From: Couchioplanes caeruleus | GTDB taxonomy: Bacteria; Actinomycetota; Actinomycetes; Mycobacteriales; Micromonosporaceae | NCBI RefSeq assembly: GCF_023499255.1 | Contig: NZ_CP092183.1 | Span: 5,762,501-5,826,500 of the forward strand | Reading direction: 5' to 3' | Length of the DNA stretch: 64,000 bases | Part shown: positions 1-64,000 of the stretch, piece by piece | Layout: every line of letters starts with the position of its first letter | Position numbering within the stretch: position 1 is the first letter of the stretch | Program-made: the position numbers and the translations under genes | Notes under the pieces: model-generated | Told to the model about the DNA's origin: nothing | What the model saw: only the letters and a program-made list of their open reading frames with translations | The model's database searches: none

Positions 1-93
1 AGCCGGCCCGTATCCGAAGTCTGCGCGCAGACGGTCCGGTCCGCTCGTCACAGACCTGCCGGCGCGCTGCGGATCGCCGTCCTAGGCGATGAG

Positions 94-975
94 TCAGATG
101 TTGGACGTGTCGGGTGGCAGGTCGGCGGGCGGCTGCGGCACTCCCCCGTCGTCCGAGCTCTCGGGACGGGGCAGGCCGAGGGTGTACGCCGTCATCGACA
201 GCGAACCGTACGCGTACCCGTCGACCAGGACGTCGGTGTCCGCCGCGCCGGATGCCGAGGCGAGGCCGGCCAGGTACAGGGCGGGGATGAAGTGGTCCGG
301 TGTCGGCACCGCCCGGTGGTAGTCGTGGTGGGCGTCCAGCGTGGCGAACTCGGCAGGGTCGCTGAGCATGCGGACCTTGGCGTCTTCGTCGAAGCGTTGT
401 GTCCACTCGTACCCGTCGTCGGCGAGTTTCCAGTCCATGCCGCGCAGGTTGTGGACGACGTTGCCGCTCGCGATGATCAGCACTCCGCGCTCGCGCAGCG
501 GGGCCAGCTTGGCGCCGAGCTGAAGGTGATAGTCGAAGGGCTTGTCGGCGTTGATGCTGAGCTGCACGACCGGGATCGACGCGTCGGGGAAGGCGTGCAT
601 CAGGACCGACCAGGTGCCATGGTCGATGCCCCAGCTGTCGACGTCCGCGCCGACCCAGGTGGGGTGCACCACGTCGCTGATCTCGGTGGCCAGCTCCGGC
701 AGGCCGGGGGCGGGATACTGCACCTCGAACAACGGCTTCGGGAAGCCGTAGAAATCGTGGATGGTGCGGGGCTGAGGCATCGCGGTGACCGCGGTGGCAT
801 TGATGTACCAGTGGGCGCTGACGACCAGGATGGCACGCGGGCGCGGCACGGCAGCGCCGAAGGCCTTCCACGCGGTGGTGTAGCGGTTGACGTCGAGGGC
901 GTTCATCGGGTTGCCGTGCCCGATGAACGCCGCAGGCATCACAAGCTTCGACGCGTCGGTGCTGTCCGAGCTCAC
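94..975 (-). CDS. DODA-type extradiol ring-opening dioxygenase (YgiD-like)
   Basis: A 293-residue member of the LigB/DODA family, non-haem metal dioxygenases that open catechol-type rings; the E. coli relative YgiD cleaves L-DOPA. The metal ligands are visible as H20 (in GHGNP), H55 (in SAHWY) and H175 (in GNVVHN), close to the spacing of H22, H57 and H177 in YgiD, and the catalytic-site signature IDHGTW is at 117-122. The reading frame stays open upstream, but I chose the GTG at 975 because it follows AGAGGAGG and overlaps the stop of the preceding GH3 gene by 4 nt (GTGA), which indicates translational coupling. The natural substrate cannot be read from the sequence. Confidence 0.88.
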   Translation of the reverse strand: MSSDSTDASKLVMPAAFIGHGNPMNALDVNRYTTAWKAFGAAVPRPRAILVVSAHWYINATAVTAMPQPRTIHDFYGFPKPLFEVQYPAPGLPELATEISDVVHPTWVGADVDSWGIDHGTWSVLMHAFPDASIPVVQLSINADKPFDYHLQLGAKLAPLRERGVLIIASGNVVHNLRGMDWKLADDGYEWTQRFDEDAKVRMLSDPAEFATLDAHHDYHRAVPTPDHFIPALYLAGLASASGAADTDVLVDGYAYGSLSMTAYTLGLPRPESSDDGGVPQPPADLPPDTSNI

Positions 976-3017
976 CGTGGTGCCTCCTCTGGTGCGTCGT
1001 ACGACAGACCGTGCCCGCACCGGTACCGGTTCCCGTCGCTGTCGACGTAGACGTACGGCCGGCCGTCCATGTACTTCTCCTTGTCGAACCCCGGCACGTC
1101 GTTGGGCGAGGCGCACATCCCCTTCTCGTCGACGGCGATGGCCGCGTTGCCGGCCGGGAAGGTCAGGGGCAGCCGGCCGCGCGGCTTTGCGTCGCCGACG
1201 ATGACGTCGAAGAGGGCCTCGGTCCGGGTGTCGAAACCGGCCACGAGGGCGTCGGCCAGCGGCTCGACGGTGCCGAGCAGCCACGGCAGGATCACGTTGA
1301 GACCGACCACGAGCCGCGGTACCGCCGACCGGATCCGCCTGACCTTGGCCAGGTCGATGTTCGTGGCCTCATGGATGTCGAGGTCCAGCAGGCCGGTGAA
1401 ATCGAAGTAGGAGCCGGTGAACGGGTTGAGGAACAGCACGGCGACGTCGGCCCGGTGATAGTCGACGGTGAACTCGATGCCGGGGTGCGCTGCGGCCAGG
1501 CTCGCGCGGAGCCGGTCAAGTTCGGCCACCGTGAGGTCTCGCTCGAACAGTTCGACGTAGACACGCTGCCCGGCCAGGCGGGCAGGTGTCAGCGGCAGCG
1601 CGCCGTCGTGGTTCTTCATCAGGACCACCGACCTGCGGTGTGCCTCCTCGGCCACCGCGGCGTACGACGCGTTGGCCACCACCTCGTCCGCCCGCTGCGG
1701 ATCGACGTACGGGTCGTCGAACAGGCCGAGGGCGAACATCTCGGTCACCAGCCGGTGCGCGGCCTGGTCCAGCCGCTCGGTGCTGAACAGCCCGTCCAGG
1801 AAGGCGGTACGGATCGAGCCGACGTCGTTGGTGTCGGCGATGATGTCCGTACCCGCCGTCACCGCCCTGCCCACCCGCTCGGGGACGCTCAGCTCGGACA
1901 CCCCCCAGGCCATCTTGGACAGGATGCCGGAGTCGGAGTTGACGTAGCCGCGGTGCCCCATCTCCCGCAGCAGGTCGAGGAACGGCTGGTTGAAGGCGAA
2001 ACCGACCTGCTCGAAGTGGTCCAGCGGCGACTGCGGCATCGCCGACTTCTCGTCCGACGGGATCGCGTAGTACGGCATGATGCTGGAGACGCCGGCGTCG
2101 ATCGCCGCCTGGAACGGCGGCAGATGGTAGGTCGCCAGGGACCCCGGCGTCGGGTAGACGTTGAACCGGCCCTCCGCGTAATGCGGGTCGAAGCCGTTCT
2201 CCCGCGCCCCGCCCCCGGGGAAGTGCTTGATCGTCAGCGCCACCCCGTCCCGGCCGGGGCCGTCCTCGCCCTGGAAGGCCCGGACGACGACGGCGATCGC
2301 CCGGCTGATGAACCGGGGATCCTCACCGAAGGTGCCGTTGGTCCGGAACCATCGCGGGTCGGTCGCCGTGTCCGCCATGTACATGTAGCCCTTGCGCAGG
2401 CCGGAGGCCACCCACTCGGCGCGCGACTTGTCAGCGAAGTCGCGGATCAACGCCAGGTCCGCGGCGGCCGCCAATCCCAGCGTGCCGGGCCACTGGGTGA
2501 ACTCCTGGTCCCGGGCCGTGGCACCCAGCTTGAAGCCACCGAGCTCGTTCTTGGAGTTCGCGGCGACCAGCACCGGTATGCCCAGGCGCGTCCCCTCGGC
2601 GACCTCGTTCATCGCGTTCACCCACGTGGCGATCTTCGAGCCCGGTGGCGTCTCCCGCATGATGAAGTGCCGCATGTGCAACTCGGTGATCTGCTGGGTC
2701 GTCCCCTCGTAGGGCAGCCCCGCCGTGTTGTGCGGGTCGTTCTTGATCCGGTGATACTGCTCGTCCAGGGCACCGTCGTGGCTGGTCAGCTCCGGGTCGT
2801 GCTGGGAGATGCCCATCGAGCGGGAGTTGATGACCATCAACCCGATCTTCTCGGCGGGCGACATCCGGGACACCAGGTCGGTCGCCCGCTCGGCCGGGCT
2901 CAGCCGCCAGTCCTCGTACGGGTCGAGCCGGCCGTTGCCGTTGAGGTCCTTGAACGTCAGACCGTCGACGTCCAGCAGCGGCTTGACCCGAGCACCGATC
3001 GGTATCTGCTCGGCCAT
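972..3017 (-). CDS. Glycoside hydrolase family 3 protein (beta-glucosidase-like)
   Basis: 681 residues with the GH3 layout: a TIM-barrel domain (about 40-430) containing KHFPGGG near 264-270 and the nucleophile region NSDSGI, where the Asp near 362 is the expected nucleophile, followed by the alpha/beta sandwich domain. There is no signal peptide, so it probably acts in the cytosol on imported oligosaccharides. Residues 24-35 form a calcium-binding EF-loop-like or dockerin-like stretch (D24, N26, N28, D32, E35), unusual ahead of a GH3 barrel. A good AGGAGG lies just before the ATG. The gene is coupled to the downstream dioxygenase and runs divergently from the M20 peptidase. The exact glycoside specificity is unknown. 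Confidence 0.88.
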   Translation of the reverse strand: MAEQIPIGARVKPLLDVDGLTFKDLNGNGRLDPYEDWRLSPAERATDLVSRMSPAEKIGLMVINSRSMGISQHDPELTSHDGALDEQYHRIKNDPHNTAGLPYEGTTQQITELHMRHFIMRETPPGSKIATWVNAMNEVAEGTRLGIPVLVAANSKNELGGFKLGATARDQEFTQWPGTLGLAAAADLALIRDFADKSRAEWVASGLRKGYMYMADTATDPRWFRTNGTFGEDPRFISRAIAVVVRAFQGEDGPGRDGVALTIKHFPGGGARENGFDPHYAEGRFNVYPTPGSLATYHLPPFQAAIDAGVSSIMPYYAIPSDEKSAMPQSPLDHFEQVGFAFNQPFLDLLREMGHRGYVNSDSGILSKMAWGVSELSVPERVGRAVTAGTDIIADTNDVGSIRTAFLDGLFSTERLDQAAHRLVTEMFALGLFDDPYVDPQRADEVVANASYAAVAEEAHRRSVVLMKNHDGALPLTPARLAGQRVYVELFERDLTVAELDRLRASLAAAHPGIEFTVDYHRADVAVLFLNPFTGSYFDFTGLLDLDIHEATNIDLAKVRRIRSAVPRLVVGLNVILPWLLGTVEPLADALVAGFDTRTEALFDVIVGDAKPRGRLPLTFPAGNAAIAVDEKGMCASPNDVPGFDKEKYMDGRPYVYVDSDGNRYRCGHGLSYDAPEEAPR

Positions 3018-3192
3018 CGGTCCTCCTGGAGATCGACCTTCCCTCCCCGGACCCTATCGCCAGGCGCGGCCGGTCGCCCGGTTCCTGCACACAGTCGGCC
3101 GGGACATCGGTGCCACGACACAGCCGGACGGTGTCAACGCGCGTACCGTCGACAGGGTGGTGAAGCCGCATTCCACCCGCAAGGAGGAACCT

Positions 3193-4440
3193 GTGCCCGC
3201 ATCATCCGCGGCGTCGGCCGTGCTGGCCGGTCTGGACGGCATACGCGCCGAGCAGGAAGAGCTCTATCGCTCCGTGCACCAGCACCCCGAGCTGTCCCAC
3301 CAGGAGCACCGGACCGCGGCGGCGGTCACCGACGTCCTGCAGAAGGCGGGGTTCCAGGTCGAGACCGAGGTCGGCGGCACCGGCGTGGTCGGTGTCCTGA
3401 CCAACGGTGACGGCCCCTCGGTGCTGCTGCGCGCCGACATGGACGCCCTGCCGGTACGCGAAGAGACCGGCCTTCCCTATGCGAGCACCGCCACCAGCGG
3501 CGACGTCGCGGTCATGCACGCCTGCGGGCACGACGTCCACGTAGCCTGCCTGCTCGGCGCCGCCCGGCTGTTCGCCGCCGCCCGCGACGCCTGGAGCGGC
3601 ACCCTGACCGTGCTGTTCCAGCCCGCGGAGGAAACCGGCGACGGCGCCCGCGGCATGATCGACGACGGGCTCGCGAAGATGGTCCCCGGCGTCGACGTGG
3701 CCCTCGCGCAGCACGTCATGGCCTTTCCCGCCGGCCGGGTCGGCACCCACCCCGGCCCGGTGCTGTCCGCAGCCGACAGCATGCGCATCACCGTGCACGG
3801 CCGCGGCGCACACGGATCCATGCCGCAGGCCGCCGTCGACCCGGTCGTGCTGGCCGCCATGATCGTCGTCCGGCTGCAGACCGTCGTGGCGCGCGAGGTG
3901 CCGCCCACGGAGACCGCCGTGCTCACCGTGGGCAGCATCCAGGCCGGCACCAAGAGCAACGTCATCCCCGACAGCGCCCAGCTGCAGCTCAACCTGCGCA
4001 CCTACAACGACAGCACCCGCGAGACGATGCTCGGCGCGATCCGCCGGATCGTCACCGCGGAATGCCAGGCCTCCGGCTCACCCCGCGAGCCCGAGTTCGA
4101 GCTGTTCGACCGCTTCCCGCTGACCGACAACGACACCGCCACCACGCAACGGGTGGCCACCGCGTTCACCGAGTTCTTCGGCGACCACGCCGAGGCCATC
4201 GAGCAGCAGTCCGCGAGCGAGGACTTCAGCGACATCCCCCGCGCGCTGGGGGTGCCGTACACGTACTGGTGCATCGGCGGGATCGACCCGGACGTGTACC
4301 GCCGTGCCCAGGAGGCCGGCCGCGTCACCCAGGACATCCCGGTCAACCACTCGGCCACCTTCGCCCCCGTCCTGCAGCCCACCCTGACCACCGGCACCCA
4401 GGCGCTGGTCGTCGCCGCCCTCGCCTGGCTCGCCCGCTGA
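3193..4440 (+). CDS. M20D family amidohydrolase (hippurate / N-acyl-amino-acid hydrolase type)
   Basis: 415 residues. A di-metal amidohydrolase that releases amino acids from N-acyl or N-aryl conjugates. Visible family motifs are RADMDALPV, the metal site HACGHDVH, the FQPAEET catalytic Glu region, a dimerisation lid starting around GRGAHGSMPQ, and the C-terminal SEDFSDI and NHS metal-binding segments. I chose the GTG at 3193, since AAGGAGGAACCT lies directly upstream; the frame is open further 5' but that part is antisense to the GH3 gene. The 175-nt gap shared with the GH3 gene should hold both promoters. No neighbour suggests a specific acyl group. Confidence 0.9.
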   Translation: MPASSAASAVLAGLDGIRAEQEELYRSVHQHPELSHQEHRTAAAVTDVLQKAGFQVETEVGGTGVVGVLTNGDGPSVLLRADMDALPVREETGLPYASTATSGDVAVMHACGHDVHVACLLGAARLFAAARDAWSGTLTVLFQPAEETGDGARGMIDDGLAKMVPGVDVALAQHVMAFPAGRVGTHPGPVLSAADSMRITVHGRGAHGSMPQAAVDPVVLAAMIVVRLQTVVAREVPPTETAVLTVGSIQAGTKSNVIPDSAQLQLNLRTYNDSTRETMLGAIRRIVTAECQASGSPREPEFELFDRFPLTDNDTATTQRVATAFTEFFGDHAEAIEQQSASEDFSDIPRALGVPYTYWCIGGIDPDVYRRAQEAGRVTQDIPVNHSATFAPVLQPTLTTGTQALVVAALAWLAR

Positions 4441-4482
4441 TCCGTCAGGGGGCCACCCGGCGTTGCCGAGGCCGGCCCTCAG

Positions 4483-5856
4483 TCACCTGTCGTCCAGGCG
4501 CGCGGCGAGGTCCCACAGCGGGGCCTCCAGAACCTCGCTGAACGTCGGGAACGGGTGGACCACGTCCCGGGCGACGTCGACCGGGATCTGGGCGCGGATC
4601 ATCAGGGCCACCTCCGAGATCCATTCCTCGGCGTAGCCGCCCATCGCGCCGGCTCCGATCACGACTCCGGTCGCCGGGTCGGCGAGCAGCCTCAGCCATC
4701 CCCGCGGCTCCCCCTCGGTCGCCGAGCGCACGGCCTGGCTCATCGGGGTGTGGGCGATCAGGGGGTCGATGCCGGCGTCACGTGCCGAGCTTTCGGTGTG
4801 GCCGACCGACACGAACGCCGGACTGGTGTAGACGGCCCGGGGTATCGCGCGGTAATCGGCGCGCGTCCGGCGCCCCGACAGATTCGCCGCGACGACGCGG
4901 CCCTGGTAGTGAGCCGTGTGCGTGAAGGGCGCGATACCGGTGACGTCACCGACCGCCCACACCCGGTCCGCACCCGCCACCCGGCAGCGCTCGTCGATCG
5001 GGACAGCGCCCCTCTCGTCCGGCCGGATGCCCAGGACCTCCAGGCCCAGGCCGGCCGAGCGCGGGCGTCTTCCCGCGGCGAGGATCACCACGTCGGCGTC
5101 GAGCTCCGCGCCGCTGTCCAGCTTGACGTGGGCACCGGCTCCGCGGGGTTCGAGGCTCGCGACCTGCGTCGTCAGCCGGACGTCGACCCCCGCCTCGACC
5201 AGGAGATCGCGCAGCTCCTCCGAGGTCTGTGGCTCCTCGCGGGGGACAAGCCCGGGGCCGCGCTGCACGAGGGTCACCACGGTGCCGAAGGCGGCGAACA
5301 GGTAGGCGAGTTCGCAACCGACGGGACCGCCGCCGACCACGACAGCCGAATCCGGAAACACGGTCGTGCTGAGCGCCTCGTCGCTGGTCCACACCGGCAC
5401 GGTGTCGAGGCCCGGTATCGCCGGACGCACGGGCGCCGATCCGGTGTTCAAGACCAGATCGCCGTATCCGATCTCGGTGCCCGAGACGTCCAGGACGCCG
5501 GCACGAACGACCCGGCCGTGCCCCCTCAGCAACGTCGCGCCGGTCTTGGCCAGGCCGGCGGCGTTCACGCTGTCGTCCCGGCCATGGACGATCCGGTCCC
5601 GGCGGCGCACGGCCTCCGCGTACGCTTCGCGCGCGGTGACCCGGCCGGAGAACATGGCTGCCCACTGCGGGTCCGTGGGGGTTCTCCACACGTACGCCGC
5701 ACGCAGCATGGCCTTGCTCGGCACGCAGGCGACGAAGGGGCAGTCGCCACCGACGCGCGCCTCCTCGACCACCGCGATCCTACGGTCGGGTACCGCACCC
5801 CAGATCAGCTTGGCGCCCGCTCCCGCGCCCAGCACCACCACGTCGTATCGGTCCAT
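4483..5856 (-). CDS. FAD-dependent pyridine nucleotide-disulfide oxidoreductase
   Basis: 457 residues of the dihydrolipoamide dehydrogenase / mercuric reductase superfamily. The N-terminal FAD-binding fold has GAGAGA near residue 10, the redox-active pair is in GGDCPFVACVPSKAM (CxxxxC kept, although the usual CLNVGC wording is changed), a second Rossmann motif VVVGGGPVGCELA binds NAD(P)H, and AVGDVTG lies in the second FAD segment. The C-terminal dimerisation domain ends with HPFPTFSEV, in which the HPxPTxSE catalytic motif is kept. It is not beside 2-oxoacid dehydrogenase or mer genes, so the substrate is open. The start has only a weak ribosome site. Confidence 0.87.
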   Translation of the reverse strand: MDRYDVVVLGAGAGAKLIWGAVPDRRIAVVEEARVGGDCPFVACVPSKAMLRAAYVWRTPTDPQWAAMFSGRVTAREAYAEAVRRRDRIVHGRDDSVNAAGLAKTGATLLRGHGRVVRAGVLDVSGTEIGYGDLVLNTGSAPVRPAIPGLDTVPVWTSDEALSTTVFPDSAVVVGGGPVGCELAYLFAAFGTVVTLVQRGPGLVPREEPQTSEELRDLLVEAGVDVRLTTQVASLEPRGAGAHVKLDSGAELDADVVILAAGRRPRSAGLGLEVLGIRPDERGAVPIDERCRVAGADRVWAVGDVTGIAPFTHTAHYQGRVVAANLSGRRTRADYRAIPRAVYTSPAFVSVGHTESSARDAGIDPLIAHTPMSQAVRSATEGEPRGWLRLLADPATGVVIGAGAMGGYAEEWISEVALMIRAQIPVDVARDVVHPFPTFSEVLEAPLWDLAARLDDR

Positions 5857-6037
5857 GATTCAACCGTGCTCTGCCGCGCCTTCGCTCGGCAAGACCACCG
5901 GAGCGATGCATCGGCGGCGCCCGCAGCGATTCCACGGCCGGGGCCACCCGAAAAGCGAAGAAGATTGCGGCCGGCGCGGTTAAGAGGTGCCGGTCGTGGA
6001 CACATGTGAGGAGATCCCACAGGAGGGGTGTCTCTCC

Positions 6038-6097
6038 ATGAACAGCCCTACAGTGCCGACCGGCGAGCCGCCACGACGGCGACTGCGAGCCCGCTGA
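6038..6097 (+). CDS. Possible 19-residue leader peptide upstream of the kinase-like gene
   Basis: A short ORF (MNSPTVPTGEPPRRRLRAR) begins with ATG after a strong AGGAGGGG sequence about 9 nt away and ends with TGA one base before the ATG of the next gene. That next gene has no good ribosome site of its own, so its translation may depend on this leader. The two frames differ, so it is not a simple N-terminal extension. It is basic and proline-rich and has no recognisable domain. It could be chance, but the placement of the ribosome site argues for translation. Confidence 0.4.
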   Translation: MNSPTVPTGEPPRRRLRAR

Positions 6098-6098
6098 C

Positions 6099-6776
6099 AT
6101 GACCCGCGCCCGGCAACGCCATCGCCCTGTCGTCACCCTCGCCGCCCTCTACGGGGCGGGCGGCAGCACCGTCGGACCGAAGGTGGCCGAACGACTCTCG
6201 GTCCCCCTGCTGGACCGGACGATTCCGGAGGCGGTGGCGGAGCAGACCGGCCTGCCGGAGAACGCCGTCGCGGCCATCGACGACCAGCCACGCACTGTTC
6301 CGCAGCGGCTGTGGGCGAGCCTGGGACGCAGCACGACCTCCAGCGGCGGTACGGCCGGTTCCGCCGAACGGCTCGACATGCAGGAGCGCTACGTCCGGGC
6401 CCGCATCGAGCAGTTCCTCGCGAACGCCAGTGTGTCCGGCGGTGTGGCGATCGGCCGCGGCGGCATGGTGATCCTGCAGTCGGTGCCGTGGGCGCTGCAC
6501 GTGTACCTCCGCGGTCCACGCGAGGCCCGGCTGAGGCGGCGGATGGCGGTCGACGGCATCGACCACGACACCGCCGAGCGGCGTCGGCGCGTGGAGGACC
6601 GCACCCGCATCGAGTACGTCCGGCGGGCGTACGGCGTCGACGGCAACGAACCGCATCTGTACCACTTGATGATCGACTCCACCGCTGTGGATCTGGACAC
6701 CTGCGTGGAGCTGATCGTGGCGGCCAGCCGGGCCCGGGTCGAGGCCGCCGAAGCCGGCGCCGACGCAGCCCCCTGA
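6099..6776 (+). CDS. Cytidylate kinase-like family protein
   Basis: 225 residues of the cytidylate-kinase-like P-loop family (AAK_26 type). The N-terminal nucleotide-binding loop reads AALYGAGGSTVGPKVAE, followed by LDRTIPE and a lid-like segment rich in Arg (RRRMAVDG, RRRRVEDRTR). Relatives occur widely in actinobacteria, often beside stress or metabolic genes, and are not the housekeeping Cmk. It lies 33 nt upstream of uxaC on the same strand, so it may be the first gene of the hexuronate operon. Its small-molecule substrate is unknown. Confidence 0.78.
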   Translation: MTRARQRHRPVVTLAALYGAGGSTVGPKVAERLSVPLLDRTIPEAVAEQTGLPENAVAAIDDQPRTVPQRLWASLGRSTTSSGGTAGSAERLDMQERYVRARIEQFLANASVSGGVAIGRGGMVILQSVPWALHVYLRGPREARLRRRMAVDGIDHDTAERRRRVEDRTRIEYVRRAYGVDGNEPHLYHLMIDSTAVDLDTCVELIVAASRARVEAAEAGADAAP

Positions 6777-6809
6777 CCATCCGCAGGCACACCCGCTGGA
6801 GGCTCGCAC

Positions 6810-8225
6810 ATGGCAGGCACCGCGCTCGAGTTGGATCCGGATCGGCTCCTGCCGGTCGAGCCCTGGACCCGGGCCACGGCCCGCCGGTTGTACGACCACG
6901 TCCGTCAGCTGCCGCTGATCTCCCCGCACGGGCACGTCGACCCTGCTGTGCTGCTCGACAACCACCCGTTCCCGGACCCGACGACGCTGCTGCTCGCCCC
7001 TGACCACTACGTGACCCGGCTGCTGCACGCCGACGGCGTCGAGCTCTCCGCGCTCGGTGTCGGTCAGGGCGAGTTGTCGCAGACCGCGTCGCGGCAGGCG
7101 TGGCGCCTGCTGTGCGAGCGGTGGCACGTCTATCAGGGCACCCCGGTGCGCTACTGGCTCGAGGCGGAACTCGCCGGCATCTTCGGCGTCACCGTCACGC
7201 CGTCGGCGGACACCGCGGACGCCATCTACGACCAGATCAGCGCCGCGCTCGCCGACGACGCCTTCCGGCCGAGGGCCCTGTACGACCGCTTCGGGATATC
7301 GGTGCTCGCGACGACCGACGACCCCTGCTCCGATCTGGCCGCGCACGCCGCCCTCACCGGCGACCCGGCCTGGCAGGGCCGGGTGATCCCCACCTTCCGC
7401 CCGGACCGGTATCTGGAACCGGGCGGGGAAGGCTGGACCGACGCGGTGGCCGCCCTGGGCAAGGCCGCCGACACCGACACCGGCGACTACACCGGTTACG
7501 TCGCGGCTCTGGAGCAACGGCGCCGGCACTTCGTCGCGCACGGCGCGGTCTCGGCCGACCACAGCCATCCGGACGCCCGGACCGACCCGCTGAGCCCGGC
7601 CGAAGCCGCGCGGATCTACCGGGCGGCGCTCGCCGGTGAGGCCGGCAGTGCGCAGGCCGTGGCGTTCCGACGGCACATGCTGCTGGAGATGGCCCGGATG
7701 TCGTGCGACGACGGCCTGGTCATGACGCTGCACCCGGGCGTGCGGCGCAACCACCACCGGCCGACCTTCCAGCGGTACGGGGCGGACGTCGGCGCCGACA
7801 TCCCGCTGCAGGTCGAGTTCACCGACGCGCTGCAACCGCTCCTGGAGCGTTTCGGTACCCATCCGGGGTTCCATCTGGTCGTCTTCACGGTCGACGAGAC
7901 CGTGTGGTCACGGGAGCTGGCGCCGATGGCCGCCTTCTACCCGTCGGTGTACGTCGGGGTGCCGTGGTGGTTCCTCGACGCCCCGGACGCCATCGCGCGG
8001 TTCCGCTCGGCGGTGACGGAGATCGCCGGCTTCACCCGTACCTCCGGCTTCGTCGACGACACCCGCGCCTTCTGCTCCATCCCGGCCCGGCACGACATGT
8101 CACGGCGTGTGGACGCGGGTTTCCTGGCCCGGCTGGTGGCCGATCACCGGCTCAGCGAGGACGAGGCGGCCGACATCGCGGTCCGGTTGGTGTCCGACCA
8201 GCCGAGGGTGGTGTTCAAGCTGTGA
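6810..8225 (+). CDS. uxaC: Glucuronate isomerase
   Basis: 471 residues, full length for UxaC, an amidohydrolase-fold enzyme that converts D-glucuronate to D-fructuronate and D-galacturonate to D-tagaturonate. The N-terminal metal-site motif SPHGHVDP and the later RMSCDDGLVMTLHPGVRRNHH are characteristic, as is the C-terminal VPWWFLDAPDAIARFR segment. It is followed by a fructuronate reductase-like gene whose GTG overlaps its TGA, and then by a sugar/cation symporter, giving an uptake and catabolism operon. Mannonate dehydratase (uxuA) and the KDG kinase/aldolase are not in the window. Confidence 0.95.
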   Translation: MAGTALELDPDRLLPVEPWTRATARRLYDHVRQLPLISPHGHVDPAVLLDNHPFPDPTTLLLAPDHYVTRLLHADGVELSALGVGQGELSQTASRQAWRLLCERWHVYQGTPVRYWLEAELAGIFGVTVTPSADTADAIYDQISAALADDAFRPRALYDRFGISVLATTDDPCSDLAAHAALTGDPAWQGRVIPTFRPDRYLEPGGEGWTDAVAALGKAADTDTGDYTGYVAALEQRRRHFVAHGAVSADHSHPDARTDPLSPAEAARIYRAALAGEAGSAQAVAFRRHMLLEMARMSCDDGLVMTLHPGVRRNHHRPTFQRYGADVGADIPLQVEFTDALQPLLERFGTHPGFHLVVFTVDETVWSRELAPMAAFYPSVYVGVPWWFLDAPDAIARFRSAVTEIAGFTRTSGFVDDTRAFCSIPARHDMSRRVDAGFLARLVADHRLSEDEAADIAVRLVSDQPRVVFKL

Positions 8226-9610
8226 GCGCAATGCTGTCACGAGCCGCCGGGAACGGACGTGCGGCGCCGCCGGTCCGGATGGTGCACCTCGGGCTCGGCA
8301 ACTTCTTCCGGGCCCACCAGTGCTGGTACACCGAACACGCTCCGGACGCCGGCGACTGGGGCTACGCCGCCTTCTCCGGGCTGGGACGCGGCGACCTCGC
8401 CGCACGGCTGACCGCCCAGGACGGGCTGTACACCCTGGTCACCCGCGACCCGTCCGGCGACAGCTTCGAGGTGATCGGCAGCCTGTCCCGGGCTCACGCC
8501 GCCGACGACCACCAGGCGTGGCTGGCGTACTTCGCCTCGGTGGACCTGAGCGTGGTGACCTTGACCGTCACCGAGGCCGGCTACCTGCGCGGACCGGATG
8601 GCGGGCTGGACGCCGGCCGCCCCGAGGTACAGGCCGATCTCGCCGCGCTGCGCGACGATCCCACGGCCCTCGTACGCACCACACCCGGCCGCATCGTCGC
8701 CGGGCTGGCGGCACGACGGGCAGCAGGTGCGGGCCCCATCGCTCTCGTGCCCTGCGACAACGTGCCCGGTAACGGCGCGATCGCGGGTCGGGTCGTGCGC
8801 GACATGGCACGCCTGTTCGACCCGGCGCTCACCGACTGGCTGGACGCGTCGCTGGCGGTCGTGACCACCGCGGTGGACCGGATCACCCCGCGGCCCGCTC
8901 CGGACGAGGCCCGGCACGTCCGCGAGGCAACCGGTCTCGACGACAGCTGCCCCGTGGCCACCGAACCCTTCCACGAATGGGTCCTCAGCGGATCCTTCCC
9001 CGCCGGTCGCCCGGCCTGGCCGGACGCCGGTGCCACCCTCACCGAGGACGTGACTCCGTACGAGCACCGCAAGCTGTGGCTGCTCAACGGCGGCCATTCG
9101 CTGCTCGCCTACGCCGGCTCGATCCGCGGGCACACGACCGTCGCGGAAGCCGTCGCCGACGCCACCTGCCGGCAGTGGCTGGAGCACTGGTGGCAGACCG
9201 CCTCGGCACACCTGGACCAGCCGGAGGCCGACCTCGCCGCATACCGCCGCGCGCTGCTGGACCGGTTCGCCAATCCGCGGATGCACCACCACCTCGCCCA
9301 GATCGGCGCGGACGGCTCGCAGAAGCTGCCGATCCGCATCCTGCCGGTCCTGCGGGCACAGCGGGCCGCCGGCCGGATGCCCACCGGCGCCACGCTGGTC
9401 CTGGCCGCCTGGATCTGCTGCCTGCGCGGCCTGGGCGCGCCGGTCACCGACGTACGCGCAGAGACCGTGATCCCCCTGGCCGACGGACCGCTGCGCGACG
9501 CGGTACGACGGGTGCTGCACGAGCTGGACACCGCTCTCGGCGACGACGCCGAGGTCGTCGGCACGGTCGTACAGCAGTGCCAGGAATTCGCCGAGGGAGC
9601 CAGGACATGA
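8222..9610 (+). CDS. uxuB: Mannitol dehydrogenase family protein, probable fructuronate reductase
   Basis: 462 residues, long-chain polyol dehydrogenase family. The Rossmann start VHLGLGNFFRAHQ, the middle VPCDNVPGNG and the catalytic-domain segment YEHRKLWLLNGGHSLLAY (with the conserved KLWLLNGGHS) are all visible. The partner uxaC gene makes D-fructuronate to D-mannonate reduction the best guess; tagaturonate or mannitol oxidation are alternatives the sequence cannot exclude. The GTG at 8222 overlaps the uxaC stop by 4 nt, and the next gene begins inside its own stop (ATGA), so the three are co-translated. Confidence 0.88.
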   Translation: MSAMLSRAAGNGRAAPPVRMVHLGLGNFFRAHQCWYTEHAPDAGDWGYAAFSGLGRGDLAARLTAQDGLYTLVTRDPSGDSFEVIGSLSRAHAADDHQAWLAYFASVDLSVVTLTVTEAGYLRGPDGGLDAGRPEVQADLAALRDDPTALVRTTPGRIVAGLAARRAAGAGPIALVPCDNVPGNGAIAGRVVRDMARLFDPALTDWLDASLAVVTTAVDRITPRPAPDEARHVREATGLDDSCPVATEPFHEWVLSGSFPAGRPAWPDAGATLTEDVTPYEHRKLWLLNGGHSLLAYAGSIRGHTTVAEAVADATCRQWLEHWWQTASAHLDQPEADLAAYRRALLDRFANPRMHHHLAQIGADGSQKLPIRILPVLRAQRAAGRMPTGATLVLAAWICCLRGLGAPVTDVRAETVIPLADGPLRDAVRRVLHELDTALGDDAEVVGTVVQQCQEFAEGART

Positions 9611-11067
9611 CGGCCGGCACGGCACCGCCTCAGGCGCCCGACGTGGCGCACCGGGACACTCCCCCGGCATTGCGGCGCAGACAGTACCTGGGTTACGCGG
9701 TGGGCGATGCCGCGAACAATCTGACGTTCTCCATGGCGTCCGCCTTCCTGCTGATCTACTACACCGACGTGGCCGGCATCGCGGCGGCGACAGCCGGAAC
9801 GTTGTTCCTGGTGATCCGGGTGTGGGGTGGGGTCACCGATCTGTTCGCCGGCCGGATCGCCGACGCGACGTCGACGCGATGGGGCCGGTTCCGGCCGTAC
9901 GTGCTGTTCGGTTCGATCCCGCTGCTGCTGCTCAACGTCGCCCTGTTCTCCATCCCGAGCGGGCTGAGCCAGGACACCAAAGTGGTGTACGCGTACCTGT
10001 CGTACGCCTTGTTCAGCCTGGCGTACAGCTTCGTGAACATCCCGTACGGATCGCTGTCTGCCGCGATGACCCAGGTGCCCGAGGAGCGCGCCAAGCTGTC
10101 CACCGCCCGGATGGTGGCGTCCAGCCTGGCCATCCTGGGAATCGCCGTGATCGTCTCGCCGCAGATCCAGAACGCGGCGAACCTGCAGAGCGCGCTGACG
10201 CTCATCACCGTCCTCTTCGCGGTTCTCGGGTTCGTCCTGTACCTGTTCACCTTCCTGACGTCGCACGAGATGATCCGCCCGGACACGCGCAAGGTCGGCC
10301 TGGCGCAGACCCTGGCGATGATGCGCCGCAACAAGCCACTGGTGATCCTGTGCGCGTCCACCCTGCTGTGCCTGTCCGGCATGTTCTCGCTGCAGACAGT
10401 CGGCGTCTACTACGCCCGGGACGTGCTGAACAACGCGAACCTGTACATCGTGCTGACCGTGGTGCAGAACGTCGGCATGATCATCGCGGCCGTCGCACTG
10501 CCGAAGATGATGGGACTGCTCGGCAAGAAAGGGGCGTACCTGCTCGGCGGTGTGGTCGCCGCGGCCGGCGGCGTCGGCGTCGCCGTCGCCCCCGGATCCC
10601 AGCCGTGGATCGGCATCGTCGCCTTCGGCGTGCTGGGCATGGGTCTGGGCCTGACCAACACGCTGATCTTCGCCTTCCAGGCCGACACCGTCGACTACGG
10701 CGAATGGCGCAGCGGCGTCCGCGCCGAGGGCAGCAGCTACGCCGTGCTGTCGTTCACCCGCAAGGCCGGACAGGGCATCGGCGGGGCCGTCGCCGCCTAC
10801 ACCATCGGCCTCGGCGGCTACATCTCCGGCGGCGCCTCCCAGACCGACGCGGCGGTGACGTCGATCCGGGTGGCTGCCGGCGCGCTCCCGGCCGTGCTGA
10901 TCCTCGGTGCGGTCGCCGCCATGGTGGCCTACCCGCTGTCCGAGAAGGCGTTCCGGGCCATGGTGGCCGAGATGGCACAACGCCGGGTCGGCGAGGCCGT
11001 GGCCGCCCTGGACACAGCCGATCCGGTGGACACCGACCCGGGTGACGGTCCAGGGGCCAGATCGTGA
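9607..11067 (+). CDS. GPH-family (glycoside-pentoside-hexuronide) MFS symporter
   Basis: 486 residues with about 12 membrane helices. The early segment LGYAVGDAANNLTFSM and the loop DLFAGRIADATSTRWGRFRPYVL are hallmarks of the GPH:cation symporter family (MelB, XynB and related). The position as third gene of the uxaC-uxuB operon suggests it imports hexuronate or a hexuronate-containing oligosaccharide with Na+ or H+. The ATG at 9607, behind GGAGCCAGGAC, overlaps the uxuB stop. The reading frame is open for 630 nt upstream, but that extension is a shadow of uxuB. It converges with the FMN reductase gene after only 9 nt. Confidence 0.9.
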   Translation: MTAGTAPPQAPDVAHRDTPPALRRRQYLGYAVGDAANNLTFSMASAFLLIYYTDVAGIAAATAGTLFLVIRVWGGVTDLFAGRIADATSTRWGRFRPYVLFGSIPLLLLNVALFSIPSGLSQDTKVVYAYLSYALFSLAYSFVNIPYGSLSAAMTQVPEERAKLSTARMVASSLAILGIAVIVSPQIQNAANLQSALTLITVLFAVLGFVLYLFTFLTSHEMIRPDTRKVGLAQTLAMMRRNKPLVILCASTLLCLSGMFSLQTVGVYYARDVLNNANLYIVLTVVQNVGMIIAAVALPKMMGLLGKKGAYLLGGVVAAAGGVGVAVAPGSQPWIGIVAFGVLGMGLGLTNTLIFAFQADTVDYGEWRSGVRAEGSSYAVLSFTRKAGQGIGGAVAAYTIGLGGYISGGASQTDAAVTSIRVAAGALPAVLILGAVAAMVAYPLSEKAFRAMVAEMAQRRVGEAVAALDTADPVDTDPGDGPGARS

Positions 11068-11076
11068 CCCGGCCGG

Positions 11077-11667
11077 CTACCGGGTTCGGGCTGCGTCGGA
11101 CTGACGCGGCAGAACGGTCAGGACCCGCGTGATGTGGTCCCGGAATTCGGCCATGAAGGTGCTCAGGAAGGCCTTGGTCGACTCGTCCGCGACCACGCCG
11201 TCGCCGGGGAAGACCTCCGGCGTGTAGTGGATGTACGCCTCAGGCGTCGTCATCTGGCGGGCGTTGCAGAAGCTGAGCACGGCGCGCAGGCTCTGCTGTG
11301 CCAGCGCGGTGCCGATCTGACCGATGGAGGCACCGATCACCGCCGCGGGGATGTGGTCGAACGCGTTCTGGCCCCACGGTCGCGAGGCCCAGTCGATGGC
11401 GTTCTTCAAGGCGCCCGGCAGCGAGCGGTTGTACTCCGGCGTGACGAAGAGGACGGCCTGTGACCGGTGGATGGCGTCCTTCAGCGCGGTGGCCTCGGCC
11501 GGGTAGTTCGCGTCGTAGTCCGGGCTGTAGAGCGGCAGGTTGCCGATGGGAATCTCGGTGAACTCCAGGCCGTCCGGGGCCACCGCGATCAGCGCACGCG
11601 CGAGTTCCCGGTTCACGGAGGTGGACGACAGACTTCCGACGAAGTAGCCGACCCGGTACGTCGTCAT
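11077..11667 (-). CDS. NADPH-dependent FMN reductase (flavodoxin-fold quinone/azo reductase type)
   Basis: 196 residues. Flavodoxin-like fold with the FMN phosphate loop GSLSSTSVNRELA at about 11-23, the family segment LYSPDYDANYPAEA, and the flavin-contact segment FVTPEYNRSLPGALKNAIDW (YNxxxPGxLKNAID, typical of the NADPH-dependent FMN reductase family). It transfers hydride from NADPH to FMN, quinones or azo compounds. It sits 25 nt behind the phosphoketolase gene on the same strand, with AAGGGAACGAG before its ATG, so the two are probably one operon, although no metabolic link is obvious. Confidence 0.86.
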   Translation of the reverse strand: MTTYRVGYFVGSLSSTSVNRELARALIAVAPDGLEFTEIPIGNLPLYSPDYDANYPAEATALKDAIHRSQAVLFVTPEYNRSLPGALKNAIDWASRPWGQNAFDHIPAAVIGASIGQIGTALAQQSLRAVLSFCNARQMTTPEAYIHYTPEVFPGDGVVADESTKAFLSTFMAEFRDHITRVLTVLPRQSDAARTR

Positions 11668-11692
11668 TCTCGTTCCCTTCGTCAGGTTCAGG

Positions 11693-14152
11693 TCACGGCT
11701 GCCAGGTCCAGTTCGCCACCTCGGGGATGTCGGCGCCGTGCTCGCGGGTGTACGTGCGAGCGGCGAGCCGGGCGTCGACCATGTCCTGCCGCAGGCCGGC
11801 GGCGCGCGCGCCGAGGCCCGGCACCCGGTCGATGACGTCGATGACCAGGTGGTAGCGGTCCAGGTCGTTGAGCATCACCATGTCGAACGGCGTGGTCGTG
11901 GTGCCCTTCTCCTTGTAGCCGCGCACGTGCAACCCGGCGTGGTTCGCCCGCCGGTAGGTCAGCCGGTGCACCAGCCAAGGGTAGCCGTGGAACGCGAAGA
12001 TCACCGGCCGATCGGTGGTGAACAGGGTGTCGAACTGGCGGTCCGGCAGCCCGTGCGGATGCTCGCTCTCCGGCTGCAGCCGCATCAGGTCCACCACATT
12101 GATCACCCGTACCCGCAGGTCCGGCAGGCGCTCACGGAGGATCGCCGCGGCGGCCAGGGTCTCCAGGGTCGGCACCTCGCCGGCGCAGGCCAGCACCACG
12201 TCGGGCAGCGTGCCGGGCTCGTCACGGTTGCCCGCCCACTGCCAGATGCCCAGTCCGCGGGCGCAGTGCAGCGCGGCGTCCTGCACCGACAGCCAGTCGG
12301 CCTGCGGCTGCTTGCCGGCCACCACGACGTTGACGTAGTGCCGCGAGCGCAGGCAATGGTCGTACGTGGACAGCAACGTGTTGGCGTCCGGCGGCAGGTA
12401 CACCCGTACGATGCTCGGGCTCTTGTTCATCACCACGTCGAGGAAGCCCGGGTCCTGGTGCGTGAACCCGTTGTGGTCCTGGCGCCAGACGTGCGACGAC
12501 AGCAGGTAGTTCAGGCTGGCGATCGGCCGGCGCCAGGGCACCTCGGCGCTCGCCTGCAGCCACTTGGCGTGCTGGTTGAACATGGCGTCGACGATGTGGA
12601 TGAACGCCTCGTAGCAGGTGAACACGCCGTGCCGGCCGGTGAGCAGGTAGCCCTCCAGCAGCCCCTGGCACATGTGCTCGCTCAGCACCTCGATCACCCG
12701 GCCCCGCCGGTCGAGTTTCTCGTCGAACTCGCCGATGCCGGCCTGCCAGTTGCGGCCGGTCACCTCCAGGATGTCCTGCAGCCGGTTGCTGGCCAGCTCG
12801 TCCGGCGCGAAGGTCAGGAAGGTGGCCGGGTTCGCCGCGGTGACGTCCCGCAGCCACGCGCCCAGAACCCGGGTCGCCTCGTGCTGCGTGCCGCCCGGGG
12901 CCTTGACCTCGACGCCGTAGTCGCGCCAGTCCGGCAGCCGCAGGTCGTCGAGCAGGACACCGCCGTTGGCCACCGGATTGGCGCTCATCCGCCGCTCCCC
13001 CGCCGGGATCGCCGCCAGCAGGTCCGGAATCGGGCGGCCGGCGTCGTCGAACAGCTCCTCCGGCCGGTACGAGCGCAGCCACTGCTCCAGGACCTGCCGG
13101 TGCTTGTCATCGGTGCGGGCGGCGGGCAGCGGGACCTGGTGCGCCCGGAACGTGCCCTCGACCTGCTGACCGTCGACGACGGGCGGACAGGTCCACCCTT
13201 TGGGCGTACGCAGCACGATCATCGGCCACGCCGGCCGGGTGCCGTCGCCGCCGGCACGCGCCGCCTGCCGGATGTCGGCGATCTGCTGCAGACAGTCGTC
13301 CATGACGGCGGCCAGCCGCTGGTGCACCGTGGCCGGATCATCACCGGCGACCACCTGCGGGGCGTACCCGTAGCCGCGCATCAGCTCCAGCAGCTCCGGC
13401 TCCGGGATGCGAGCGAAGATCGTCGGATTGGCGATCTTGTACTCGTTCAGCGCCAGGATCGGCAGCACCGCACCGTCGCGTACCGGATTGAGGAACTTGT
13501 TGGCGTGCCAGCTCCCGGCCAGCGGGCCCGTCTCCGCCTCGCCGTCACCGACCACGCAGAACACCGTCAGTTCCGGGTCGTCCAGCGCCGCACCGAACGC
13601 GTGCAGCAGCGAATACCCCAGCTCACCACCCTCGTGGAACGAACCGGGCGTCTCCGGCGCGCAGTGGCTCGGCACCCCGCCCGGGTAGGAGAACTGCGCG
13701 AAGAACGCCGCCATCCCCCGCTCGTCACGCGGGATGTTGCTGTAGAGCTCCGAGTAGGTGCCCTCCAGCCAGGCACAGGCGTTCGGCCCGGGACCGCCGT
13801 GACCCGGACCCGCCACGAACACCGCGTGCAGGTCACGCGCGACGATCTGACGGTTGGCGTGGGCCCACACCAGGTTCAGGCCGGGAACGGTACCGAAGTG
13901 TCCGAGCAGCCGGGGCTTGATGTGCTCCGCGGCCAGCGGCTCCCGCAGCAGCGGATTGTCCCTCAGGTAGATCTGCCCGACCGACAGGTAGTTCGCCGCA
14001 CGCCACCAGGCGTCGACCGCGCTCAGCTCGTCCCGGCTCAGCGGCCCCGGCGCATCGGACAACGCGTACGGCCGTGGTGCGACCGTCTCGCCCGAGCCTC
14101 CGGTGTCGAAATCGGCCGAGGTGTCCCCGCCCATACTCGCCAGCTGCGTCAT
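11693..14152 (-). CDS. xfp: Xylulose-5-phosphate / fructose-6-phosphate phosphoketolase
   Basis: 819 residues, the normal length for Xfp. This thiamine diphosphate enzyme splits xylulose-5-P (and often fructose-6-P) with phosphate into acetyl-phosphate plus glyceraldehyde-3-P or erythrose-4-P. Visible features are the N-terminal [12 protein letters not shown], the pyrimidine/PP-domain TPP segment [27 protein letters not shown], and the C-terminal [22 protein letters not shown] precedes the ATG. About 70-90 nt upstream on the minus strand a TTGACG is followed after only 15 nt by TATCTG, a weak housekeeping-type promoter candidate. The gene links sugar phosphates to acetyl-P, complementing the pyruvate oxidase encoded at 46-47 kb. 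Confidence 0.95.
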
Positions 14153-14309
14153 GGGAACGACCTTCCTGGAATGCGCGCACCGCTCGAGTGAGGTGCTGGG
14201 GCGTTCCTTCGTCCAGCAGATACCGAAGTGCGTGATGCGTCAACAGGTACCCGGACCCGACCCGCCGCCGGGGTCGGCCGAACCGCCGGCGACGCAGCCG
14301 CCGGTCGGC

Positions 14310-14918
14310 CTACTCCCGGGCCTGGCAGGCCGCGGTTGCCGGAGCGCAGATGGTCAGGTGGCTCGGGATGACGGCTCGCTTGCGGACGCCCTCGTACTCG
14401 TACACGACCTCGACGCCGGTGCGATTCGAGACGCCGGGCGCGACGACCTCGTAGCCGATCTGCACCTCGACGGACATGTCGTCGTCGCCGTTCGTGCCCC
14501 GGACCTGGAACCCCTCGGGGATGACGCTGCCGGCGGCGAACTTCTCCTTGGGCGAGAACCCGTCGAGATATTCGAACCAGCCGACCTCGCTGTCCGCGGG
14601 CAGCATGTCCGGGATGACGCGGATGCGGGTGCCGAGCACCCGCAGGGCCGGGCCGTCGTCCATCAACGGCGTGATCGAGACGATCGTCAGCGGGGACGTC
14701 GCCGCGCCGGACAACTCCAGGTGGTTCAGCCCGTCGGTGAAGCGGGTGCCGACGGCCATGGCCTTGTGCCAGCCGTACGCCCCGCCCTGGTCGGCGTCGA
14801 GCTCAGGGCCGGGCGCCCGCGGCGGCTTGTCCTGCTTCTGCGGCGAGGTACAGGCCGCGCCCGGGACGACCGCCAGCGTGGCGACGAGCGCGGCCGACCA
14901 TCGCCGTATGCCGGACAT
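14310..14918 (-). CDS. Putative lipoprotein of unknown function
   Basis: 202 residues from the ATG at 14918, with GAGGG just before it. A short basic start and hydrophobic stretch end in a lipobox, VVPGAAC, followed by a charged low-complexity linker (SPQKQDKPPRAPGPE), so the mature protein should be anchored outside the membrane by a lipidated Cys near residue 22. The remainder is predicted mostly beta (alternating segments such as PLTIVSITPL and EVQIGYEVVAPG) and has two late cysteines (ICAPATAACQ). I do not recognise the family. It is divergent from another lipoprotein gene across 296 nt. Confidence 0.65.
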   Translation of the reverse strand: MSGIRRWSAALVATLAVVPGAACTSPQKQDKPPRAPGPELDADQGGAYGWHKAMAVGTRFTDGLNHLELSGAATSPLTIVSITPLMDDGPALRVLGTRIRVIPDMLPADSEVGWFEYLDGFSPKEKFAAGSVIPEGFQVRGTNGDDDMSVEVQIGYEVVAPGVSNRTGVEVVYEYEGVRKRAVIPSHLTICAPATAACQARE

Positions 14919-15031
14919 CCCTCGACGGTAGATCAACGTCCGCCGCACGGCAGGGCCGGTGTGGCGCATGCCGCTGACGATGCGGTGCCCGGCGAGGTCG
15001 CTCCTTCGCCGGCTCGCGGCGGTACGTGCCG

Positions 15032-15047
15032 GTCATGGAACTGTCAC
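15032..15047 (+). promoter_or_regulatory. GTCAT-N6-GTCAC direct repeat, possible response-regulator site
   Basis: Two GTCA(C/T) units start 11 nt apart (15032 and 15043), as in the tandem half-sites of OmpR/PhoB-family regulators. The site lies in the 296-nt region between the divergent lipoprotein genes, about 170 nt upstream of the one at 15215. The same arrangement recurs at 50734, 50780, 55159 and 59447. The rest of the 14919-15214 gap shows nothing I can name. Confidence 0.35.
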
Positions 15048-15214
15048 GGCGGTGCGGCGGGACCGCCACGTGACCGGCGGAGGCTGGGGCTTCGGGTACC
15101 GAACCCACCCGCCGATCCGTGTGCGGGCGTCGAGCCGGCGCTCGCACACGGACACCGGGCGGCTCATGGCACCGGAGGTGGGCCGTCGAGAGCGACCGAA
15201 AGGGAGACGCGTAC

Positions 15215-15679
15215 ATGAACACGGCAGGGAGAAGAACGCCGCTGATCGCCGTCATGGTGGCGTTGCCGCTGATGCTGGCATCCTGTGGCGTCGGTGACGG
15301 CGTCGAGGTGCCGACCACCGCGCCACTGCGGCCCAGCCCGGCGGTCGGCGCGATCACCGATCCCTACTTCGGCAACGACGACTACATCGGGCGGACCGTC
15401 ACCGTCACCGCCACGGTCAGCAAAGTGATCACCGAACGGTCGTTCGTGCTGACCGGCAACGAGTACGGCGACGACTCGATCCTCGTGCTGTCCGCGCCGG
15501 GAATCGAGGCGGAACCCGGCAAGCAGGTCACCGTGACCGGGGTCGTGCGCAAGTTCACCTACGGCGCCTACTTCGACGACTACGACCTCGGTGGTGCCGA
15601 CTCGTACGAGGACTTCGACGCCGAGGAGTTCCTGGTCGCTACCGGGACTCCGTCGCCCGGCCCGTCACCCTCGGTCTGA
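15215..15679 (+). CDS. Putative lipoprotein with an OB-fold-like domain
   Basis: 154 residues from the ATG at 15215, preceded by AAAGGGAG. Signal with lipobox LMLASC, Cys near 24. The mature part contains YIGRTVTVTATVSKVITERSF, then ILVLSAPG and KQVTVTGVVRKF, a pattern of short beta strands resembling small OB-fold (tRNA_anti-like) secreted domains. It is clearly related to the lipoprotein encoded at 55240-55680, which has IGRTVTVSGKIIRILTTESF and LVLSRTA in the same order. The acidic segment YFDDYDLGGADSYEDFDAEE is not shared. Ligand and role are unknown. Confidence 0.72.
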   Translation: MNTAGRRTPLIAVMVALPLMLASCGVGDGVEVPTTAPLRPSPAVGAITDPYFGNDDYIGRTVTVTATVSKVITERSFVLTGNEYGDDSILVLSAPGIEAEPGKQVTVTGVVRKFTYGAYFDDYDLGGADSYEDFDAEEFLVATGTPSPGPSPSV

Positions 15680-15746
15680 CGGTCGCGGCCGGCCGGCGCA
15701 CCCGGCCGGGCAGGCACCGCTCGGGACGACAGCCAAGGACAGCACC

Positions 15747-16949
15747 ATGACAGCGCAGCCTCGCGCGGCACGCCGGTCGGTGACGATGGTCTTCTTCGTT
15801 CACGGGGCGGCGTTCGCGTCCTGGGCGGCCCGCATTCCCGCCGTCGAGCAGCGACTGCACCTGAGTACCGGCACCGCGCTCGGCCTGCTGCTGTCCGGTC
15901 CGGCGCTGGGCGGGCTCGCCGGCAGCCAGGCCGGCGGGCTTCTGCTCGCGCGCTTCGGTGGCCGGGCGGTGACGGCGTGCGCCCCGGTCGCGATGAGCGT
16001 CTGCCTGGCCCTGATCCCCCTCGCCGGCTGTGAGTGGGCACTGTTCGCCGTCCTGGTCGGGCTGGGCCTCGCGGACGGCATCACCGGCGTCGCCATGAAC
16101 GGGCAGGGCGTCACGGTGCAGGACCGGTACCGCCGCCCCGTCCTGAACGCCATGCACGGCTTTCGCAGCATCGGGGGCATGGCCGGTGGCGCGGCCGCGG
16201 CCGCGATGTTCGCCCTCGGCATGCCGCTGGGCATTCAGTTCCCGGTCGTCGCCGCGGTGCTCGCGGTCTGCGTCGCGATCGCCGTTCCGGGACTCCTCCC
16301 GGGCCGGCCACCGAGCCGCAACGGTTCGCGCACGCCGCCCCGGGTGATGCCGAAGGCGGTTGTGCTCATCGCGGTCCTGGCCTTCCTCTCCTCCTTCGTC
16401 GAGGATGCCCCCGCCTCCTGGGGCGGTATCTATCTCAGCAGCCTGGGAGCCTCGACCGCGATCGCGGCAACCGCGTACGCCGCCTTCTCGGGCGGCGAGA
16501 CGGTGGGACGGCTGCTGAGCGATCCGGTCGTCGCCCGGATCGGCTGGGTGCGGGCGGTACGCGCCGGAGCCGCGCTGTGTGTACCGGTGTTCACGGCAGC
16601 CCTGGTGCTGGGCAGGCCGTGGCCGGCCCTGGTGGCGTTCGGGATCTGCGGAGCGGCCATCAGCGCGGTCTTCCCGGCGGCGTTCGCCGCGGCCGGCCGC
16701 GCAGGATCGGCCTCCCCGGCCTGGGCCATGGCTCAGGTGGGGTTCGCCGGGAACGTGGGCTGGCTCGCCGTCTCACCGGCCATCGGCGCACTGGCGGGGC
16801 CGGCCGGTCTGCCGGTCGCGCTGGCCCTGCTCCCGCTCGCGGCCGCGGCGATCGCGGTGCTGGCACCCGCCGTACGGCCGGCGGAGAACAGCTCCGGGAC
16901 TGGAACGGAGCGACCGGCGCGGCGTACCGATCCCACCGGAGAACGGTAG
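15747..16949 (+). CDS. MFS transporter (YbjJ-like)
   Basis: 400 residues, about 12 hydrophobic helices. The first segment FVHGAAFASWAARIPAVEQRL and the loop AMNGQGVTVQDRYRRPVLNAMHGFRSIGG are typical of the small YbjJ/FucP-like MFS group in actinobacteria. The direction and substrate of transport cannot be inferred. The ATG at 15747 follows AAGGACAGC. The C-terminal 30 residues are charged and disordered-looking. The gene stands alone, and a hairpin follows at 16966. Confidence 0.85.
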   Translation: MTAQPRAARRSVTMVFFVHGAAFASWAARIPAVEQRLHLSTGTALGLLLSGPALGGLAGSQAGGLLLARFGGRAVTACAPVAMSVCLALIPLAGCEWALFAVLVGLGLADGITGVAMNGQGVTVQDRYRRPVLNAMHGFRSIGGMAGGAAAAAMFALGMPLGIQFPVVAAVLAVCVAIAVPGLLPGRPPSRNGSRTPPRVMPKAVVLIAVLAFLSSFVEDAPASWGGIYLSSLGASTAIAATAYAAFSGGETVGRLLSDPVVARIGWVRAVRAGAALCVPVFTAALVLGRPWPALVAFGICGAAISAVFPAAFAAAGRAGSASPAWAMAQVGFAGNVGWLAVSPAIGALAGPAGLPVALALLPLAAAAIAVLAPAVRPAENSSGTGTERPARRTDPTGER

Positions 16950-16965
16950 GCGGATCTTCAGCCGG

Positions 16966-16992
16966 CCCGCCACCGCAGCGCACAGCGGCGGG
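16966..16992. terminator. Hairpin between convergent genes, possible terminator
   Basis: CCCGCC-(A,C)-CCGC pairs with GCGGCGGG around an 8-nt loop, in the 56-nt gap between the MFS gene and the oppositely oriented membrane-protein gene. There is no U-tract, as is common in high-GC actinobacteria, so it is only a candidate bidirectional terminator. Confidence 0.35.
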
Positions 16993-17005
16993 TGACGTCG
17001 CGGCG

Positions 17006-17290
17006 TCAGGAGTCGTTCCGCGACCGGCGCGGGAACAGATCACGCAGCCCCGCGGCGGAATGACGCAGACCCAGGCCCGCGGTCTGCCGGACGGCGAGAA
17101 CCAGCGCGGCGACCAGCGGCGGACCCCAGTCCCGGGCGAAGCTGAGGTTGAGCAGGCCCGCCGCGAGCCAGAAGTCGAGCGCCACCCGCAAGCCGGCGCG
17201 CCCGTCGCGGGCGGACACGGTCACCACCGCGCCCGCCAGCAGACCGGCGGCCACGCACCACAATGCCGCCGCGTGGATCACTGCGCTCAT
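17006..17290 (-). CDS. Small membrane protein, partner of DUF1622 protein
   Basis: 94 residues. Two to three hydrophobic segments (AAALWCVAAGLLAGAVVTVSA; ALDFWLAAGLLNLSFA; LVAALVLAVRQTAGLGL) with a basic C-terminus. The ATG at 17290 overlaps the stop of the DUF1622 gene (ATGA), so the two are translated together and the products may work in one complex. The frame is open upstream but would run through the DUF1622 gene. No function is known to me. Confidence 0.68.
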   Translation of the reverse strand: MSAVIHAAALWCVAAGLLAGAVVTVSARDGRAGLRVALDFWLAAGLLNLSFARDWGPPLVAALVLAVRQTAGLGLRHSAAGLRDLFPRRSRNDS

Positions 17291-17694
17291 CGCGACACCC
17301 GGGACGGGTCGGCGGGGTCCGGCACGGCCTCGGCCGTGCGGCGCTCGAGCTCCGTGCGTTCCTCTTTGATCTCGCGCGCCAGGAAGTAGTTCAACGCCGT
17401 ACGGATGGCCGCCACGGCGGCGAGCTCGCCGATCTCCCGCAGCGTCGGCGCGATCGCCGTCCGCAGGATGTCCGAGGCCAGCTGGAACTCGAGCCCGAGC
17501 GCGAGGAAGCGCCCCAGGCTCAGGCGTACGGGCACGAACCGCTCGGTGCCCCCGCGGCGTACGGCGGCTATCAGGAACCAGACGAACGCCGTCACCGCAC
17601 CGGTGAAGATCACCACTGCCCCGGCCGCCTCGACCAGGCGTACCAGCAGGTCCACGGCCCGCGACAGCCACTGCTCACTCACGAGCGCATCCAT
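17287..17694 (-). CDS. DUF1622 family membrane protein
   Basis: About 135 residues. Two membrane helices near the N-terminus and in the centre, and the family-typical middle segment VRLSLGRFLALGLEFQLASDILRTAIAPT, then AAIRTALNYFLAREI, a pattern characteristic of DUF1622. The start is uncertain: the ATG at 17694 is the conservative choice and an in-frame ATG at 17721 would add 9 residues; neither has a strong ribosome site. The function of the family is unknown. It forms a two-gene operon with the membrane protein downstream. Confidence 0.8.
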   Translation of the reverse strand: MDALVSEQWLSRAVDLLVRLVEAAGAVVIFTGAVTAFVWFLIAAVRRGGTERFVPVRLSLGRFLALGLEFQLASDILRTAIAPTLREIGELAAVAAIRTALNYFLAREIKEERTELERRTAEAVPDPADPSRVSR

Positions 17695-17773
17695 GCACGG
17701 GTCATTCCCGATCTTCGGCACCGTACACGGACTGCCGCCGGCCCCGCGGCGGTGGGGGGACCGTCCGGGCCGG

Positions 17774-18959
17774 TCAGCCGCCGACGCCGGTTCTGCGGGC
17801 CTGCTCGGCGATCATCGCGGTGGGCTTGCCGACCAGGGCCCCGGCGACCAACCGGTCGGCCACGGGCAACCCGGCCAACGCCAAAGACGCTCGGCGCAGC
17901 CACCGCTGGGTGCGGGTCGCGGGCAGGAACCAGCGCCGGCTCTTGCGGCCGGTGGCCTGCTTGTCCAGCACCACCGGGCGCAGCACCCGCTCGTAGCCGG
18001 CCAGTCCCGCTTCGACGGATGGGCTCCGGGCGAGGTTGCCGGCCAGCACGTACGCGCCGGCCACGGCCAGGGACGCGCCCTGCCCGGCCAGCAGCGAGAC
18101 CGCGTACGCGGCGTCGCCGAGCAGCACCACCCGGCCGCGGCTCCAGGACGGCATCTCGACCTGCGCGACGTGGTCGTAATACACCTGTTCCGGCGGCGGC
18201 CAGCGCCCGCGGCGCGATCCAGCCGAGGCTGCCGTACTCGGCGCGCAGGGCGGCCCGCGGGTCGGCCGGCAGCGTGTGGTCGGCGCTGGGGTGTACGGCG
18301 AACACGGCGACCCGGCCGTCGCGCAACGCGTAGAAGCCCATGGTGCGGTGCAGCGTGTCGGTCAGGCAGAACCGGCCCGCCACCTCGGCGTGCGCCTGCG
18401 GGTCCTCGAACGTGAACGCCGCGGTGTGCAGCCCGAGGTACCGCACGAAGCCCGGATCGGGCCCGAAGACCAGCGCACGGACGCCGGAGTGGACGCCGTC
18501 GCAGCCCACGAGCAGGTCCGCGGCCAGTGTGCTGCCGTCGTCGAGGGTCACCGTGACCCCGTCCGCGCGGTCGTCCACTGCGCTGATCGTGGTGGCGTGG
18601 CGCAGGTCGACGCCGGCGGGCAGCTGGTCGCGCAGTACCCGTTCCAGGTCCGGGCGTCTGATGCTGACCACCCGGCCGCCGGCGGCCTTGGCGAACCTGG
18701 CGTACCGCAGCCCGGCGCGGCGGCGCCCGGTCTCGTCGCAGTAGGCCAGCTCCTCGACCTGATAACCCAGCTCCAGGATGCCGGGGAGCACGCCCATCGC
18801 CTCCGCGGCGTCGTATCCGGGCCCGAAGAAGTCGAGCACGTAGCCACCCGTACGCGGGCCCGGCGCCTTCTCGATCACGGTGACCTGGGCGCCGTGCGCG
18901 TGCAGCTGCCGGGCCAGGGCCAGCCCGGCGATGCCGGCGCCCGAGATGATCGCTTTCAC
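17774..18959 (-). pseudogene. FAD-dependent monooxygenase with a frameshift
   Basis: The N-terminal part begins with a GTG at 18959 that overlaps the qcrB stop (GTGA) and shows KAIISGAGIAGLALARQLHA (FAD Rossmann GxGxxG), then LLVGCDGVHSGVR (DG motif), of the PHBH/aromatic hydroxylase class. Near 18190-18201, in a CGG repeat, the sense continues in another frame: VYYDHVAQVEMPSWSRGRV and VVLLGDAAYAVSLLAGQGAS, the second FAD-binding GD motif, down to 17774. One base too many (or two too few) explains it. Restored, the protein would be about 394 residues, a normal length. Either the gene is inactive, or this is a sequencing error in a GC run. Such enzymes hydroxylate aromatics or quinone-like substrates; the place at the end of a respiratory operon is unusual. 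Confidence 0.8.
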
Positions 18960-20644
18960 TTCGAGGCCTCCGATCGGGACGGTTGCCGGCGGTCCGCGCG
19001 CCGCCCGAGCACGGCCATCGCCACCCACACCAGGGCGGCCGCCACCTTGGTGGCCGGCCCCGGCTCGCGGCGCGGCGGCGGCAGCACCACACCCTCCGGC
19101 GGCTCGTCCTGCTCCACGGGTACGCCCGGATAGGCGGTCCGCGCCGCGTCCAGCGCCCCCTCACGATCGAGGAACACCTCGTTGCTCGCGAGGTCGGCGC
19201 CCGGCCCGTGCCACCGCCACCGCCACGTGTCGTCCGGGTTGCGCCACAGCCGGATGCGTTCCGCGGGGTGGTCGGTGTCCCCCGGCGACGCCGCCGGGCC
19301 GGTCATGCCGGCGTGCAGATCCGCACGGGTCAGCTCCCCCACGGTCGTCGCGGTTCCCGCCCGCAACGACCGCGCGACCAGGAACGCCACGGCCGCAACG
19401 GCGAAGGGCAGGACCAAAAGGAGAATCTGCAGGGTACGCAGGATGCCGAGCACCGGTATCCCGCTCAGCCGGGCGATGATGTCGTCGGCCGCGGCGACCA
19501 GCAGGACAGCGAAGAAGGTCAGGGCGTACGCGCCGGCCGCCACCCGTCCGGGGCGGTCCCGGGGCCGCTCGAGGATCTGGTGCGACGCCTTGTCCCCGGT
19601 GCGCCACCGTTCCAGCCACGGCCACGCGTACAGCAGCAGGAACGTGACCGTGCCCAGACCGACGGCGGGGAAGAACGGCGCGGGGATGAGATGGCCCGCG
19701 ACGTGGACTTCGATCGGGGGGAACAGCCGCAGTGCGCCGTCGCCCCAGGCCACGTACCAGTCGGGCTGGGCGGGTGAGGTGGCCTGTGCGGGATGGAAGG
19801 GCCCGTAGATCCACACGGGGTTGATCTGCACGAGGCCGCCGAGCGCGAAGACCGCGGCCAGCACGCCGGTGAGCAGGCTGAGCGACCGCACCGCGTACGC
19901 CGGCCACAGCCGCGAGCCGACGACGTTGTGCTCGCGGCGTCCCGGGCCGGGGAACTGCGAGTGCTTCTGCCGGATGATCATGACCAGGTGCAGCGAGATG
20001 AGGGCCAGGAAGACGGCCGGCACGATGAGGACATGGCTGATGTAGAGCCGCGGGGTGGTCTCGTCGCTGGGAAACTCGCCACCGAAGGCCAGCATCGCGA
20101 TCCAGGAACCCACCACGGGAACCGACAGCACCGTCGAGTAGATGATCCGCAGGCCGGTCCCGGACAGCAGGTCGTCGGGCATCGAGTAGCCGGTGAAGCC
20201 GTTGAGCAGCGCCAGGGCGAGCATCGTGACGCCGACGACCCAGTTCAGCTCGCGGGGCCGGCGGAACGCGCCGGTGAAGAAGACCCGCAGCAGGTGCACG
20301 ACGATCGCGGCGACGAACAGCAGGGCCGCCCAGTGGTGCGCCTGCCGCATCAGCAGGCCGGCGCGTACGTCGAAGCTCAGCGCGACCGTGGAGGCGAAGG
20401 CGCTGGACACCGTCGATCCGTCGAGCGGCTGGTACGCCCCGTCGTACACGGTCTCGGCGGTACTGGGTTCGAAGAACAGGGTCAGGTACGTGCCGGTGAG
20501 CAGCAGCGCCAGGAACGCGTAGACGGCGACCTCGCCGAACATGAACGTCCAGTGGTCCGGGAAGACCTTCGCGAGGGCCGTACGCCCGGCCGACGTGGTG
20601 CCGAGCCGGGCGTCGAGGGCCCGGTAGAGGCGTCGGGTGATCAT
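18956..20644 (-). CDS. qcrB: Cytochrome bc1 complex cytochrome b subunit
   Basis: 562 residues. Oxidises menaquinol and passes electrons to the Rieske centre and to the b haems. The N-terminal cytochrome b domain has the helix-B haem histidine region MRQAHHWAALLFVAAIVVHLLRVFFTGAFR, the GYSMPDDLLSG segment, and ISHVLIVPAVFLALISLHLVMI with the second pair of His. The b/IV-like half includes GPFHPAQATSPAQPDWYVAW, the actinobacterial counterpart of the PEW loop (here PDW). A soluble C-terminal extension of about 120 residues follows the last helices, with one more hydrophobic segment near the end. The ATG overlaps the qcrA stop (ATGA). Penultimate gene of a nine-gene respiratory operon followed by the broken monooxygenase. 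Confidence 0.93.
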   Translation of the reverse strand: MITRRLYRALDARLGTTSAGRTALAKVFPDHWTFMFGEVAVYAFLALLLTGTYLTLFFEPSTAETVYDGAYQPLDGSTVSSAFASTVALSFDVRAGLLMRQAHHWAALLFVAAIVVHLLRVFFTGAFRRPRELNWVVGVTMLALALLNGFTGYSMPDDLLSGTGLRIIYSTVLSVPVVGSWIAMLAFGGEFPSDETTPRLYISHVLIVPAVFLALISLHLVMIIRQKHSQFPGPGRREHNVVGSRLWPAYAVRSLSLLTGVLAAVFALGGLVQINPVWIYGPFHPAQATSPAQPDWYVAWGDGALRLFPPIEVHVAGHLIPAPFFPAVGLGTVTFLLLYAWPWLERWRTGDKASHQILERPRDRPGRVAAGAYALTFFAVLLVAAADDIIARLSGIPVLGILRTLQILLLVLPFAVAAVAFLVARSLRAGTATTVGELTRADLHAGMTGPAASPGDTDHPAERIRLWRNPDDTWRWRWHGPGADLASNEVFLDREGALDAARTAYPGVPVEQDEPPEGVVLPPPRREPGPATKVAAALVWVAMAVLGRRADRRQPSRSEASK

Positions 20645-21507
20645 GGATAGCTCCAGAACCCCGCGCCGGGCGGGGCGGTGAAGTCGCCGCGGGCGCGCAG
20701 ATATCCGTCGGTGCCGACCTCGATCGGCAGGCCCGGCAGCGGCCGCGCGGCCGGTCCCGCGATCGGCGCGGCGTCACGGTTGAGGTCGAACGTGCTCTGG
20801 TGGCACGGGCACAGCATCCGGGCCGTGGTCTGCTCGTACAGGGCGACGGGACAGCCGGCGTGGGTGCACAGCAGCGAGTAGGCGACCACGTCCCCGACCC
20901 GTCCCGCCCCGGGTTCCTGCCGCAGCCGTTCCGGGTCGAGCCGGACGACGAACGCGGGGGTGTCGCCGTCGCCGATGTGGCCCTCCGGCACGACGATCTG
21001 GATCGTCTCGCCTCCGATGTCGGTCAGGCGTACCGGTGTCCCTTCGGGGGTCACGAGGCGGGTGCCGGCCTGCCACGCGGTGTGCCGCAGCATGGTGACC
21101 GGGTCGGGCCTGCGGAAGGAGAGCAGCGAGCGGAGCGGGAACAGCAGGGCGACACCGATCGACCCGGCGCCGAGCAGCAGCATGCCCACGAGCCCGCGAC
21201 GTCCGAGCGGGCTCTCCGGGCCGTCCATCGCCTCGGCGAGCAGATCACGGCGCCGGGGCGGGGCGCTCAGTCCGGGCTTCTGCTCCACGTAGCCGCCGGT
21301 GGGCAGCAACCGGCGACCCCAGGCGGCCAGGCCGTACGCCAATCCGGCGAAGGCCAGACCGAGGCTCACGCCCAGCAGTTGCGTGTTGCCACCCAGGCTG
21401 TACGTGACCGCGAATCCCACAGCACCGAGCACCGCCGCGCCGAAGGCGAGACGGATGCGGCGCACCGCGCCCTTCTCGCCGCTCATCGGTCCACGCGCGC
21501 GGGTCAT
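20641..21507 (-). CDS. qcrA: Cytochrome bc1 complex Rieske iron-sulfur subunit
   Basis: 288 residues. Three membrane helices, the actinobacterial layout (AVLGAVGFAVTYSLGG; LLGVSLGLAFAGLAYGLAAWG; GLVGMLLLGAGSIGVALLFPL), then the Rieske domain with both cluster motifs, CTHAGC and CPCHQSTFD, which ligate the 2Fe-2S cluster through two Cys and two His and hold the disulfide pair. I chose the ATG at 21507 because it overlaps the qcrC stop (ATGA); an ATG 7 codons later is the alternative. It carries electrons from quinol bound by QcrB to the haems of QcrC. Confidence 0.93.
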   Translation of the reverse strand: MTRARGPMSGEKGAVRRIRLAFGAAVLGAVGFAVTYSLGGNTQLLGVSLGLAFAGLAYGLAAWGRRLLPTGGYVEQKPGLSAPPRRRDLLAEAMDGPESPLGRRGLVGMLLLGAGSIGVALLFPLRSLLSFRRPDPVTMLRHTAWQAGTRLVTPEGTPVRLTDIGGETIQIVVPEGHIGDGDTPAFVVRLDPERLRQEPGAGRVGDVVAYSLLCTHAGCPVALYEQTTARMLCPCHQSTFDLNRDAAPIAGPAARPLPGLPIEVGTDGYLRARGDFTAPPGAGFWSYP

Positions 21508-22268
21508 CGGGCCCGGCTCCCCAGCCGGCGGGCGAGCAGCAGCAGCACACCCAGTCCCAGCACCCACGCCACGGCGCCCTCCGGGAAGGGTCCGAGCCGC
21601 CCGAGCGACCATCCGCCACGATCCAGGTCACCGCGGTCGTTCTGCAGGACGTCGACGTAGGCCGCGATGTCGTCCACCTGCGCGTCGGTGAGCACGCCGG
21701 ACGGGAAGGCCGGCATGAGCCCGGGCCCCACCCGTACGGCCTCACCGATCTGGGTGGGGGTGGCCTGGAAGAGCGAGGGCGCGAAGCGGCCGTTGGTCAA
21801 GGTGGCGCCGACGCCGGCGGCCGAGTGGCAGGCCGAGCAGTACGTGAGGTACAGCTCGCGGCCCGAGCGGGTGTGCCCGCCACCGACCGTGGGGATCGGT
21901 GGACCACCGCCGGGCGGGAAGGAGGCCACGTGCTGCACCAGCGCCCGGATGTCCGACTCGGAGAACACCGGCTCCCGGTGTTCCTGAACCCGGTGCTCGG
22001 TGCGCAGGGGCATCCGGCCGGTGCTGAGCTGGAAGTCCACGTCCGCCGGTCCGACACCGGTCAGTGCGGGGCCACGCTGGCTGCCCTCGCCCTGCTGTCC
22101 GTGGCAGCTGGCACAGCTCTGTTGATAGAGCTGGGTGCCACGGTCGGATGCGGCGGACGGCGACGGCTGCGGCGACGGCGACGTCAGCGGCAGGCCCAGT
22201 ACGCCGAGACCGGCCGCTGCGGCCAGGACCCGGCGCCCGCGGCGTGGTGTGGGGGGTACGTCGGTCAC
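21504..22268 (-). CDS. qcrC: Cytochrome bc1 complex dihaem cytochrome c subunit
   Basis: 254 residues. A Tat/Sec-like N-terminal segment (RRGRRVLAAAAGLGVLGLPL), two c-type haem sites, CASCH at 52-56 and CSACH at 144-148 with likely axial Met residues in GRMPL and GLMPAF, and a C-terminal anchor helix (VAWVLGLGVLLLLARRLG). This is the QcrC layout of actinobacteria, where no soluble cytochrome c is needed because the dihaem subunit contacts the oxidase directly. GTG start with GAGGGG upstream, 10 nt after the preceding cytochrome c gene. Confidence 0.92.
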   Translation of the reverse strand: MTDVPPTPRRGRRVLAAAAGLGVLGLPLTSPSPQPSPSAASDRGTQLYQQSCASCHGQQGEGSQRGPALTGVGPADVDFQLSTGRMPLRTEHRVQEHREPVFSESDIRALVQHVASFPPGGGPPIPTVGGGHTRSGRELYLTYCSACHSAAGVGATLTNGRFAPSLFQATPTQIGEAVRVGPGLMPAFPSGVLTDAQVDDIAAYVDVLQNDRGDLDRGGWSLGRLGPFPEGAVAWVLGLGVLLLLARRLGSRAR

Positions 22269-22278
22269 GGTGCGCCCC

Positions 22279-22671
22279 TCAATCCAGGGTGAACAGGTAG
22301 GCGGCGATGTCCTGGGCGTCGGTGGGGCTCACGCCCAGGTCGGGCATGGCGGTTCCGGGCTCGACAGCTTGCGGGTCCATCACCCACCGCTGCAGGTTCG
22401 GACCGCTGTTGACGAGCTCCCCGGCGATGTACGACCGTTTGCCGAACGCCGTCAGCGGCGGCCCGACCAGCCCGTCGGCCCCCTTCACGCCGGGCACGGT
22501 GTGGCAGGAGCCGCACCCGTACGAGTTGATCAGCCGCTCGCCGCGGGCCGGGTCGCCGGCGGGCACCTCCGCGGGCGGCGCCGGCGGCACCGCAGCGCAG
22601 GCCGAGGGGGCCAGCAGCAGCGCGGCCGTCACGCCCACCGGCCAGAGCAGGCGGAGCCGATGCCTGATCAT
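22279..22671 (-). CDS. Monohaem cytochrome c lipoprotein
   Basis: 130 residues. The signal ends in a probable lipobox, LLAPSAC (Cys 25), followed by a Pro/Ala linker and a class I cytochrome c domain with CGSCHTVPG at 53-61 and a likely axial Met in GTAMPDLGVS near 109. It may shuttle electrons between QcrC and the CuA/haem c of CtaC, or serve as a third haem domain of the supercomplex. The ATG overlaps the ctaG stop (ATGA). The presence of a separate lipid-anchored cytochrome c beside QcrC and a haem-c-carrying CtaC is more than the usual actinobacterial set. Confidence 0.87.
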   Translation of the reverse strand: MIRHRLRLLWPVGVTAALLLAPSACAAVPPAPPAEVPAGDPARGERLINSYGCGSCHTVPGVKGADGLVGPPLTAFGKRSYIAGELVNSGPNLQRWVMDPQAVEPGTAMPDLGVSPTDAQDIAAYLFTLD

Positions 22672-23549
22672 GCGGGTATCTCCTCTCGGCGGGGTCGTAG
22701 GTCGCGCCCGGCGGGGCTGCTCCGGTCGAGCGCGAGCATCCAGCGCAGGAAGAGGGCGACCGCGGCGACGAGCATGACGACGTCCATCGGGACCCACATG
22801 ACCAGACCCGCGAGTTGCTGGTCGGCGAGCGGGTCCGGTCCGGCCAGCGTCCCGGGTGGATAGATCGGTCCGGAGGCCAGCGTGAGGACGGCCCCGAGCG
22901 CGGCGGCGGGCATGCCGGTGGCGAACAACAGCAGGAAGGACGCCGGGCCGCCGAGGCGGTTCGCGTGGGGGGCGAGCACGGTGGACCAGAGCAGCCAGGC
23001 CGCAGCGAGGAAGGATGCGTGTTCGGCCCCGTGCACGACGGCGTGGTGCTCGGCCCAGCCGTACGGGCGCGGCAGATGCCACCACCACAGCACCGCCGTG
23101 TGCACGCCGGCGGCGACGAGGGCCAGGTTCAGCGGCCGGCGCAGCCATCGGCCCGCCGGTCCCGACCGCAGCCGTGCCACGACAGCCCTCAGCCGCCGCG
23201 GCGCCGCCAGGCTCAGCGGCAGACCGGCGCCGCCACAGGCGAGCAACGGTCCCGCACCGAGCATCAGGATCATGTGCTGCACCATGTGCCCGGCGAACGA
23301 CCCCTCGGCCAGCTCGTGCACCGGGCCACGCTGAGCGAGCAGCACCACGACGAGCCCCGCTACGAAGGCCGCGGCCCGCCACCGCGACACCACGGCGCCC
23401 CGGCCGCGCCGGGCCCACAGTTCGTGCACGCCACGGCCGTACGCGGCGCCCACCCCTGCCAGCGCCAGCAGGGCCGCCACCTCGGTCCAGGCGTCGGCAC
23501 CGCCCGCGTCACCGTGGGCAAGAACGACGGCCGTCGTGGTCACTGACAT
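22668..23549 (-). CDS. ctaG: Cytochrome c oxidase assembly protein, CtaG (caa3 type)
   Basis: About 293 residues with seven hydrophobic helices. Histidine-rich membrane segments such as GHMVQHMILMLGAGPLLA, VHTAVLWWWHLPRPY and HHAVVHGAEHASFLAAAWLLW are characteristic of the caa3_CtaG (Bacillus CtaG) family, needed for making active caa3 oxidase and probably involved in copper delivery. The ATG at 23549 overlaps the preceding gene by 10 nt; a GTG two codons later would give a GTGA overlap and is equally possible. Confidence 0.86.
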   Translation of the reverse strand: MSVTTTAVVLAHGDAGGADAWTEVAALLALAGVGAAYGRGVHELWARRGRGAVVSRWRAAAFVAGLVVVLLAQRGPVHELAEGSFAGHMVQHMILMLGAGPLLACGGAGLPLSLAAPRRLRAVVARLRSGPAGRWLRRPLNLALVAAGVHTAVLWWWHLPRPYGWAEHHAVVHGAEHASFLAAAWLLWSTVLAPHANRLGGPASFLLLFATGMPAAALGAVLTLASGPIYPPGTLAGPDPLADQQLAGLVMWVPMDVVMLVAAVALFLRWMLALDRSSPAGRDLRPRREEIPA

Positions 23550-23923
23550 GGCGACAGCACCAGAACGGCGGCGCCACCCGCGAGGATGATGGCCAGGAAC
23601 AGCACGTCGGCGCACAGCCCGATCAGCAGCAGCATGCCGGTGCGCTCCATGCGCGGGCTGTCGTCATCGCGCTTCGCAGCCGTGGCCCGGCGCCAGCCGC
23701 GCCAGGCCAGCAGCAACGCCGCGATCGTGACCAGCGCCGGCACGGCCACCCCGGCGCCGACGATGCCGCGCACCGGCACACCGCCGACGCTGGTGTTGCC
23801 GGCCCGGCAGGTCAGCTCGTCGACGCCCCAGGCGACGAACAGGTGCACCGTCCAGGCGAGGGCACCGCCCAGCACCGCGAACCACAGGAGGAAACCGCCG
23901 GCCCGGCGGGTCTGTGTCGGCAT
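23540..23923 (-). CDS. Small membrane protein of the caa3 oxidase operon
   Basis: 127 residues with three hydrophobic helices (FLLWFAVLGGALAWTVHLFVAW; IVGAGVAVPALVTIAALLLAW; GMLLLIGLCADVLFLAIILAGG) and a charged loop KRDDDSPRMERTG between the second and third. Its TGATG junction with ctaE and its overlap with ctaG place it firmly in the oxidase operon. It lies where other clusters have the small fourth subunit, but I see no clear sequence match to CtaF, so I call it only an accessory membrane protein, possibly for assembly or stability. Confidence 0.72.
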   Translation of the reverse strand: MPTQTRRAGGFLLWFAVLGGALAWTVHLFVAWGVDELTCRAGNTSVGGVPVRGIVGAGVAVPALVTIAALLLAWRGWRRATAAKRDDDSPRMERTGMLLLIGLCADVLFLAIILAGGAAVLVLSPCQ

Positions 23924-24540
23924 CACAACCTCGGCGACAGATAGAGGCACAGGAAGATGGCCACCCACACGACGTCCACGAAGTGCCAGTAGATGGCCGT
24001 GAGCCGGACCCGCTCGTGCCGGCGGTAGCCGAAGCTGCCGCGCAGCGACGCGGCCAGCAACCAGCCGACCATCAGCAGCCCCACCGCCACGTGGAAGCCG
24101 TGCAGGGTGGTGGTCGTGTAGAACAGCGAGCTGTACGCGTCCGTGGTCAGGGTGTGCTTCTTGAGGTCCTCGGAGTACTCCCACGCCTGCATGCCGAGGA
24201 AGGCCAGCCCGAGCACCATCGTGATGGCGAGCCCGGCGCGCAGCCGCCACCGCTGTCCCTTGCGGATGCCGCGTTCGGCCCACATGACCGGCACGCTGCT
24301 GGGCAGCAGCAACGCCGTCATGATGACGACCTTCGTGAGCTTCGGGTCCTCGAGGGGCGGCGGCGGCCAGTGCGGGCCGGACTGGAACCGGATGTAGAAG
24401 TAGCTGCCCAGCAGGGCGGCGAAGATGGTCGCCTCGGTGGTGACGAACAGGACCATGCCCCACCAGCCGGTGGTCCGTCCCGAGGGCATCTCGGCCGACA
24501 GCAGCCGCGGCGACGTCGCCTTCTCCACCACCGCCGTCAT
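23923..24540 (-). CDS. ctaE: Cytochrome c oxidase subunit III
   Basis: 205 residues with five helices. Family motifs: TTGWWGMVLFVTTEATIFAALLGSYFYIRF (with the conserved Glu in TEAT), LHGFHVAVGLLM and RLTAIYWHFVDVVWVAIF, the last two carrying the conserved His residues of subunit III. The ATG overlaps the ctaD stop (ATGA). The open frame reaches 24657, but that part is inside ctaD. Subunit III supports proton uptake and the stability of the haem-copper core. Confidence 0.93.
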   Translation of the reverse strand: MTAVVEKATSPRLLSAEMPSGRTTGWWGMVLFVTTEATIFAALLGSYFYIRFQSGPHWPPPPLEDPKLTKVVIMTALLLPSSVPVMWAERGIRKGQRWRLRAGLAITMVLGLAFLGMQAWEYSEDLKKHTLTTDAYSSLFYTTTTLHGFHVAVGLLMVGWLLAASLRGSFGYRRHERVRLTAIYWHFVDVVWVAIFLCLYLSPRL

Positions 24541-26471
24541 GACGCCACCCCCGCTTCCTCGGGGGTGCGTTCCGGCGGCCACAGCCACCGAGCCACCGCG
24601 CCGAAGATCAGCAGCGCCCCGGCCCCGGCGAACCAGTACCAGCCCGTCCAGTACCACGCCCAGAGCAGCCCGAGGACGACGACGAGGATGCCCGCGGCGA
24701 CGGCCAGCGGCAGCAGCGACGCCTCCGGCATCTCGATCACGCCCTCCTCCCGGCCGTCCAGCTCGCTGGTGGTCATCGCCCGGTGGTCCGGCAGCGGCTC
24801 ATCGATGGCCAGCGCGCCGGTCGTACGCTCGTCCCACATCGGATGCAGGCTGTGCACCTGGGGTACGGGGGCGAAGTTGTACGGCCGCGGCGGCGAGGTG
24901 GTCCCCCACTCGAGCGTGTCGCCCTGCCACGGATCGTCCGGCGCGGGAGCGCCGCGGCGTACGGCGTGGACGACGCCGATGAGCACCAGCAGCAGCCCGA
25001 CCGCGAGGATGTACGCGCCGACGGTCGAGATCAGGTTCCAGATGTCCCAGCCGAGTCCGCCCGGATAGGTGTAGATGCGCCGCGGCATGCCCAGCAGCCC
25101 CGAGACGTGCATCGGCATGAACGTCGTGTTGAAGCCGAGGAACACCAGCCAGAACGCCCAGCGGCTGAGCCTCTCGGCGTACATGCGGCCGGTGAACTTG
25201 GGCAGCCAGAAGTAGATGCCGGCGAGCATGGGGAACACCGCTCCCCCGAACAGCACGTAGTGGAAGTGCGCCACCACGAAGTAGGAGTCGGTCACCTGCT
25301 GGTCGAACGCGGTGATGGCGAACATGACGCCGGTGAAGCCGCCGAGCACGAAGGTCACGATGAACCCGACGACGAACAGGAACGGCGTACGCACGACGAT
25401 CCGTCCGCGCAGCATCGTGAACAGCCAGGCGAAGATCTGGATGCCCGACGGGATGGTGATCAGCGTGCTGGCCGCGCTGAAGAAGCTGTAGGACAGCTGC
25501 GGCAGCCCGGTGGCGAACATGTGGTGCACCCACACGCCGAAGCTGATGATCGAGATGGTGACGATCGCCAGGACCATCAGCGGGTACGCGACGACGCCGC
25601 GCCGGCAGAACGCGGGCAGCACCGCCGAGACGATGCCCAGCGCCGGCATCACGATGATGTACACGTCCGGATGCCCGAAGATCCAGAACAGGTGCTGCCA
25701 CAGCAGGGTGCTGCCGCCGTGCCCGGGATCGAAGAAGTGGGCGCCGAAGCGGCGGTCCAGGAACAGCATGGCGTTGGCCAGGTTCAGCGCCGGCAACGCG
25801 AAGATCACCATGAACGAGGTGCCGACGATCGCCCAGACGAACAGCGGCATCCGGTTGAGCGACATCCCGGGCGCGCGCATCTTGACCACGGTGACGATGA
25901 AGTTGATCGCGCCGGCGGTGGTGGAGACGCCGAGGAACAGCAGGCCGAGGGAGTAGACGTCGAGGTTGACGCCGGTCGAGTACGGCGTGTCGGTGAGCGG
26001 CACGTAGCCGAACCAGCCGCCGTCCGGGGCCCGGCCGACGAGCTGGCTGGTGAACATGACGGTCCCGGCGCACACGAAGACCCAGTAGCCGAAGGCGTTC
26101 AGCCGCGGGAAGGCCATGTCGCGGGCGCCGATCAGCAGCGGTACGAGGAAGTTGCCGAAGCCGAAGAACATCGGGGTCGAGAACAGGAAGATCATCGCGG
26201 TGCCGTGCATGGTGAACAGCTGGTCGTACATCTCCGGCGACAGCAGGGTCGCGTTCGGGCGGGCCAGCTGCGTGCGCAGGATCATGGCGTCGGTGCCGGC
26301 CAGGATGAAGAAGATCCCGGCGGTCACCATGTACCGGCGGCCGATGCGTTTGTGGTCCACGGTGCTGAACCAGCCGCGCAGCGACGGCCGCTCACCCCAG
26401 TCCCGCTCGAGCTCGGCCAGGGCCTCGTCGCGGGAGGTGGAGCGCGATTGTTCCTCGGTGTCGACGGACAT
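24537..26471 (-). CDS. ctaD: Cytochrome c oxidase subunit I, with C-terminal two-helix extension
   Basis: 644 residues, some 70-90 longer than the usual actinobacterial CtaD. Haem and CuB ligands are all present: HGTAMIF, GHPDVY (with the cross-linked Tyr), VWVHHMFATG and VAHFHYVLFGG. Two proton-path residues differ from the A-type consensus by eye: GHPEVY reads GHPDVY, and the K-channel lysine position in PTGIK reads PSGIQ. The D-channel entrance Asp (ARDMAFPRLN) is kept. The last 90 residues form an extra soluble loop and two helices (LLPLAVAAGILVVVLGLLWAW; FAGAGALLIFGAVARWLW), perhaps a fused small subunit. AGGAG precedes the ATG, 7 nt after ctaC. Confidence 0.95.
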   Translation of the reverse strand: MSVDTEEQSRSTSRDEALAELERDWGERPSLRGWFSTVDHKRIGRRYMVTAGIFFILAGTDAMILRTQLARPNATLLSPEMYDQLFTMHGTAMIFLFSTPMFFGFGNFLVPLLIGARDMAFPRLNAFGYWVFVCAGTVMFTSQLVGRAPDGGWFGYVPLTDTPYSTGVNLDVYSLGLLFLGVSTTAGAINFIVTVVKMRAPGMSLNRMPLFVWAIVGTSFMVIFALPALNLANAMLFLDRRFGAHFFDPGHGGSTLLWQHLFWIFGHPDVYIIVMPALGIVSAVLPAFCRRGVVAYPLMVLAIVTISIISFGVWVHHMFATGLPQLSYSFFSAASTLITIPSGIQIFAWLFTMLRGRIVVRTPFLFVVGFIVTFVLGGFTGVMFAITAFDQQVTDSYFVVAHFHYVLFGGAVFPMLAGIYFWLPKFTGRMYAERLSRWAFWLVFLGFNTTFMPMHVSGLLGMPRRIYTYPGGLGWDIWNLISTVGAYILAVGLLLVLIGVVHAVRRGAPAPDDPWQGDTLEWGTTSPPRPYNFAPVPQVHSLHPMWDERTTGALAIDEPLPDHRAMTTSELDGREEGVIEMPEASLLPLAVAAGILVVVLGLLWAWYWTGWYWFAGAGALLIFGAVARWLWPPERTPEEAGVAS

Positions 26472-26478
26472 GCGGCTC

Positions 26479-27495
26479 CTACTTCAGTGATCGCAGGTAC
26501 GACAGCAGGTCCTGGAGGTCCTGCGCGGGTACGGGCTGCGGCGGCATCTTGTTGCCCGGCTTGATGGTCTGGGAGTTGACGATCCAGCCGCCGAGGTGGC
26601 CGGCGTCGTTCGGGGCGGCTCCGGCGCCGATGCTCCACCGAGAGCCGACAGTGGTCAGATCGGGTCCGACCCGGCCGGTCGCGGTGGTGCCCCGCACGGT
26701 GTGGCAGGACGCGCAGGAGCTGCGTTCGAACACCGCCCGGCCGCGTTGCTGGTCGGCGGTCAGCGTCGTCGTCGCGGGCTGCGCGGTCGCGGCGGCCCAC
26801 GCGTCGAAGTCGGCGCGCGGCTGGGCGACGACCATGAGCGCCATGAAGGCGTGCTGCTTGCCGCAGTACTCCGCGCACTGGGCCCGGTAGCTCCCGGCGG
26901 TGCCGGTCTGCAGCCAGGTCTCGTTGACCTTGCCCGCGATGAGGTCCGTCTTGGGCATCAGCTGCGGCACCCAGAAGCTGTGCTGCACGTCCGCGGTCCG
27001 CAACCGCACCCGGACCGGCTCTCCCACCGGGATGTGCAGCTCGTTGGCGGTCACGGCGCCGGCGGGGTCGGCGTACCGGATCTCCCACCACCACTGGTGC
27101 CCGATCACGTCGACGGTCACCGCGGGGTCCTGCCGCGGCGCGGCCAGGGCGTTGAGGTCGCGCAGCCCGAGACCGTAGACGGTGACCAGGATCGCGAAGG
27201 GGATCACGACCCCGAGCACCGCGATGCCGCCGATCGCGTCACCGCCGCGGATCTTCGCCCGGGCCCGGCGCCGGCGCCACAGGGCCCAGCCGAGCAGCAG
27301 CATGACCTCGGCGAAGACGGCCATCGCGATCCAGAACATCAGCCACCACAGGCCCTCGATGCGCTGCGCCCCGGCGCCCGAGGCGTGCAGCGTGGACTGC
27401 TCGTGGCGCGCACAGCCGCCGAGCACCAGGGCGCACAGGACGATCGTCAGGCGCCACGGCGTACGGGCGCGGTGCCGCGATGGGTCACGCCGCAT
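26479..27495 (-). CDS. ctaC: Cytochrome c oxidase subunit II with C-terminal cytochrome c domain (caa3 type)
   Basis: 338 residues. Lipoprotein signal (LVLGGC), two membrane helices, and a cupredoxin domain with the CuA site: the His of DVQHSFWVPQL and the CAEYCGKQHAFM motif (two Cys, Glu, His, Met). A haem c domain follows, with CASCHTV near 265 and a likely axial Met in NKMPPQP, which defines the caa3 type. I chose the ATG at 27495, preceded by GAGAGGAGG. First gene of the leftward respiratory operon; a SigB/F-like promoter lies at 27525-27551. Confidence 0.95.
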   Translation of the reverse strand: MRRDPSRHRARTPWRLTIVLCALVLGGCARHEQSTLHASGAGAQRIEGLWWLMFWIAMAVFAEVMLLLGWALWRRRRARAKIRGGDAIGGIAVLGVVIPFAILVTVYGLGLRDLNALAAPRQDPAVTVDVIGHQWWWEIRYADPAGAVTANELHIPVGEPVRVRLRTADVQHSFWVPQLMPKTDLIAGKVNETWLQTGTAGSYRAQCAEYCGKQHAFMALMVVAQPRADFDAWAAATAQPATTTLTADQQRGRAVFERSSCASCHTVRGTTATGRVGPDLTTVGSRWSIGAGAAPNDAGHLGGWIVNSQTIKPGNKMPPQPVPAQDLQDLLSYLRSLK

Positions 27496-27524
27496 CCGTC
27501 CTCCTCTCGTCGCGGGGCGCGCCC

Positions 27525-27551
27525 TTGCCCCGGACCGCCGACGCTCAAAAC
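27525..27551 (-). promoter_or_regulatory. SigB/F-like promoter of the ctaC operon
   Basis: On the minus strand, GTTT (27551-27548), a 17-nt spacer and GGGCAA (27530-27525) resemble the actinobacterial SigF/SigB consensus GTTT-N15-17-GGGTAT. The ctaC start is 29 nt downstream, with a ribosome site between. Matching sites face ccmC, poxB, the DUF1508 gene, the GH15 gene and the ZIP gene. Confidence 0.5.
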
Positions 27552-27597
27552 GGCTGATCGACGGAAATTCGCGCCGGGGTTTTCGCGGTGCGCGACC

Positions 27598-27622
27598 GTT
27601 TGAGGCGCCGGGACCGGGGCAA
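27598..27622 (+). promoter_or_regulatory. SigB/F-like promoter of the ccmC operon
   Basis: GTTT (27598-27601), 15-nt spacer, GGGCAA (27617-27622). It lies 33 nt upstream of the ccmC start and is the mirror image of the ctaC promoter, within the inverted repeat. Confidence 0.5.
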
Positions 27623-27655
27623 GGGCGCGCCTCGGAGATACGCGGAGGAGCAACC

Positions 27656-28390
27656 ATGCCGAACAACCTGCCGACACCGCTGCTCGACGGCCGCCGGGCG
27701 GCGCGGGACCGGCGCAACCTCGGCTGGGGCGCGGTGGGGCTGAGCGTCGCGGGCGCGCTCGCCGGCCTGACAGTCGCCCCGCCCGACGCCGTACAGGGCC
27801 AGGCGCAACGACTGATGTATCTGCACGTGCCCGCGGCGTGGACCGCCTACCTCGCCTTCTTCACCGTCCTGGTGAGCAGCGGGGCGTACCTGATCTGGGC
27901 GGATCCGCGCTGGGACCGGGCCGCTCGGGCGGCGGCCGAGATCGGCCTCGGCGCCACCGCCGTCACCTTCGCCGCGGGAACGGTCTGGGGCAGGGCGACC
28001 TGGGGTGTCTGGTGGGCGTGGGATCCGCGCATCGTCAGCACCATCGTCTTGTTCCTCGTCTACGCCGCCCAGGTGACCCTGCGCTGGTCCGAATCGGATC
28101 CGCACCGCGGCGCGCGGTACGCGGCCTGGCTCGGTGCGGCCGGCTTCGTGACCGTCCCCGTGGTGCACTTCTCCGTCGTCTGGTGGCGCTCCCTGCACCA
28201 GCAGGCCACGGTCCTCGCGCCGAGCGTGAACCCGCCGATCGACACGATCATGCTGGCCTCGCTGCTGCTGTGCACCGCCGCCGCCAGCGTCACGGCCGCC
28301 TGGCTCTTCCTGCGGCGCCTCGCCGTCCTGGAGGACCGTGCGGGTGTCCACGCCGCCGTACCGGATGCGGTGCCGGCGGGCCGCCGATGA
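27656..28390 (+). CDS. ccmC: Cytochrome c maturation haem-handling protein CcmC
   Basis: 244 residues with six helices. The tryptophan-rich haem-binding motif is WGRATWGVWWAWDPR, and conserved histidines flank it in LMYLHVPAAW and in VHFSVVWWRSLHQQ. CcmC loads haem onto CcmE in System I cytochrome c biogenesis. The ATG at 27656 follows GCGGAGGAG; the open frame continues upstream through ctaC but that part is a shadow. First gene of the rightward operon, divergent from the caa3 operon. No ccmA, ccmB or ccmD is found in the window. Confidence 0.9.
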   Translation: MPNNLPTPLLDGRRAARDRRNLGWGAVGLSVAGALAGLTVAPPDAVQGQAQRLMYLHVPAAWTAYLAFFTVLVSSGAYLIWADPRWDRAARAAAEIGLGATAVTFAAGTVWGRATWGVWWAWDPRIVSTIVLFLVYAAQVTLRWSESDPHRGARYAAWLGAAGFVTVPVVHFSVVWWRSLHQQATVLAPSVNPPIDTIMLASLLLCTAAASVTAAWLFLRRLAVLEDRAGVHAAVPDAVPAGRR

Positions 28391-28784
28391 GCGCGCGACG
28401 CAGCCGGGCGCTGCTCCTGCTGCTCGTGGTGGCCGGCGTCGCCCTGCTGGTGACGGCCGGCCTGCAGAACACCCTGACGTTCTACCGCTCGCCCAGCGAG
28501 ATCACGCAGGGGCCGGCGGCGCACGACCGGGTCCGCCTCGGCGGAGAGGTGGTGCCGGGATCGCTGCGCACCGACGCCGGTGTCACCCGCTTCCGGATCA
28601 GCGACGGCACCACCGAGATCCCGGTGGAGCAGGTCGCCGACCTGCCGGGCACCCTGCGTGAGGGCCAGCAGGCCGTCGTCGAGGGCAGCCTCGACGACCA
28701 CGGCGTCTTCCGCTCGGACACGGTCATGGCCAAGCACGGCAACGAGTACCGGCCCGCCGAGGCGGACGGGCAGGACAGCCGGTG

Positions 28785-28785
<1 letters not shown>
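28387..28785 (+). CDS. ccmE: Periplasmic-type haem chaperone CcmE
   Basis: 132 residues. One N-terminal anchor helix (ALLLLLVVAGVALLVTAGL), then an OB-fold domain and the haem-attachment motif MAKHGNEYRP, with the covalent-haem His at 117 and the conserved Tyr at 121 (HxxxY, the proteobacterial form, not the CxxxY variant). It receives haem from CcmC and gives it to CcmF. The ATG overlaps the ccmC stop (ATGA). A System I chaperone is unexpected in an actinobacterium. Confidence 0.9.
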
Positions 28786-30691
<1,906 letters not shown>

Positions 30692-30695
<4 letters not shown>

Positions 30696-31246
30696 GCCGA
30701 GGACGAATCGTCGCTGCCCTGCTCGCGGCTGCCGCGGTGACCGCCCTGGGCGTCACCCTGGCGTCCGGCATCGGCGCCGCCTCGGGCGGTCCCGCAACGC
30801 CCGCCCCGGGACCGGTGACGCAGGCACGATCGGGAGCCGCCCCGCCGCTGGCCGGGACCACGCTCGCCGGTGCCCGGTTCGACCCCGCGGCGCTGCGCGG
30901 GAAGGTGGTCCTCGTCAACGTGTGGGCGTCCTGGTGCGATCCGTGCAGGCAGGAGCTGCCCGTGCTGGCCGCCGCGCAGCGTCGCTGGGCGTCGCACGGC
31001 CTGGCGGTCGTCGGCATCGACATCCGCGACAACGCCGAATCGGCGCGCGCGCTGCTCACCGACCTCGGCGTCCAGGACCTGCACAGCATCGCCGACACCC
31101 AGGGCACCACCGCGGTCGCGTGGGGCGCCCGCGGGGTGCCCGAGACCTTCGTCGTCGACCGGTCCGGACAGATGCGCTGGTGGGCTCAGGGTGCGGTGGA
31201 CGCCGCCTGGCTGGAGCAGCGGGTCGGCCCGCTGATGAGCTCATGA
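30692..31246 (+). CDS. ccmG: Thioredoxin-like protein CcmG/DsbE type
   Basis: 184 residues. An N-terminal signal anchor (IVAALLAAAAVTALGVTLASG), then a thioredoxin fold with WASWCDPCRQELPVL (CxxC) and the cis-Pro in VPETFVVD. It keeps apocytochrome CxxCH cysteines reduced for haem attachment. The Glu/Pro pattern GVPETF is the CcmG/ResA signature. The ATG overlaps the ccmF stop (ATGA). Together with CcmH it would make the thiol-reduction branch of the pathway. Confidence 0.88.
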
Positions 31247-32127
31247 CGCCGCGCCGGCTGTTCACCCTCGGCTTGCTCGTCGTGCTCCTGGGCGCCGCCG
31301 GCACGGCGGTGTGGCGCTCCGCGGCGCCACGGCCCGATACCGCGCACAGCATCGCCCAGCACCTGCTGTGCCCGGCCTGCCAGGGCGAATCGGTGGCCCA
31401 GTCACAGTCCCCGATGGCCGCCGCCATGCGCGACACGATCGACCAGCAGCTCGCCGCCGGACGGACCGGTGAGCAGATCCGGCAGTTCTTCGTGGACCGG
31501 TACGGGCCCGGCGTGCTGGCCGAGCCCTCGTACCGGGGTCTCGGGCTGCTGCTGTGGGTGCTGCCGGCGCTGGCCGTCGCCGTGGTCGTGGTGCTCGTGC
31601 TGCGGCGCCGGCGGCGACCGGCCGGCGACCGGCCGGGTGCCGCCGTCGAGGAGGCGCCGCCAGCACGCAGGCCGGCGCGTGCCTGGGACGCCGTCGCGGT
31701 CGCGGTGATCGTGCTGGTCGCCGCGGTGGCCGTCGCCAGCCCGCACCGGGCCGCCGACAGCCGGCCGGTCGCGGCGGCGGATCCCGGGACGTCCCTGCAG
31801 GCTCTGGCACAGTCGCTCGAGGGCCAGGGCCGCTACGCCGAGGCGGCCGAGGTCTACCGCGACGTGGTGACCCGCAGCCCGGACGACCGTACGCGGCTCA
31901 AGCTGGCCTTCGCCCTGCTGCGCGCCGACCGGCCCGCCGACGCCGCCGCCACCGCGCAGCAGGTGCTCGACGATGCACCGGACAGCACCGAGGCGTTGCT
32001 GATCCTCGGCCTCGCCCAGCGCGCCTCCGGGTCACCCGCGGCGACGGCGACGCTGCGCCGGTTCCTGAAGGCCGCCCCCGGCGACCCCGCCGCCGCCGAG
32101 GTCCGGCGGCTCATGCCGGCGTCTTGA
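31243..32127 (+). CDS. ccmH: CcmH/CcmI-type cytochrome c biogenesis protein with TPR region
   Basis: 294 residues. N-terminal anchor, then the CcmH domain with LLCPACQGESVAQSQSPMA (LxCxxCQ redox motif, Cys spacing CxxC) and RQFFVDRYGPGVLAEPSY, a membrane helix (LLLWVLPALAVAVVVVLVL), a linker, another helix, and a C-terminal tetratricopeptide region (SLEGQGRYAEAAEVYRDVV; ALLILGLAQRASG). This joins CcmH (thiol reductant) and CcmI (apocytochrome chaperone) in one chain. The ATG overlaps the ccmG stop. Last gene of the maturation operon; it converges with the BON gene. Confidence 0.87.
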   Translation: MTPRRLFTLGLLVVLLGAAGTAVWRSAAPRPDTAHSIAQHLLCPACQGESVAQSQSPMAAAMRDTIDQQLAAGRTGEQIRQFFVDRYGPGVLAEPSYRGLGLLLWVLPALAVAVVVVLVLRRRRRPAGDRPGAAVEEAPPARRPARAWDAVAVAVIVLVAAVAVASPHRAADSRPVAAADPGTSLQALAQSLEGQGRYAEAAEVYRDVVTRSPDDRTRLKLAFALLRADRPADAAATAQQVLDDAPDSTEALLILGLAQRASGSPAATATLRRFLKAAPGDPAAAEVRRLMPAS

Positions 32128-32217
32128 AGGCCCGGACCCCTGACCAAGGCACCTGCCGGAACGTTCAAGACCCTGGACCGGGAATGTCCGGGCCCACGGG
32201 CGCCGCCCGCGTGCGGG

Positions 32218-32463
32218 TCAGGACGCGTCCGGCACCAGCATGTTGCAGACGTCCTGCACGCCGGGGACCGCCCACACCTGACGTCCGGCAGCCTCCCGGA
32301 TCGCCGCCGACTCCACCGTTCCCTCCAGGATGACGACGCCGTTCTGCACGGTGACCTGCACGTGGCGGCCTTGGATCCGGGTGTCGGCCACCAGCTGACC
32401 GGCGACGTGCGCAACGAGTTCCCGGTCGTCCTCGTCCCACGGTCCGGACGGACACGGCTTCAT
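32218..32463 (-). CDS. BON domain protein
   Basis: 81 residues that are nearly all one BON domain: DDRELVAHVAGQLVADTRI, then VQVTVQNGVVILEGTVES, IREAAGRQVWAVPGVQDVCNMLV, with the conserved central Gly of GVVxLxG and the C-terminal GV-x-V-x-N. It has no signal or anchor, so it is cytosolic. Free BON proteins in actinobacteria are often stress-induced and bind membranes or nucleotides; the role here is unknown. It has its own gap upstream with no clear promoter. Confidence 0.8.
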   Translation of the reverse strand: MKPCPSGPWDEDDRELVAHVAGQLVADTRIQGRHVQVTVQNGVVILEGTVESAAIREAAGRQVWAVPGVQDVCNMLVPDAS

Positions 32464-32514
32464 CAGCGGCTCCCCGCGATCAGGTGCAGTGATGCACGGA
32501 ATCCGATCGTAGCC

Positions 32515-33219
32515 CTACGGCCGCGTACGCAGGTACAGCCGGAACCCGGTGAACAGGGCCAGCGCGGCCATGGCGGCCAGCACGGCCCACAGCACACCGG
32601 GCGCCAGCGGCGGGTTGATGCCCGCATTCGCGCGGGCCATCGCGAGCGATGACGTGTCCTGGGCGGCGGGCAGCGCCGCCGGGGCGAGCATTTCATAGCG
32701 CACCAGCCCGGTGCTCTCCAGCATCTTCATGTGGTTCATCACGAACGTGTTGGCGTCGTCGGCCAGCTTGCGGACCACGGGATCACGGGTGGCGGCCCGT
32801 ACGGCGCCGATCACCGGGAAGATCTTGCCGTGCGCGTTGCGCAGCCGGGTCACGAAGATCTGGTCGAACTGGCGGCCGCGGGCGTTCTGCATCTCACCGA
32901 GCCACCCCTGCTGCTGGGTGGTCGGGGTCGACGGGAGGACCGCCCCGAGCTTGTTGGCCGCGTCCACCACCAGCTGGTCCAGCCGTACGTGCTGGTCGGC
33001 GATCATCTGCCCGACCTTGCGCACCTGAGGGCTGCCGCCACGGGTGGCGGCCATCTGCCCGGCGGGTATCTCCCAGAGGCCGGCCTGGCGGACGCCGTTG
33101 AGCAGCAGCATGTCCGCAGCGTTGAGCTGCGTCGGGCCCACCGGGGCGGCGGCCGCACCCCCGGCGGGAAGGGTCACCAGCACCACGACGGCGGCCAGGA
33201 CGGCGAACAGGCGGGTCAT
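32515..33219 (-). CDS. DUF4142 secreted protein with C-terminal anchor
   Basis: 234 residues from the ATG at 33219, six nt after GGAGG (a GTG two codons earlier is possible). Signal peptide ending near AGGAAAA, then a helical DUF4142 domain (ferritin-like four-helix type: ADQHVRLDQLVVDAANKLGA, ARGRQFDQIFVTRLRNAHGK, FVMNHMKMLESTGLV) and a final membrane helix (APGVLWAVLAAMAALALFTGFRLYL) with an RTRP tail. The domain is common in envelope stress proteins, but its biochemistry is unknown. Confidence 0.82.
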   Translation of the reverse strand: MTRLFAVLAAVVVLVTLPAGGAAAAPVGPTQLNAADMLLLNGVRQAGLWEIPAGQMAATRGGSPQVRKVGQMIADQHVRLDQLVVDAANKLGAVLPSTPTTQQQGWLGEMQNARGRQFDQIFVTRLRNAHGKIFPVIGAVRAATRDPVVRKLADDANTFVMNHMKMLESTGLVRYEMLAPAALPAAQDTSSLAMARANAGINPPLAPGVLWAVLAAMAALALFTGFRLYLRTRP

Positions 33220-33300
33220 CAGCACCTCCAGGAGAATCTCCGAGGGGTACGCGCCGCGCCGCAGAAAGGTTCACATGTGCACCTAAATTCGCGGGGCCGG

Positions 33301-33798
33301 TCAGGCGGACTCCGCCCACCGGCGCCACCACTGGGCGTCGGTCACCTCGCCCGACGCCTCCACGAGGGCCTCCACGACGGAGGCGAACGCCCGGGGCCGG
33401 GTCATCGACAGCTCCCCGACGAGCCCGGCGATCTCGGTGGCGCGCCGGCGCATGACCTCTCCGACGAGGTCCCGTCCGGCTGGCGTCAGCGTCACCCACG
33501 CGGCACGCCGGTCGTCGTCGCGGTTACGGCGGGCCACGAGCCCCTTGCGGACCAGGCGGTTGCACATCCGGGTGGCGGTCGAGGAGGTCACTCCGAGCTC
33601 CTGCGCCAGATCGACGACCCGCTGCGGCCCGGGCGACACCAGCAGGACCAGAGTCCGGTACTGCGCCAGCGTGACGTCCTCGTCCAGCCCGGCGAGCGAC
33701 CGCGCGGCGAGGCCGACGAAGGCCCGGCTGAGCGCGAGCAGACTTGCTGTCACCTGCTGTTCGGCCTCGTCGCGCGCATCGGCGGCGGGAACGGTCAT
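33301..33798 (-). CDS. MarR family transcriptional regulator
   Basis: 165 residues from the ATG at 33798. Winged helix-turn-helix: LAQYRTLVLLVSPGPQRVVDLAQELGVTSSTATRMCNRLVRKGLV (recognition helix SSTATRMCNRL), then the wing RRNRDDDRRAAWVTLTPAGRDLV, flanked by the dimerisation helices. The first 90 or so codons overlap the tail of the sigma-STAS reading frame (same strand, different frame), so transcription from the sigma gene would include this gene. The ligand is unknown. No strong ribosome site is seen, and the frame is open to 33870. Confidence 0.83.
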   Translation of the reverse strand: MTVPAADARDEAEQQVTASLLALSRAFVGLAARSLAGLDEDVTLAQYRTLVLLVSPGPQRVVDLAQELGVTSSTATRMCNRLVRKGLVARRNRDDDRRAAWVTLTPAGRDLVGEVMRRRATEIAGLVGELSMTRPRAFASVVEALVEASGEVTDAQWWRRWAESA

Positions 33799-35239
33799 GG
33801 CCACACTGTGGCACAGCGGGCCGGGCTGTCGCGGGACGGGCCGCACGACGGCAATGGCCACCCCTGACACCGGGTGCGGTCACGGACGCCCTGCCCCCGG
33901 CCTCAGCCGGCGCGCATCCCGGCGGAGGGGTGCGCGGCCGCTGTGCTGCCTCCGCCGGTGCCGTCCATGCCGGACGACCGAGCCTGCCCGCGGCCGTCCG
34001 GACCGCGCGGGGGACGTCGGGGGCGTCGACGGGCGAGCCCGGGGGCGTGGTGCGTACCGGGTCGTCGCCGTGGTCGTCGCGATGAGGGGCGGCAGTGCTG
34101 AGCGGCCGGCAGGCCAGCAGCCGGGTCACCCCGAGCCGGCAGAGCGCGTCGTACAGCGGTGCCGGCACGTTCACCGCGGCAAGACGCGCCCCGCCGGCCC
34201 GGTACGCGTCCACCAGCGCCCGGGCGGCCGCCGGCGCAGCCACCTGCGCCTGCCGGAGGTCCACGATGACGCGTCCCCGCCGGGTGCCGACGACCGTGTC
34301 CACGAGCGCCCGGCGCAGCGTCGACGGCTCCACATCACCGCGGACCGTCACGACAGCTGCCTGCCGGGCGTCGTCCACGCTGATGCCCGTTCCCGCGTAG
34401 GACGGCGCGGCGGGCGGCTCGGCGGGGTCGTCGAGCCCGTGACGGAGCCGGTCGAGGATCCGGCGCAGGAGCCGGGAGACGTTCATCTGCGACATGCCGA
34501 GATCGGTGGCGATCCGTTCCTGGGTCATGTTCCCGAAGAAGTACAGGCAGAGGATCTGACGGTCCCGGTCCGGGAGGTCCCGTACCAGGTCGCGCAGGAC
34601 CAGCTTGTCGCACATCGACAGCAGGGCACCGTCTTCGGCACCGACGAACTCGTGCCGCTCGGCGGCGTCGTCCGCGCCGGGCACCTTGGCGTTCAGCGAG
34701 CTCACGTCGTAGACCGTGGCGGCGCCCAACGCCTCCACGACCTCATGATCGGCGATCCCGAGCGCCGCCCCGATCTCCGTGATGCCGGGTGCCCGCCGCA
34801 GGCGCTGGACGAGCGCGGCCTTCGTTCGGGTGACGGCGAGATACCGCTCCTGCAGCCGGCGGGGCACGTGCACGTCCCACCCGTGGTCGCGGAAGTGCCG
34901 CTTGAGCTCCCCGGTGACCGTGGGGATGAGGTAGCCGAAGAACGGCCTGCCGCGCGCCGGGTCGAATCCGTCCACGGCCTTGACCAGCCCCAGCGCAGCC
35001 ACCTGCCGCAGGTCGTCGGCGCACTGGCCGCGGTTCAGGTACCGGCAGGTCAGCCGGTACGCGAGCGGCAGGTTGAGCTCGATGATCCGGGCCCGGATCC
35101 GCCGTCGTTCGCCGCCGTCGGCCGCATCGGCCATCCTTCGGAACAGCGCTGCCGTCGCGCGTTCCGTGTCGTCCACGGAGCCGTGCGGCGCCCGTTCATC
35201 ACCGGGCGCGGGCACGGCACCAGCATCCTGAAGTGTCAC
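33524..35239 (-). CDS. SigB/SigF-family RNA polymerase sigma factor fused to a STAS domain
   Basis: 571 residues from the GTG at 35239 (CGGAGGAG 6 nt upstream). Residues about 45-265 are a group 3 sigma factor: region 2 with CADDLRQVAALGLVKAVDGFDPARGRPFFGYLIPTVTGELKRHFRD, region 3, and region 4 ending in NMTQERIATDLGMSQMNVSRLL (helix-turn-helix). Residues 285-380 are a STAS (anti-anti-sigma) domain, but where the phosphorylatable DSS/DST motif should be it reads QVAAPAAAR. Residues 381-571 are a disordered Pro/Arg/Ala tail whose last 90 codons overlap the MarR gene out of frame. The second copy is at 48007-50502. It probably directs GTTT-N15-17-GGGTA promoters such as those marked in this window. 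Confidence 0.85.
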   Translation of the reverse strand: MTLQDAGAVPAPGDERAPHGSVDDTERATAALFRRMADAADGGERRRIRARIIELNLPLAYRLTCRYLNRGQCADDLRQVAALGLVKAVDGFDPARGRPFFGYLIPTVTGELKRHFRDHGWDVHVPRRLQERYLAVTRTKAALVQRLRRAPGITEIGAALGIADHEVVEALGAATVYDVSSLNAKVPGADDAAERHEFVGAEDGALLSMCDKLVLRDLVRDLPDRDRQILCLYFFGNMTQERIATDLGMSQMNVSRLLRRILDRLRHGLDDPAEPPAAPSYAGTGISVDDARQAAVVTVRGDVEPSTLRRALVDTVVGTRRGRVIVDLRQAQVAAPAAARALVDAYRAGGARLAAVNVPAPLYDALCRLGVTRLLACRPLSTAAPHRDDHGDDPVRTTPPGSPVDAPDVPRAVRTAAGRLGRPAWTAPAEAAQRPRTPPPGCAPAEAGGRASVTAPGVRGGHCRRAARPATARPAVPQCGHDRSRRRCARRGRTAGDSKSARAQPGLRRPRRAVARRAGRGRHAGAVPDSGPAGVARAAAGRRSGAGARSDLLDRHPDVQPPGPQGARGPP

Positions 35240-35504
35240 GAGTCTCCTCCGAGCGACAGGGAGAAGCCACCGGACCGGGTCCGGTGAGCGAGGGAGGCGT
35301 GGGCAGACCACGTGGGGAGGCGACCGGCGAGCCGGCGGAGAAGGCGGCCACGCGGGGCACGCCGCTACGACACCGGCTGTCCGGACCCGCCCGGCAGGCG
35401 CATCCGCGGGGATGCATGGCGCCGCTGTCTCGACGCCGCGGGGCGAGCTCGCCTGTGGCCATTCCCCCGCCGCCGGGGCCGAAACATCCCGGCTTCGCCG
35501 CCGG

Positions 35505-36512
35505 TCAGTGCACCGCGTCCCAGCCGCGCCCGTCTCCGAGCACCAGCCGGTGCAGAGCCCGCCGGCGCTCCGCCCCGGCGTCGGCTTCGGCGCGGAAGAC
35601 CTCCTCCGGCACCGTCGGCATGCCGGAGCCGGCCAGCACCGCACGGTCCGACAGGGGTGGTACGGGCGGTTCCGCCGGTACCGCCGACGTCATCGCCACG
35701 GTGGAGACGTACCGGTCCACGGCGGCCCGCACGGGTGAGGTGACGCTGTCGTCGGGACGGACGTCGGGCCGCAGCGCAGCGCTGAGCAGCAGCATCGCGT
35801 CGTCGAGCCGGGCCACGGCGATCGGTGCGGAGACCAGCACGCTGCGGCTGCGGAAATAGTGCAGAGCCGGGTACGCCAGGTGCTGCTCGGCCACGACGGA
35901 CAACTGCCCGGTCAGCGACACCAGGTGCTGGACGAAGGCGGAGCTGACGCCGCTCCCCGTCCAGCCCCGCCGGGCGATGTCGGCGGCGTCGCGGCCGAGC
36001 GCGTGGATGCGCACGGCGACCGCCCGGCGGCCGACGACCGCCGCCACGACGGAGACCAGGTACGTGATCGCCAGGGTGACCAGGAAGAGCCCGGTGAACG
36101 TGGAGACCGCGGTGAGGATCCGCCACGGCGTGCCCCCGGCCACGTAGTCGCCCACGCCGAGGGTGAAGATCGTGAACCCGGCGTAGTAGACGACCCCGGT
36201 CCAGCCGGCCGCGGCCCCCGTCCTGGCGTCCACCACGGCACCGTGCCCGCCGAGCAGGATCAGCGACCACCCGGCCCACAGCAGGGCCACCCAGACCATC
36301 ACGGTGCTGATCAGGATCGCGGCGCCGGCGCCGCCGAGCAGCGCCGGCGCGCGGCCGCCCCGGAAGATCCGGAGGAGCAGCCGCCACAACCAACCCATGA
36401 CCCGCCGGGTGAGCGGCCCGCCGCCCGCACCGACGACGAGCGTGGTGGCGAACGCGTCGGCGAACGTGACGACGATGATCAGCGCACCGGCGATCAGGCT
36501 GAGGACGTGCAC
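35505..36512 (-). CDS. Potassium channel family protein
   Basis: 335 residues. Hydrophobic segments near 5-27, 60-85 and 130-160, with a pore loop VYYAGFTIFTLGVGDYVAGG, where TLGVGDY matches the K+ selectivity filter (TxGxGD). A cytosolic helical C-terminal part of about 170 residues has no RCK (nucleotide-binding) signature. The start is a GTG after GAGGGACGAAG, 19 nt downstream of the htrA stop, so both genes are one transcript. It would let K+ (or another cation) cross the membrane; gating is unknown. Confidence 0.82.
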   Translation of the reverse strand: MHVLSLIAGALIIVVTFADAFATTLVVGAGGGPLTRRVMGWLWRLLLRIFRGGRAPALLGGAGAAILISTVMVWVALLWAGWSLILLGGHGAVVDARTGAAAGWTGVVYYAGFTIFTLGVGDYVAGGTPWRILTAVSTFTGLFLVTLAITYLVSVVAAVVGRRAVAVRIHALGRDAADIARRGWTGSGVSSAFVQHLVSLTGQLSVVAEQHLAYPALHYFRSRSVLVSAPIAVARLDDAMLLLSAALRPDVRPDDSVTSPVRAAVDRYVSTVAMTSAVPAEPPVPPLSDRAVLAGSGMPTVPEEVFRAEADAGAERRRALHRLVLGDGRGWDAVH

Positions 36513-36531
36513 CTTCGTCCCTCGGCCCTGA

Positions 36532-37554
36532 TCAGCGGGACAGGGTGCCGAGCGTGACCGGGATGTCGGTGACGGCTCCGTCCCGGTTGACCTTCACGGT
36601 GACCTTCTCGCCCGGCTTCACCTTCCGCAGGGCGGCGTAGACGTCGCCGACCGTACGGATCGTGGCGTCCTCGAAGCCGACGATCACGTCACCGGCCCGG
36701 ATGCCGGCGGTCGCCGCCGGGCTGCCCGGCTGAACCTGCCGCACCAGGGCACCGGTGGTGACCTTCATGCCGAGCGCCTGGGCGGTCTGCGGGGTCACGG
36801 TGGCCAGCACCACCCCGAGGAAGGGATGGGTGGCCTTGCCGGCCTTGAGCAACTGCTCGGTCACGTCGACGACGGTGCTCGCCGGGATGGCGAAGCCCAG
36901 GGAGACCGCGCCGGCCGACGGCGGGATGTACGCCTCGTTGACACCGACCAGCCGGCCCTGGGCGTCGACGAGCGCGCCGCCGGAGTTGCCCGGCGAGATC
37001 GCGGCGTCGGTCTGGATCAGGTCGACCAGCGGCCGGCCGCTCGTGGCCGAGCCCGGGATCTGCCGGCCGACTCCGGAGATGATGCCCTTGGTGACGGTGT
37101 TCTCGAAGCCGAGCGGGCTGCCCAGCGCCAGGGCCGTCTCGCCCTGCCGCGGCAGCTCCTGCCGGACCGTGACGGTGGGCAGACCGTTGCGGCCCACCTT
37201 CACCACGGCCAGGTCGGTGAGGTCGTCGGAGCCGGTGACCTGGCCCGGCACCTGCGTGCCGTCGGCGAACGAGACCTGGACCCGGTCCGCCGAACCGACG
37301 ACGTGTGCGTTGGTGACGATCACGCCGTCGGCGCGGTAGATGACCCCGCTGCCCAGTCCTTCACCGGTCGTGATCGTGACGACCGAGGGTTCCACCGCCG
37401 ACACCACGTCGACGATGCCGGTGTCCGCCGCCGCTGCGGCCGACGACTGCGACGGCGCCGCCGCGGGCGAGGGTGCGTCGTCGCTGCAGCCGGCCAACAG
37501 TGCCGCGGTCATCGCCGTGACCACGGCCCCAGCTGCGAGGCGCCTGGTTGTCAT
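36532..37554 (-). CDS. HtrA/DegP-type serine protease with PDZ domain, lipoprotein
   Basis: 340 residues. Lipobox ALLAGC at about 18-23 and a Ser/Ala-rich linker, then a trypsin-like domain with the catalytic triad visible as VTNAHVVGS (His), DDLTDLAVVKV (Asp) and AISPGNSGGALV (Ser), and one PDZ domain (FLGVVLATVTPQTAQALGM; GSPAATAGIRAGDVIVGFED). The ATG at 37554 follows AGGAGGAG. It degrades or chaperones misfolded proteins outside the cell membrane. In one transcript with the K+ channel gene. Confidence 0.93.
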   Translation of the reverse strand: MTTRRLAAGAVVTAMTAALLAGCSDDAPSPAAAPSQSSAAAAADTGIVDVVSAVEPSVVTITTGEGLGSGVIYRADGVIVTNAHVVGSADRVQVSFADGTQVPGQVTGSDDLTDLAVVKVGRNGLPTVTVRQELPRQGETALALGSPLGFENTVTKGIISGVGRQIPGSATSGRPLVDLIQTDAAISPGNSGGALVDAQGRLVGVNEAYIPPSAGAVSLGFAIPASTVVDVTEQLLKAGKATHPFLGVVLATVTPQTAQALGMKVTTGALVRQVQPGSPAATAGIRAGDVIVGFEDATIRTVGDVYAALRKVKPGEKVTVKVNRDGAVTDIPVTLGTLSR

Positions 37555-37640
37555 GGGTCTCCTCCTCGGATCCGGTCGATCCGGCGGTGCATCCGCCGCG
37601 GTCCGGCCTGCCCGGCCGGCCGCCGGGAACCGGTGCGGTT

Positions 37641-37865
37641 CTATGACGATCGGGTGACAGTCCCGCGTCGGGACGCCCTTGCGGGGGCGCGGCGGCCACC
37701 GCGCAGGGCGAGGCGGATCGCGTACGCGGCGACCGGCACCGCGACCGCAGCACCCGGCGCGCCGTAGCGGCTGATGAGCAGCGGGCTGAGGCAGCCGAGG
37801 GCCAGCGCCAGCAGGAGCCGGTGCCACGACAGCCGGGCCGCCGCCCGGATCGCCCGGTGGTCCAT
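37641..37865 (-). CDS. Small membrane protein downstream of the GH15 gene
   Basis: 74 residues with two helices (WHRLLLALALGCLSPLLIS; AAVAVPVAAYAIRLAL) and a very basic C-terminus. The ATG is 2 nt after the GH15 stop (TGACGATG), so translation is likely coupled. No family recognised. The frame is open upstream as a shadow of the GH15 gene, so the start rests on the coupling and on the hydrophobic profile. Confidence 0.5.
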   Translation of the reverse strand: MDHRAIRAAARLSWHRLLLALALGCLSPLLISRYGAPGAAVAVPVAAYAIRLALRGGRRAPARASRRGTVTRSS

Positions 37866-37867
37866 CG

Positions 37868-39685
37868 TCAGCCGGCGTCGCGGGAGGTGTGCTGGGCCGC
37901 GGAGTCCGCCGACGTACGGGTCGAGACGCCGCTGAGCAGCCGCGCCGAGTTCACCAGGCCGACCAGGCTGAACGCCTGCGGCGTGTTGCCCAGCTGGCGT
38001 CCCGATCCGGGGTCGTACTCCTCCGACAGCAGCCCGACGTCGTTGCGCAGGCCCAGCAGACGCTCGAACATCCGTTCGGCGTCGTCGCGGCGGCCGATCG
38101 CGTACAAGGCATCCACCAGCCAGAACGTGCAGGCCAGGAAGGCGCCCTCGGTGCCCGGCAGCCCGTCGACGCCGGCGTCCTCCGGCCGGTAGCGCAGCAC
38201 GAAGCCGTCCTGGCACAGCTCCCGCTGCACCGCTTCGACCGTGCCGGCCACCCGCGGGTCGGCAGCCGGCAGGAACCCGACGCGCGGGATGAGCAGCAGG
38301 GCGGCGTCCAGGGCCGTCGAACCGTACGACTGGGTGAAGGAGTTGCGGTCGCTGTCGAAGCCCTTGGCGCAGACCTCCGCGTGGATCTCGTCGCGCAGGG
38401 CGCGCCAGCGGTCCACCGGGCCGTCGAGGTGGTGTCGTTCGACGGCGGTGACGGCCCGGTCGAACCCGGCCCAGGCCATGACCTTGGAGTGGACGAACTG
38501 CCGCCGGCCGCCGCGCACCTCCCACAGGCCGTTGTCCGGCTGCTGCCAGGCGCCCTCGAGGTAGTCGAGCAGGGCCTTCTGCAGGTCCCAGCCCGCGTCG
38601 GTGGCGGCGATCCCGGCCTCGCGGGCCAGGTGCAGGCCGTCGAGCACCTCGCCCCAGACGTCCAGCTGGAGTTGTCCGGCCGCGGCGTTCCCCACCCGTA
38701 CCGGGCTCGAGTTCTCGTAGCCGCCCAACCAGTCGAGCGTGTACTCGGAGAGCCGGCGGGTGCCGTCGAGGCCGTACATGATCTGCAGGTCGGCCGGGTC
38801 GCCGGCGACGGCCCGCAGCAGCCACTCGCGCCATGCCTTCGCCTCGGCGACATAGCCCGTGCCCAGCAGGGCCTGCAACGTGAACGTGGCATCGCGCAGC
38901 CAGCAGTAGCGGTAGTCCCAGTTGCGGGGGCCGCCGATCTGCTCGGGCAGCGAGGTGGTCGCGGCGGCGACGATGCCCCCGGTCGGTGCGTACGTCAGCG
39001 CCTTCAACAGGATCAGCGACCGGCGTACCGCCTCGGGCCACCGGCCGTCGTAGTCGCTGCGGCCGATCCATTCCCGCCAGTACCGCCGGGTCTGCGTGAG
39101 GGCACGGGCGGCATCGACCGGGGCCGGCCGGGGCAGATGCGAGGCCTGGTACGTCAGGACGAACGGCACTCTCTGCCCCGCCCGTACGGTGAAGTCGGCG
39201 ACCGTGGTCCGGTCCTCGCCCCGCACCCGTGCCTCGGTGCGCAGCCACATCGCGTCCGGACCGGCCACCGCTCCCAGGTCGGCGCCCTGCCGGCGGACCC
39301 ATGGCACCACCCGGCCGTAGTCGAACCTCAGGATGAGGTCCATGCGCATCGGCACCTCGCCGGAGACGCCCTCCACGATCCGCACCACATCGGGGGCCTC
39401 GCCGCGCGGCGGCATGAAGTCGATGACCCGCACCACTCCGTCGGCGGTGTGCCACTCGCTCTCCAGCACCAGCGTGTCGTCGTGGTACCGGCGACTGGTC
39501 GCCGCGCCGGCACCGGCCGGCGCGATGCGCCAGTGCCCGGCACCGTCGTCGCCGAGCAGCGCCGCGAAGCAGGCGGCGGAGTCGAACCGGGGCAGACAGA
39601 GCCAGTCGATGGAGCCGTCCCGTCCGACCAGCGCGGCCGACTGCAGGTCTCCGATGAGCGCGTAGTCCTCGATGCGTCCGGGCAT
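37868..39685 (-). CDS. Glycoside hydrolase family 15 protein (trehalase / glucoamylase type)
   Basis: 605 residues, usual for the bacterial GH15 trehalase-like group. N-terminal beta-sandwich beginning PGRIEDYALIGDLQSAALVGRDGSIDWLCLPRFDS, then an (alpha/alpha)6 barrel with RNWDYRYCWLRDATFTLQAL, the general-acid segment DNGLWEVRGG and the general-base segment LLSEEYDP, and the C-terminal GNTPQAFSLVGLVN. There is no signal peptide, so it acts in the cytosol, perhaps on trehalose. GAGGAGG precedes the ATG, and a SigB/F-like promoter is found at 39721-39745 inside the 3' end of the upstream CDF gene, which suits a stress-controlled trehalose function. Confidence 0.9.
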   Translation of the reverse strand: MPGRIEDYALIGDLQSAALVGRDGSIDWLCLPRFDSAACFAALLGDDGAGHWRIAPAGAGAATSRRYHDDTLVLESEWHTADGVVRVIDFMPPRGEAPDVVRIVEGVSGEVPMRMDLILRFDYGRVVPWVRRQGADLGAVAGPDAMWLRTEARVRGEDRTTVADFTVRAGQRVPFVLTYQASHLPRPAPVDAARALTQTRRYWREWIGRSDYDGRWPEAVRRSLILLKALTYAPTGGIVAAATTSLPEQIGGPRNWDYRYCWLRDATFTLQALLGTGYVAEAKAWREWLLRAVAGDPADLQIMYGLDGTRRLSEYTLDWLGGYENSSPVRVGNAAAGQLQLDVWGEVLDGLHLAREAGIAATDAGWDLQKALLDYLEGAWQQPDNGLWEVRGGRRQFVHSKVMAWAGFDRAVTAVERHHLDGPVDRWRALRDEIHAEVCAKGFDSDRNSFTQSYGSTALDAALLLIPRVGFLPAADPRVAGTVEAVQRELCQDGFVLRYRPEDAGVDGLPGTEGAFLACTFWLVDALYAIGRRDDAERMFERLLGLRNDVGLLSEEYDPGSGRQLGNTPQAFSLVGLVNSARLLSGVSTRTSADSAAQHTSRDAG

Positions 39686-39720
39686 GCCGGGTCCTCCTCA
39701 GCGGTGCGGGCCGCGGCCGC

Positions 39721-39745
39721 CTACCCGGTCGCCCCGTCGGCAAAC
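39721..39745 (-). promoter_or_regulatory. SigB/F-like promoter of the GH15 gene
   Basis: On the minus strand GTTT (39745-39742), 15-nt spacer, GGGTAG (39726-39721), 36 nt before the GH15 start. It overlaps the last codons of the CDF transporter gene, so the GH15 gene can be transcribed apart from the genes upstream of it. Confidence 0.5.
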
Positions 39746-40698
39746 GGTGGTCCGGCTCCGGCGCGGTCTTCGTCCACGGTGACGGTCACCTGCTCGATGG
39801 CCGGATGACGCAGGAGCTCGGCTCTCAGCTGTGCGACGCGGCGCACCAGCTCCGCGGCCGAGTCCCGGTCGCCCCCGTGCACCGGAACGACCCAGGCGTT
39901 CACCAGCAGGCTGGAGGGGCCGACGTACACCGCGTGCAGCTCGCGGACCTCGCCGACCCAGTCCGCGGCCCCGACCTGGGCGCGGATGGGTTCGAGCACG
40001 TCCGGCGGCGCCGACTCGTCCAGCAGCAGGGTCTTGGAGCGGCGCGCCAGCAGGAACGCCACCACGATGAGCAGGGCACCGATGCCCATGCTGCCCACGG
40101 CGTCCCAGCCCGCCCAGCCGGTGCCGGCGTGCAGCAGCAGGGCCGCCAGGGCCAGGACGAGGCCGATCAGCGCCGCGGTGTCCTCCAGGAACACCGTCGT
40201 GGCGCTCGGATCGGACGCGCGCCGCAGGTGCTCGACGATGGACCGCTGCCGTCGCCGGGACTCCGCCCGCAACTGCTTGCGAGCCGTGTGCCACGAGTAG
40301 CTCTCGAAGCAGAAGGCCACGACGAGCACGCCGATGCCGACCCACAGCGATTCCAGCGGCTCCGGCATCAGCAGGCTGCGTACGCCCTCGCCGATCGACA
40401 GCGTGCCGCCCACCAGGAAGATGCCCAGCGCCGCGATGAACGTCCAGAAGTACCGCTCCTGGCCGTACCCGAAGGGATGCCGGGAATCCGGCGGCCTGCC
40501 GGACCGGTGCAGACCGATGAACAACAGCACCTCGTTGCCCGTGTCCGCGACCGAGTGGGCCGCTTCGGCCCACAGCGACGCCGAGCCGGTCAGCAGGGCG
40601 GCGACGATCTTGGCCACCGCGATCGCGAAGTTCGCGGTCACCGCGACGATCACCGTACGGGTGCTGTCGCCGCCGCCTTCGTCCTTCTCGCCGGTCAC
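39721..40698 (-). CDS. Cation diffusion facilitator (CDF) family transporter
   Basis: 325 residues. Six helices with the metal-site helix ASLWAEAAHSVADTGNEVLLFIG (HxxxD) and a second site FLEDTAALIGLVLALAALLLH (ExxxD, where many family members have HxxxD), and the HPFGYGQERYFW loop typical of the family. A C-terminal cytosolic domain includes HAVYVGPSSLLVNAWV. It exports divalent metals such as Zn2+, Mn2+ or Fe2+ in exchange for H+. The GTG at 40698, 4 nt after the ZIP gene stop, is my choice; an in-frame ATG at 40743 inside that gene would add 15 residues. Confidence 0.87.
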   Translation of the reverse strand: MTGEKDEGGGDSTRTVIVAVTANFAIAVAKIVAALLTGSASLWAEAAHSVADTGNEVLLFIGLHRSGRPPDSRHPFGYGQERYFWTFIAALGIFLVGGTLSIGEGVRSLLMPEPLESLWVGIGVLVVAFCFESYSWHTARKQLRAESRRRQRSIVEHLRRASDPSATTVFLEDTAALIGLVLALAALLLHAGTGWAGWDAVGSMGIGALLIVVAFLLARRSKTLLLDESAPPDVLEPIRAQVGAADWVGEVRELHAVYVGPSSLLVNAWVVPVHGGDRDSAAELVRRVAQLRAELLRHPAIEQVTVTVDEDRAGAGPPFADGATG

Positions 40699-40702
40699 CG
40701 GC

Positions 40703-41455
40703 TCATCCGGCCTGGGAGAGGGCGAAGGCCACCAGGAATCCACCGACCGTGATCAGACCGATGAGCAGGTGCGCGTCCTCGAACGCCTCCGGGATCATGG
40801 TGTCGGCAATCATCGCGAGGATCGCCCCGCCCGCGAGCGCGGTGATGGCGGCCAGGACGGCGGCGGGGGCGCCACCCAGCAGCGTGTACCCCACGACGGC
40901 GGCGAGACCGCTGATCACGGCGATGCCGACCCACACGCCGAACACGTACCGCTTCGACCGCCCGGCGTGCCGCATGCCCGCCGCGCTGGACAGGCCCTCG
41001 GGGACGTTGCTGATGAACACGGCGATCACTGTGACGAGGCTGATCGCGCCGCCGCCCAGCAGGCTGGTGCCGATCACGATCGACTCCGGTATGCCGTCGA
41101 GCAGGGCGCCGAGCGCGAGCGCGACTCCCGAGCCGTCCTGTTCCTTCTCGGAGGGTTGCTGGTCGCCGGAACGCTTGCGATGCCGGGCACCGTGCCGGGC
41201 GAGCAGCACGTTGCAGCCGGTGTAGATCGCTGCACCGCCGATCGCGCCCAGGGCGGTGGGTGTCAGTCCGGCGCGCTCGTGCGCCTCGGCGATCAGTTCG
41301 AACGCCACGGCCGACAACAGGACCCCGGCGCCGAAGGCCATCACGGAGGCGATGATCTTCTGCGGTACGCGGGCCAGGTATCCCACCGCCGCGCCGACTA
41401 TGAGGGCGGATCCGGCCAGGAGTCCCCAGCCGCCCGCTTGCAACCATCCAGGCAT
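40703..41455 (-). CDS. ZIP family metal transporter (ZupT-like)
   Basis: 250 residues and about eight helices. Metal-binding helices are recognised by ALLDGIPESIVIGTSL and FISNVPEGLSSAAGMRHAG (the HxxPE/NxxPE motifs of helices 4 and 5) with a variable His-rich loop before (ARHGARHRKRSGDQQPSEKE). ZIP proteins bring zinc or other divalent metals into the cytosol, while the CDF next to it would export them. The ATG at 41455 lies only 10 nt after a GGGCAA promoter element, so the mRNA would be leaderless or nearly so, in line with the missing ribosome site. Confidence 0.87.
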   Translation of the reverse strand: MPGWLQAGGWGLLAGSALIVGAAVGYLARVPQKIIASVMAFGAGVLLSAVAFELIAEAHERAGLTPTALGAIGGAAIYTGCNVLLARHGARHRKRSGDQQPSEKEQDGSGVALALGALLDGIPESIVIGTSLLGGGAISLVTVIAVFISNVPEGLSSAAGMRHAGRSKRYVFGVWVGIAVISGLAAVVGYTLLGGAPAAVLAAITALAGGAILAMIADTMIPEAFEDAHLLIGLITVGGFLVAFALSQAG

Positions 41456-41465
41456 GAGCCCGCGC

Positions 41466-41491
41466 TTGCCCACCGGCACGGACCCGCAAAC
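41466..41491 (-). promoter_or_regulatory. SigB/F-like promoter of the ZIP-CDF operon
   Basis: Minus strand GTTT (41491-41488), 16-nt spacer, GGGCAA (41471-41466). The start codon of the ZIP gene is 10 nt further on, which predicts a transcript that starts at or just before the ATG. Confidence 0.48.
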
Positions 41492-41506
41492 GGGCGCCGG
41501 CGTCGC

Positions 41507-42586
41507 CTACGCCGACCGCCACTGCTCGGCCTCGGCGTGCCGGAACGCCAGCCCGTTGCCCGGCGAGCGACGATCAACCGTCAGCGCGCCGCCCTCCGCG
41601 CCGGCCGCGCCGTCGAAGAGCATGCCCTCGATCCGGACGTGGTCGTGGAACCACTCCAGGTGCCGCAGGTTGGGGGTGGCCGCGGCCACCGCCAGGTGCT
41701 GGTGCGGTGCGCAGTGCCCGGACACCTCAAGACCGTGCGCGGCGGCCACCGCGGCCGCCCGCTGGAACCCGGTGATGCCTCCGCAGCGGGTCACGTCGGC
41801 CTGCAGGCAGTCGACGTACGGCGCCATGCGTTCGAAGTAGCCGAGGTCCCAGCCGTACTCCCCCGCCGCCACATCGGCCCGGACGGCGTCGCGGACCTGG
41901 CCCAGGGCGGGGAGGTCGTCGGAGCTCACCGGCTCCTCGTACCAGCGCACGTCCAGGTCACCGGCCGCCTCCAGCACACGGATCGCCTGCTTGCGCTGGT
42001 ACGCGCCGTTGGCGTCGACGAACAGCTCCGCGTCCCCGATCGTCGTGCGCGCCGCCGTCATCCGGGCCAGATCGCGCGGCACGTCGGCGCCGCAGGACTC
42101 GCCGATCTTGATCTTCACCCGGGGGATGCCCTGCTCGTGCACCCATCGCGACAGCTGCGCGTGCTGCCGCTCCGCGTCGTACGTGGTGAAGCCCCCGCTG
42201 CCGTAGACCGGCACGGCCGGGCGCACCGACCCCAGCAGCCGTGCCAGCGGGACGTGGTGACAGCGAGCCTTCAAATCCCACAGGGCGTTGTCCGCCGCCG
42301 ACAGCGCCAGGGCACCGATCCCCCTGGTACCGGCGTTGCGCAGGCGGCGGTTCATCGCCGTCCACGCCGCCGGGACGTCGTCCGGGTCGGTGTCCCGGAC
42401 GACCGGTGCCAGCATCTGCGTGACCACCTGCACGACCGCCGGTGGACCGTACGTCCAGCCCAGACCGGTGGCTCCCTCGGCGCTCGCCCGGACGAGCACC
42501 AGGGTGGTGCTCGTCCAGGCCAGGGTGCCGTCACCCTCCGGCGCGTCGGTCGGGATGGTGTACGCCGCGGCGGTCAGCGCAACCAT
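41507..42586 (-). CDS. Enolase superfamily sugar-acid dehydratase or racemase (mandelate racemase group)
   Basis: 359 residues. The capping domain is followed by a barrel with the superfamily residues in order: KxK in PRVKIKIG, metal ligands in FVDANGAY (Asp), RWYEEPVSSDD (Glu) and AAGEYGWD (Glu), then DVTRCGG (Asp of the His-Asp dyad) and SGHCAPHQH (general-base His). This pattern fits the mandelate racemase subgroup, which includes sugar-acid dehydratases. Substrate not assignable. It overlaps the FAD/Fe-S gene by 13 nt, so it is the third gene of the pyruvate oxidase operon. Confidence 0.87.
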   Translation of the reverse strand: MVALTAAAYTIPTDAPEGDGTLAWTSTTLVLVRASAEGATGLGWTYGPPAVVQVVTQMLAPVVRDTDPDDVPAAWTAMNRRLRNAGTRGIGALALSAADNALWDLKARCHHVPLARLLGSVRPAVPVYGSGGFTTYDAERQHAQLSRWVHEQGIPRVKIKIGESCGADVPRDLARMTAARTTIGDAELFVDANGAYQRKQAIRVLEAAGDLDVRWYEEPVSSDDLPALGQVRDAVRADVAAGEYGWDLGYFERMAPYVDCLQADVTRCGGITGFQRAAAVAAAHGLEVSGHCAPHQHLAVAAATPNLRHLEWFHDHVRIEGMLFDGAAGAEGGALTVDRRSPGNGLAFRHAEAEQWRSA

Positions 42587-45500
42587 CGCCGGACCCCGTA
42601 CCCGAGTCCCGCCACGGCACCCGCAGCGGCCGCCGTGGCCAGCAGCCGCACCGGGCGCGACGGCGCGGCCGGACGGTCCGCCCAGCTCCGCTCCGGCATC
42701 CCGCGCCCGTCGTCGCCGTCCAGGCCGGCGGCCAGCAGTTCGGCCAGGTGCACGCCACGGCGGCCACCGGCGTCACTCTGCTCGACCTGGGTACGGCAGC
42801 TGAACCCGTCCGCCAGGATCACGTCGGAGGTGTCCGCGTCGCGCACCGCGGGCAGCAGGACCCGCTCGGCGCAGGCCTCCGACACCTCGTAATGCCCCTC
42901 CTCGAAACCGAAGTTGCCGGCGAGACCGCAGCATCCGGAGTCGAGGATGTCCGCTTGGACGCCGGCCGCGGACAGCAGCTTCGTGTCCGCCTCGTAGCCC
43001 ATGACGGCGTGGTGGTGGCAGTGCGTCTGGATGTGCGCGGTGCGCCGTACCTGTGGTGGCGTCCAGCCGGGGGTGTGCTCGGTGAGCAGCTCGGCCAGGG
43101 TGACGGTCTGCCGGCGCAGGCGTTCCACGTCCTGGTCGTGGGGGAACAGCTCCTCGGCGTCGCTGCGGAACACCGCGGTGCAGCTCGGTTCCAGGCCGAG
43201 GACGAGGTGGCCGGCCCGCAGGTGCGGCCGCAGGACCTCGACCGTACGCAGCAGCACCCGCTTCGCGACGTCGAGCTGGCCGGTGGAGATCCAGGTCAGC
43301 CCGCAGCACACCTTCTGCTCCGGGACGACCACCCGCCACCCGGCGTGTTCGACCACCTCCACGGCGGCCCGCGCGATGCCCGGGTCGAAGTGGTTGGTGA
43401 ACGTGTCCGGCCACAGCACCACCTCGCCGCGCTCCCCGGAGCCGCCGGGGGTGTGCCGGGCGAACCACTGCTGGAACGTCTCGGCGGCGAAGACCGGCAC
43501 CTCCCGGCGGCTGTCCACCCCGGCGGCCTTCTTGGCGAGCCACGCGAGCCCCGGTGCGTGCGACAGCGCGTTCACCAGCCGCGGCGCCGTCGCCGCCACG
43601 GCCGCGGCGGCCACCGGCAGCCAGCCCATCGAATAGTGGGTCCGCGGGCGCAGGCGCCCCTCGTAGTGGTGCGACAGGAATTCTGCCTTGTACGTGGCCA
43701 TGTCGACGTTGACCGGGCAGTCGGCCTTGCATCCCTTGCAGGCCAGGCAGAGGTCGAGCGCGTCCTTGACGGCGTCGGAGCGCCAGCCGTCGCCGATCGC
43801 CCCGCCGCGGGCCGTGCCGTCGAGCATCTCGAAGAGCATCCGGGCCCGCCCCCGGGTCGAGTGCTCCTCCTCCCTGGTGGCCATGTACGACGGGCACATG
43901 ACGCCGCCCTCGTGCCGCCGGCATTTCCCGACGCCCACGCACCGCAGCACGGCCCGGCCGAAGCTGCCCTCGTCGTTCGGGTACTGGAAGTGCGTGGCGA
44001 CGTCGCGGTGGTTGTAGTCCACGCCCAGGCGCAGCTGAGCGTCGAGCGGGTTGGGGGCGGCCACCTTGCCGGGGTTCATCCGGTCCGTCGGGTCGAAGAT
44101 GGCCTTGAACTGGCCGAAGGCGCGTACCAGGTCGTCACCGAACATCACCGGCAGCAGCTCCGCGCGGGCCTGACCGTCGCCGTGCTCGCCGGACAGCGAC
44201 CCGCCGTAGCCGGCCACCAGATGCGCCGCCTGCTCCATGAACGACCGGAAGTTCGCGATGCCGTCGCTCGTGGTCATCTCGAACGGTATGCGGCAGTGGA
44301 CGCAGCCCTGGCCGAAGTGGCCGTACAGGGAGGTCTGGTCGTAGCCGTACTCCCCGAAGAGGGCCTGCAGGTCGCGCAGGTAGTCGCCGAGGTCGTCCGG
44401 GCCGACCGCGGAGTCCTCCCAGCCGGGCCAGGTGTCGGGCAGCCCGGGCACGCGCGCGGTGGCGCCCAGCCCGGACTCGCGGACCAGCCACAGCTGCTTC
44501 TGGTGCCGCTCGTCGTCGAAGAACGCGACCCGGTCGTCGTCGCGGTCGAGCTGCAGGGAGGCGAGCATCCGGTCGGCGGCGGCGTCGACCTCGTCCTTGG
44601 TGTCGCCGCCCATCTGCACCATCAGGTACGCCCGTCCCTCGGGCAGCAACTCCAGGGCCTCGGGGTGCAGGTGCTTGGCCTGTTCGAAGTGGATGAGGTG
44701 GTGCTCGATGCCCTCGAGCGCGATCGGCCGGTGCGGCAGGACCGCCGGCACCGCGTCCCCGGAGGCACCGACGTCGGGGAAGCCGATCATGACGAGGCCG
44801 CGAACCTTGACGACGGGCACGAGCTTCAGCCTGGCCCGCAGCACGGTGACGCAGGTGCCCTCGCTGCCGACCAGGGCCTGACCCACGTGGAAGTTCTTCT
44901 CGGGCAGGAGGCTGTCGAGGTTGTACCCCGAGACCCGGCGCGGGATCTTCGGATAACGGGTACGGATCTGCGCCAGGTACCGGTCCCGCAGGGCCCGCAG
45001 CTCCTGGTAGACCTGCGCCGGACGGCCGCCGGCCGCGACGATCTGCTCGTACTCGTCGTCCGGCGTCTCCCCCACCCACATGCGGGTGCCGTCGTAGAGC
45101 AGCACCTCCAGCTCGACGATGTTGTCGACGACCTTGCCCGTGCGCTGGGCCGTCGCCCCGCACGAGTTGTTGCCGATCATGCCGCCCAGCGTGCAGTGGT
45201 CGTGGGTGGCCGGCTCCGGGCCGAACTCCAGGCCGGTGTCCTTGAGCTGGTCGTTGAGCACGTCCAGGACGATGCCCGGCTCGACGAGGCAGGTGCGGCT
45301 CGCGGCGTCGACCTCGAGCAGCCGGTGACAGTACTTCGACCAGTCGATGATCACTGCCACGTTGGTGCATTCCCCGGCCAGGCTGGTGCCGCCTCCCCGC
45401 GAGGTGATCGGGGCACCGTACCGGTGGCACACGGCGACCGCGGCCACGCCGGCCTCGACGGTACGCGGCACCACCACGCCGATCGGCACCTGCCGGTAGT

Positions 45501-45654
45501 TGGACGCATCGGTGGAGTACGCGGAGCGCGATCCGGCATCGAAGCGGACCTCGCCGTCCACCTCGGCCGCCAGGTCCCGTTCCAGCGCGGCGACGTCGAT
45601 GTCGCCGGTCTGCGGGACGCGCACGACGGGATCGGGGAGCTTGACGGTGGTCAT
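42574..45654 (-). CDS. FAD-binding and (Fe-S)-binding oxidoreductase, D-lactate dehydrogenase-like
   Basis: 1026 residues from the ATG at 45654, which overlaps the upstream stop (ATGA). An N-terminal FAD_binding_4 (PCMH) domain has RGGGTSLAGE and GGMIGNNSCGA, then a FAD-oxidase C domain, then two 4Fe-4S motifs (CVGVGKCRRHEGGVMCPSY; CLACKGCKADCPVNVDM) and two CCG domains (CCGLTWISTGQ; CCGLAGNFGFE) like GlpC/LldE. Such fused proteins oxidise D-lactate or 2-hydroxyacids and pass electrons to quinone. The pyruvate oxidase just upstream would use the pyruvate made. A short hydrophobic C-terminal segment (LLATAAAAGAVAGLGYGV) may bind the membrane. Confidence 0.9.
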   Translation of the reverse strand: MTTVKLPDPVVRVPQTGDIDVAALERDLAAEVDGEVRFDAGSRSAYSTDASNYRQVPIGVVVPRTVEAGVAAVAVCHRYGAPITSRGGGTSLAGECTNVAVIIDWSKYCHRLLEVDAASRTCLVEPGIVLDVLNDQLKDTGLEFGPEPATHDHCTLGGMIGNNSCGATAQRTGKVVDNIVELEVLLYDGTRMWVGETPDDEYEQIVAAGGRPAQVYQELRALRDRYLAQIRTRYPKIPRRVSGYNLDSLLPEKNFHVGQALVGSEGTCVTVLRARLKLVPVVKVRGLVMIGFPDVGASGDAVPAVLPHRPIALEGIEHHLIHFEQAKHLHPEALELLPEGRAYLMVQMGGDTKDEVDAAADRMLASLQLDRDDDRVAFFDDERHQKQLWLVRESGLGATARVPGLPDTWPGWEDSAVGPDDLGDYLRDLQALFGEYGYDQTSLYGHFGQGCVHCRIPFEMTTSDGIANFRSFMEQAAHLVAGYGGSLSGEHGDGQARAELLPVMFGDDLVRAFGQFKAIFDPTDRMNPGKVAAPNPLDAQLRLGVDYNHRDVATHFQYPNDEGSFGRAVLRCVGVGKCRRHEGGVMCPSYMATREEEHSTRGRARMLFEMLDGTARGGAIGDGWRSDAVKDALDLCLACKGCKADCPVNVDMATYKAEFLSHHYEGRLRPRTHYSMGWLPVAAAAVAATAPRLVNALSHAPGLAWLAKKAAGVDSRREVPVFAAETFQQWFARHTPGGSGERGEVVLWPDTFTNHFDPGIARAAVEVVEHAGWRVVVPEQKVCCGLTWISTGQLDVAKRVLLRTVEVLRPHLRAGHLVLGLEPSCTAVFRSDAEELFPHDQDVERLRRQTVTLAELLTEHTPGWTPPQVRRTAHIQTHCHHHAVMGYEADTKLLSAAGVQADILDSGCCGLAGNFGFEEGHYEVSEACAERVLLPAVRDADTSDVILADGFSCRTQVEQSDAGGRRGVHLAELLAAGLDGDDGRGMPERSWADRPAAPSRPVRLLATAAAAGAVAGLGYGVRRWLR

Positions 45655-47414
45655 GCCCGCAGCTCGTTGATCTTGTCGCGGACGACGGTGCTCAGCGTCG
45701 CCATCTTGTGCGGCTGGCCCCGCAGGAACGCCTCGGTGAAGTGCTTGGCCTGCTCGTACTTGACCTTGCCGGGCATGGGCGGCTCGTTCGGGTTGACGTC
45801 GACGTCCACCAGCGCCGGGCCCGGGTGGGCGAGGGCCTCGGCGATGGCACTGCGCACGTCGCCGGGCTTGCTGACCTTCGCGCCGTACGCCCCGCACCCG
45901 CGCGCCCAGCTGGAGAAGTCCGCCTCGGGCTGCCGATGCCGCACGGCGTACTCCGGATAGCCGAGCACGATCTGCTCCCAGAGGATCTGCCCGTACGCGT
46001 TGTTGTTGTTGACGACCACCTTGACGGGCAGTTCGTGCCGGACGGCGGTCAGGAACTCGGCCATCAGCATCGCGAACCCGCCGTCGCCGACGTACGCGAT
46101 CACCTGCCGGCCCGGGAAGGCGTGCTGCATCGCGATGGCGTACGGCAGCCCCGGCGCCATCGTGGCGAGGTTGCCGGACAGGTAGAACTCGCGTGCTCCG
46201 CGGATCGTCCAGTGCCGCGCCGACCAGGTGGCGATCGTGCCGGAGTCGCACGTGAGGATGGCGTCGTCGGCGGCGAGGTCGTCCAGGACACCCATGACGT
46301 ACTGCGGGGCGATGGGGTCGCGGCTCTCGTCCTCCAGCGCCGTCATGTCGGCGCGCCAGGAGTCCATCTCCTTGCGGTACTTGTCCAGGAAGGAGCCGTC
46401 CCCGCCGGTCAGCAACGGCAGGAGACCCTGCAGCGTCTGCTTCGCGTCCGCGGCGATCGGCACGTCGACCGGCAGCCGCAGGCCGATCAGCGACGGGTCG
46501 GAGTCGATCTGCACCACCCTGGCCTTGCCGGGCTCCGGCAGGTACTTCCCGTACGGGAAGGAGGTGCCGACCATCAGCAGCGTGTCGCACTCCTCCATGG
46601 CCTCCTCGCTCGGCCTGGTGCCGAGCAGGCCCAGCCCGCCGGTGGTGACCGGGTGATCGTCCGGGACGACGACCTTGCCGGGCAGCGTCTTGACGACCGG
46701 CGCGCCCAGCTTCTCCGCCACGGCGATGACCTCGTCGCGGGCGTGCTTGGCGCCGACCCCGGCGAGGATCACCGGCTTCTTCGCGGCGTTGAGCACCTCG
46801 GCGGCCGCCCGCAGCTCACGCTCGCCCGGTGGGAGCTGCGGCCGGTCCAGGGCCGGCATGCTGGTGGTGGGGCGCCCCGGCCCGACGTGCCGGTACGGGT
46901 CCTCGCCGATCTCCGCGACCTGGATGTCGGTCGGGAACGTCAGGTGGGCCACCGTCTGCTTGCTCAGGGCGTTGCGGATGGCCAGATCCACCACCCCCGG
47001 CACCTGCTGGGGGTTGCTGATCATCAGGTTGTACACGGCCACGTCCTGGTAGAGGCGGTCGAGATGGACCTCCTGCTGGTAGCGGCTGCCCAGCATCGAC
47101 GTCTCCTGCATGCCCGTGATCGCCAGCACCGGCGCATGGTCCAGCTTCGCGTCGTACAGGCCGTTGAGCAGGTGGATCGCGCCCGGCCCGGACGTCGCCG
47201 CGCAGACGCCGAGCCGGCCGGTGGCCTTGGCGTACCCGGTCGCCATGAACGCGGCCGCCTCCTCGTGGTGCACGAGGACGAAGGTGATCTCGTCGGAGTG
47301 CCGCCGGAAGCCCTCCATGAGGCCGTTGATGCCGTCGCCGGGAAGCCCGAAAACGGTGTCCACTCCCCAGGCGATCAGGCGCTTCGCCACGCTCTCCCCT
47401 ACGATTTCCGGCAT
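45651..47414 (-). CDS. poxB: Thiamine diphosphate-dependent pyruvate oxidase / pyruvate:quinone oxidoreductase
   Basis: 587 residues. TPP enzyme of the PoxB/acetolactate synthase family: N-terminal GVDTVFGLPGDGINGLMEG, the catalytic Glu in HHEEAAAFMATGYAK, a central FAD/Rossmann domain (TTGGLGLLGTRPSEEAME), and the TPP-Mg motif YVGDGGFAMLMAEFLTAVRHELPVKVVVNNN. The arrangement and neighbours favour PoxB (pyruvate to acetate plus CO2, electrons to quinone) over acetolactate synthase. GGAGGGG lies before the ATG and a SigB/F-like promoter at 47473-47497. E. coli PoxB is also under stress-sigma control (established for RpoS). Confidence 0.88.
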   Translation of the reverse strand: MPEIVGESVAKRLIAWGVDTVFGLPGDGINGLMEGFRRHSDEITFVLVHHEEAAAFMATGYAKATGRLGVCAATSGPGAIHLLNGLYDAKLDHAPVLAITGMQETSMLGSRYQQEVHLDRLYQDVAVYNLMISNPQQVPGVVDLAIRNALSKQTVAHLTFPTDIQVAEIGEDPYRHVGPGRPTTSMPALDRPQLPPGERELRAAAEVLNAAKKPVILAGVGAKHARDEVIAVAEKLGAPVVKTLPGKVVVPDDHPVTTGGLGLLGTRPSEEAMEECDTLLMVGTSFPYGKYLPEPGKARVVQIDSDPSLIGLRLPVDVPIAADAKQTLQGLLPLLTGGDGSFLDKYRKEMDSWRADMTALEDESRDPIAPQYVMGVLDDLAADDAILTCDSGTIATWSARHWTIRGAREFYLSGNLATMAPGLPYAIAMQHAFPGRQVIAYVGDGGFAMLMAEFLTAVRHELPVKVVVNNNNAYGQILWEQIVLGYPEYAVRHRQPEADFSSWARGCGAYGAKVSKPGDVRSAIAEALAHPGPALVDVDVNPNEPPMPGKVKYEQAKHFTEAFLRGQPHKMATLSTVVRDKINELRA

Positions 47415-47472
47415 CGGAAACCCCTCCAGTCATGGTTCGGACATCCGGTACGAGCACCGGCCGGCGGCGCCC

Positions 47473-47497
47473 CTACCCCGGTGTCCGCCCGGCAAAC
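47473..47497 (-). promoter_or_regulatory. SigB/F-like promoter of the poxB operon
   Basis: Minus strand GTTT (47497-47494), 15-nt spacer, GGGTAG (47478-47473), about 59 nt before the poxB start. Together with the promoter at 47560-47584 it forms a divergent pair in the 209-nt region between poxB and the DUF1508 gene. Confidence 0.55.
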
Positions 47498-47559
47498 GGT
47501 CGGCGCGGGTGCGACGGTCGGGCCCGCGCCGACGCCCGTCAGATCCGGGCCCGGCCGGC

Positions 47560-47584
47560 GTTTCCGTGCCCGGAGCCCGGGTAG
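47560..47584 (+). promoter_or_regulatory. SigB/F-like promoter of the DUF1508 gene
   Basis: GTTT (47560-47563), 15-nt spacer, GGGTAG (47579-47584), 39 nt before the start codon at 47624, which has GGGGGGAGGG as ribosome site. Confidence 0.55.
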
Positions 47585-47623
47585 GCGGACGGCACGACAC
47601 CCGCACGACCGGGGGGAGGGACG

Positions 47624-47956
47624 ATGATCAAGCTGGACACGCGCCACGACGACCCGACCCGGTGGCGGCTCATCAACCGGACGTCCTCCGGGGCGGACGT
47701 GCTGGCCCACCAGGCCACGGCGGTCCATCGGCCACCGTGGCCCGAGGCGCTCGCGCAGCTGCGCGAAGGGCGGGGCGAGCTCGAGGTGGTCCGCGACGCG
47801 GGCATGCATTTCCGCTGGCTGCTGCACGCCGCGGACGGCTCCGTGGTCGCCGAGTCGCCGGCTGTGCACCGCGACGCCGAGGCCTGCCGGATCAGCTTCG
47901 ACAACGCACGACGGGCCGCCCGCACCGCGCTGGGCCCGGCCCGCACCGGCTGCTGA
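47624..47956 (+). CDS. DUF1508/YegP-like small protein
   Basis: 110 residues. The C-terminal half, HFRWLLHAADGSVVAESPAVHRDAEACRISFDNAR, resembles the DUF1508 (YegP) repeat, in which F/Y-x-W/F-x-L-x-A-x-NGxxIAxSExY is followed by a helix. The N-terminal half looks like a second, diverged copy. No signal or membrane segment. The family is of unknown role, often seen among stress-induced proteins; a SigB/F-like promoter upstream fits that. Confidence 0.68.
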   Translation: MIKLDTRHDDPTRWRLINRTSSGADVLAHQATAVHRPPWPEALAQLREGRGELEVVRDAGMHFRWLLHAADGSVVAESPAVHRDAEACRISFDNARRAARTALGPARTGC

Positions 47957-47957
47957 C

Positions 47958-47981
47958 GCCGGAAGCCTCCGGGCTCCCGGC
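47958..47981 (+). terminator. Stem-loop terminator candidate after the DUF1508 gene
   Basis: GCCGG-A-AGCC, loop TCCG, GGCT-C-CCGGC: nine pairs with one A/C mismatch and a tetraloop, beginning 2 nt after the stop at 47956. No U-run. It sits between this gene and the convergent dehydrogenase. Confidence 0.5.
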
Positions 47982-48006
47982 GGCATCAGCCGGTCGGCGC
48001 CGGCGG

Positions 48007-48996
48007 TCACCGTCGCCGGGCCAGACCCACGCCGGCGACGGCCGTAGCGGCGGCACCGGCGACTGCCAGCCGGTGCATCGACACCCACGACCAGATGTCG
48101 CGCGACTTCGCCTGGGCGTCGAACATGCCGTGCGCGCCCCGATCGGCACGGTCGTCGCGGGGTTCGAAGACGTTGCTGCCGTACCGGGGACCCTGCGCGT
48201 TCGTCAGCTGGCCACCCACCGTCTTACGGGCCATGTACCAGTCCAGGAACCAGGGCGCGACCCGGTTCCCCAGGATCGTGTACGCGGTGGGCACCCCGAC
48301 CCACATGTTGCGCCTCGGATGCTCGGCCAGGAACCGGACGGCCCGCGCGGCGATCTCCGGCTGGAACACCGGCGGCACCGGCTGCGGATGCTCGTCGAAG
48401 TTCGTGGCGTTCCAATCGAACTGGACGGTGTTGACGCCCGGCAGCTGCACCATGCAGACCCGGACCGCGCTGCCGCAGTGCTTCAACTCGGTGATCACAC
48501 TCTCCGTGAAGCCCTTGACCGCGTGCTTGGCTCCGCAGTACGCCGCCTGCAGCGGGATCCCCCGGAACGCGAGCGCGCTGCCCACCTGCACGATGACCCC
48601 CCGGTCGCGCGGGCGCATGAGCTCCAGCGCCACCCGCGTGCCGTTCACCTGGCCGAAGTAGGTGACCTCGGTGATCCGCCGGTACTCCGGCTCCGGGATG
48701 TCCCAGAAGTACCGCAGGTCACCGGCGAACGCGTCATTGACCCACAGGTCGATCGGTCCCAGCTCGCTCTCTGCCCGGGCGGCCGCGGACCGGACCTGGG
48801 CCAGGTCGGCCACATCGGTCGGTACGCCCAGCCCGCGGCGGCCGGCGGCCTCGACGTCCTCGACGGCGCCCTGGAGCCCGGCCCGGCCCCGGGCGAGCAC
48901 CGCCACGTCCCATCCGTGCCCGGCCAGCTCCCGGACGACGGCCCGGCCGACACCTGCGGTGCCACCGGTCACAACGGCTGTTCGACGCTCTGTCAC
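48007..48996 (-). CDS. Short-chain dehydrogenase/reductase (internal start of the sigma-STAS-SDR frame)
   Basis: 329 residues if translated from the GTG at 48996, which has TGGAGGG 7 nt upstream. SDR fold with TGGTAGVGRAVVREL (cofactor loop), an N-D-A-F segment where NNAG is usual, and the active site GSALAFRGIPLQAAYCGAKHA (Ser, then YxxxK). The C-terminal 90 residues include an extension ending in a hydrophobic anchor-like stretch (LAVAGAAATAVAGVGLARRR). The same frame is open without any stop up to the sigma factor start at 50502, so this may be the separately made form of a larger protein. Substrate unknown. Confidence 0.8.
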   Translation of the reverse strand: MTERRTAVVTGGTAGVGRAVVRELAGHGWDVAVLARGRAGLQGAVEDVEAAGRRGLGVPTDVADLAQVRSAAARAESELGPIDLWVNDAFAGDLRYFWDIPEPEYRRITEVTYFGQVNGTRVALELMRPRDRGVIVQVGSALAFRGIPLQAAYCGAKHAVKGFTESVITELKHCGSAVRVCMVQLPGVNTVQFDWNATNFDEHPQPVPPVFQPEIAARAVRFLAEHPRRNMWVGVPTAYTILGNRVAPWFLDWYMARKTVGGQLTNAQGPRYGSNVFEPRDDRADRGAHGMFDAQAKSRDIWSWVSMHRLAVAGAAATAVAGVGLARRR

Positions 48997-50502
48997 TTTG
49001 TTTCCCTCCATGACGTGCTGGGTTTCCACCTCCGGCCGGGCCGGACGGCCCGGACCGCTTCGCCGGTCCGCGGCCGGAGGCGGGCGCCCCCGGCCGGCCC
49101 CGGGTCGCCGGGGCGGGCGCCACCGCGTGGATGCCCCGGGCCCGGCAGCGGCCGGCGGGCTCTCCTGCGGGAACAGCGCCATGCCCGGCCGCGGCAGTGT
49201 TCGAGCCGGGACAGGCGGCAGGAGCCGGACGATCGGCGAGGCCGGCATACGGACCCGGCTCGTCCCCGGGCACGGACGAGTGGCGGTGCGCGGCTGCGAT
49301 TCCGGCGCGACCGCAGCGGCGACGGTGGGGGGCGTATCGGGGTGCGCGGTCGCGCGGTCCGGGGCGACGAGGCCCCGGCACGACACGAAGCGGGTGATGC
49401 CGGTACGCCGCAGCAGCGTCATCAGGTCGGCGGCCACGTTGACCACACACAGTCGCGCACCCACGTGCCCGGCGGCGCTGTACGCGGCCATCAGCGCCCG
49501 CGCCACGGCTGGGCCCGGCTCCCGCAGGCGACGCAGGTCCACCACCAGCGTCCGGGGCCGGCGGCTGACCAGCGCGTTCACCAGGCCGTCACGCAACTCC
49601 GCGGCCTGCGGAGCCGGCGCGCCGATCACCGTGGCGACGAGGCAGCCCGGCTGCGCCTCGTACGTGTGCACCCGCACGCCCGCGCGGGCCGCCTCCGGCG
49701 CTGCCGGGGCAAGCCGTGACCGCAGCCGTGCCAACGCCTGGTTGAGCAGGCGGGACACGCTCATCTGAGAGGTGCCGAGCTCGGTGGCGATCTCGTCCTG
49801 GGTGCGGTTGTCGAAGAAGTACCGGCGTACCGCGTAACGGGCGCGATCGGGCAGGCCGCGGATCGCCGGTTCCAGCATGACGCGGTCGACGGCCGATTCC
49901 AGGCCGGCGTCCACGGCGCCCAGCAGCTCCTGACGCTCGCACGGGTCGTCGGCCGGGCCCACGGGCTTGTTGAGGGAATCGGCGCGGTAGGCGACTGCCC
50001 CGGCGAACGCGGCGCGAACGTCCTCCTCCGTGATCCCCAGCAGGTCCGCGATCTGCGCGGCCGCCGGTTCCCGGTGCAGGCGCTGCAGCAGATCCGCGCG
50101 GGCGCGCGTGACGTCGAGGCAGCGCTCCTGCAACTGCCGGGGCAGGTGCACGCTCCAGGTCCGGTCGCGGAAGTGGCGCTTCAGCTCGCCGAGGATCGTC
50201 GGGAACGCGTACCCCGCGAAACTGGTCCCCCGCGCGGGGTCGAACCCGTCGACCGCCTTCACCAGGGCGAGCGACGCGACCTGCACGAGATCCTCGATCG
50301 GCTCCCCGCGGTCGGCGTAGGTTCGCGCCAGGTGCCGCGCGAGCGGCAGTTCCCGGCGGATCACCTCCTGCCGCAGCTGTTCGCGCCGCGACGGCGGGCA
50401 GCCCGGCTCACGCATCGCGCGGATCGCATCGATCGTGGCACCGTCGCGCGCGGCTCCGCCGTGGCCGGGTGCGGAGCGGGGTGCAGCAGCGAGCGAGGAC
50501 AT
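48007..50502 (-). CDS. SigB/SigF-family sigma factor, STAS domain and SDR in one reading frame
   Basis: 831 codons from the ATG at 50502 (AGGAGG 4 nt upstream) without a stop. Residues 40-265: sigma factor with DLVQVASLALVKAVDGFDPARG and region 4 NRTQDEIATELGTSQMSVSRLL. Residues 275-375: STAS domain whose phosphorylation motif is replaced by LREPGPAVARA. Residues 380-500: Pro/Arg-rich linker. Residues 503-831: the dehydrogenase. I checked the linker in triplets from 48961 to 49440 and found no TTA, CTA or TCA on the plus strand in frame. Either a true three-domain fusion, with a second start for the SDR, or a lost stop codon. Paralogue of the protein at 33524-35239. Confidence 0.72.
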   Translation of the reverse strand: MSSLAAAPRSAPGHGGAARDGATIDAIRAMREPGCPPSRREQLRQEVIRRELPLARHLARTYADRGEPIEDLVQVASLALVKAVDGFDPARGTSFAGYAFPTILGELKRHFRDRTWSVHLPRQLQERCLDVTRARADLLQRLHREPAAAQIADLLGITEEDVRAAFAGAVAYRADSLNKPVGPADDPCERQELLGAVDAGLESAVDRVMLEPAIRGLPDRARYAVRRYFFDNRTQDEIATELGTSQMSVSRLLNQALARLRSRLAPAAPEAARAGVRVHTYEAQPGCLVATVIGAPAPQAAELRDGLVNALVSRRPRTLVVDLRRLREPGPAVARALMAAYSAAGHVGARLCVVNVAADLMTLLRRTGITRFVSCRGLVAPDRATAHPDTPPTVAAAVAPESQPRTATRPCPGTSRVRMPASPIVRLLPPVPARTLPRPGMALFPQESPPAAAGPGASTRWRPPRRPGAGRGRPPPAADRRSGPGRPARPEVETQHVMEGNKVTERRTAVVTGGTAGVGRAVVRELAGHGWDVAVLARGRAGLQGAVEDVEAAGRRGLGVPTDVADLAQVRSAAARAESELGPIDLWVNDAFAGDLRYFWDIPEPEYRRITEVTYFGQVNGTRVALELMRPRDRGVIVQVGSALAFRGIPLQAAYCGAKHAVKGFTESVITELKHCGSAVRVCMVQLPGVNTVQFDWNATNFDEHPQPVPPVFQPEIAARAVRFLAEHPRRNMWVGVPTAYTILGNRVAPWFLDWYMARKTVGGQLTNAQGPRYGSNVFEPRDDRADRGAHGMFDAQAKSRDIWSWVSMHRLAVAGAAATAVAGVGLARRR

Positions 50503-50733
50503 GGCGCCTCCTGAAGTTTCACACGGGAACGGCCGCGCGGCACCCATGGGGAACGGGTGCGGACGGGAATCAGGCATCGGAGCGGTGGCGCGGACGACGC
50601 CGCGACGGCTCATCACCCCGGGGCCGCGCAGGAGGGCCGATACGGCCCGGGGTGCCGGGGCTTGACACCGGCGGCCGGAGCTTCGGGTCGGGGATAACCG
50701 TGGCGGGGCGCAGGAAACCCGGCCCGGCGCTTC

Positions 50734-50749
50734 GTCACGAAGCTGTCAT
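50734..50749 (+). promoter_or_regulatory. GTCAC-N6-GTCAT direct repeat
   Basis: Half-sites at 50734 and 50745, 11 nt apart, 127 nt before the membrane protein gene at 50876; a second site follows at 50780. Confidence 0.38.
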
Positions 50750-50775
50750 GAAGTCCCGTCCGGGCAGCGCCCGGC

Positions 50776-50800
50776 GTTTGTCACCGGACTGTCATACCGC
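50776..50800 (+). promoter_or_regulatory. GTCAC-N6-GTCAT direct repeat in a 25-nt block repeated at 59443
   Basis: The 25 nt here are identical to 59443-59467. Within them GTCAC (50780) and GTCAT (50791) are spaced by 11 nt, one DNA turn, as for OmpR/PhoB-type regulators (for example the PHO box of streptomycetes). It lies 76 nt upstream of the gene at 50876. Confidence 0.45.
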
Positions 50801-50875
50801 CGCGCCCCTTCCGCAGGACCCCGCGGGCAACCTGGCGGGCAGCGCACCCAACCGCGGCACCGAAGGACGACACCC

Positions 50876-51175
50876 ATGACCACCAGCAGCCTGGTCACCG
50901 CCCTCGCCATCGGGCTGGCCGTGGGCCTCAGCGCCCGATGGATCCCACCCCGGCACCACGACACCCCCTGGTGGTTACCCGTGGCCGTCGCGGTCGCCGC
51001 CGCCATGCTCGCCACCGTCGTCACCCACCTCACCGGCGCCCGCACCACCGGGGTCGGCGCCACCGAGGTCCTGCTCCAGGTGCTCTTCGCCGCCACCGCG
51101 GTGACGCTGGTCGCGATGACCACGGACCGACGCGGAAAAGACCCCGGACACCACCGCACCAGCCGGCCCCGATGA
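50876..51175 (+). CDS. Small three-helix membrane protein
   Basis: 99 residues, hydrophobic segments SLVTALAIGLAVGLSARWI, WWLPVAVAVAAAMLATVVTHL and VLLQVLFAATAVTLVAM, and a basic tail. The length and Gly-rich helices recall the GlsB/YeaQ (transglycosylase-associated) group, but I do not see its signature, so this is left open. Its stop overlaps the ATG of the STAS gene (ATGA), so it is probably part of a stress-signalling operon. Confidence 0.65.
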   Translation: MTTSSLVTALAIGLAVGLSARWIPPRHHDTPWWLPVAVAVAAAMLATVVTHLTGARTTGVGATEVLLQVLFAATAVTLVAMTTDRRGKDPGHHRTSRPR

Positions 51176-51762
51176 CGGTCGTACCGGGAGCGGAGGGGGC
51201 AGCCGTCCTCATCTGCGACACCTGCGGCGGCCATGACAGCACCGTCGACGTCACCCGGGACAGGGACCTGGTCTGGCCGGTCGTCACCGCGCTCGGCTGG
51301 ACCGGATCAGCGTTCGCGACCGGGCCGCACCGATGCCCGCGGTGCAACGAGGTTCCCGGGACGGCCCGCTGGGAGCCGCGGGAGCACCACCCTGCCTCGC
51401 ACAGCGCGTCCTACGACCTGCGCACCCACGACGACGTCGACGCCGCGGCGATCACTCCGCTGGCCGATCTGGACGCGGTGCTGGCCGAGCGCCTGCGTGA
51501 CGACCTCATGCACGCGGCCACGGCGCACCGCCATGTCCTCGTGGACCTGCACGCCGTGCACTTCATCGACTCGGCGGCCCTGGGTCTGCTCGTCCGGGCC
51601 CGGCAGGAGGCCAAGCAGCACGGTGCGACGTTCGACCTCGTCGCACCGTCACGGTTCGTGCGGGCGGTTCTGCACACCATGCGGCTGGACAGCGTCTTCC
51701 GCACGTTCCCGGACATGCAGTCCGCAGTCGACACGGTGGCCGCCGCTGACGGCCGGTGGTGA
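51172..51762 (+). CDS. STAS domain protein with N-terminal zinc-ribbon-like segment
   Basis: 196 residues. Residues 15-70 contain CDTCGG and CPRCNE, two CxxC pairs about 37 residues apart, suggesting a zinc ribbon. Residues 95-190 are a STAS domain: HVLVDLHAVHFIDSAALGLLVRARQEAKQHGATFDLV, with the DSAALG loop close to the DSSGLG phosphorylation site of anti-anti-sigma factors. It could release a SigB/F-type sigma factor from its anti-sigma partner, and the metal site might sense redox or metal. Coupled to the membrane protein gene upstream. Confidence 0.8.
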   Translation: MTVVPGAEGAAVLICDTCGGHDSTVDVTRDRDLVWPVVTALGWTGSAFATGPHRCPRCNEVPGTARWEPREHHPASHSASYDLRTHDDVDAAAITPLADLDAVLAERLRDDLMHAATAHRHVLVDLHAVHFIDSAALGLLVRARQEAKQHGATFDLVAPSRFVRAVLHTMRLDSVFRTFPDMQSAVDTVAAADGRW

Positions 51763-51826
51763 ACGGGTACGGAACCGCCATCCGGGTAGGGGCACACCGA
51801 CGCCGTCCCCGTACCGGAGGAAAGAC

Positions 51827-52930
51827 ATGCCGCCGACCACGACCGCGGGTGATCCGCCCACGCCGGCACCCGTCGGCTCCCGGCCGTCCGCCACCCTGGT
51901 ACGCGCTGCCACCACCGCCGCCGCCCTGCTCGTTCTCGCGCTGGCGGCCGCCGTGGTGGTCCGGATCCTGACCCGGCTCGCGCCCATGACGATGGCCGTC
52001 ATCGCTGCGCTGCTGCTGGCGGCGCTGCTCGGCCCGCTCACCGAACGGCTCAAGCGGTGGCGGGTGCCGGCGTCGCTCGCGGCCCTCACCGGCGTCGTCG
52101 GCCTGGTGGGCGTCCTGGCCGGCACGGGTTACCTCATCGGCCGCCGCGCCACCTCCGAGCTCGACAACCTCGGCACGCAGGTCGTGGAGGGCCTGCACCG
52201 GCTGCGGCAGACCGCCGTGGACACGCTGCCGGGACTGGACGCGCGCCGGCTCGACGACATCGTCGGCAGTGTCGCCGCGGCGGTCCGCACGAGCCTGCCC
52301 AGCCCGGTCGCCGGTGCCACCGGCGCCGCGGAGTTCCTGGCCGCCGCCCTGCTCACCGTGTTCCTGCTGTTCTTCTTCCTGCGCGACGGCGACGCGATGT
52401 GGCGCTGGCTGGTGCGCCGCACACCCCGGCGGCGGAGCGACCGGATCGACCGCGCCGGCCGTACGGCCTGGCACACCCTCCAGTCGTACACCCACGGCAC
52501 CGCCGTGGTCGCCGCCGTCGACGCGATCGGCATCGGCGCGGTGCTGTTCGTCCTCCGGGTCCCCCTTGCGCTGTCGCTGACGATCCTCACGTTCGTCTCG
52601 GCGTTCGTGCCGATCCTGGGCGCCACCCTGGCCGGAGCCGCCGCGGCTCTCGTCACGCTCGTGACCAACGGCCTCGGGGACGCCATCGTCGTCGTCATCG
52701 CCGTCATCGTGGTGCAGCAGGTCGAAGGCAACGTGCTGCAGCCGCTGGTGATGCGCCGCGCGATCCGGATCCACCCGGTCGTCACGCTGCTCGCCGTCAC
52801 CGCCGGCACGCTGCTGGCAGGGGTTGCGGGGGCGCTCATCGCCGTCCCGCTGTGCGCGGTGAGCTACCACGCGGTGCTGGGCTTCCGCGACAAGCCCGGC
52901 GGCGACCCCGCGGACCAGAACCGCGAGTAA
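51827..52930 (+). CDS. AI-2E family transporter
   Basis: 367 residues. The UPF0118/AI-2E exporter layout: paired N-terminal helices, the long amphipathic region (SELDNLGTQVVEGLHRLRQT), FLLFFFLRDGDAMWRWLVRRTP, the segment YTHGTAVVAAVDAIGIGAVLFVLRVPLALSL, and the C-terminal VVQQVEGNVLQPLVMRRAIRIHPVVTLLAV, which is strongly conserved in the family. Members export small molecules or act as Na+/H+ antiporters. The ATG at 51827 follows GGAGGAAAG. A GGGTAG lies at 51784 but without a GTTT at the right distance. Confidence 0.9.
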   Translation: MPPTTTAGDPPTPAPVGSRPSATLVRAATTAAALLVLALAAAVVVRILTRLAPMTMAVIAALLLAALLGPLTERLKRWRVPASLAALTGVVGLVGVLAGTGYLIGRRATSELDNLGTQVVEGLHRLRQTAVDTLPGLDARRLDDIVGSVAAAVRTSLPSPVAGATGAAEFLAAALLTVFLLFFFLRDGDAMWRWLVRRTPRRRSDRIDRAGRTAWHTLQSYTHGTAVVAAVDAIGIGAVLFVLRVPLALSLTILTFVSAFVPILGATLAGAAAALVTLVTNGLGDAIVVVIAVIVVQQVEGNVLQPLVMRRAIRIHPVVTLLAVTAGTLLAGVAGALIAVPLCAVSYHAVLGFRDKPGGDPADQNRE

Positions 52931-53077
52931 AGGGCTTCGCCGGGCCCCAACGGTGCCGCTGCGACCCCCGGCCGGCTGGGACGTGCCGCTGGGCGCCGTG
53001 CGCCACCGTCCTTCGCTGCTGCAACCTGTCGCACGTTGACCGCTTGCGCTCGCACCGGCAGAGGTAAGGCAACCGCC

Positions 53078-53698
53078 ATGGCGAACAGCAACCTTCGCAC
53101 CCTGGTCTGGGAACGGCTCGACTCGCCGGGCACAGGGATGGCGATCCTCGATCGACAACCGCCGTGGACAGTCCGGGGCGCCGTCGTGGCCACCGCGTCC
53201 GTTCCGCACGTCCTGCGCTACCGCATCACCTGTGATCCGGGCTGGGCCGTCCGGTCGGCCGATCTCCACGCCGAGGGCGCCGGCTGGGCCCGCGAGCTGC
53301 GCCTGAGCCGAGACGGCGGCACCTGGCGGGTCACGACCCAGGAAACCGGCAGCCTCGACGACGCCCTGAACGCCGCCGGTCACCCACCGGCCCCCCTTCC
53401 GGGAGCCGACGACCCCGACGGCCTCTCCGGAGTCCTCGACGTCCACGTGGCCACCGTGCCCCTCACCCTGACGCCGCTGCTGCGCCGGACCGGGTTGCGG
53501 CTCGACGGGGAGGCCGTCGAGGTCAGGAGCGCCTACGTCCTCGTACCGGCGCTGAGCGTCATCTCCCGCGTCGAGACGATCACCATGATCGACCCGACCA
53601 CGGTGACCCTCACCCGCGACGGCCACTGCGCCGCCGTCGAGATCGACTCCGAGCAGCTGGTCACTCACTATCCCGGCCTGGTGCAACGCATCGACTGA
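53078..53698 (+). CDS. Putative glycolipid-binding domain protein
   Basis: 206 residues. Matches the putative glycolipid-binding family (PF06475 type) in its order of motifs: WERLDSPGTGMAIL, LRYRITCDPGWAVRSADL, LDVHVATVPLTLTPLLRR, VRSAYVLVPALSVISRVETI and the final HYPGLVQRID. No signal or membrane helix. The biochemical role of the family is not established. The ATG at 53078 has GAGGTAAGG upstream; an upstream start at 53036 is less likely. Confidence 0.8.
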   Translation: MANSNLRTLVWERLDSPGTGMAILDRQPPWTVRGAVVATASVPHVLRYRITCDPGWAVRSADLHAEGAGWARELRLSRDGGTWRVTTQETGSLDDALNAAGHPPAPLPGADDPDGLSGVLDVHVATVPLTLTPLLRRTGLRLDGEAVEVRSAYVLVPALSVISRVETITMIDPTTVTLTRDGHCAAVEIDSEQLVTHYPGLVQRID

Positions 53699-53730
53699 GC
53701 GGCGAAAAGGGCATCGGAGGCGTGAGTCGA

Positions 53731-53744
53731 CCCGCCCAGGCGGG
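53731..53744 (+). terminator. Short GC hairpin after the glycolipid-binding gene
   Basis: CCCGC-CCAG-GCGGG, five perfect pairs, 33 nt after the stop. It is followed by TAGAGC and not by a U-run. Weak terminator candidate. Confidence 0.3.
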
Positions 53745-53826
53745 TAGAGCGCCACGGCCGCCCGGATGACGGTGGGTCCCCGCGACCGTACCGCTTCGAG
53801 GCTGCGGCCGCGGGTGACGCGGCAAC

Positions 53827-53858
53827 CGCGGCGGGCAGGGTGCGCTCTGCCCGCCGCG
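53827..53858. other. Perfect 12-bp inverted repeat / stem-loop upstream of the VKOR-like gene
   Basis: 53827-53838 and 53847-53858 are exact reverse complements with an 8-nt loop. It lies about 100 nt before the VKOR-like start and 129 nt after the previous gene. It may be a terminator, an operator, or a structured leader. The rest of the 260-nt gap shows no clear promoter; GGGTAG at 53742 lacks a GTTT partner. Confidence 0.5.
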
Positions 53859-53958
53859 ACCCGGCAGCCACCGACCGTCCGTCGCGCGTACCGGGCATCT
53901 CCGCCGGGGACGGCGGTCAACCGCATCGACATTCCGTAGCGGAATCGGAGGGCACACA

Positions 53959-54564
53959 GTGATGTCGCAGAACCGCCGGGCAGGCGCACCGGCATGGGCC
54001 GGCCGATCCGCCGCAGCAGCCGGACACAGGCATGCCACAGGTCCGCAGCCGTCGGGCGTGCCCACCGAGGTGACCCCGGTGCGCGTACGGCACAATCCGT
54101 CGGCCTGGCGGCGCCGCGCGGCGATCGCAGCTCTGGCCCTGGCGGGTTGCTGCGTGTCCCTCTACCTGGGCCTGTTCCAGCTCCACGCGATCGACGACGT
54201 CTGGGATCCCCTGTTCGGTACGGGCAGCGAGCGGGTCCTCACCTCGGCCTTGTCGCGGATGCTCCCGGTGCCCGACGCCCTGCTCGGTGCCGTGGCCTAC
54301 GCCGTCGAGGTGATCCTCGAGCTGGCCGGCGGACGCGACCGGTGGCGCAGCCGGCCCTTCTGGGTGTTCGCGACGGGAGTCGTGGCCGGTCTCCTCGCGC
54401 TGACCGGCATCGTCCTGGTCGTCAGCCAGCCGCTGCTGACCGGCACGTTCTGCACCCTCTGCCTGGTGTCCGCCGCGATCTCGATCACGGTCGCCGCGTT
54501 GATGGTGCCGGAGGTACGGGCCGCAGCCTTCGCCTATCGGCCTGCGCCTGACATCCGAGGCTGA
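53959..54564 (+). CDS. Vitamin K epoxide reductase (VKOR)-like membrane protein
   Basis: About 201 residues. A 45-residue disordered N-terminus, then four helices. The VKOR-like features are LPVPDALLGAVAYAVEVILEL (the P-N/D-xLLG segment) and the redox pair in GTFCTLCLVSAAIS (CxxC). The first-loop cysteine pair used by classical VKOR homologues to exchange electrons with a DsbA partner is missing: the loop reads DPLFGTGSERVLTSALS. So it may reduce quinone or act with another protein thiol in a different way. The start is GTG at 53959 or ATG at 53962, with GGAGGG upstream. Confidence 0.8.
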   Translation: MMSQNRRAGAPAWAGRSAAAAGHRHATGPQPSGVPTEVTPVRVRHNPSAWRRRAAIAALALAGCCVSLYLGLFQLHAIDDVWDPLFGTGSERVLTSALSRMLPVPDALLGAVAYAVEVILELAGGRDRWRSRPFWVFATGVVAGLLALTGIVLVVSQPLLTGTFCTLCLVSAAISITVAALMVPEVRAAAFAYRPAPDIRG

Positions 54565-54614
54565 GGCGCGCGCGAGGTCGCAGCCCACTTCCGGGCCGGC
54601 GATGCGGACGGGGG

Positions 54615-54648
54615 CGGAGCCGGCGCTCGGGGGAAGACGCCGGCCCCG
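54615..54648. terminator. Hairpin between convergent VKOR-like and STAS genes
   Basis: CGGAGCCGGCG pairs with CGCCGGCCCCG (10 pairs, one A/C mismatch) around a 12-nt loop, midway between two stop codons that face each other. A likely shared terminator. Confidence 0.5.
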
Positions 54649-54684
54649 CCGTACGAGGCGCACGCTGGTCGCGTGACCGGACGA

Positions 54685-55038
54685 TCAGCACGGGGCGACG
54701 GCGCCGGTCGACAGGTCGCTCAGCGCCCGGTCCCGGTCCGGATACACCGGGAAGGCCGTGTCGAGCATGGTCGCCGCGAGGGTCTGCCGCACCACCGGGC
54801 GCGGTGCGACGAGACACACCCGATGGCCGCGGCCGGCGGCGAGTTGCCGTGCCTCCACCAGAGCGCCCAGGCAGGTGCAGTCGATCAGTGTGACGTCGGT
54901 CAGGTCCACCAGCACGTCGGTGTTGCGTCGCACGGTGTCCGCCAGGCGGTCACGGAGCATCTCCACCGACTCGGCGTCAACGTCGCCGTGCAGCTCCACG
55001 AACCTCACCGCGGGGCCGCCGGAACAGTCCTGCCCCAT
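54685..55038 (-). CDS. STAS domain protein, anti-anti-sigma factor type
   Basis: 117 residues, a single STAS domain: VRFVELHGDVDAESVEMLRDRLADTV, then TDVLVDLTDVTLIDCTCLGALVEAR and HRVCLVAPRPVVRQTL. The phosphorylation loop DSSGLG reads DCTCLG, leaving a Thr as the only possible acceptor and adding two cysteines, which could allow redox control. Such a protein would bind an anti-sigma kinase and free a SigB/F-type sigma factor. ATG start with GAGGGGAA about 10 nt upstream; a GTCAT tandem repeat lies at 55159. Confidence 0.83.
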   Translation of the reverse strand: MGQDCSGGPAVRFVELHGDVDAESVEMLRDRLADTVRRNTDVLVDLTDVTLIDCTCLGALVEARQLAAGRGHRVCLVAPRPVVRQTLAATMLDTAFPVYPDRDRALSDLSTGAVAPC

Positions 55039-55158
55039 GTGTTCTCACTTCCCCTCGTCTGCGGGGTCGCCGTCGCGTCCCACCATGACGTACCGGCATG
55101 GCAGGGCTGCCACACCGCCATGACGAAGTCGTGAAAGTCGCCGGCTCAGCGCCCACTC

Positions 55159-55174
55159 GTCATGAACCTGTCAT
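55159..55174. promoter_or_regulatory. GTCAT-N6-GTCAT direct repeat
   Basis: Half-sites at 55159 and 55170, 11 nt apart, about 120 nt upstream of the leftward STAS gene; a related pair on the other strand (TTCAC-N6-GTCAT) lies near 55120-55138. Same spacing as the sites at 15032, 50734, 50780 and 59447. Confidence 0.38.
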
Positions 55175-55239
55175 GGATTCGTGTGCGAAGCGCACCGGCG
55201 GCAGCGCAGGCTCGTGGGGTGCCTGGTTCTGTTTCCAGC

Positions 55240-55680
55240 TCAGCGCGGCGGGATGCCCGACGGCGTCCGTACGGGCGAGCCTGGCGCCATCACGATGATC
55301 TGCTCGCCTTCGAACGGCGCGTACGCCTGCCGGTCGGACAGCTCGTACTGCCCGCGGTATGCCTCGTAGGAGAACACCTGCACGTTGCCGTCGAAGGTCA
55401 ACGTCTGACCTTTGGCCAGGTCCCTTGCGGTCCTGCTGAGCACGAGCACCGACAGGTCACCGGACCCGTCGGTCGCCATGACGAACGACTCCGTGGTGAG
55501 GATTCTGATGATCTTTCCTGAGACCGTGACGGTCCGGCCGATGACGTCACGCTCACCGAGCTGCGCCGCGGGCCGCGCCGGCGGCTCGGCGCGGGACTCG
55601 GCGTGGCATCCCGTCATGGTCACCTGCAGCGCGACGGCGCATGCCGCCAGCCTGATCCACGTGGCGGTTGGTGTGGGCAT
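55240..55680 (-). CDS. Putative lipoprotein with an OB-fold-like domain, paralogue of the 15.2-kb gene
   Basis: 146 residues. The signal ends in VTMTGC (Cys 25). The mature part has IGRTVTVSGKIIRILTTESF, LSVLVLSRTA and QTLTFDGNVQVFSYEAY, in the order seen in the lipoprotein at 15215-15679. GGGGGGAAC precedes the ATG. It is divergent from the ANTAR protein gene. Function unknown; the fold suggests a ligand-binding or membrane-surface role. Confidence 0.75.
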   Translation of the reverse strand: MPTPTATWIRLAACAVALQVTMTGCHAESRAEPPARPAAQLGERDVIGRTVTVSGKIIRILTTESFVMATDGSGDLSVLVLSRTARDLAKGQTLTFDGNVQVFSYEAYRGQYELSDRQAYAPFEGEQIIVMAPGSPVRTPSGIPPR

Positions 55681-55836
55681 CGTTCCCCCCGTTCGTCGGC
55701 GCTGTGTGCCGATCCGTTCGACGGCGCCGCTCTTCCCGTTCGCCGCGTCCCGACACGGTCACGCGGCCGCTTCCTCGCGACGTCCCGCGAGCCCGGCGTC
55801 GGCGTCGGCGTCGTGGCACGGGTGAAGGGAGCGCAC

Positions 55837-57474
55837 ATGCAGCGTCGGGCTGAGCACGATCGGCTGGCGGCCACGGTGCAGCGGCTGCAGGCGGAGGTGG
55901 ACGGCCTCCGGCGGTCCCAGCGCCACCGCGCCGTCATCGAGCAGGCCAAAGGCCTGCTGGTGGGCAGGCTCGGATGCACCCCCGACGAGGCGTTCACGCA
56001 CCTGTCGCACATCTCGCAACAGAGCCACCTGAAGGTGGCCGAAGTTGCGGCCGGCCTGCTGGGCATCGCCGCGCCGATGCCCGAGCCCTCCGCCCTCGGC
56101 GCCGAGGGTGACGGCTTCCGCCCGGAACGGTACGTGACACCGGCCTCGGAGGCGGCAGCCGCGGACCGCGACGGAGCGGCACCCGTGGTGTCCCTGCTCC
56201 CGGAGGAGATCACCGCTCGTTACCACCTCGCCTGCGCAGCCCTCTCGTCCGTGGACGACGCCGCGACGCTGGCGGAGGTCGCCTGGTCCGAAGGTCTGCG
56301 CCATCTCGGCGTGGCGGCGGTGCTCATCGCGGTGCTCGAACCCGACGGCGCCGTCCGCCTCGTCAGCACACACGGTGTGCCGAAGGTCCTGGCCAGCGCC
56401 TGGCAGCGGGTACCCGGCACCCTCAAGGTCGCCTTCCTGCAGGCCGTGGTCAACGGCCGGCCGCTGTGGATCGACGGCAAGGGCGCCGCCGAGCTGGGCT
56501 ACGAACTCCTCGTGGACGGCGGCGTGCGAGCCTGCATCCCGCTGCGCGACCGCGGGCGCGCCTTCGGCGTCGCATCGATCATCTGGCCCACCGACGACCT
56601 GCCCGAGCCCGGTATGCGCGCGTACGTCAGTGCGATCGCCGAGGCTTGCGGGCGCCGGCTGTCGCAGTTGCTACGGGATCCGCACGGCGCGCCGGTCGCC
56701 TCGCCCGCCGCGCACTGGGTGGAGGCCGTCCTGGAGACCCTGCCGGGCTCCTTCGCCCTGCTCGCGCCGGTGCGCGACGACACCGGGCAGATCATCGACT
56801 TCCGGTTCGACCGGTGCAGCCCGGAAGCCACGGACGCCGGCGGACGCCTCGCCGACGATTTCTGCGGGCGCCGGGTGCTCGACCTCTACCCACACGTCGT
56901 CGGCGTCGGCGTCTTCGACGGGTACCTGCAGGCCCTGTGCACCGGCCGCCCCTTCCAGCTGCCACCCACGCCGATGTCGGTCCGGACGCCGGACGGCGAA
57001 CGGCTGGTGGTCATGAGCATGCGCGCGGCCCGGTTCGGCGACGGCGTCCTCGTGCACTGGCAGTATCACGACGCCGAACGACGGCTCAGGTCACACCTGG
57101 ACCGGGTGCAGCGGGCGGCCGGCGCCGGGTGGATGGAGTGGGACCTGACCAGCGGCCAGGTCACGTGGTCACAGGCGGCGTACCGGATCCTGCAGCGCGA
57201 CCCCGGCCACGGGGCGATCAAGCTGGCGTCGCTCCCCCGCTACGTCGCGGCCGACGACGCCGCGGCGCTCAGCGCCGCCGTTCAGCGCCTGACCCGGGCC
57301 CGGCAACCCCTGGACTGCACCGTACGCCTGCAGCGCGGCGGAACACCGTCCGTGGTTCGCCTGGTCGCCGATCCGGTGGTGGCTGATTCGGGACGGGTCG
57401 TGGCGGTGCACGGTGCCGTGCACCTCGTCAGCGGTGACCGCGGGGCTCAGGCGGGAGCGAGGAGGCTCGCGTAG
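55837..57474 (+). CDS. ANTAR-GAF-PAS regulatory protein
   Basis: 545 residues from the ATG at 55837 (AAGGGAG upstream; the frame is open further). Residues 5-35 are coiled coil (LAATVQRLQAEVDGLRRSQ). An ANTAR RNA-binding domain follows at about 30-80: VIEQAKGLLVGRLGCTPDEAFTHLSHISQQSHLKVAEVAAGLL, with the conserved A-K/G and A motif. Then a GAF domain (about 130-280) and two PAS-like domains (about 290-420 and 420-530). ANTAR proteins bind paired hairpins in mRNA leaders and prevent termination; the sensor domains would control it. Here ANTAR is N-terminal, whereas it is usually at the C-terminus. It overlaps the convergent lipoprotein gene by 28 nt. Confidence 0.83.
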   Translation: MQRRAEHDRLAATVQRLQAEVDGLRRSQRHRAVIEQAKGLLVGRLGCTPDEAFTHLSHISQQSHLKVAEVAAGLLGIAAPMPEPSALGAEGDGFRPERYVTPASEAAAADRDGAAPVVSLLPEEITARYHLACAALSSVDDAATLAEVAWSEGLRHLGVAAVLIAVLEPDGAVRLVSTHGVPKVLASAWQRVPGTLKVAFLQAVVNGRPLWIDGKGAAELGYELLVDGGVRACIPLRDRGRAFGVASIIWPTDDLPEPGMRAYVSAIAEACGRRLSQLLRDPHGAPVASPAAHWVEAVLETLPGSFALLAPVRDDTGQIIDFRFDRCSPEATDAGGRLADDFCGRRVLDLYPHVVGVGVFDGYLQALCTGRPFQLPPTPMSVRTPDGERLVVMSMRAARFGDGVLVHWQYHDAERRLRSHLDRVQRAAGAGWMEWDLTSGQVTWSQAAYRILQRDPGHGAIKLASLPRYVAADDAAALSAAVQRLTRARQPLDCTVRLQRGGTPSVVRLVADPVVADSGRVVAVHGAVHLVSGDRGAQAGARRLA

Positions 57475-58019
57475 TCACCGATGCGCAGCGGTTCCCGGGA
57501 CAGCGAACCGTCGCCGCGAGGCACCCCGAGGGCCTCACCGTCGCGGGTGAACACCACCGAGTTGACGTCCTCCCGGGACGTCAGCGTGCAGACGATCTGG
57601 GCGTACGCGATGGTTTCGTCGCTGCGGGCGCCCTCCTCGTTGTCGGCGACCTCCACCCGCGCCTCGGTGCTGCCGGCCGGCACGCCGACCTTCAGCGTCG
57701 TCGTGGCAAGCGCCGTCGTCAGGCCACCGGCGCGTTCGGCCTCGGTGGGGCCGGCCACCAGCGCCTCGACGTGATGCTGCAAGCTCGGTGGCGCGCTGAC
57801 CCGGCGTACCGTCTGCACGAGGCGACCGTCGCGCACGAGACAGAGCACCTCGGTGACCTCCCCCGGCGGTTCCGTGCCGGCCGTCGTCGCCGTACGGCTG
57901 GTCAGCGGGTTCCGGGGCAGGTCGGCCTGGCGCGGCTCGTCCTCGGCCGGCAGGCCGCAGGCGGCGCTGAGCAGGCAGATCAGCAGGCCGGCGGTGAGCC
58001 GGCCGACGCGGCTTGTCAT
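57447..58019 (-). CDS. GerMN domain lipoprotein
   Basis: 190 residues. Lipobox LLSAAC (Cys 21), a Pro/Thr-rich linker, then a GerMN-type domain: TEVLCLVRDGRLVQTVRRV, SLQHHVEALVAGPTEAERAGGLTTAL, RVEVADNEEGA and IVCTLTSREDVNSVVFTRDGEALGVP. The ATG overlaps the histidine kinase stop (ATGA), an arrangement like mtrB-lpqB, where the lipoprotein modulates the kinase. The 3' end overlaps the ANTAR gene by 28 nt. Confidence 0.82.
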   Translation of the reverse strand: MTSRVGRLTAGLLICLLSAACGLPAEDEPRQADLPRNPLTSRTATTAGTEPPGEVTEVLCLVRDGRLVQTVRRVSAPPSLQHHVEALVAGPTEAERAGGLTTALATTTLKVGVPAGSTEARVEVADNEEGARSDETIAYAQIVCTLTSREDVNSVVFTRDGEALGVPRGDGSLSREPLRIGDYASLLAPA

Positions 58020-59353
58020 GGCAACTCCATCCGGAACCGGGCGCCGCCGCCGGGGCGGTCGCCGACGCTGACCACGCCGCCGTGGGCGGCGGCGTGCTGC
58101 GCCACGATGGACAGGCCCAGCCCGGTGCCGTCGTCGCCGCCGCGCGCGTTCGCCGCCGGGCCGCGGACGAACCGGTCGAATATCACCGTACGGTCATCCT
58201 GCGCCACGCCGGGACCCTCGTCGTCGACCTCGATGACCTGACTGTCGCCGGCGCGGCCGAGACGAACGGCCACGGGCCCACCGCCGTAGCGGACCGCGTT
58301 GTCGAGAAGGTTCCCCAGGGCCTGCTCCACCCGGCGGCGGTCCACCGACCAGACCTCGGGGGTGCCGGGCAGCACCTCGAGCAGCTCCTCGGACAGGCCG
58401 CGGCTGCGGCAGGCACGCCCGACCAGCTGGCGCATGTCGGTGGGCTCCCGATGCGCGGGCTGGTCGCTGCGAGCCAGCTCGAGCAGGTCGTCGACCAGAT
58501 CCTGGAAACGGTTGATCTCGTCGGTGATCAGGCCGATGGCCGCGGCCGCCTTCGGATCGAGTCCGTCGCGGCGCCGATCGACCACACTCGCGGCGGCGGA
58601 CAGCGTCTGCAGCGGTGAGCGCAGCTCGTGACTCACGTCGGCGGCGAAGCGCCGGTCGCGTTGCAGGCGCCGGGAGAGCTCGTCCGCCATGTGATTGAAC
58701 GAGATCGACAGCTGCGCCAGGTCCGGCTCGGTGTCCGGGTCGAGACGGGTCTCGAGGTCACCGTCGGCGATGTTGCGGGCCGCGGCGGCCACGGCGGTCA
58801 GCGGACGCAGCGCGTGCCGGGTGACGTAGAAGCCGACGGCCGCACCGGCGCCGGCGACCATGATCGCGACCGCGGTCAGCACGAGCGCGAGAAGTTGCAG
58901 CGTGCGGTCCAGCTCGGTGAGGGCCACCACCTCGTAGAAGACACCCGAGGAGAGCGGGATCCCGATGACCAGCGCCGCCTGACCATCCTGACGGATCCGC
59001 TGGACCCCCGCCTCACCCTGACTTGTCATCTCCTGCAGGTGCGCAGGCACGGCGGCGCCGGCCGACGCATCCGCGCCGCGCGAATACCACTGCCCGTCGC
59101 GATACAGCAGCACATACCGGTCCCCGCCCGTGTCGAGCGAGCGCAGCACCTCGCCCACGTCCGAGGAACGGCTCGGCAGCCCGGCGTCGACGTTGGCGGC
59201 GTCGAAATATGTGACGCGGACGGCCGTCCGTTCCCGTTCCTGGATCAGCGTGCTGCGGGCGAGCTCGTACGAGACCATCGAGACACAGCCCGACAACACC
59301 AGCGCCCCCACGGCGAAGGCAGCGCTGACCCGCGTCCGCAGTCCGATCTTCAC
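58016..59353 (-). CDS. Sensor histidine kinase (HAMP, HisKA, HATPase)
   Basis: 445 residues. Two membrane helices (about 8-28 and 150-175) enclose an extracellular sensor domain of 120 residues. HAMP domain follows, then the phosphoacceptor box FAADVSHELRSPLQTL (His near 240), N box ALGNLLDNAVRYG, G1 EVDDEGPGV and G2 GDDGTGLGLSIV. It has a likeness to MtrB in domain layout and in the following GerMN lipoprotein, but no response regulator gene is next to it. GTG start without a strong ribosome site. A GTCA(C/T) tandem site lies 90 nt upstream. Confidence 0.9.
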   Translation of the reverse strand: MKIGLRTRVSAAFAVGALVLSGCVSMVSYELARSTLIQERERTAVRVTYFDAANVDAGLPSRSSDVGEVLRSLDTGGDRYVLLYRDGQWYSRGADASAGAAVPAHLQEMTSQGEAGVQRIRQDGQAALVIGIPLSSGVFYEVVALTELDRTLQLLALVLTAVAIMVAGAGAAVGFYVTRHALRPLTAVAAAARNIADGDLETRLDPDTEPDLAQLSISFNHMADELSRRLQRDRRFAADVSHELRSPLQTLSAAASVVDRRRDGLDPKAAAAIGLITDEINRFQDLVDDLLELARSDQPAHREPTDMRQLVGRACRSRGLSEELLEVLPGTPEVWSVDRRRVEQALGNLLDNAVRYGGGPVAVRLGRAGDSQVIEVDDEGPGVAQDDRTVIFDRFVRGPAANARGGDDGTGLGLSIVAQHAAAHGGVVSVGDRPGGGARFRMELP

Positions 59354-59442
59354 CGCTGCGGCCCGCAGCTCAGCAGCACGCCCATACCCGCATGATGCCT
59401 CGCACGTCCCCGGCCCACACGTGCTCCGCCCCTGGCCGCGGG

Positions 59443-59467
59443 GTTTGTCACCGGACTGTCATACCGC
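59443..59467. promoter_or_regulatory. GTCAC-N6-GTCAT direct repeat in the 25-nt block also found at 50776
   Basis: Identical over 25 nt to 50776-50800. Half-sites at 59447 and 59458. It lies between the histidine kinase start (59353) and the end of the small membrane protein gene (59549), in the reverse orientation relative to the kinase, so autoregulation of the kinase operon is possible. Confidence 0.45.
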
Positions 59468-59548
59468 GGGCCGGCACGACGGCGACGCTGCCGGCATCGC
59501 CGCCGCCACCCGCGACCGAGCCGCCGCCATGCCGGTTCCCGAGCGCTG

Positions 59549-59713
59549 CTACAGCCTCCGGCGGAGCTTGCGCCCCTCCATCACGCCCATGACCACCGCG
59601 ACGACGAGCGCGATCAGGCCCAGGATGAGCAACCACTTGACGGCCTTGATGAACAGTCCGAGCAGGATGAGAACAACCGCCACGACACCGACGGTCCACA
59701 ACAGGGCACGCAT
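59549..59713 (-). CDS. Small hydrophobic membrane protein
   Basis: 54 residues, two helices (ALLWTVGVVAVVLILLGLFI; WLLILGLIALVVAVVMGV) and a basic end EGRKLRRRL. ATG at 59713 with GGAGACTCGT before it; an in-frame start 12 codons upstream is weaker. The pattern is common in actinobacteria (LPXTG-free, DUF-type hydrophobic mini-proteins), and no function is known. Confidence 0.62.
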   Translation of the reverse strand: MRALLWTVGVVAVVLILLGLFIKAVKWLLILGLIALVVAVVMGVMEGRKLRRRL

Positions 59714-59880
59714 ACGAGTCTCCGTTCGCTCGGGGCGCGGGCTGGGCACCGGCCCTCATCGCCGCCTCTTACCCCGGCGGCGTCAGCCTGATTCGGCCGC
59801 CGGGCCGTCCGACGTATCGCAGCAGTTGCCGAAGGTCCCCAGCAGGACGGCTGGTCCCACCATGAGGCAGGCTGAGGGGC

Positions 59881-61353
59881 GTGACCGACTACGCGTACTC
59901 GACCGCGGCCGAACTGGCCGCGGCGATGGATGCCGGCGAAGTGTCCGCGGTCGAGCTCGCCATGGCCATGATCGCGCGGATCGAACGGCTCGACGGCGAC
60001 ATCAACGCGATCTGCGTGCCCGACTTCGACCGGGCCCTCGCGGCGGCGGGTGAGGCCGATGCGGCACGGTCCCGGGGCGAGGCCGGGCCCGTGCTCGGCG
60101 TACCGATGACCGTCAAGGACTCGATCGACGTCGCAGGATTGCCCACCACCTGGGGTTTCCCGCGGTTCAAGGACCACGTCGCGACCTCCGACGCGGTCGC
60201 GGTCGCCCGGCTCAGGGCGGCCGGTGCGGTGATCCTCGGCAAGACGACTGTGCCGCTCGCGCTCGGCGAGTTCCAGTCCTTCAACGCGATCCACGGCACC
60301 ACGAACAATCCGTGGGACCTCGGGCGTACACCGGGTGGCTCGTCCGGCGGCTCGGCCGCCGCCCTCGCCGCCGGCTTCGGCGCCCTGTCGATGGGTTCGG
60401 ACATCGGCGGCTCGCTGCGCGTGCCGGCGCACTTCTGCGGGGTGTACGCGCACAAGCCCTCGATCGGCCTGCTCCCGTTGCGCGGGCACACGTTCCCGGG
60501 CGCCCGGCCACTACCCGAGTTCGGCGGTGACCTGGGCGTCATCGGACCGATGGCCCGCGGCGCGGCCGACCTCGAGATGATGGTCCGCCTGCTCTGCGAC
60601 CCCGACGAGGCCGGCCCCGGCATCGCCTACCGGACCGCATTGCGCCCCGCCCGGCACGACCACCTGGGCGCGTTCCGGGTCCTGATCCTGGAGTCGCATC
60701 CGCTCGTGCCGGTCTCGTCCGAGGTACGCGCCGCGATCGACGACCTCGCCACGCGGCTGGCGGCGTCCGGGGTGACGGTCCGGCGGCACAGCCCGCACCT
60801 GCCCGATCTGGCCGCCGGCGCCCGCTGCTACATGCGCCTGCTCCAGTCGGCCGTCGCGGCGGGCTTTCCGCCCGCTGTCTACGCGGCCGGCGTCGAGGCC
60901 GCGGCGGCACTCGACCCGTCCGACGTGTCACTGGTCGCCGAACGGGCCCGGGGTGTGGTCCTGAGCCATCGCGACTGGGTCGCGGCCGACGCCGTCCGCG
61001 CCGCCCAGCGGGCCCGGTGGGCCGAGCTGTTCACAGAGGTCGACATCGTGGTCGCGCCGGTGTTCTCGACCCCGGCCTTCCCGCACGACCACAGCGAGCC
61101 GATGACGAAGCGTGTCATCCCGATCGACGGGGAAGAGCACGACTACCTGGACCAGTCGGCGTGGGGCGGCATCGCGACGGCACCCGGCCTCCCCTCGACC
61201 GCCGTGCCGGTCACCCGCTCGGCGCAGGGGCTGCCCATCGGCGTGCAGCTGATCGGCCCGCTCCTCGAGGACCACACGCCGATCCGCTTCGCCGCGCTGC
61301 TCGAGCGCGAGTTCGGCGGCTTCACCCCACCCCCGCTCGGCGCGTCCGCGTAG
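59881..61353 (+). CDS. Amidase signature family protein
   Basis: 490 residues. Ser-cisSer-Lys triad visible: the Lys in MTVKDSID, the cis-Ser in TPGGSSGGSAAALAAG and the nucleophile Ser in MGSDIGGSLRVPA. The remaining domain is typical of amidase signature enzymes, which hydrolyse amides. It is not GatA: there is no gatB or gatC nearby. GTG start after GAGGGGC. Substrate unknown. Confidence 0.9.
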   Translation: MTDYAYSTAAELAAAMDAGEVSAVELAMAMIARIERLDGDINAICVPDFDRALAAAGEADAARSRGEAGPVLGVPMTVKDSIDVAGLPTTWGFPRFKDHVATSDAVAVARLRAAGAVILGKTTVPLALGEFQSFNAIHGTTNNPWDLGRTPGGSSGGSAAALAAGFGALSMGSDIGGSLRVPAHFCGVYAHKPSIGLLPLRGHTFPGARPLPEFGGDLGVIGPMARGAADLEMMVRLLCDPDEAGPGIAYRTALRPARHDHLGAFRVLILESHPLVPVSSEVRAAIDDLATRLAASGVTVRRHSPHLPDLAAGARCYMRLLQSAVAAGFPPAVYAAGVEAAAALDPSDVSLVAERARGVVLSHRDWVAADAVRAAQRARWAELFTEVDIVVAPVFSTPAFPHDHSEPMTKRVIPIDGEEHDYLDQSAWGGIATAPGLPSTAVPVTRSAQGLPIGVQLIGPLLEDHTPIRFAALLEREFGGFTPPPLGASA

Positions 61354-61500
61354 ACGGCGCCGTGTCTTCGTCCGCCGAGCCACCACCGCTGCGGCCCGCG
61401 GGCGCATACGGCTCCCGCAATTCCGCGCCGGAGTGAGGTGGCCGGCTTCACCCGCGACTGGGCCCCACCGCGCCGGCGCGGGCGGCCGCCGGTCGGGTCC

Positions 61501-61944
61501 TCATGCCGGCTCCCCCACTCGGCCGGCGCGCTCGGTCTCGAAGGCCTTGCGGCCCGCATCAGCCACCCGATGGTCCTCGTCGACGGTGCCGGCGCTGACG
61601 CCTACGCCGCCCGCGATCGTCCCGTCGGGCCGTCTGAGCAGGACGCCGCCGCCGAAGACGACGAGCCGGCCGCCGGTGGTGGCCTCGATGCCGTACAGCG
61701 CCGCGCCCGGTTGGACCAGCGGTACGAGGTCCTTGGTGTCCATCTGGAAGTAGACGGCGGTCAGGGCCTTGCGCTGCGAGATGTCGGCCCCGATCAGCTT
61801 GGTGTCGTCCATCGCGGCGAAGGCGACCAGGTTCGCGCCGTCGTCCACGACCGCGATGTTCATGGGCTGCCCGATGGCGACGGCCTCGGCCTTGCACGCC
61901 TCGACGACGGCCTCGGCCTGCTTGAGGGTGATGTTGCGCGGCAC
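61501..61944 (-). CDS. GlcG/HbpS (DUF336) family protein
   Basis: 147 residues. Family pattern ITLKQAEAVVEACKAEAVAIG, MNIAVVDDGANLVAFAAMDDTKL, ISQRKALTAVYFQMDTKDL and the Gly-rich loop GGRLVVFGGGVLL...GGVGVSAGT. Members include HbpS, which binds haem, and GlcG proteins found in glycolate and diol utilisation operons. GTG start after GGGAGGAACC, 36 nt behind dhaK, so it is the last gene of that operon; a small-molecule binding role in ketose or diol catabolism is plausible. Confidence 0.85.
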   Translation of the reverse strand: MPRNITLKQAEAVVEACKAEAVAIGQPMNIAVVDDGANLVAFAAMDDTKLIGADISQRKALTAVYFQMDTKDLVPLVQPGAALYGIEATTGGRLVVFGGGVLLRRPDGTIAGGVGVSAGTVDEDHRVADAGRKAFETERAGRVGEPA

Positions 61945-61980
61945 GGTTCCTCCCAGGGGTGCGTGGCGGCCCGCCGATCG

Positions 61981-62976
61981 CTAGAAGACGCGGACGGCGA
62001 CCTCGGCGGGCGCTTCCAGCAGCCGGTCGACCTCGTCGTCGAGGCGGACGAGGGTGAGCGAGGCGCCGGCCATGTCGAGCGACGTGCAGTACTCGTTGAC
62101 GTAGCTGCGGCCGACGGCGATGCCCCGGTCGGCGAGCCGCTGGTGGGCGCGCCGGTAGAGGACGTACAGCTCGCTGATGGGCGTACCGCCGAGACCGTTG
62201 ATCATGAGAGCGACCCGGTCGCCGCGGCTGTACGGAAGGTCGGGGACGACCGCTTCGAGCATGTCGTCGACGATGGCGTCCGCCGGGGAGATCTTGCGGC
62301 GCTCGCGCCCCGGCTCGCCGTGGATGCCCACCCCGAACTCGATCTCGTCGTCGCCCAGCTCGAACAGGGGGCTGCCCTTGGCGGGAGGGGTGCAGGCCGT
62401 GAGCGCGACCCCGAAGGAGCGGGTGACGTCGTTGACCTTCTTCCCGATGCGGATGAGCTCGTCGAGGTCGGCGCCCTGCTCCGCGGCGGCGCCGACGGCC
62501 TTCAGCACGAAGAAGTTGCCGGCCACCCCGCGCCTGCCGACGGTGTAGAGGGAGTCCTTGACCGCCACGTCGTCGTTGATGGTGAGCACCTTGACCTTGA
62601 TGCCCTCGGACTCCGCCATCTCCCGGCCCATGTCGAAGGCCATCCGGTCACCCGTGTAGTTGTTCACGAGCAGGAGCACGCCCTTCGGGGAGGCCAGCAG
62701 CTTCGTGGTCTCGTACACGTAGTCCATCGGCGGCGCGGCGAACACGTCGCCCGGGCAGGCGGCGTCGAGCATGCCCTTGCCGACGATCATGACGTGCGCG
62801 GGCTCGTGCCCGGAGCCCGAACCCTGGACGATGGACACCTTGTCCTCGCGGGGCGCGTCGGCCCGCATGATGAGGTTGTAGTCGGGCACGTACCTGAGGG
62901 TGTCCGGGTTGGCCAGGGCGAGGCCCTCCAGCATTTCGGGTACGAAGTTCTTCGGGTCGTTGACGAACTTCTTCAC
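61981..62976 (-). CDS. dhaK: Dihydroxyacetone kinase subunit DhaK-like
   Basis: 331 residues from the GTG at 62976 (AAGGAGCC upstream). Substrate-binding DhaK fold: KKFVNDPKNFVPEMLEGLALANPD, VQGSGSGHEPAH, GVLLLVNNYTGDRMAFDM, and GVGIHGEPG, whose His makes the covalent hemiaminal with the ketose. It phosphorylates dihydroxyacetone or a related keto-sugar with the DhaL subunit as ATP-binding partner. No PTS DhaM is present, so the ATP-dependent form applies. It is set 11 nt after dhaL. Confidence 0.88.
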   Translation of the reverse strand: MKKFVNDPKNFVPEMLEGLALANPDTLRYVPDYNLIMRADAPREDKVSIVQGSGSGHEPAHVMIVGKGMLDAACPGDVFAAPPMDYVYETTKLLASPKGVLLLVNNYTGDRMAFDMGREMAESEGIKVKVLTINDDVAVKDSLYTVGRRGVAGNFFVLKAVGAAAEQGADLDELIRIGKKVNDVTRSFGVALTACTPPAKGSPLFELGDDEIEFGVGIHGEPGRERRKISPADAIVDDMLEAVVPDLPYSRGDRVALMINGLGGTPISELYVLYRRAHQRLADRGIAVGRSYVNEYCTSLDMAGASLTLVRLDDEVDRLLEAPAEVAVRVF

Positions 62977-62987
62977 GACGTGGCTCC

Positions 62988-63623
62988 TTATCTGGACCAG
63001 ACCTGGCTGATGCGCTCGACGATCACGGCAACGGCCATGGCGCCGGCGTCGACTGAGCCCTTGCTGCGCTCTCCGGTGTAGGCGGCCCGCCCGCGCTTGG
63101 CCACCATGTCCTTGGTGGCCTCGGCCGACTCGCGCGTCGCCGCCGCGGCCGCGGTGAGCGCCTCCGCGGCGGACAGGCCCTGCTGCAGCTGCTGCTCCAG
63201 CGTGTCGGTCAGGGGCACCAGCGCGTCGAGCAGGGTCTTGTCGCCCACGTCGGACTGCCCGCGGGCCTTGATGCCGTCGATGGCCGCCCGGAGCATCGCG
63301 ACCACCTGCTCGCCCGAGAGCTCCTCGTCGTTGCCCGCGGCGATGCCGGCCCGCATGAAGCCGGTGCCCCAGATCGGCCCGGAGGTGCCGCCGATCCGCG
63401 ACGTGATGGTCATGCCGCTCTTCTTCAGGAACGTTCCGACATCGGTACGGTCGAGGGCGTCCCATCCCTCCAGCAGCTTCTCGAAGCCCCTCGCGAGCGA
63501 GTACCCGAAGTCGCCGTCGCCGACGACCGCGTCGAGGTCACCGAAGTACTTCTCGTTCTCCACCGCCGTCTCGGCGATCGTGCGCACCACCAGCTCGGCC
63601 TGCGCCAGCGCGTCGCTGCTCAC
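62988..63623 (-). CDS. dhaL: Dihydroxyacetone kinase subunit DhaL-like
   Basis: 211 residues from the GTG at 63623 (GGAGG upstream), overlapping the HAD gene stop (GTGA). An all-helical barrel binds ATP through Asp residues in LDAVVGDGDFGYSLARGF; in typical DhaL the motif is GDxDHGxN, here GDGDFGYS, so the His and Asn are changed. TSRIGGTSGPIWGTGFMRAG and KTLLDALVPLTDTL are also conserved. The altered motif may mark a kinase with another ketose substrate, such as erythrulose. Confidence 0.86.
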   Translation of the reverse strand: MSSDALAQAELVVRTIAETAVENEKYFGDLDAVVGDGDFGYSLARGFEKLLEGWDALDRTDVGTFLKKSGMTITSRIGGTSGPIWGTGFMRAGIAAGNDEELSGEQVVAMLRAAIDGIKARGQSDVGDKTLLDALVPLTDTLEQQLQQGLSAAEALTAAAAATRESAEATKDMVAKRGRAAYTGERSKGSVDAGAMAVAVIVERISQVWSR

Positions 63624-64000
63624 GTGATTTCCTCCTCGTCCGGCTCCCGGGCCGGCTGTGCTCGTACGCAGGAACCGAGGTCCTCCAGCGTGAGGTAGTC
63701 CCCCGGGGTGGCCCTGCTCCGGTTGGCCAGCACCCGCACGGGCGGGCGGCCGGGATCGCCGAGCTCCGAGACGACGAGCACGGCCTCGGTGAAGTCCTCG
63801 TCGTGGGTGTAGCCGTTGACGGTGACGAGGCACGCGAGCCCCGCACCGGTGGCGGCCAGCAGCCCGTTGCGGGAGTCCTCGACCACCAGGGTGTCCGCGG
63901 GGTCGAGCGAGAGCCGCGACACCGCGAGCCGGTAGACGGCGGGGTCAGGCTTCTTCGCCGGGACGACGTCGCCGGCGAAGACGGGTACGCGGTCCGCGGC
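63620..64000 (-). CDS. HAD superfamily hydrolase, C-terminal part (cut by window end)
   Basis: The frame is open to the window edge and gives 126 residues of a beta-phosphoglucomutase-like phosphatase: FAGDVVPAKKPDPAVYRLA (motif III Lys in KKPDP) and LVVEDSRNGLLAATGAGLACLVTVNGY (motif IV VEDS). A long C-terminal tail (RVLANRSRATPGDYLTLEDL) follows. The catalytic DxD motif is outside the window. First visible gene of the dhaL-dhaK-glcG operon, and it probably dephosphorylates a sugar phosphate. Confidence 0.82.
   Translation of the reverse strand, partial: AADRVPVFAGDVVPAKKPDPAVYRLAVSRLSLDPADTLVVEDSRNGLLAATGAGLACLVTVNGYTHDEDFTEAVLVVSELGDPGRPPVRVLANRSRATPGDYLTLEDLGSCVRAQPAREPDEEEIT

Follow-up and report, generated by a model that had tools for sequence, protein, structure and literature searches.

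Domain organization of the open frame

On the minus strand of the 64,000-nucleotide stretch of the Couchioplanes caeruleus genome analysed here (the window), a single frame runs from an ATG at 50502 to a TGA ending at 48007 and translates into 831 residues with zero internal stops (Table 1). The ATG is closely preceded by AGGAGG; mechanical calling starts the open reading frame further back, at a GTG at 50616. The genome forms one contig of 8.42 Mb and is 100% complete by tool estimate.

The amino-terminal block comprises sigma-70 regions 2, 3 and 4 (residues 48–116, 129–169 and 213–261), matched above the Pfam cut-offs, and scores 231 bits with the NCBIfam SigBFG model, slightly below its cut-off of 234. 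The STAS domain behind it is weak: in a Pfam scan of the protein, STAS_2 and STAS give 24.5 and 20.1 bits, both below the curated cut-off, and in a genome scan a STAS match of 30.1 bits lies above the cut-off, its residues aligning with those of STAS-bearing relatives. The carboxy-terminal block is a PRK07109-type short-chain dehydrogenase (SDR), matched over residues 508–693 by Pfam and over residues 502–827 by NCBIfam (NF005495), the latter with 400 bits (cut-off 264). Classical SDRs carry the motifs TGxxxGxG and YxxxK, which the window SDR fits with TGGTAGVG and YCGAK. Codon use is of the coding type in both blocks, sigma–STAS and SDR. The end of the SDR (48007–48080, minus strand) is alanine-rich and weakly hydrophobic, with a maximal Kyte–Doolittle mean of 1.32 over 19 residues, and is then followed by arginines; this carboxy terminus is perhaps membrane-associated.

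Table 1 Features of the open frame in the window
Feature	Positions	Strand	Size or basis
Whole stop-free frame	48007–50502	−	831 residues
Sigma-B/F/G-type sigma factor, residues 41–264	49711–50382	−	NCBIfam SigBFG and Pfam sigma regions
STAS domain (weak), residues 299–373	49384–49608	−	Pfam and alignment with relatives
P/A/R-rich tail and linker, residues 377–502	48997–49374	−	Stop depletion, homology to the N. flavum tail, motif; codon score −0.23
Motif G-R-x-R-P-P-P, residues 470–476	49075–49095	−	
GGAGGG, likely SDR ribosome site, seven bases ahead of GTG 48996	49004–49009	−	
SDR	48007–48996	−	329 residues from GTG; Pfam, NCBIfam PRK07109

The SDR orthologues start at the same position as the window GTG. 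In the orthologues examined the PRK07109-type SDR is free-standing, whereas the window SDR shares a frame behind a sigma factor. An earlier note on this DNA had proposed the stop-free run from 50502 to 48007, the combination of sigma factor, STAS domain and SDR in one frame, and a separate SDR start at GTG 48996 with GGAGGG at 49009–49004; all are borne out, the STAS domain at the strength given above.

A sigma factor followed by a STAS domain is an architecture already known, from σSsdA of Actinoplanes missouriensis (Tezuka et al. 2023, PMC10733313). In excerpts of that report, σSsdA has 379 residues, with the sigma factor at 37–260 and STAS at 282–377, and is bound by SipA through its STAS domain. 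Both proteins are sigma-B/F/G-type factors with one STAS domain from Micromonosporaceae, and the positions of their domains are very similar; as excerpted, however, σSsdA stops right after STAS, whereas the window protein continues with a tail and the SDR. No sipA-like gene (STAS plus RsbW-like ATPase) was found adjacent to the window sigma gene among neighbours partly scanned with Pfam, and the window gene is therefore called SsdA-like and not equated with SsdA. The sole HATPase_c_2 match within the window is a histidine kinase (58016–59353). Two more STAS-domain genes lie close to the sigma gene, at 51172–51762 (plus strand) and 54685–55008 (minus strand).

At 44–46 nucleotides ahead of the SDR start, 6 of 11 orthologues (L056, L058, L059, L106, L107 and L110; 77–93% identical, window excluded) have the sigma-B-like box GGGTAC. 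The box resembles the −10 part of the σSsdA promoter motif GnTT-n14-CGGGTA as given in the same excerpts (PMC10733313), and one orthologue, L059, fits a loosened form of the full motif. The five others lack GGGTAC at that place; L105 has GGGTAG at −41, and L109 and L111 have related boxes near the start. The recurrence of GGGTAC in these six hints that in relatives the SDR is a stress-regulon gene. A promoter of this kind was also sought in the window, and the 400 nucleotides ahead of the SDR start contain no GGGTA box, so SDR output there may depend on the sigma transcript.

Orthologous loci and the tail behind the STAS domain

A search of 67 genomes at genus level, the window's own among them, yielded a sigma–STAS match of at least 70% identity in two other genomes (79% and 70%; loci L001 and L002). 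In Pseudosporangium ferrugineum (L002), the sigma–STAS gene ends in TAG after 554 residues and the GTG of the SDR follows 35 nucleotides on, in a different frame. In Nucisporomicrobium flavum (L001), it ends in TGA after 512 residues, and 2.8 kb with a BrkB-like and a protein kinase gene on the other strand lie between this stop and the downstream start of the SDR. The join is thus absent from both orthologous loci that hold the two genes, though the neighbourhood is common to them, and is present in one genome only. The same join, and with it a conserved sigma–STAS–SDR family, was likewise not found among 17 protein matches to residues 1–500, the longest of which has 614 residues (records from the source genome were possibly left out). 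Among 20 listed of 55 plasmid records, none reaches 80% query cover, and the best cover the SDR part. A general sigma–SDR neighbourhood was considered and rejected, as a sigma gene lies within 1.5 kb upstream at only 2 of 40 SDR loci, namely the window and P. ferrugineum.

The linker from residue 380 to the SDR start spans 366 nucleotides of 79.5% GC, and stops are absent from five of its six frames. No stop occurs in 43% of 5,000 dinucleotide shuffles of the linker or in 38% of 366-nucleotide frame windows across the 64 kb. Ahead of the orthologous SDRs at five loci the frame is open for 42 to 378 codons, and among 29 loci of more distant SDRs it exceeds 120 codons at 7. With such high GC, and with shuffles and other frames so commonly open (a chance of about 0.4), the absence of stops is by itself unremarkable.

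Codon scores of the tail are low in the window (Table 1), L001 (−0.48) and L002 (−0.32), compared with 0.33 to 0.50 for sigma and STAS, and the linker was initially read as plain intergenic spacer. That reading was dropped because of stop depletion, colinear tails and a shared motif. The depletion was counted over 13 sigma–STAS genes, being all those listed with a match reaching residue 371 or beyond, and none of the 13 has an in-frame stop within at least 73 codons behind STAS. Over the first 70 tail codons, stops number 0 of 910 in frame against 13 of 1,820 in the other two same-strand frames (Fisher p 0.007), a contrast whose independence is overstated by the kinship of the genes, although the other frames have the same history. 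Letter shuffles predict 6.0 tails open over 70 codons and 3.3 over 120 codons, against 13 and 10 of the 13 observed.

The tails of proteins P0002 and P0003 are 71.5% identical, with no indel as far as the motif; shuffled tails average 37%. The window tail matches that of N. flavum with 71.1 bits, where 60 codon shuffles reach at most 56.8. Its match to the P. ferrugineum tail (39.7 bits) is below the shuffled maximum of 45.4, and its identity with P0003 (42.4%) is not clearly above shuffles, which reach 42.9%; remaining pairs are mostly 32–45% identical, about the shuffled level. Of 15 proteins, 8 have the motif GRxRPPP in frame in the tail, namely the window protein and its seven best matches (P0002–P0008); the motif is missing from P0009–P0015. 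It arises in 0.1–0.3% of shuffled tails (six tails tested), a frequency that leaves uncounted the choice of the motif, picked from the alignment beforehand. Behind the motif, 18–48 residues lead to the stop of the sigma gene in the seven relatives and 26 to the SDR start in the window. Taken together, the tail is probably translated as a genuine part of the sigma–STAS protein, and since it resembles real protein, the window has probably lost only the stop behind it. In tails that show little conservation elsewhere, GRxRPPP sits close to the end and is a possible candidate for a short binding motif.

Other joined frames

A comparable run-on is present in a second genome of the same genus (G040), where an 888-residue frame at locus L130 (1618–4284, minus strand) contains sigma, STAS, tail, a trypsin-like domain and PDZ. 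Both this frame and that of the window consist of sigma, STAS and tail joined to the complete product of a downstream gene, the partner in L130 being a trypsin-like protease with PDZ, whose gene apparently has a lipoprotein-type start of its own. Joining to a protease argues against a specific sigma–redox link. The window itself holds a second sigma–STAS gene (33524–35644, minus strand), its sigma factor recognized by Pfam and its STAS domain only through alignment with the first; the frame extends 193 codons beyond STAS, over a MarR gene (33301–33870) in a different frame. The two cases suggest that this group of sigma–STAS genes tolerates run-on.

One further protein joins a sigma factor to an SDR. 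P0059, a metagenome protein of 744 residues represented by a single member sequence and known as protein only, has a sigma-B/F/G-type factor, a low-complexity linker and an SDR in one frame. Its SDR belongs to the same family as that of the window and is 52% identical to it, whereas P0059 has no STAS match. A sigma–SDR join has accordingly been observed at least twice, and a sigma gene lies directly ahead of such an SDR in three places (the window, P. ferrugineum and P0059), in two of them in frame. Among the best 120 of 261 and the best 120 of 531 matches (8,000 candidates scored each), sigma domains occur in P0059 only. At 29 further loci of P0059-like SDRs, no sigma gene lies immediately upstream; at one of them (L148) a sigma gene lies downstream, on the other strand. 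P0059 is hard to dismiss and counts toward a sigma–SDR link and against an accident, though it may itself be a further accident, a product of faulty annotation or a genuine signal. No sigma–SDR fusion appears among the literature titles found, which is not a claim of its absence from print.

Origin of the joined frame

The joined frame is quite probably a lineage-specific run-on, in which loss of a stop made one frame of a σSsdA-like sigma–STAS gene and an ordinary SDR gene, and the join was tolerated. The stop of the sigma gene, which in relatives lies 18–48 codons past GRxRPPP, would have been lost in this lineage; the GC-rich DNA would have given no replacement stop before the SDR, which happened to be in frame. 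Ribosomes arriving from the sigma gene would read on to make a sigma–STAS–SDR protein of 831 residues, GTG 48996 would still give free SDR, and sigma factor and dehydrogenase would work largely as before, the STAS domain as a presumed handle for an anti-sigma partner by analogy with σSsdA, and the SDR as the product of a putative stress-regulon gene, judging by the GGGTAC box of its orthologues. Overlapping neighbour genes that arose by stop loss are on record, as excerpts of PMC3887535 report.

If the sequence is right, no stop intervenes and the 831-residue product is expected; the joined protein is therefore likely to be made. The SDR has kept its start and ribosome site and the tail is coding-like, so the earlier note's idea of a three-domain protein together with a free SDR is plausible. 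Its further claim, that a sigma factor joined to a redox enzyme represents a new link between metabolism and transcription, finds no support, given separate genes in two of two relatives and the protease partner in L130, with P0059 pointing the other way. The search for the same join in relatives, which that note had proposed, found that in both orthologous loci a stop separates STAS from the SDR, the outcome it had named in advance as counting against its reading. To judge from these comparisons, the join looks like an evolutionary accident and not a control device, with no sign of regulatory use: the genes are separate in two close relatives, and the differing partners of run-on frames argue against a specific sigma–SDR device. 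Against the run-on account stand P0059, the spacer-like codon use of the tail and the tail matches to P0003 and L002, which remain at shuffle level.

So understood, the locus would be a natural example of gene fusion through stop codon loss, in which the loosely constrained tail of a protein in a very GC-rich genome can run into any following gene. It would show how joins arise, and that they need comparison with relatives before any function is assigned to them; should the cell make the joined protein in active form, one could readily test on it whether an enzyme attached to a sigma factor is tolerated or put to use.

The layout of P. ferrugineum, exactly that of two adjacent genes, is also what would underlie the window if a sequencing or assembly error, with a base dropped or added in the GC-rich DNA between the motif and the SDR, hid a stop or a frame change. 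Such an error is unlikely, although the window represents one genome with no second strain and another same-strand frame contains stops from about 49062 to 48972: the genome is a single contig, 100% complete by the tool figure, the motif keeps to the frame expected as far as 49075, and a search for a frameshift in the linker found the open frame clearly beaten by no other frame, except in one 30-codon window at 49122. A linker that in practice goes untranslated, because the transcript ends or is cut between the genes or because translation drops off, would mean that the proteins are never joined. The spacer-like codon use would fit, as would a stable predicted fold at 49157–49010 (z −1.9, equalled or bettered by 10 of 200 shuffles) and the end of σSsdA right behind STAS in the excerpts of PMC10733313. 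This reading is nevertheless very improbable in view of stop depletion, the colinear P0002 and P0003 tails and the motif; there is no stop codon for an ordinary end of translation, and L001 has no comparable fold (z +0.8). A terminator between the genes was rejected as a candidate, the fold standing weakly above shuffles in the window and L002 and not in L001.

The open frame, the intact domains, each with coding-type codon use, and P0059 would also be compatible with a selected sigma–STAS–SDR protein, whose dehydrogenase part would sense membrane state, substrate or cofactor and so set the activity of the sigma factor; the missing GGGTAC box, by which SDR output may hang on the sigma transcript, points the same way. 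Selection of this kind is highly doubtful when the join is missing from both orthologous loci, the SDR retains a start of its own, the run-on in L130 leads into a protease and no sigma gene lies directly upstream at the 29 loci of P0059-like SDRs. Scarcely more than a slim chance is accorded to its most specific form, in which STAS and the motif-bearing tail link the sigma factor covalently to an NAD(P)-dependent dehydrogenase that may associate with the membrane. Sigma activity would then be set by attachment to the membrane or by the binding of substrate or cofactor, and P0059 would be a second example that formed independently.

In the wider SDR family, four other proteins (P0029, P0031, P0039 and P0109) have SDRs framed with topoisomerase-type, PF14325, alpha/beta hydrolase and glycogen debranching domains, joins that may reflect either a promiscuous partner or run-on annotation.
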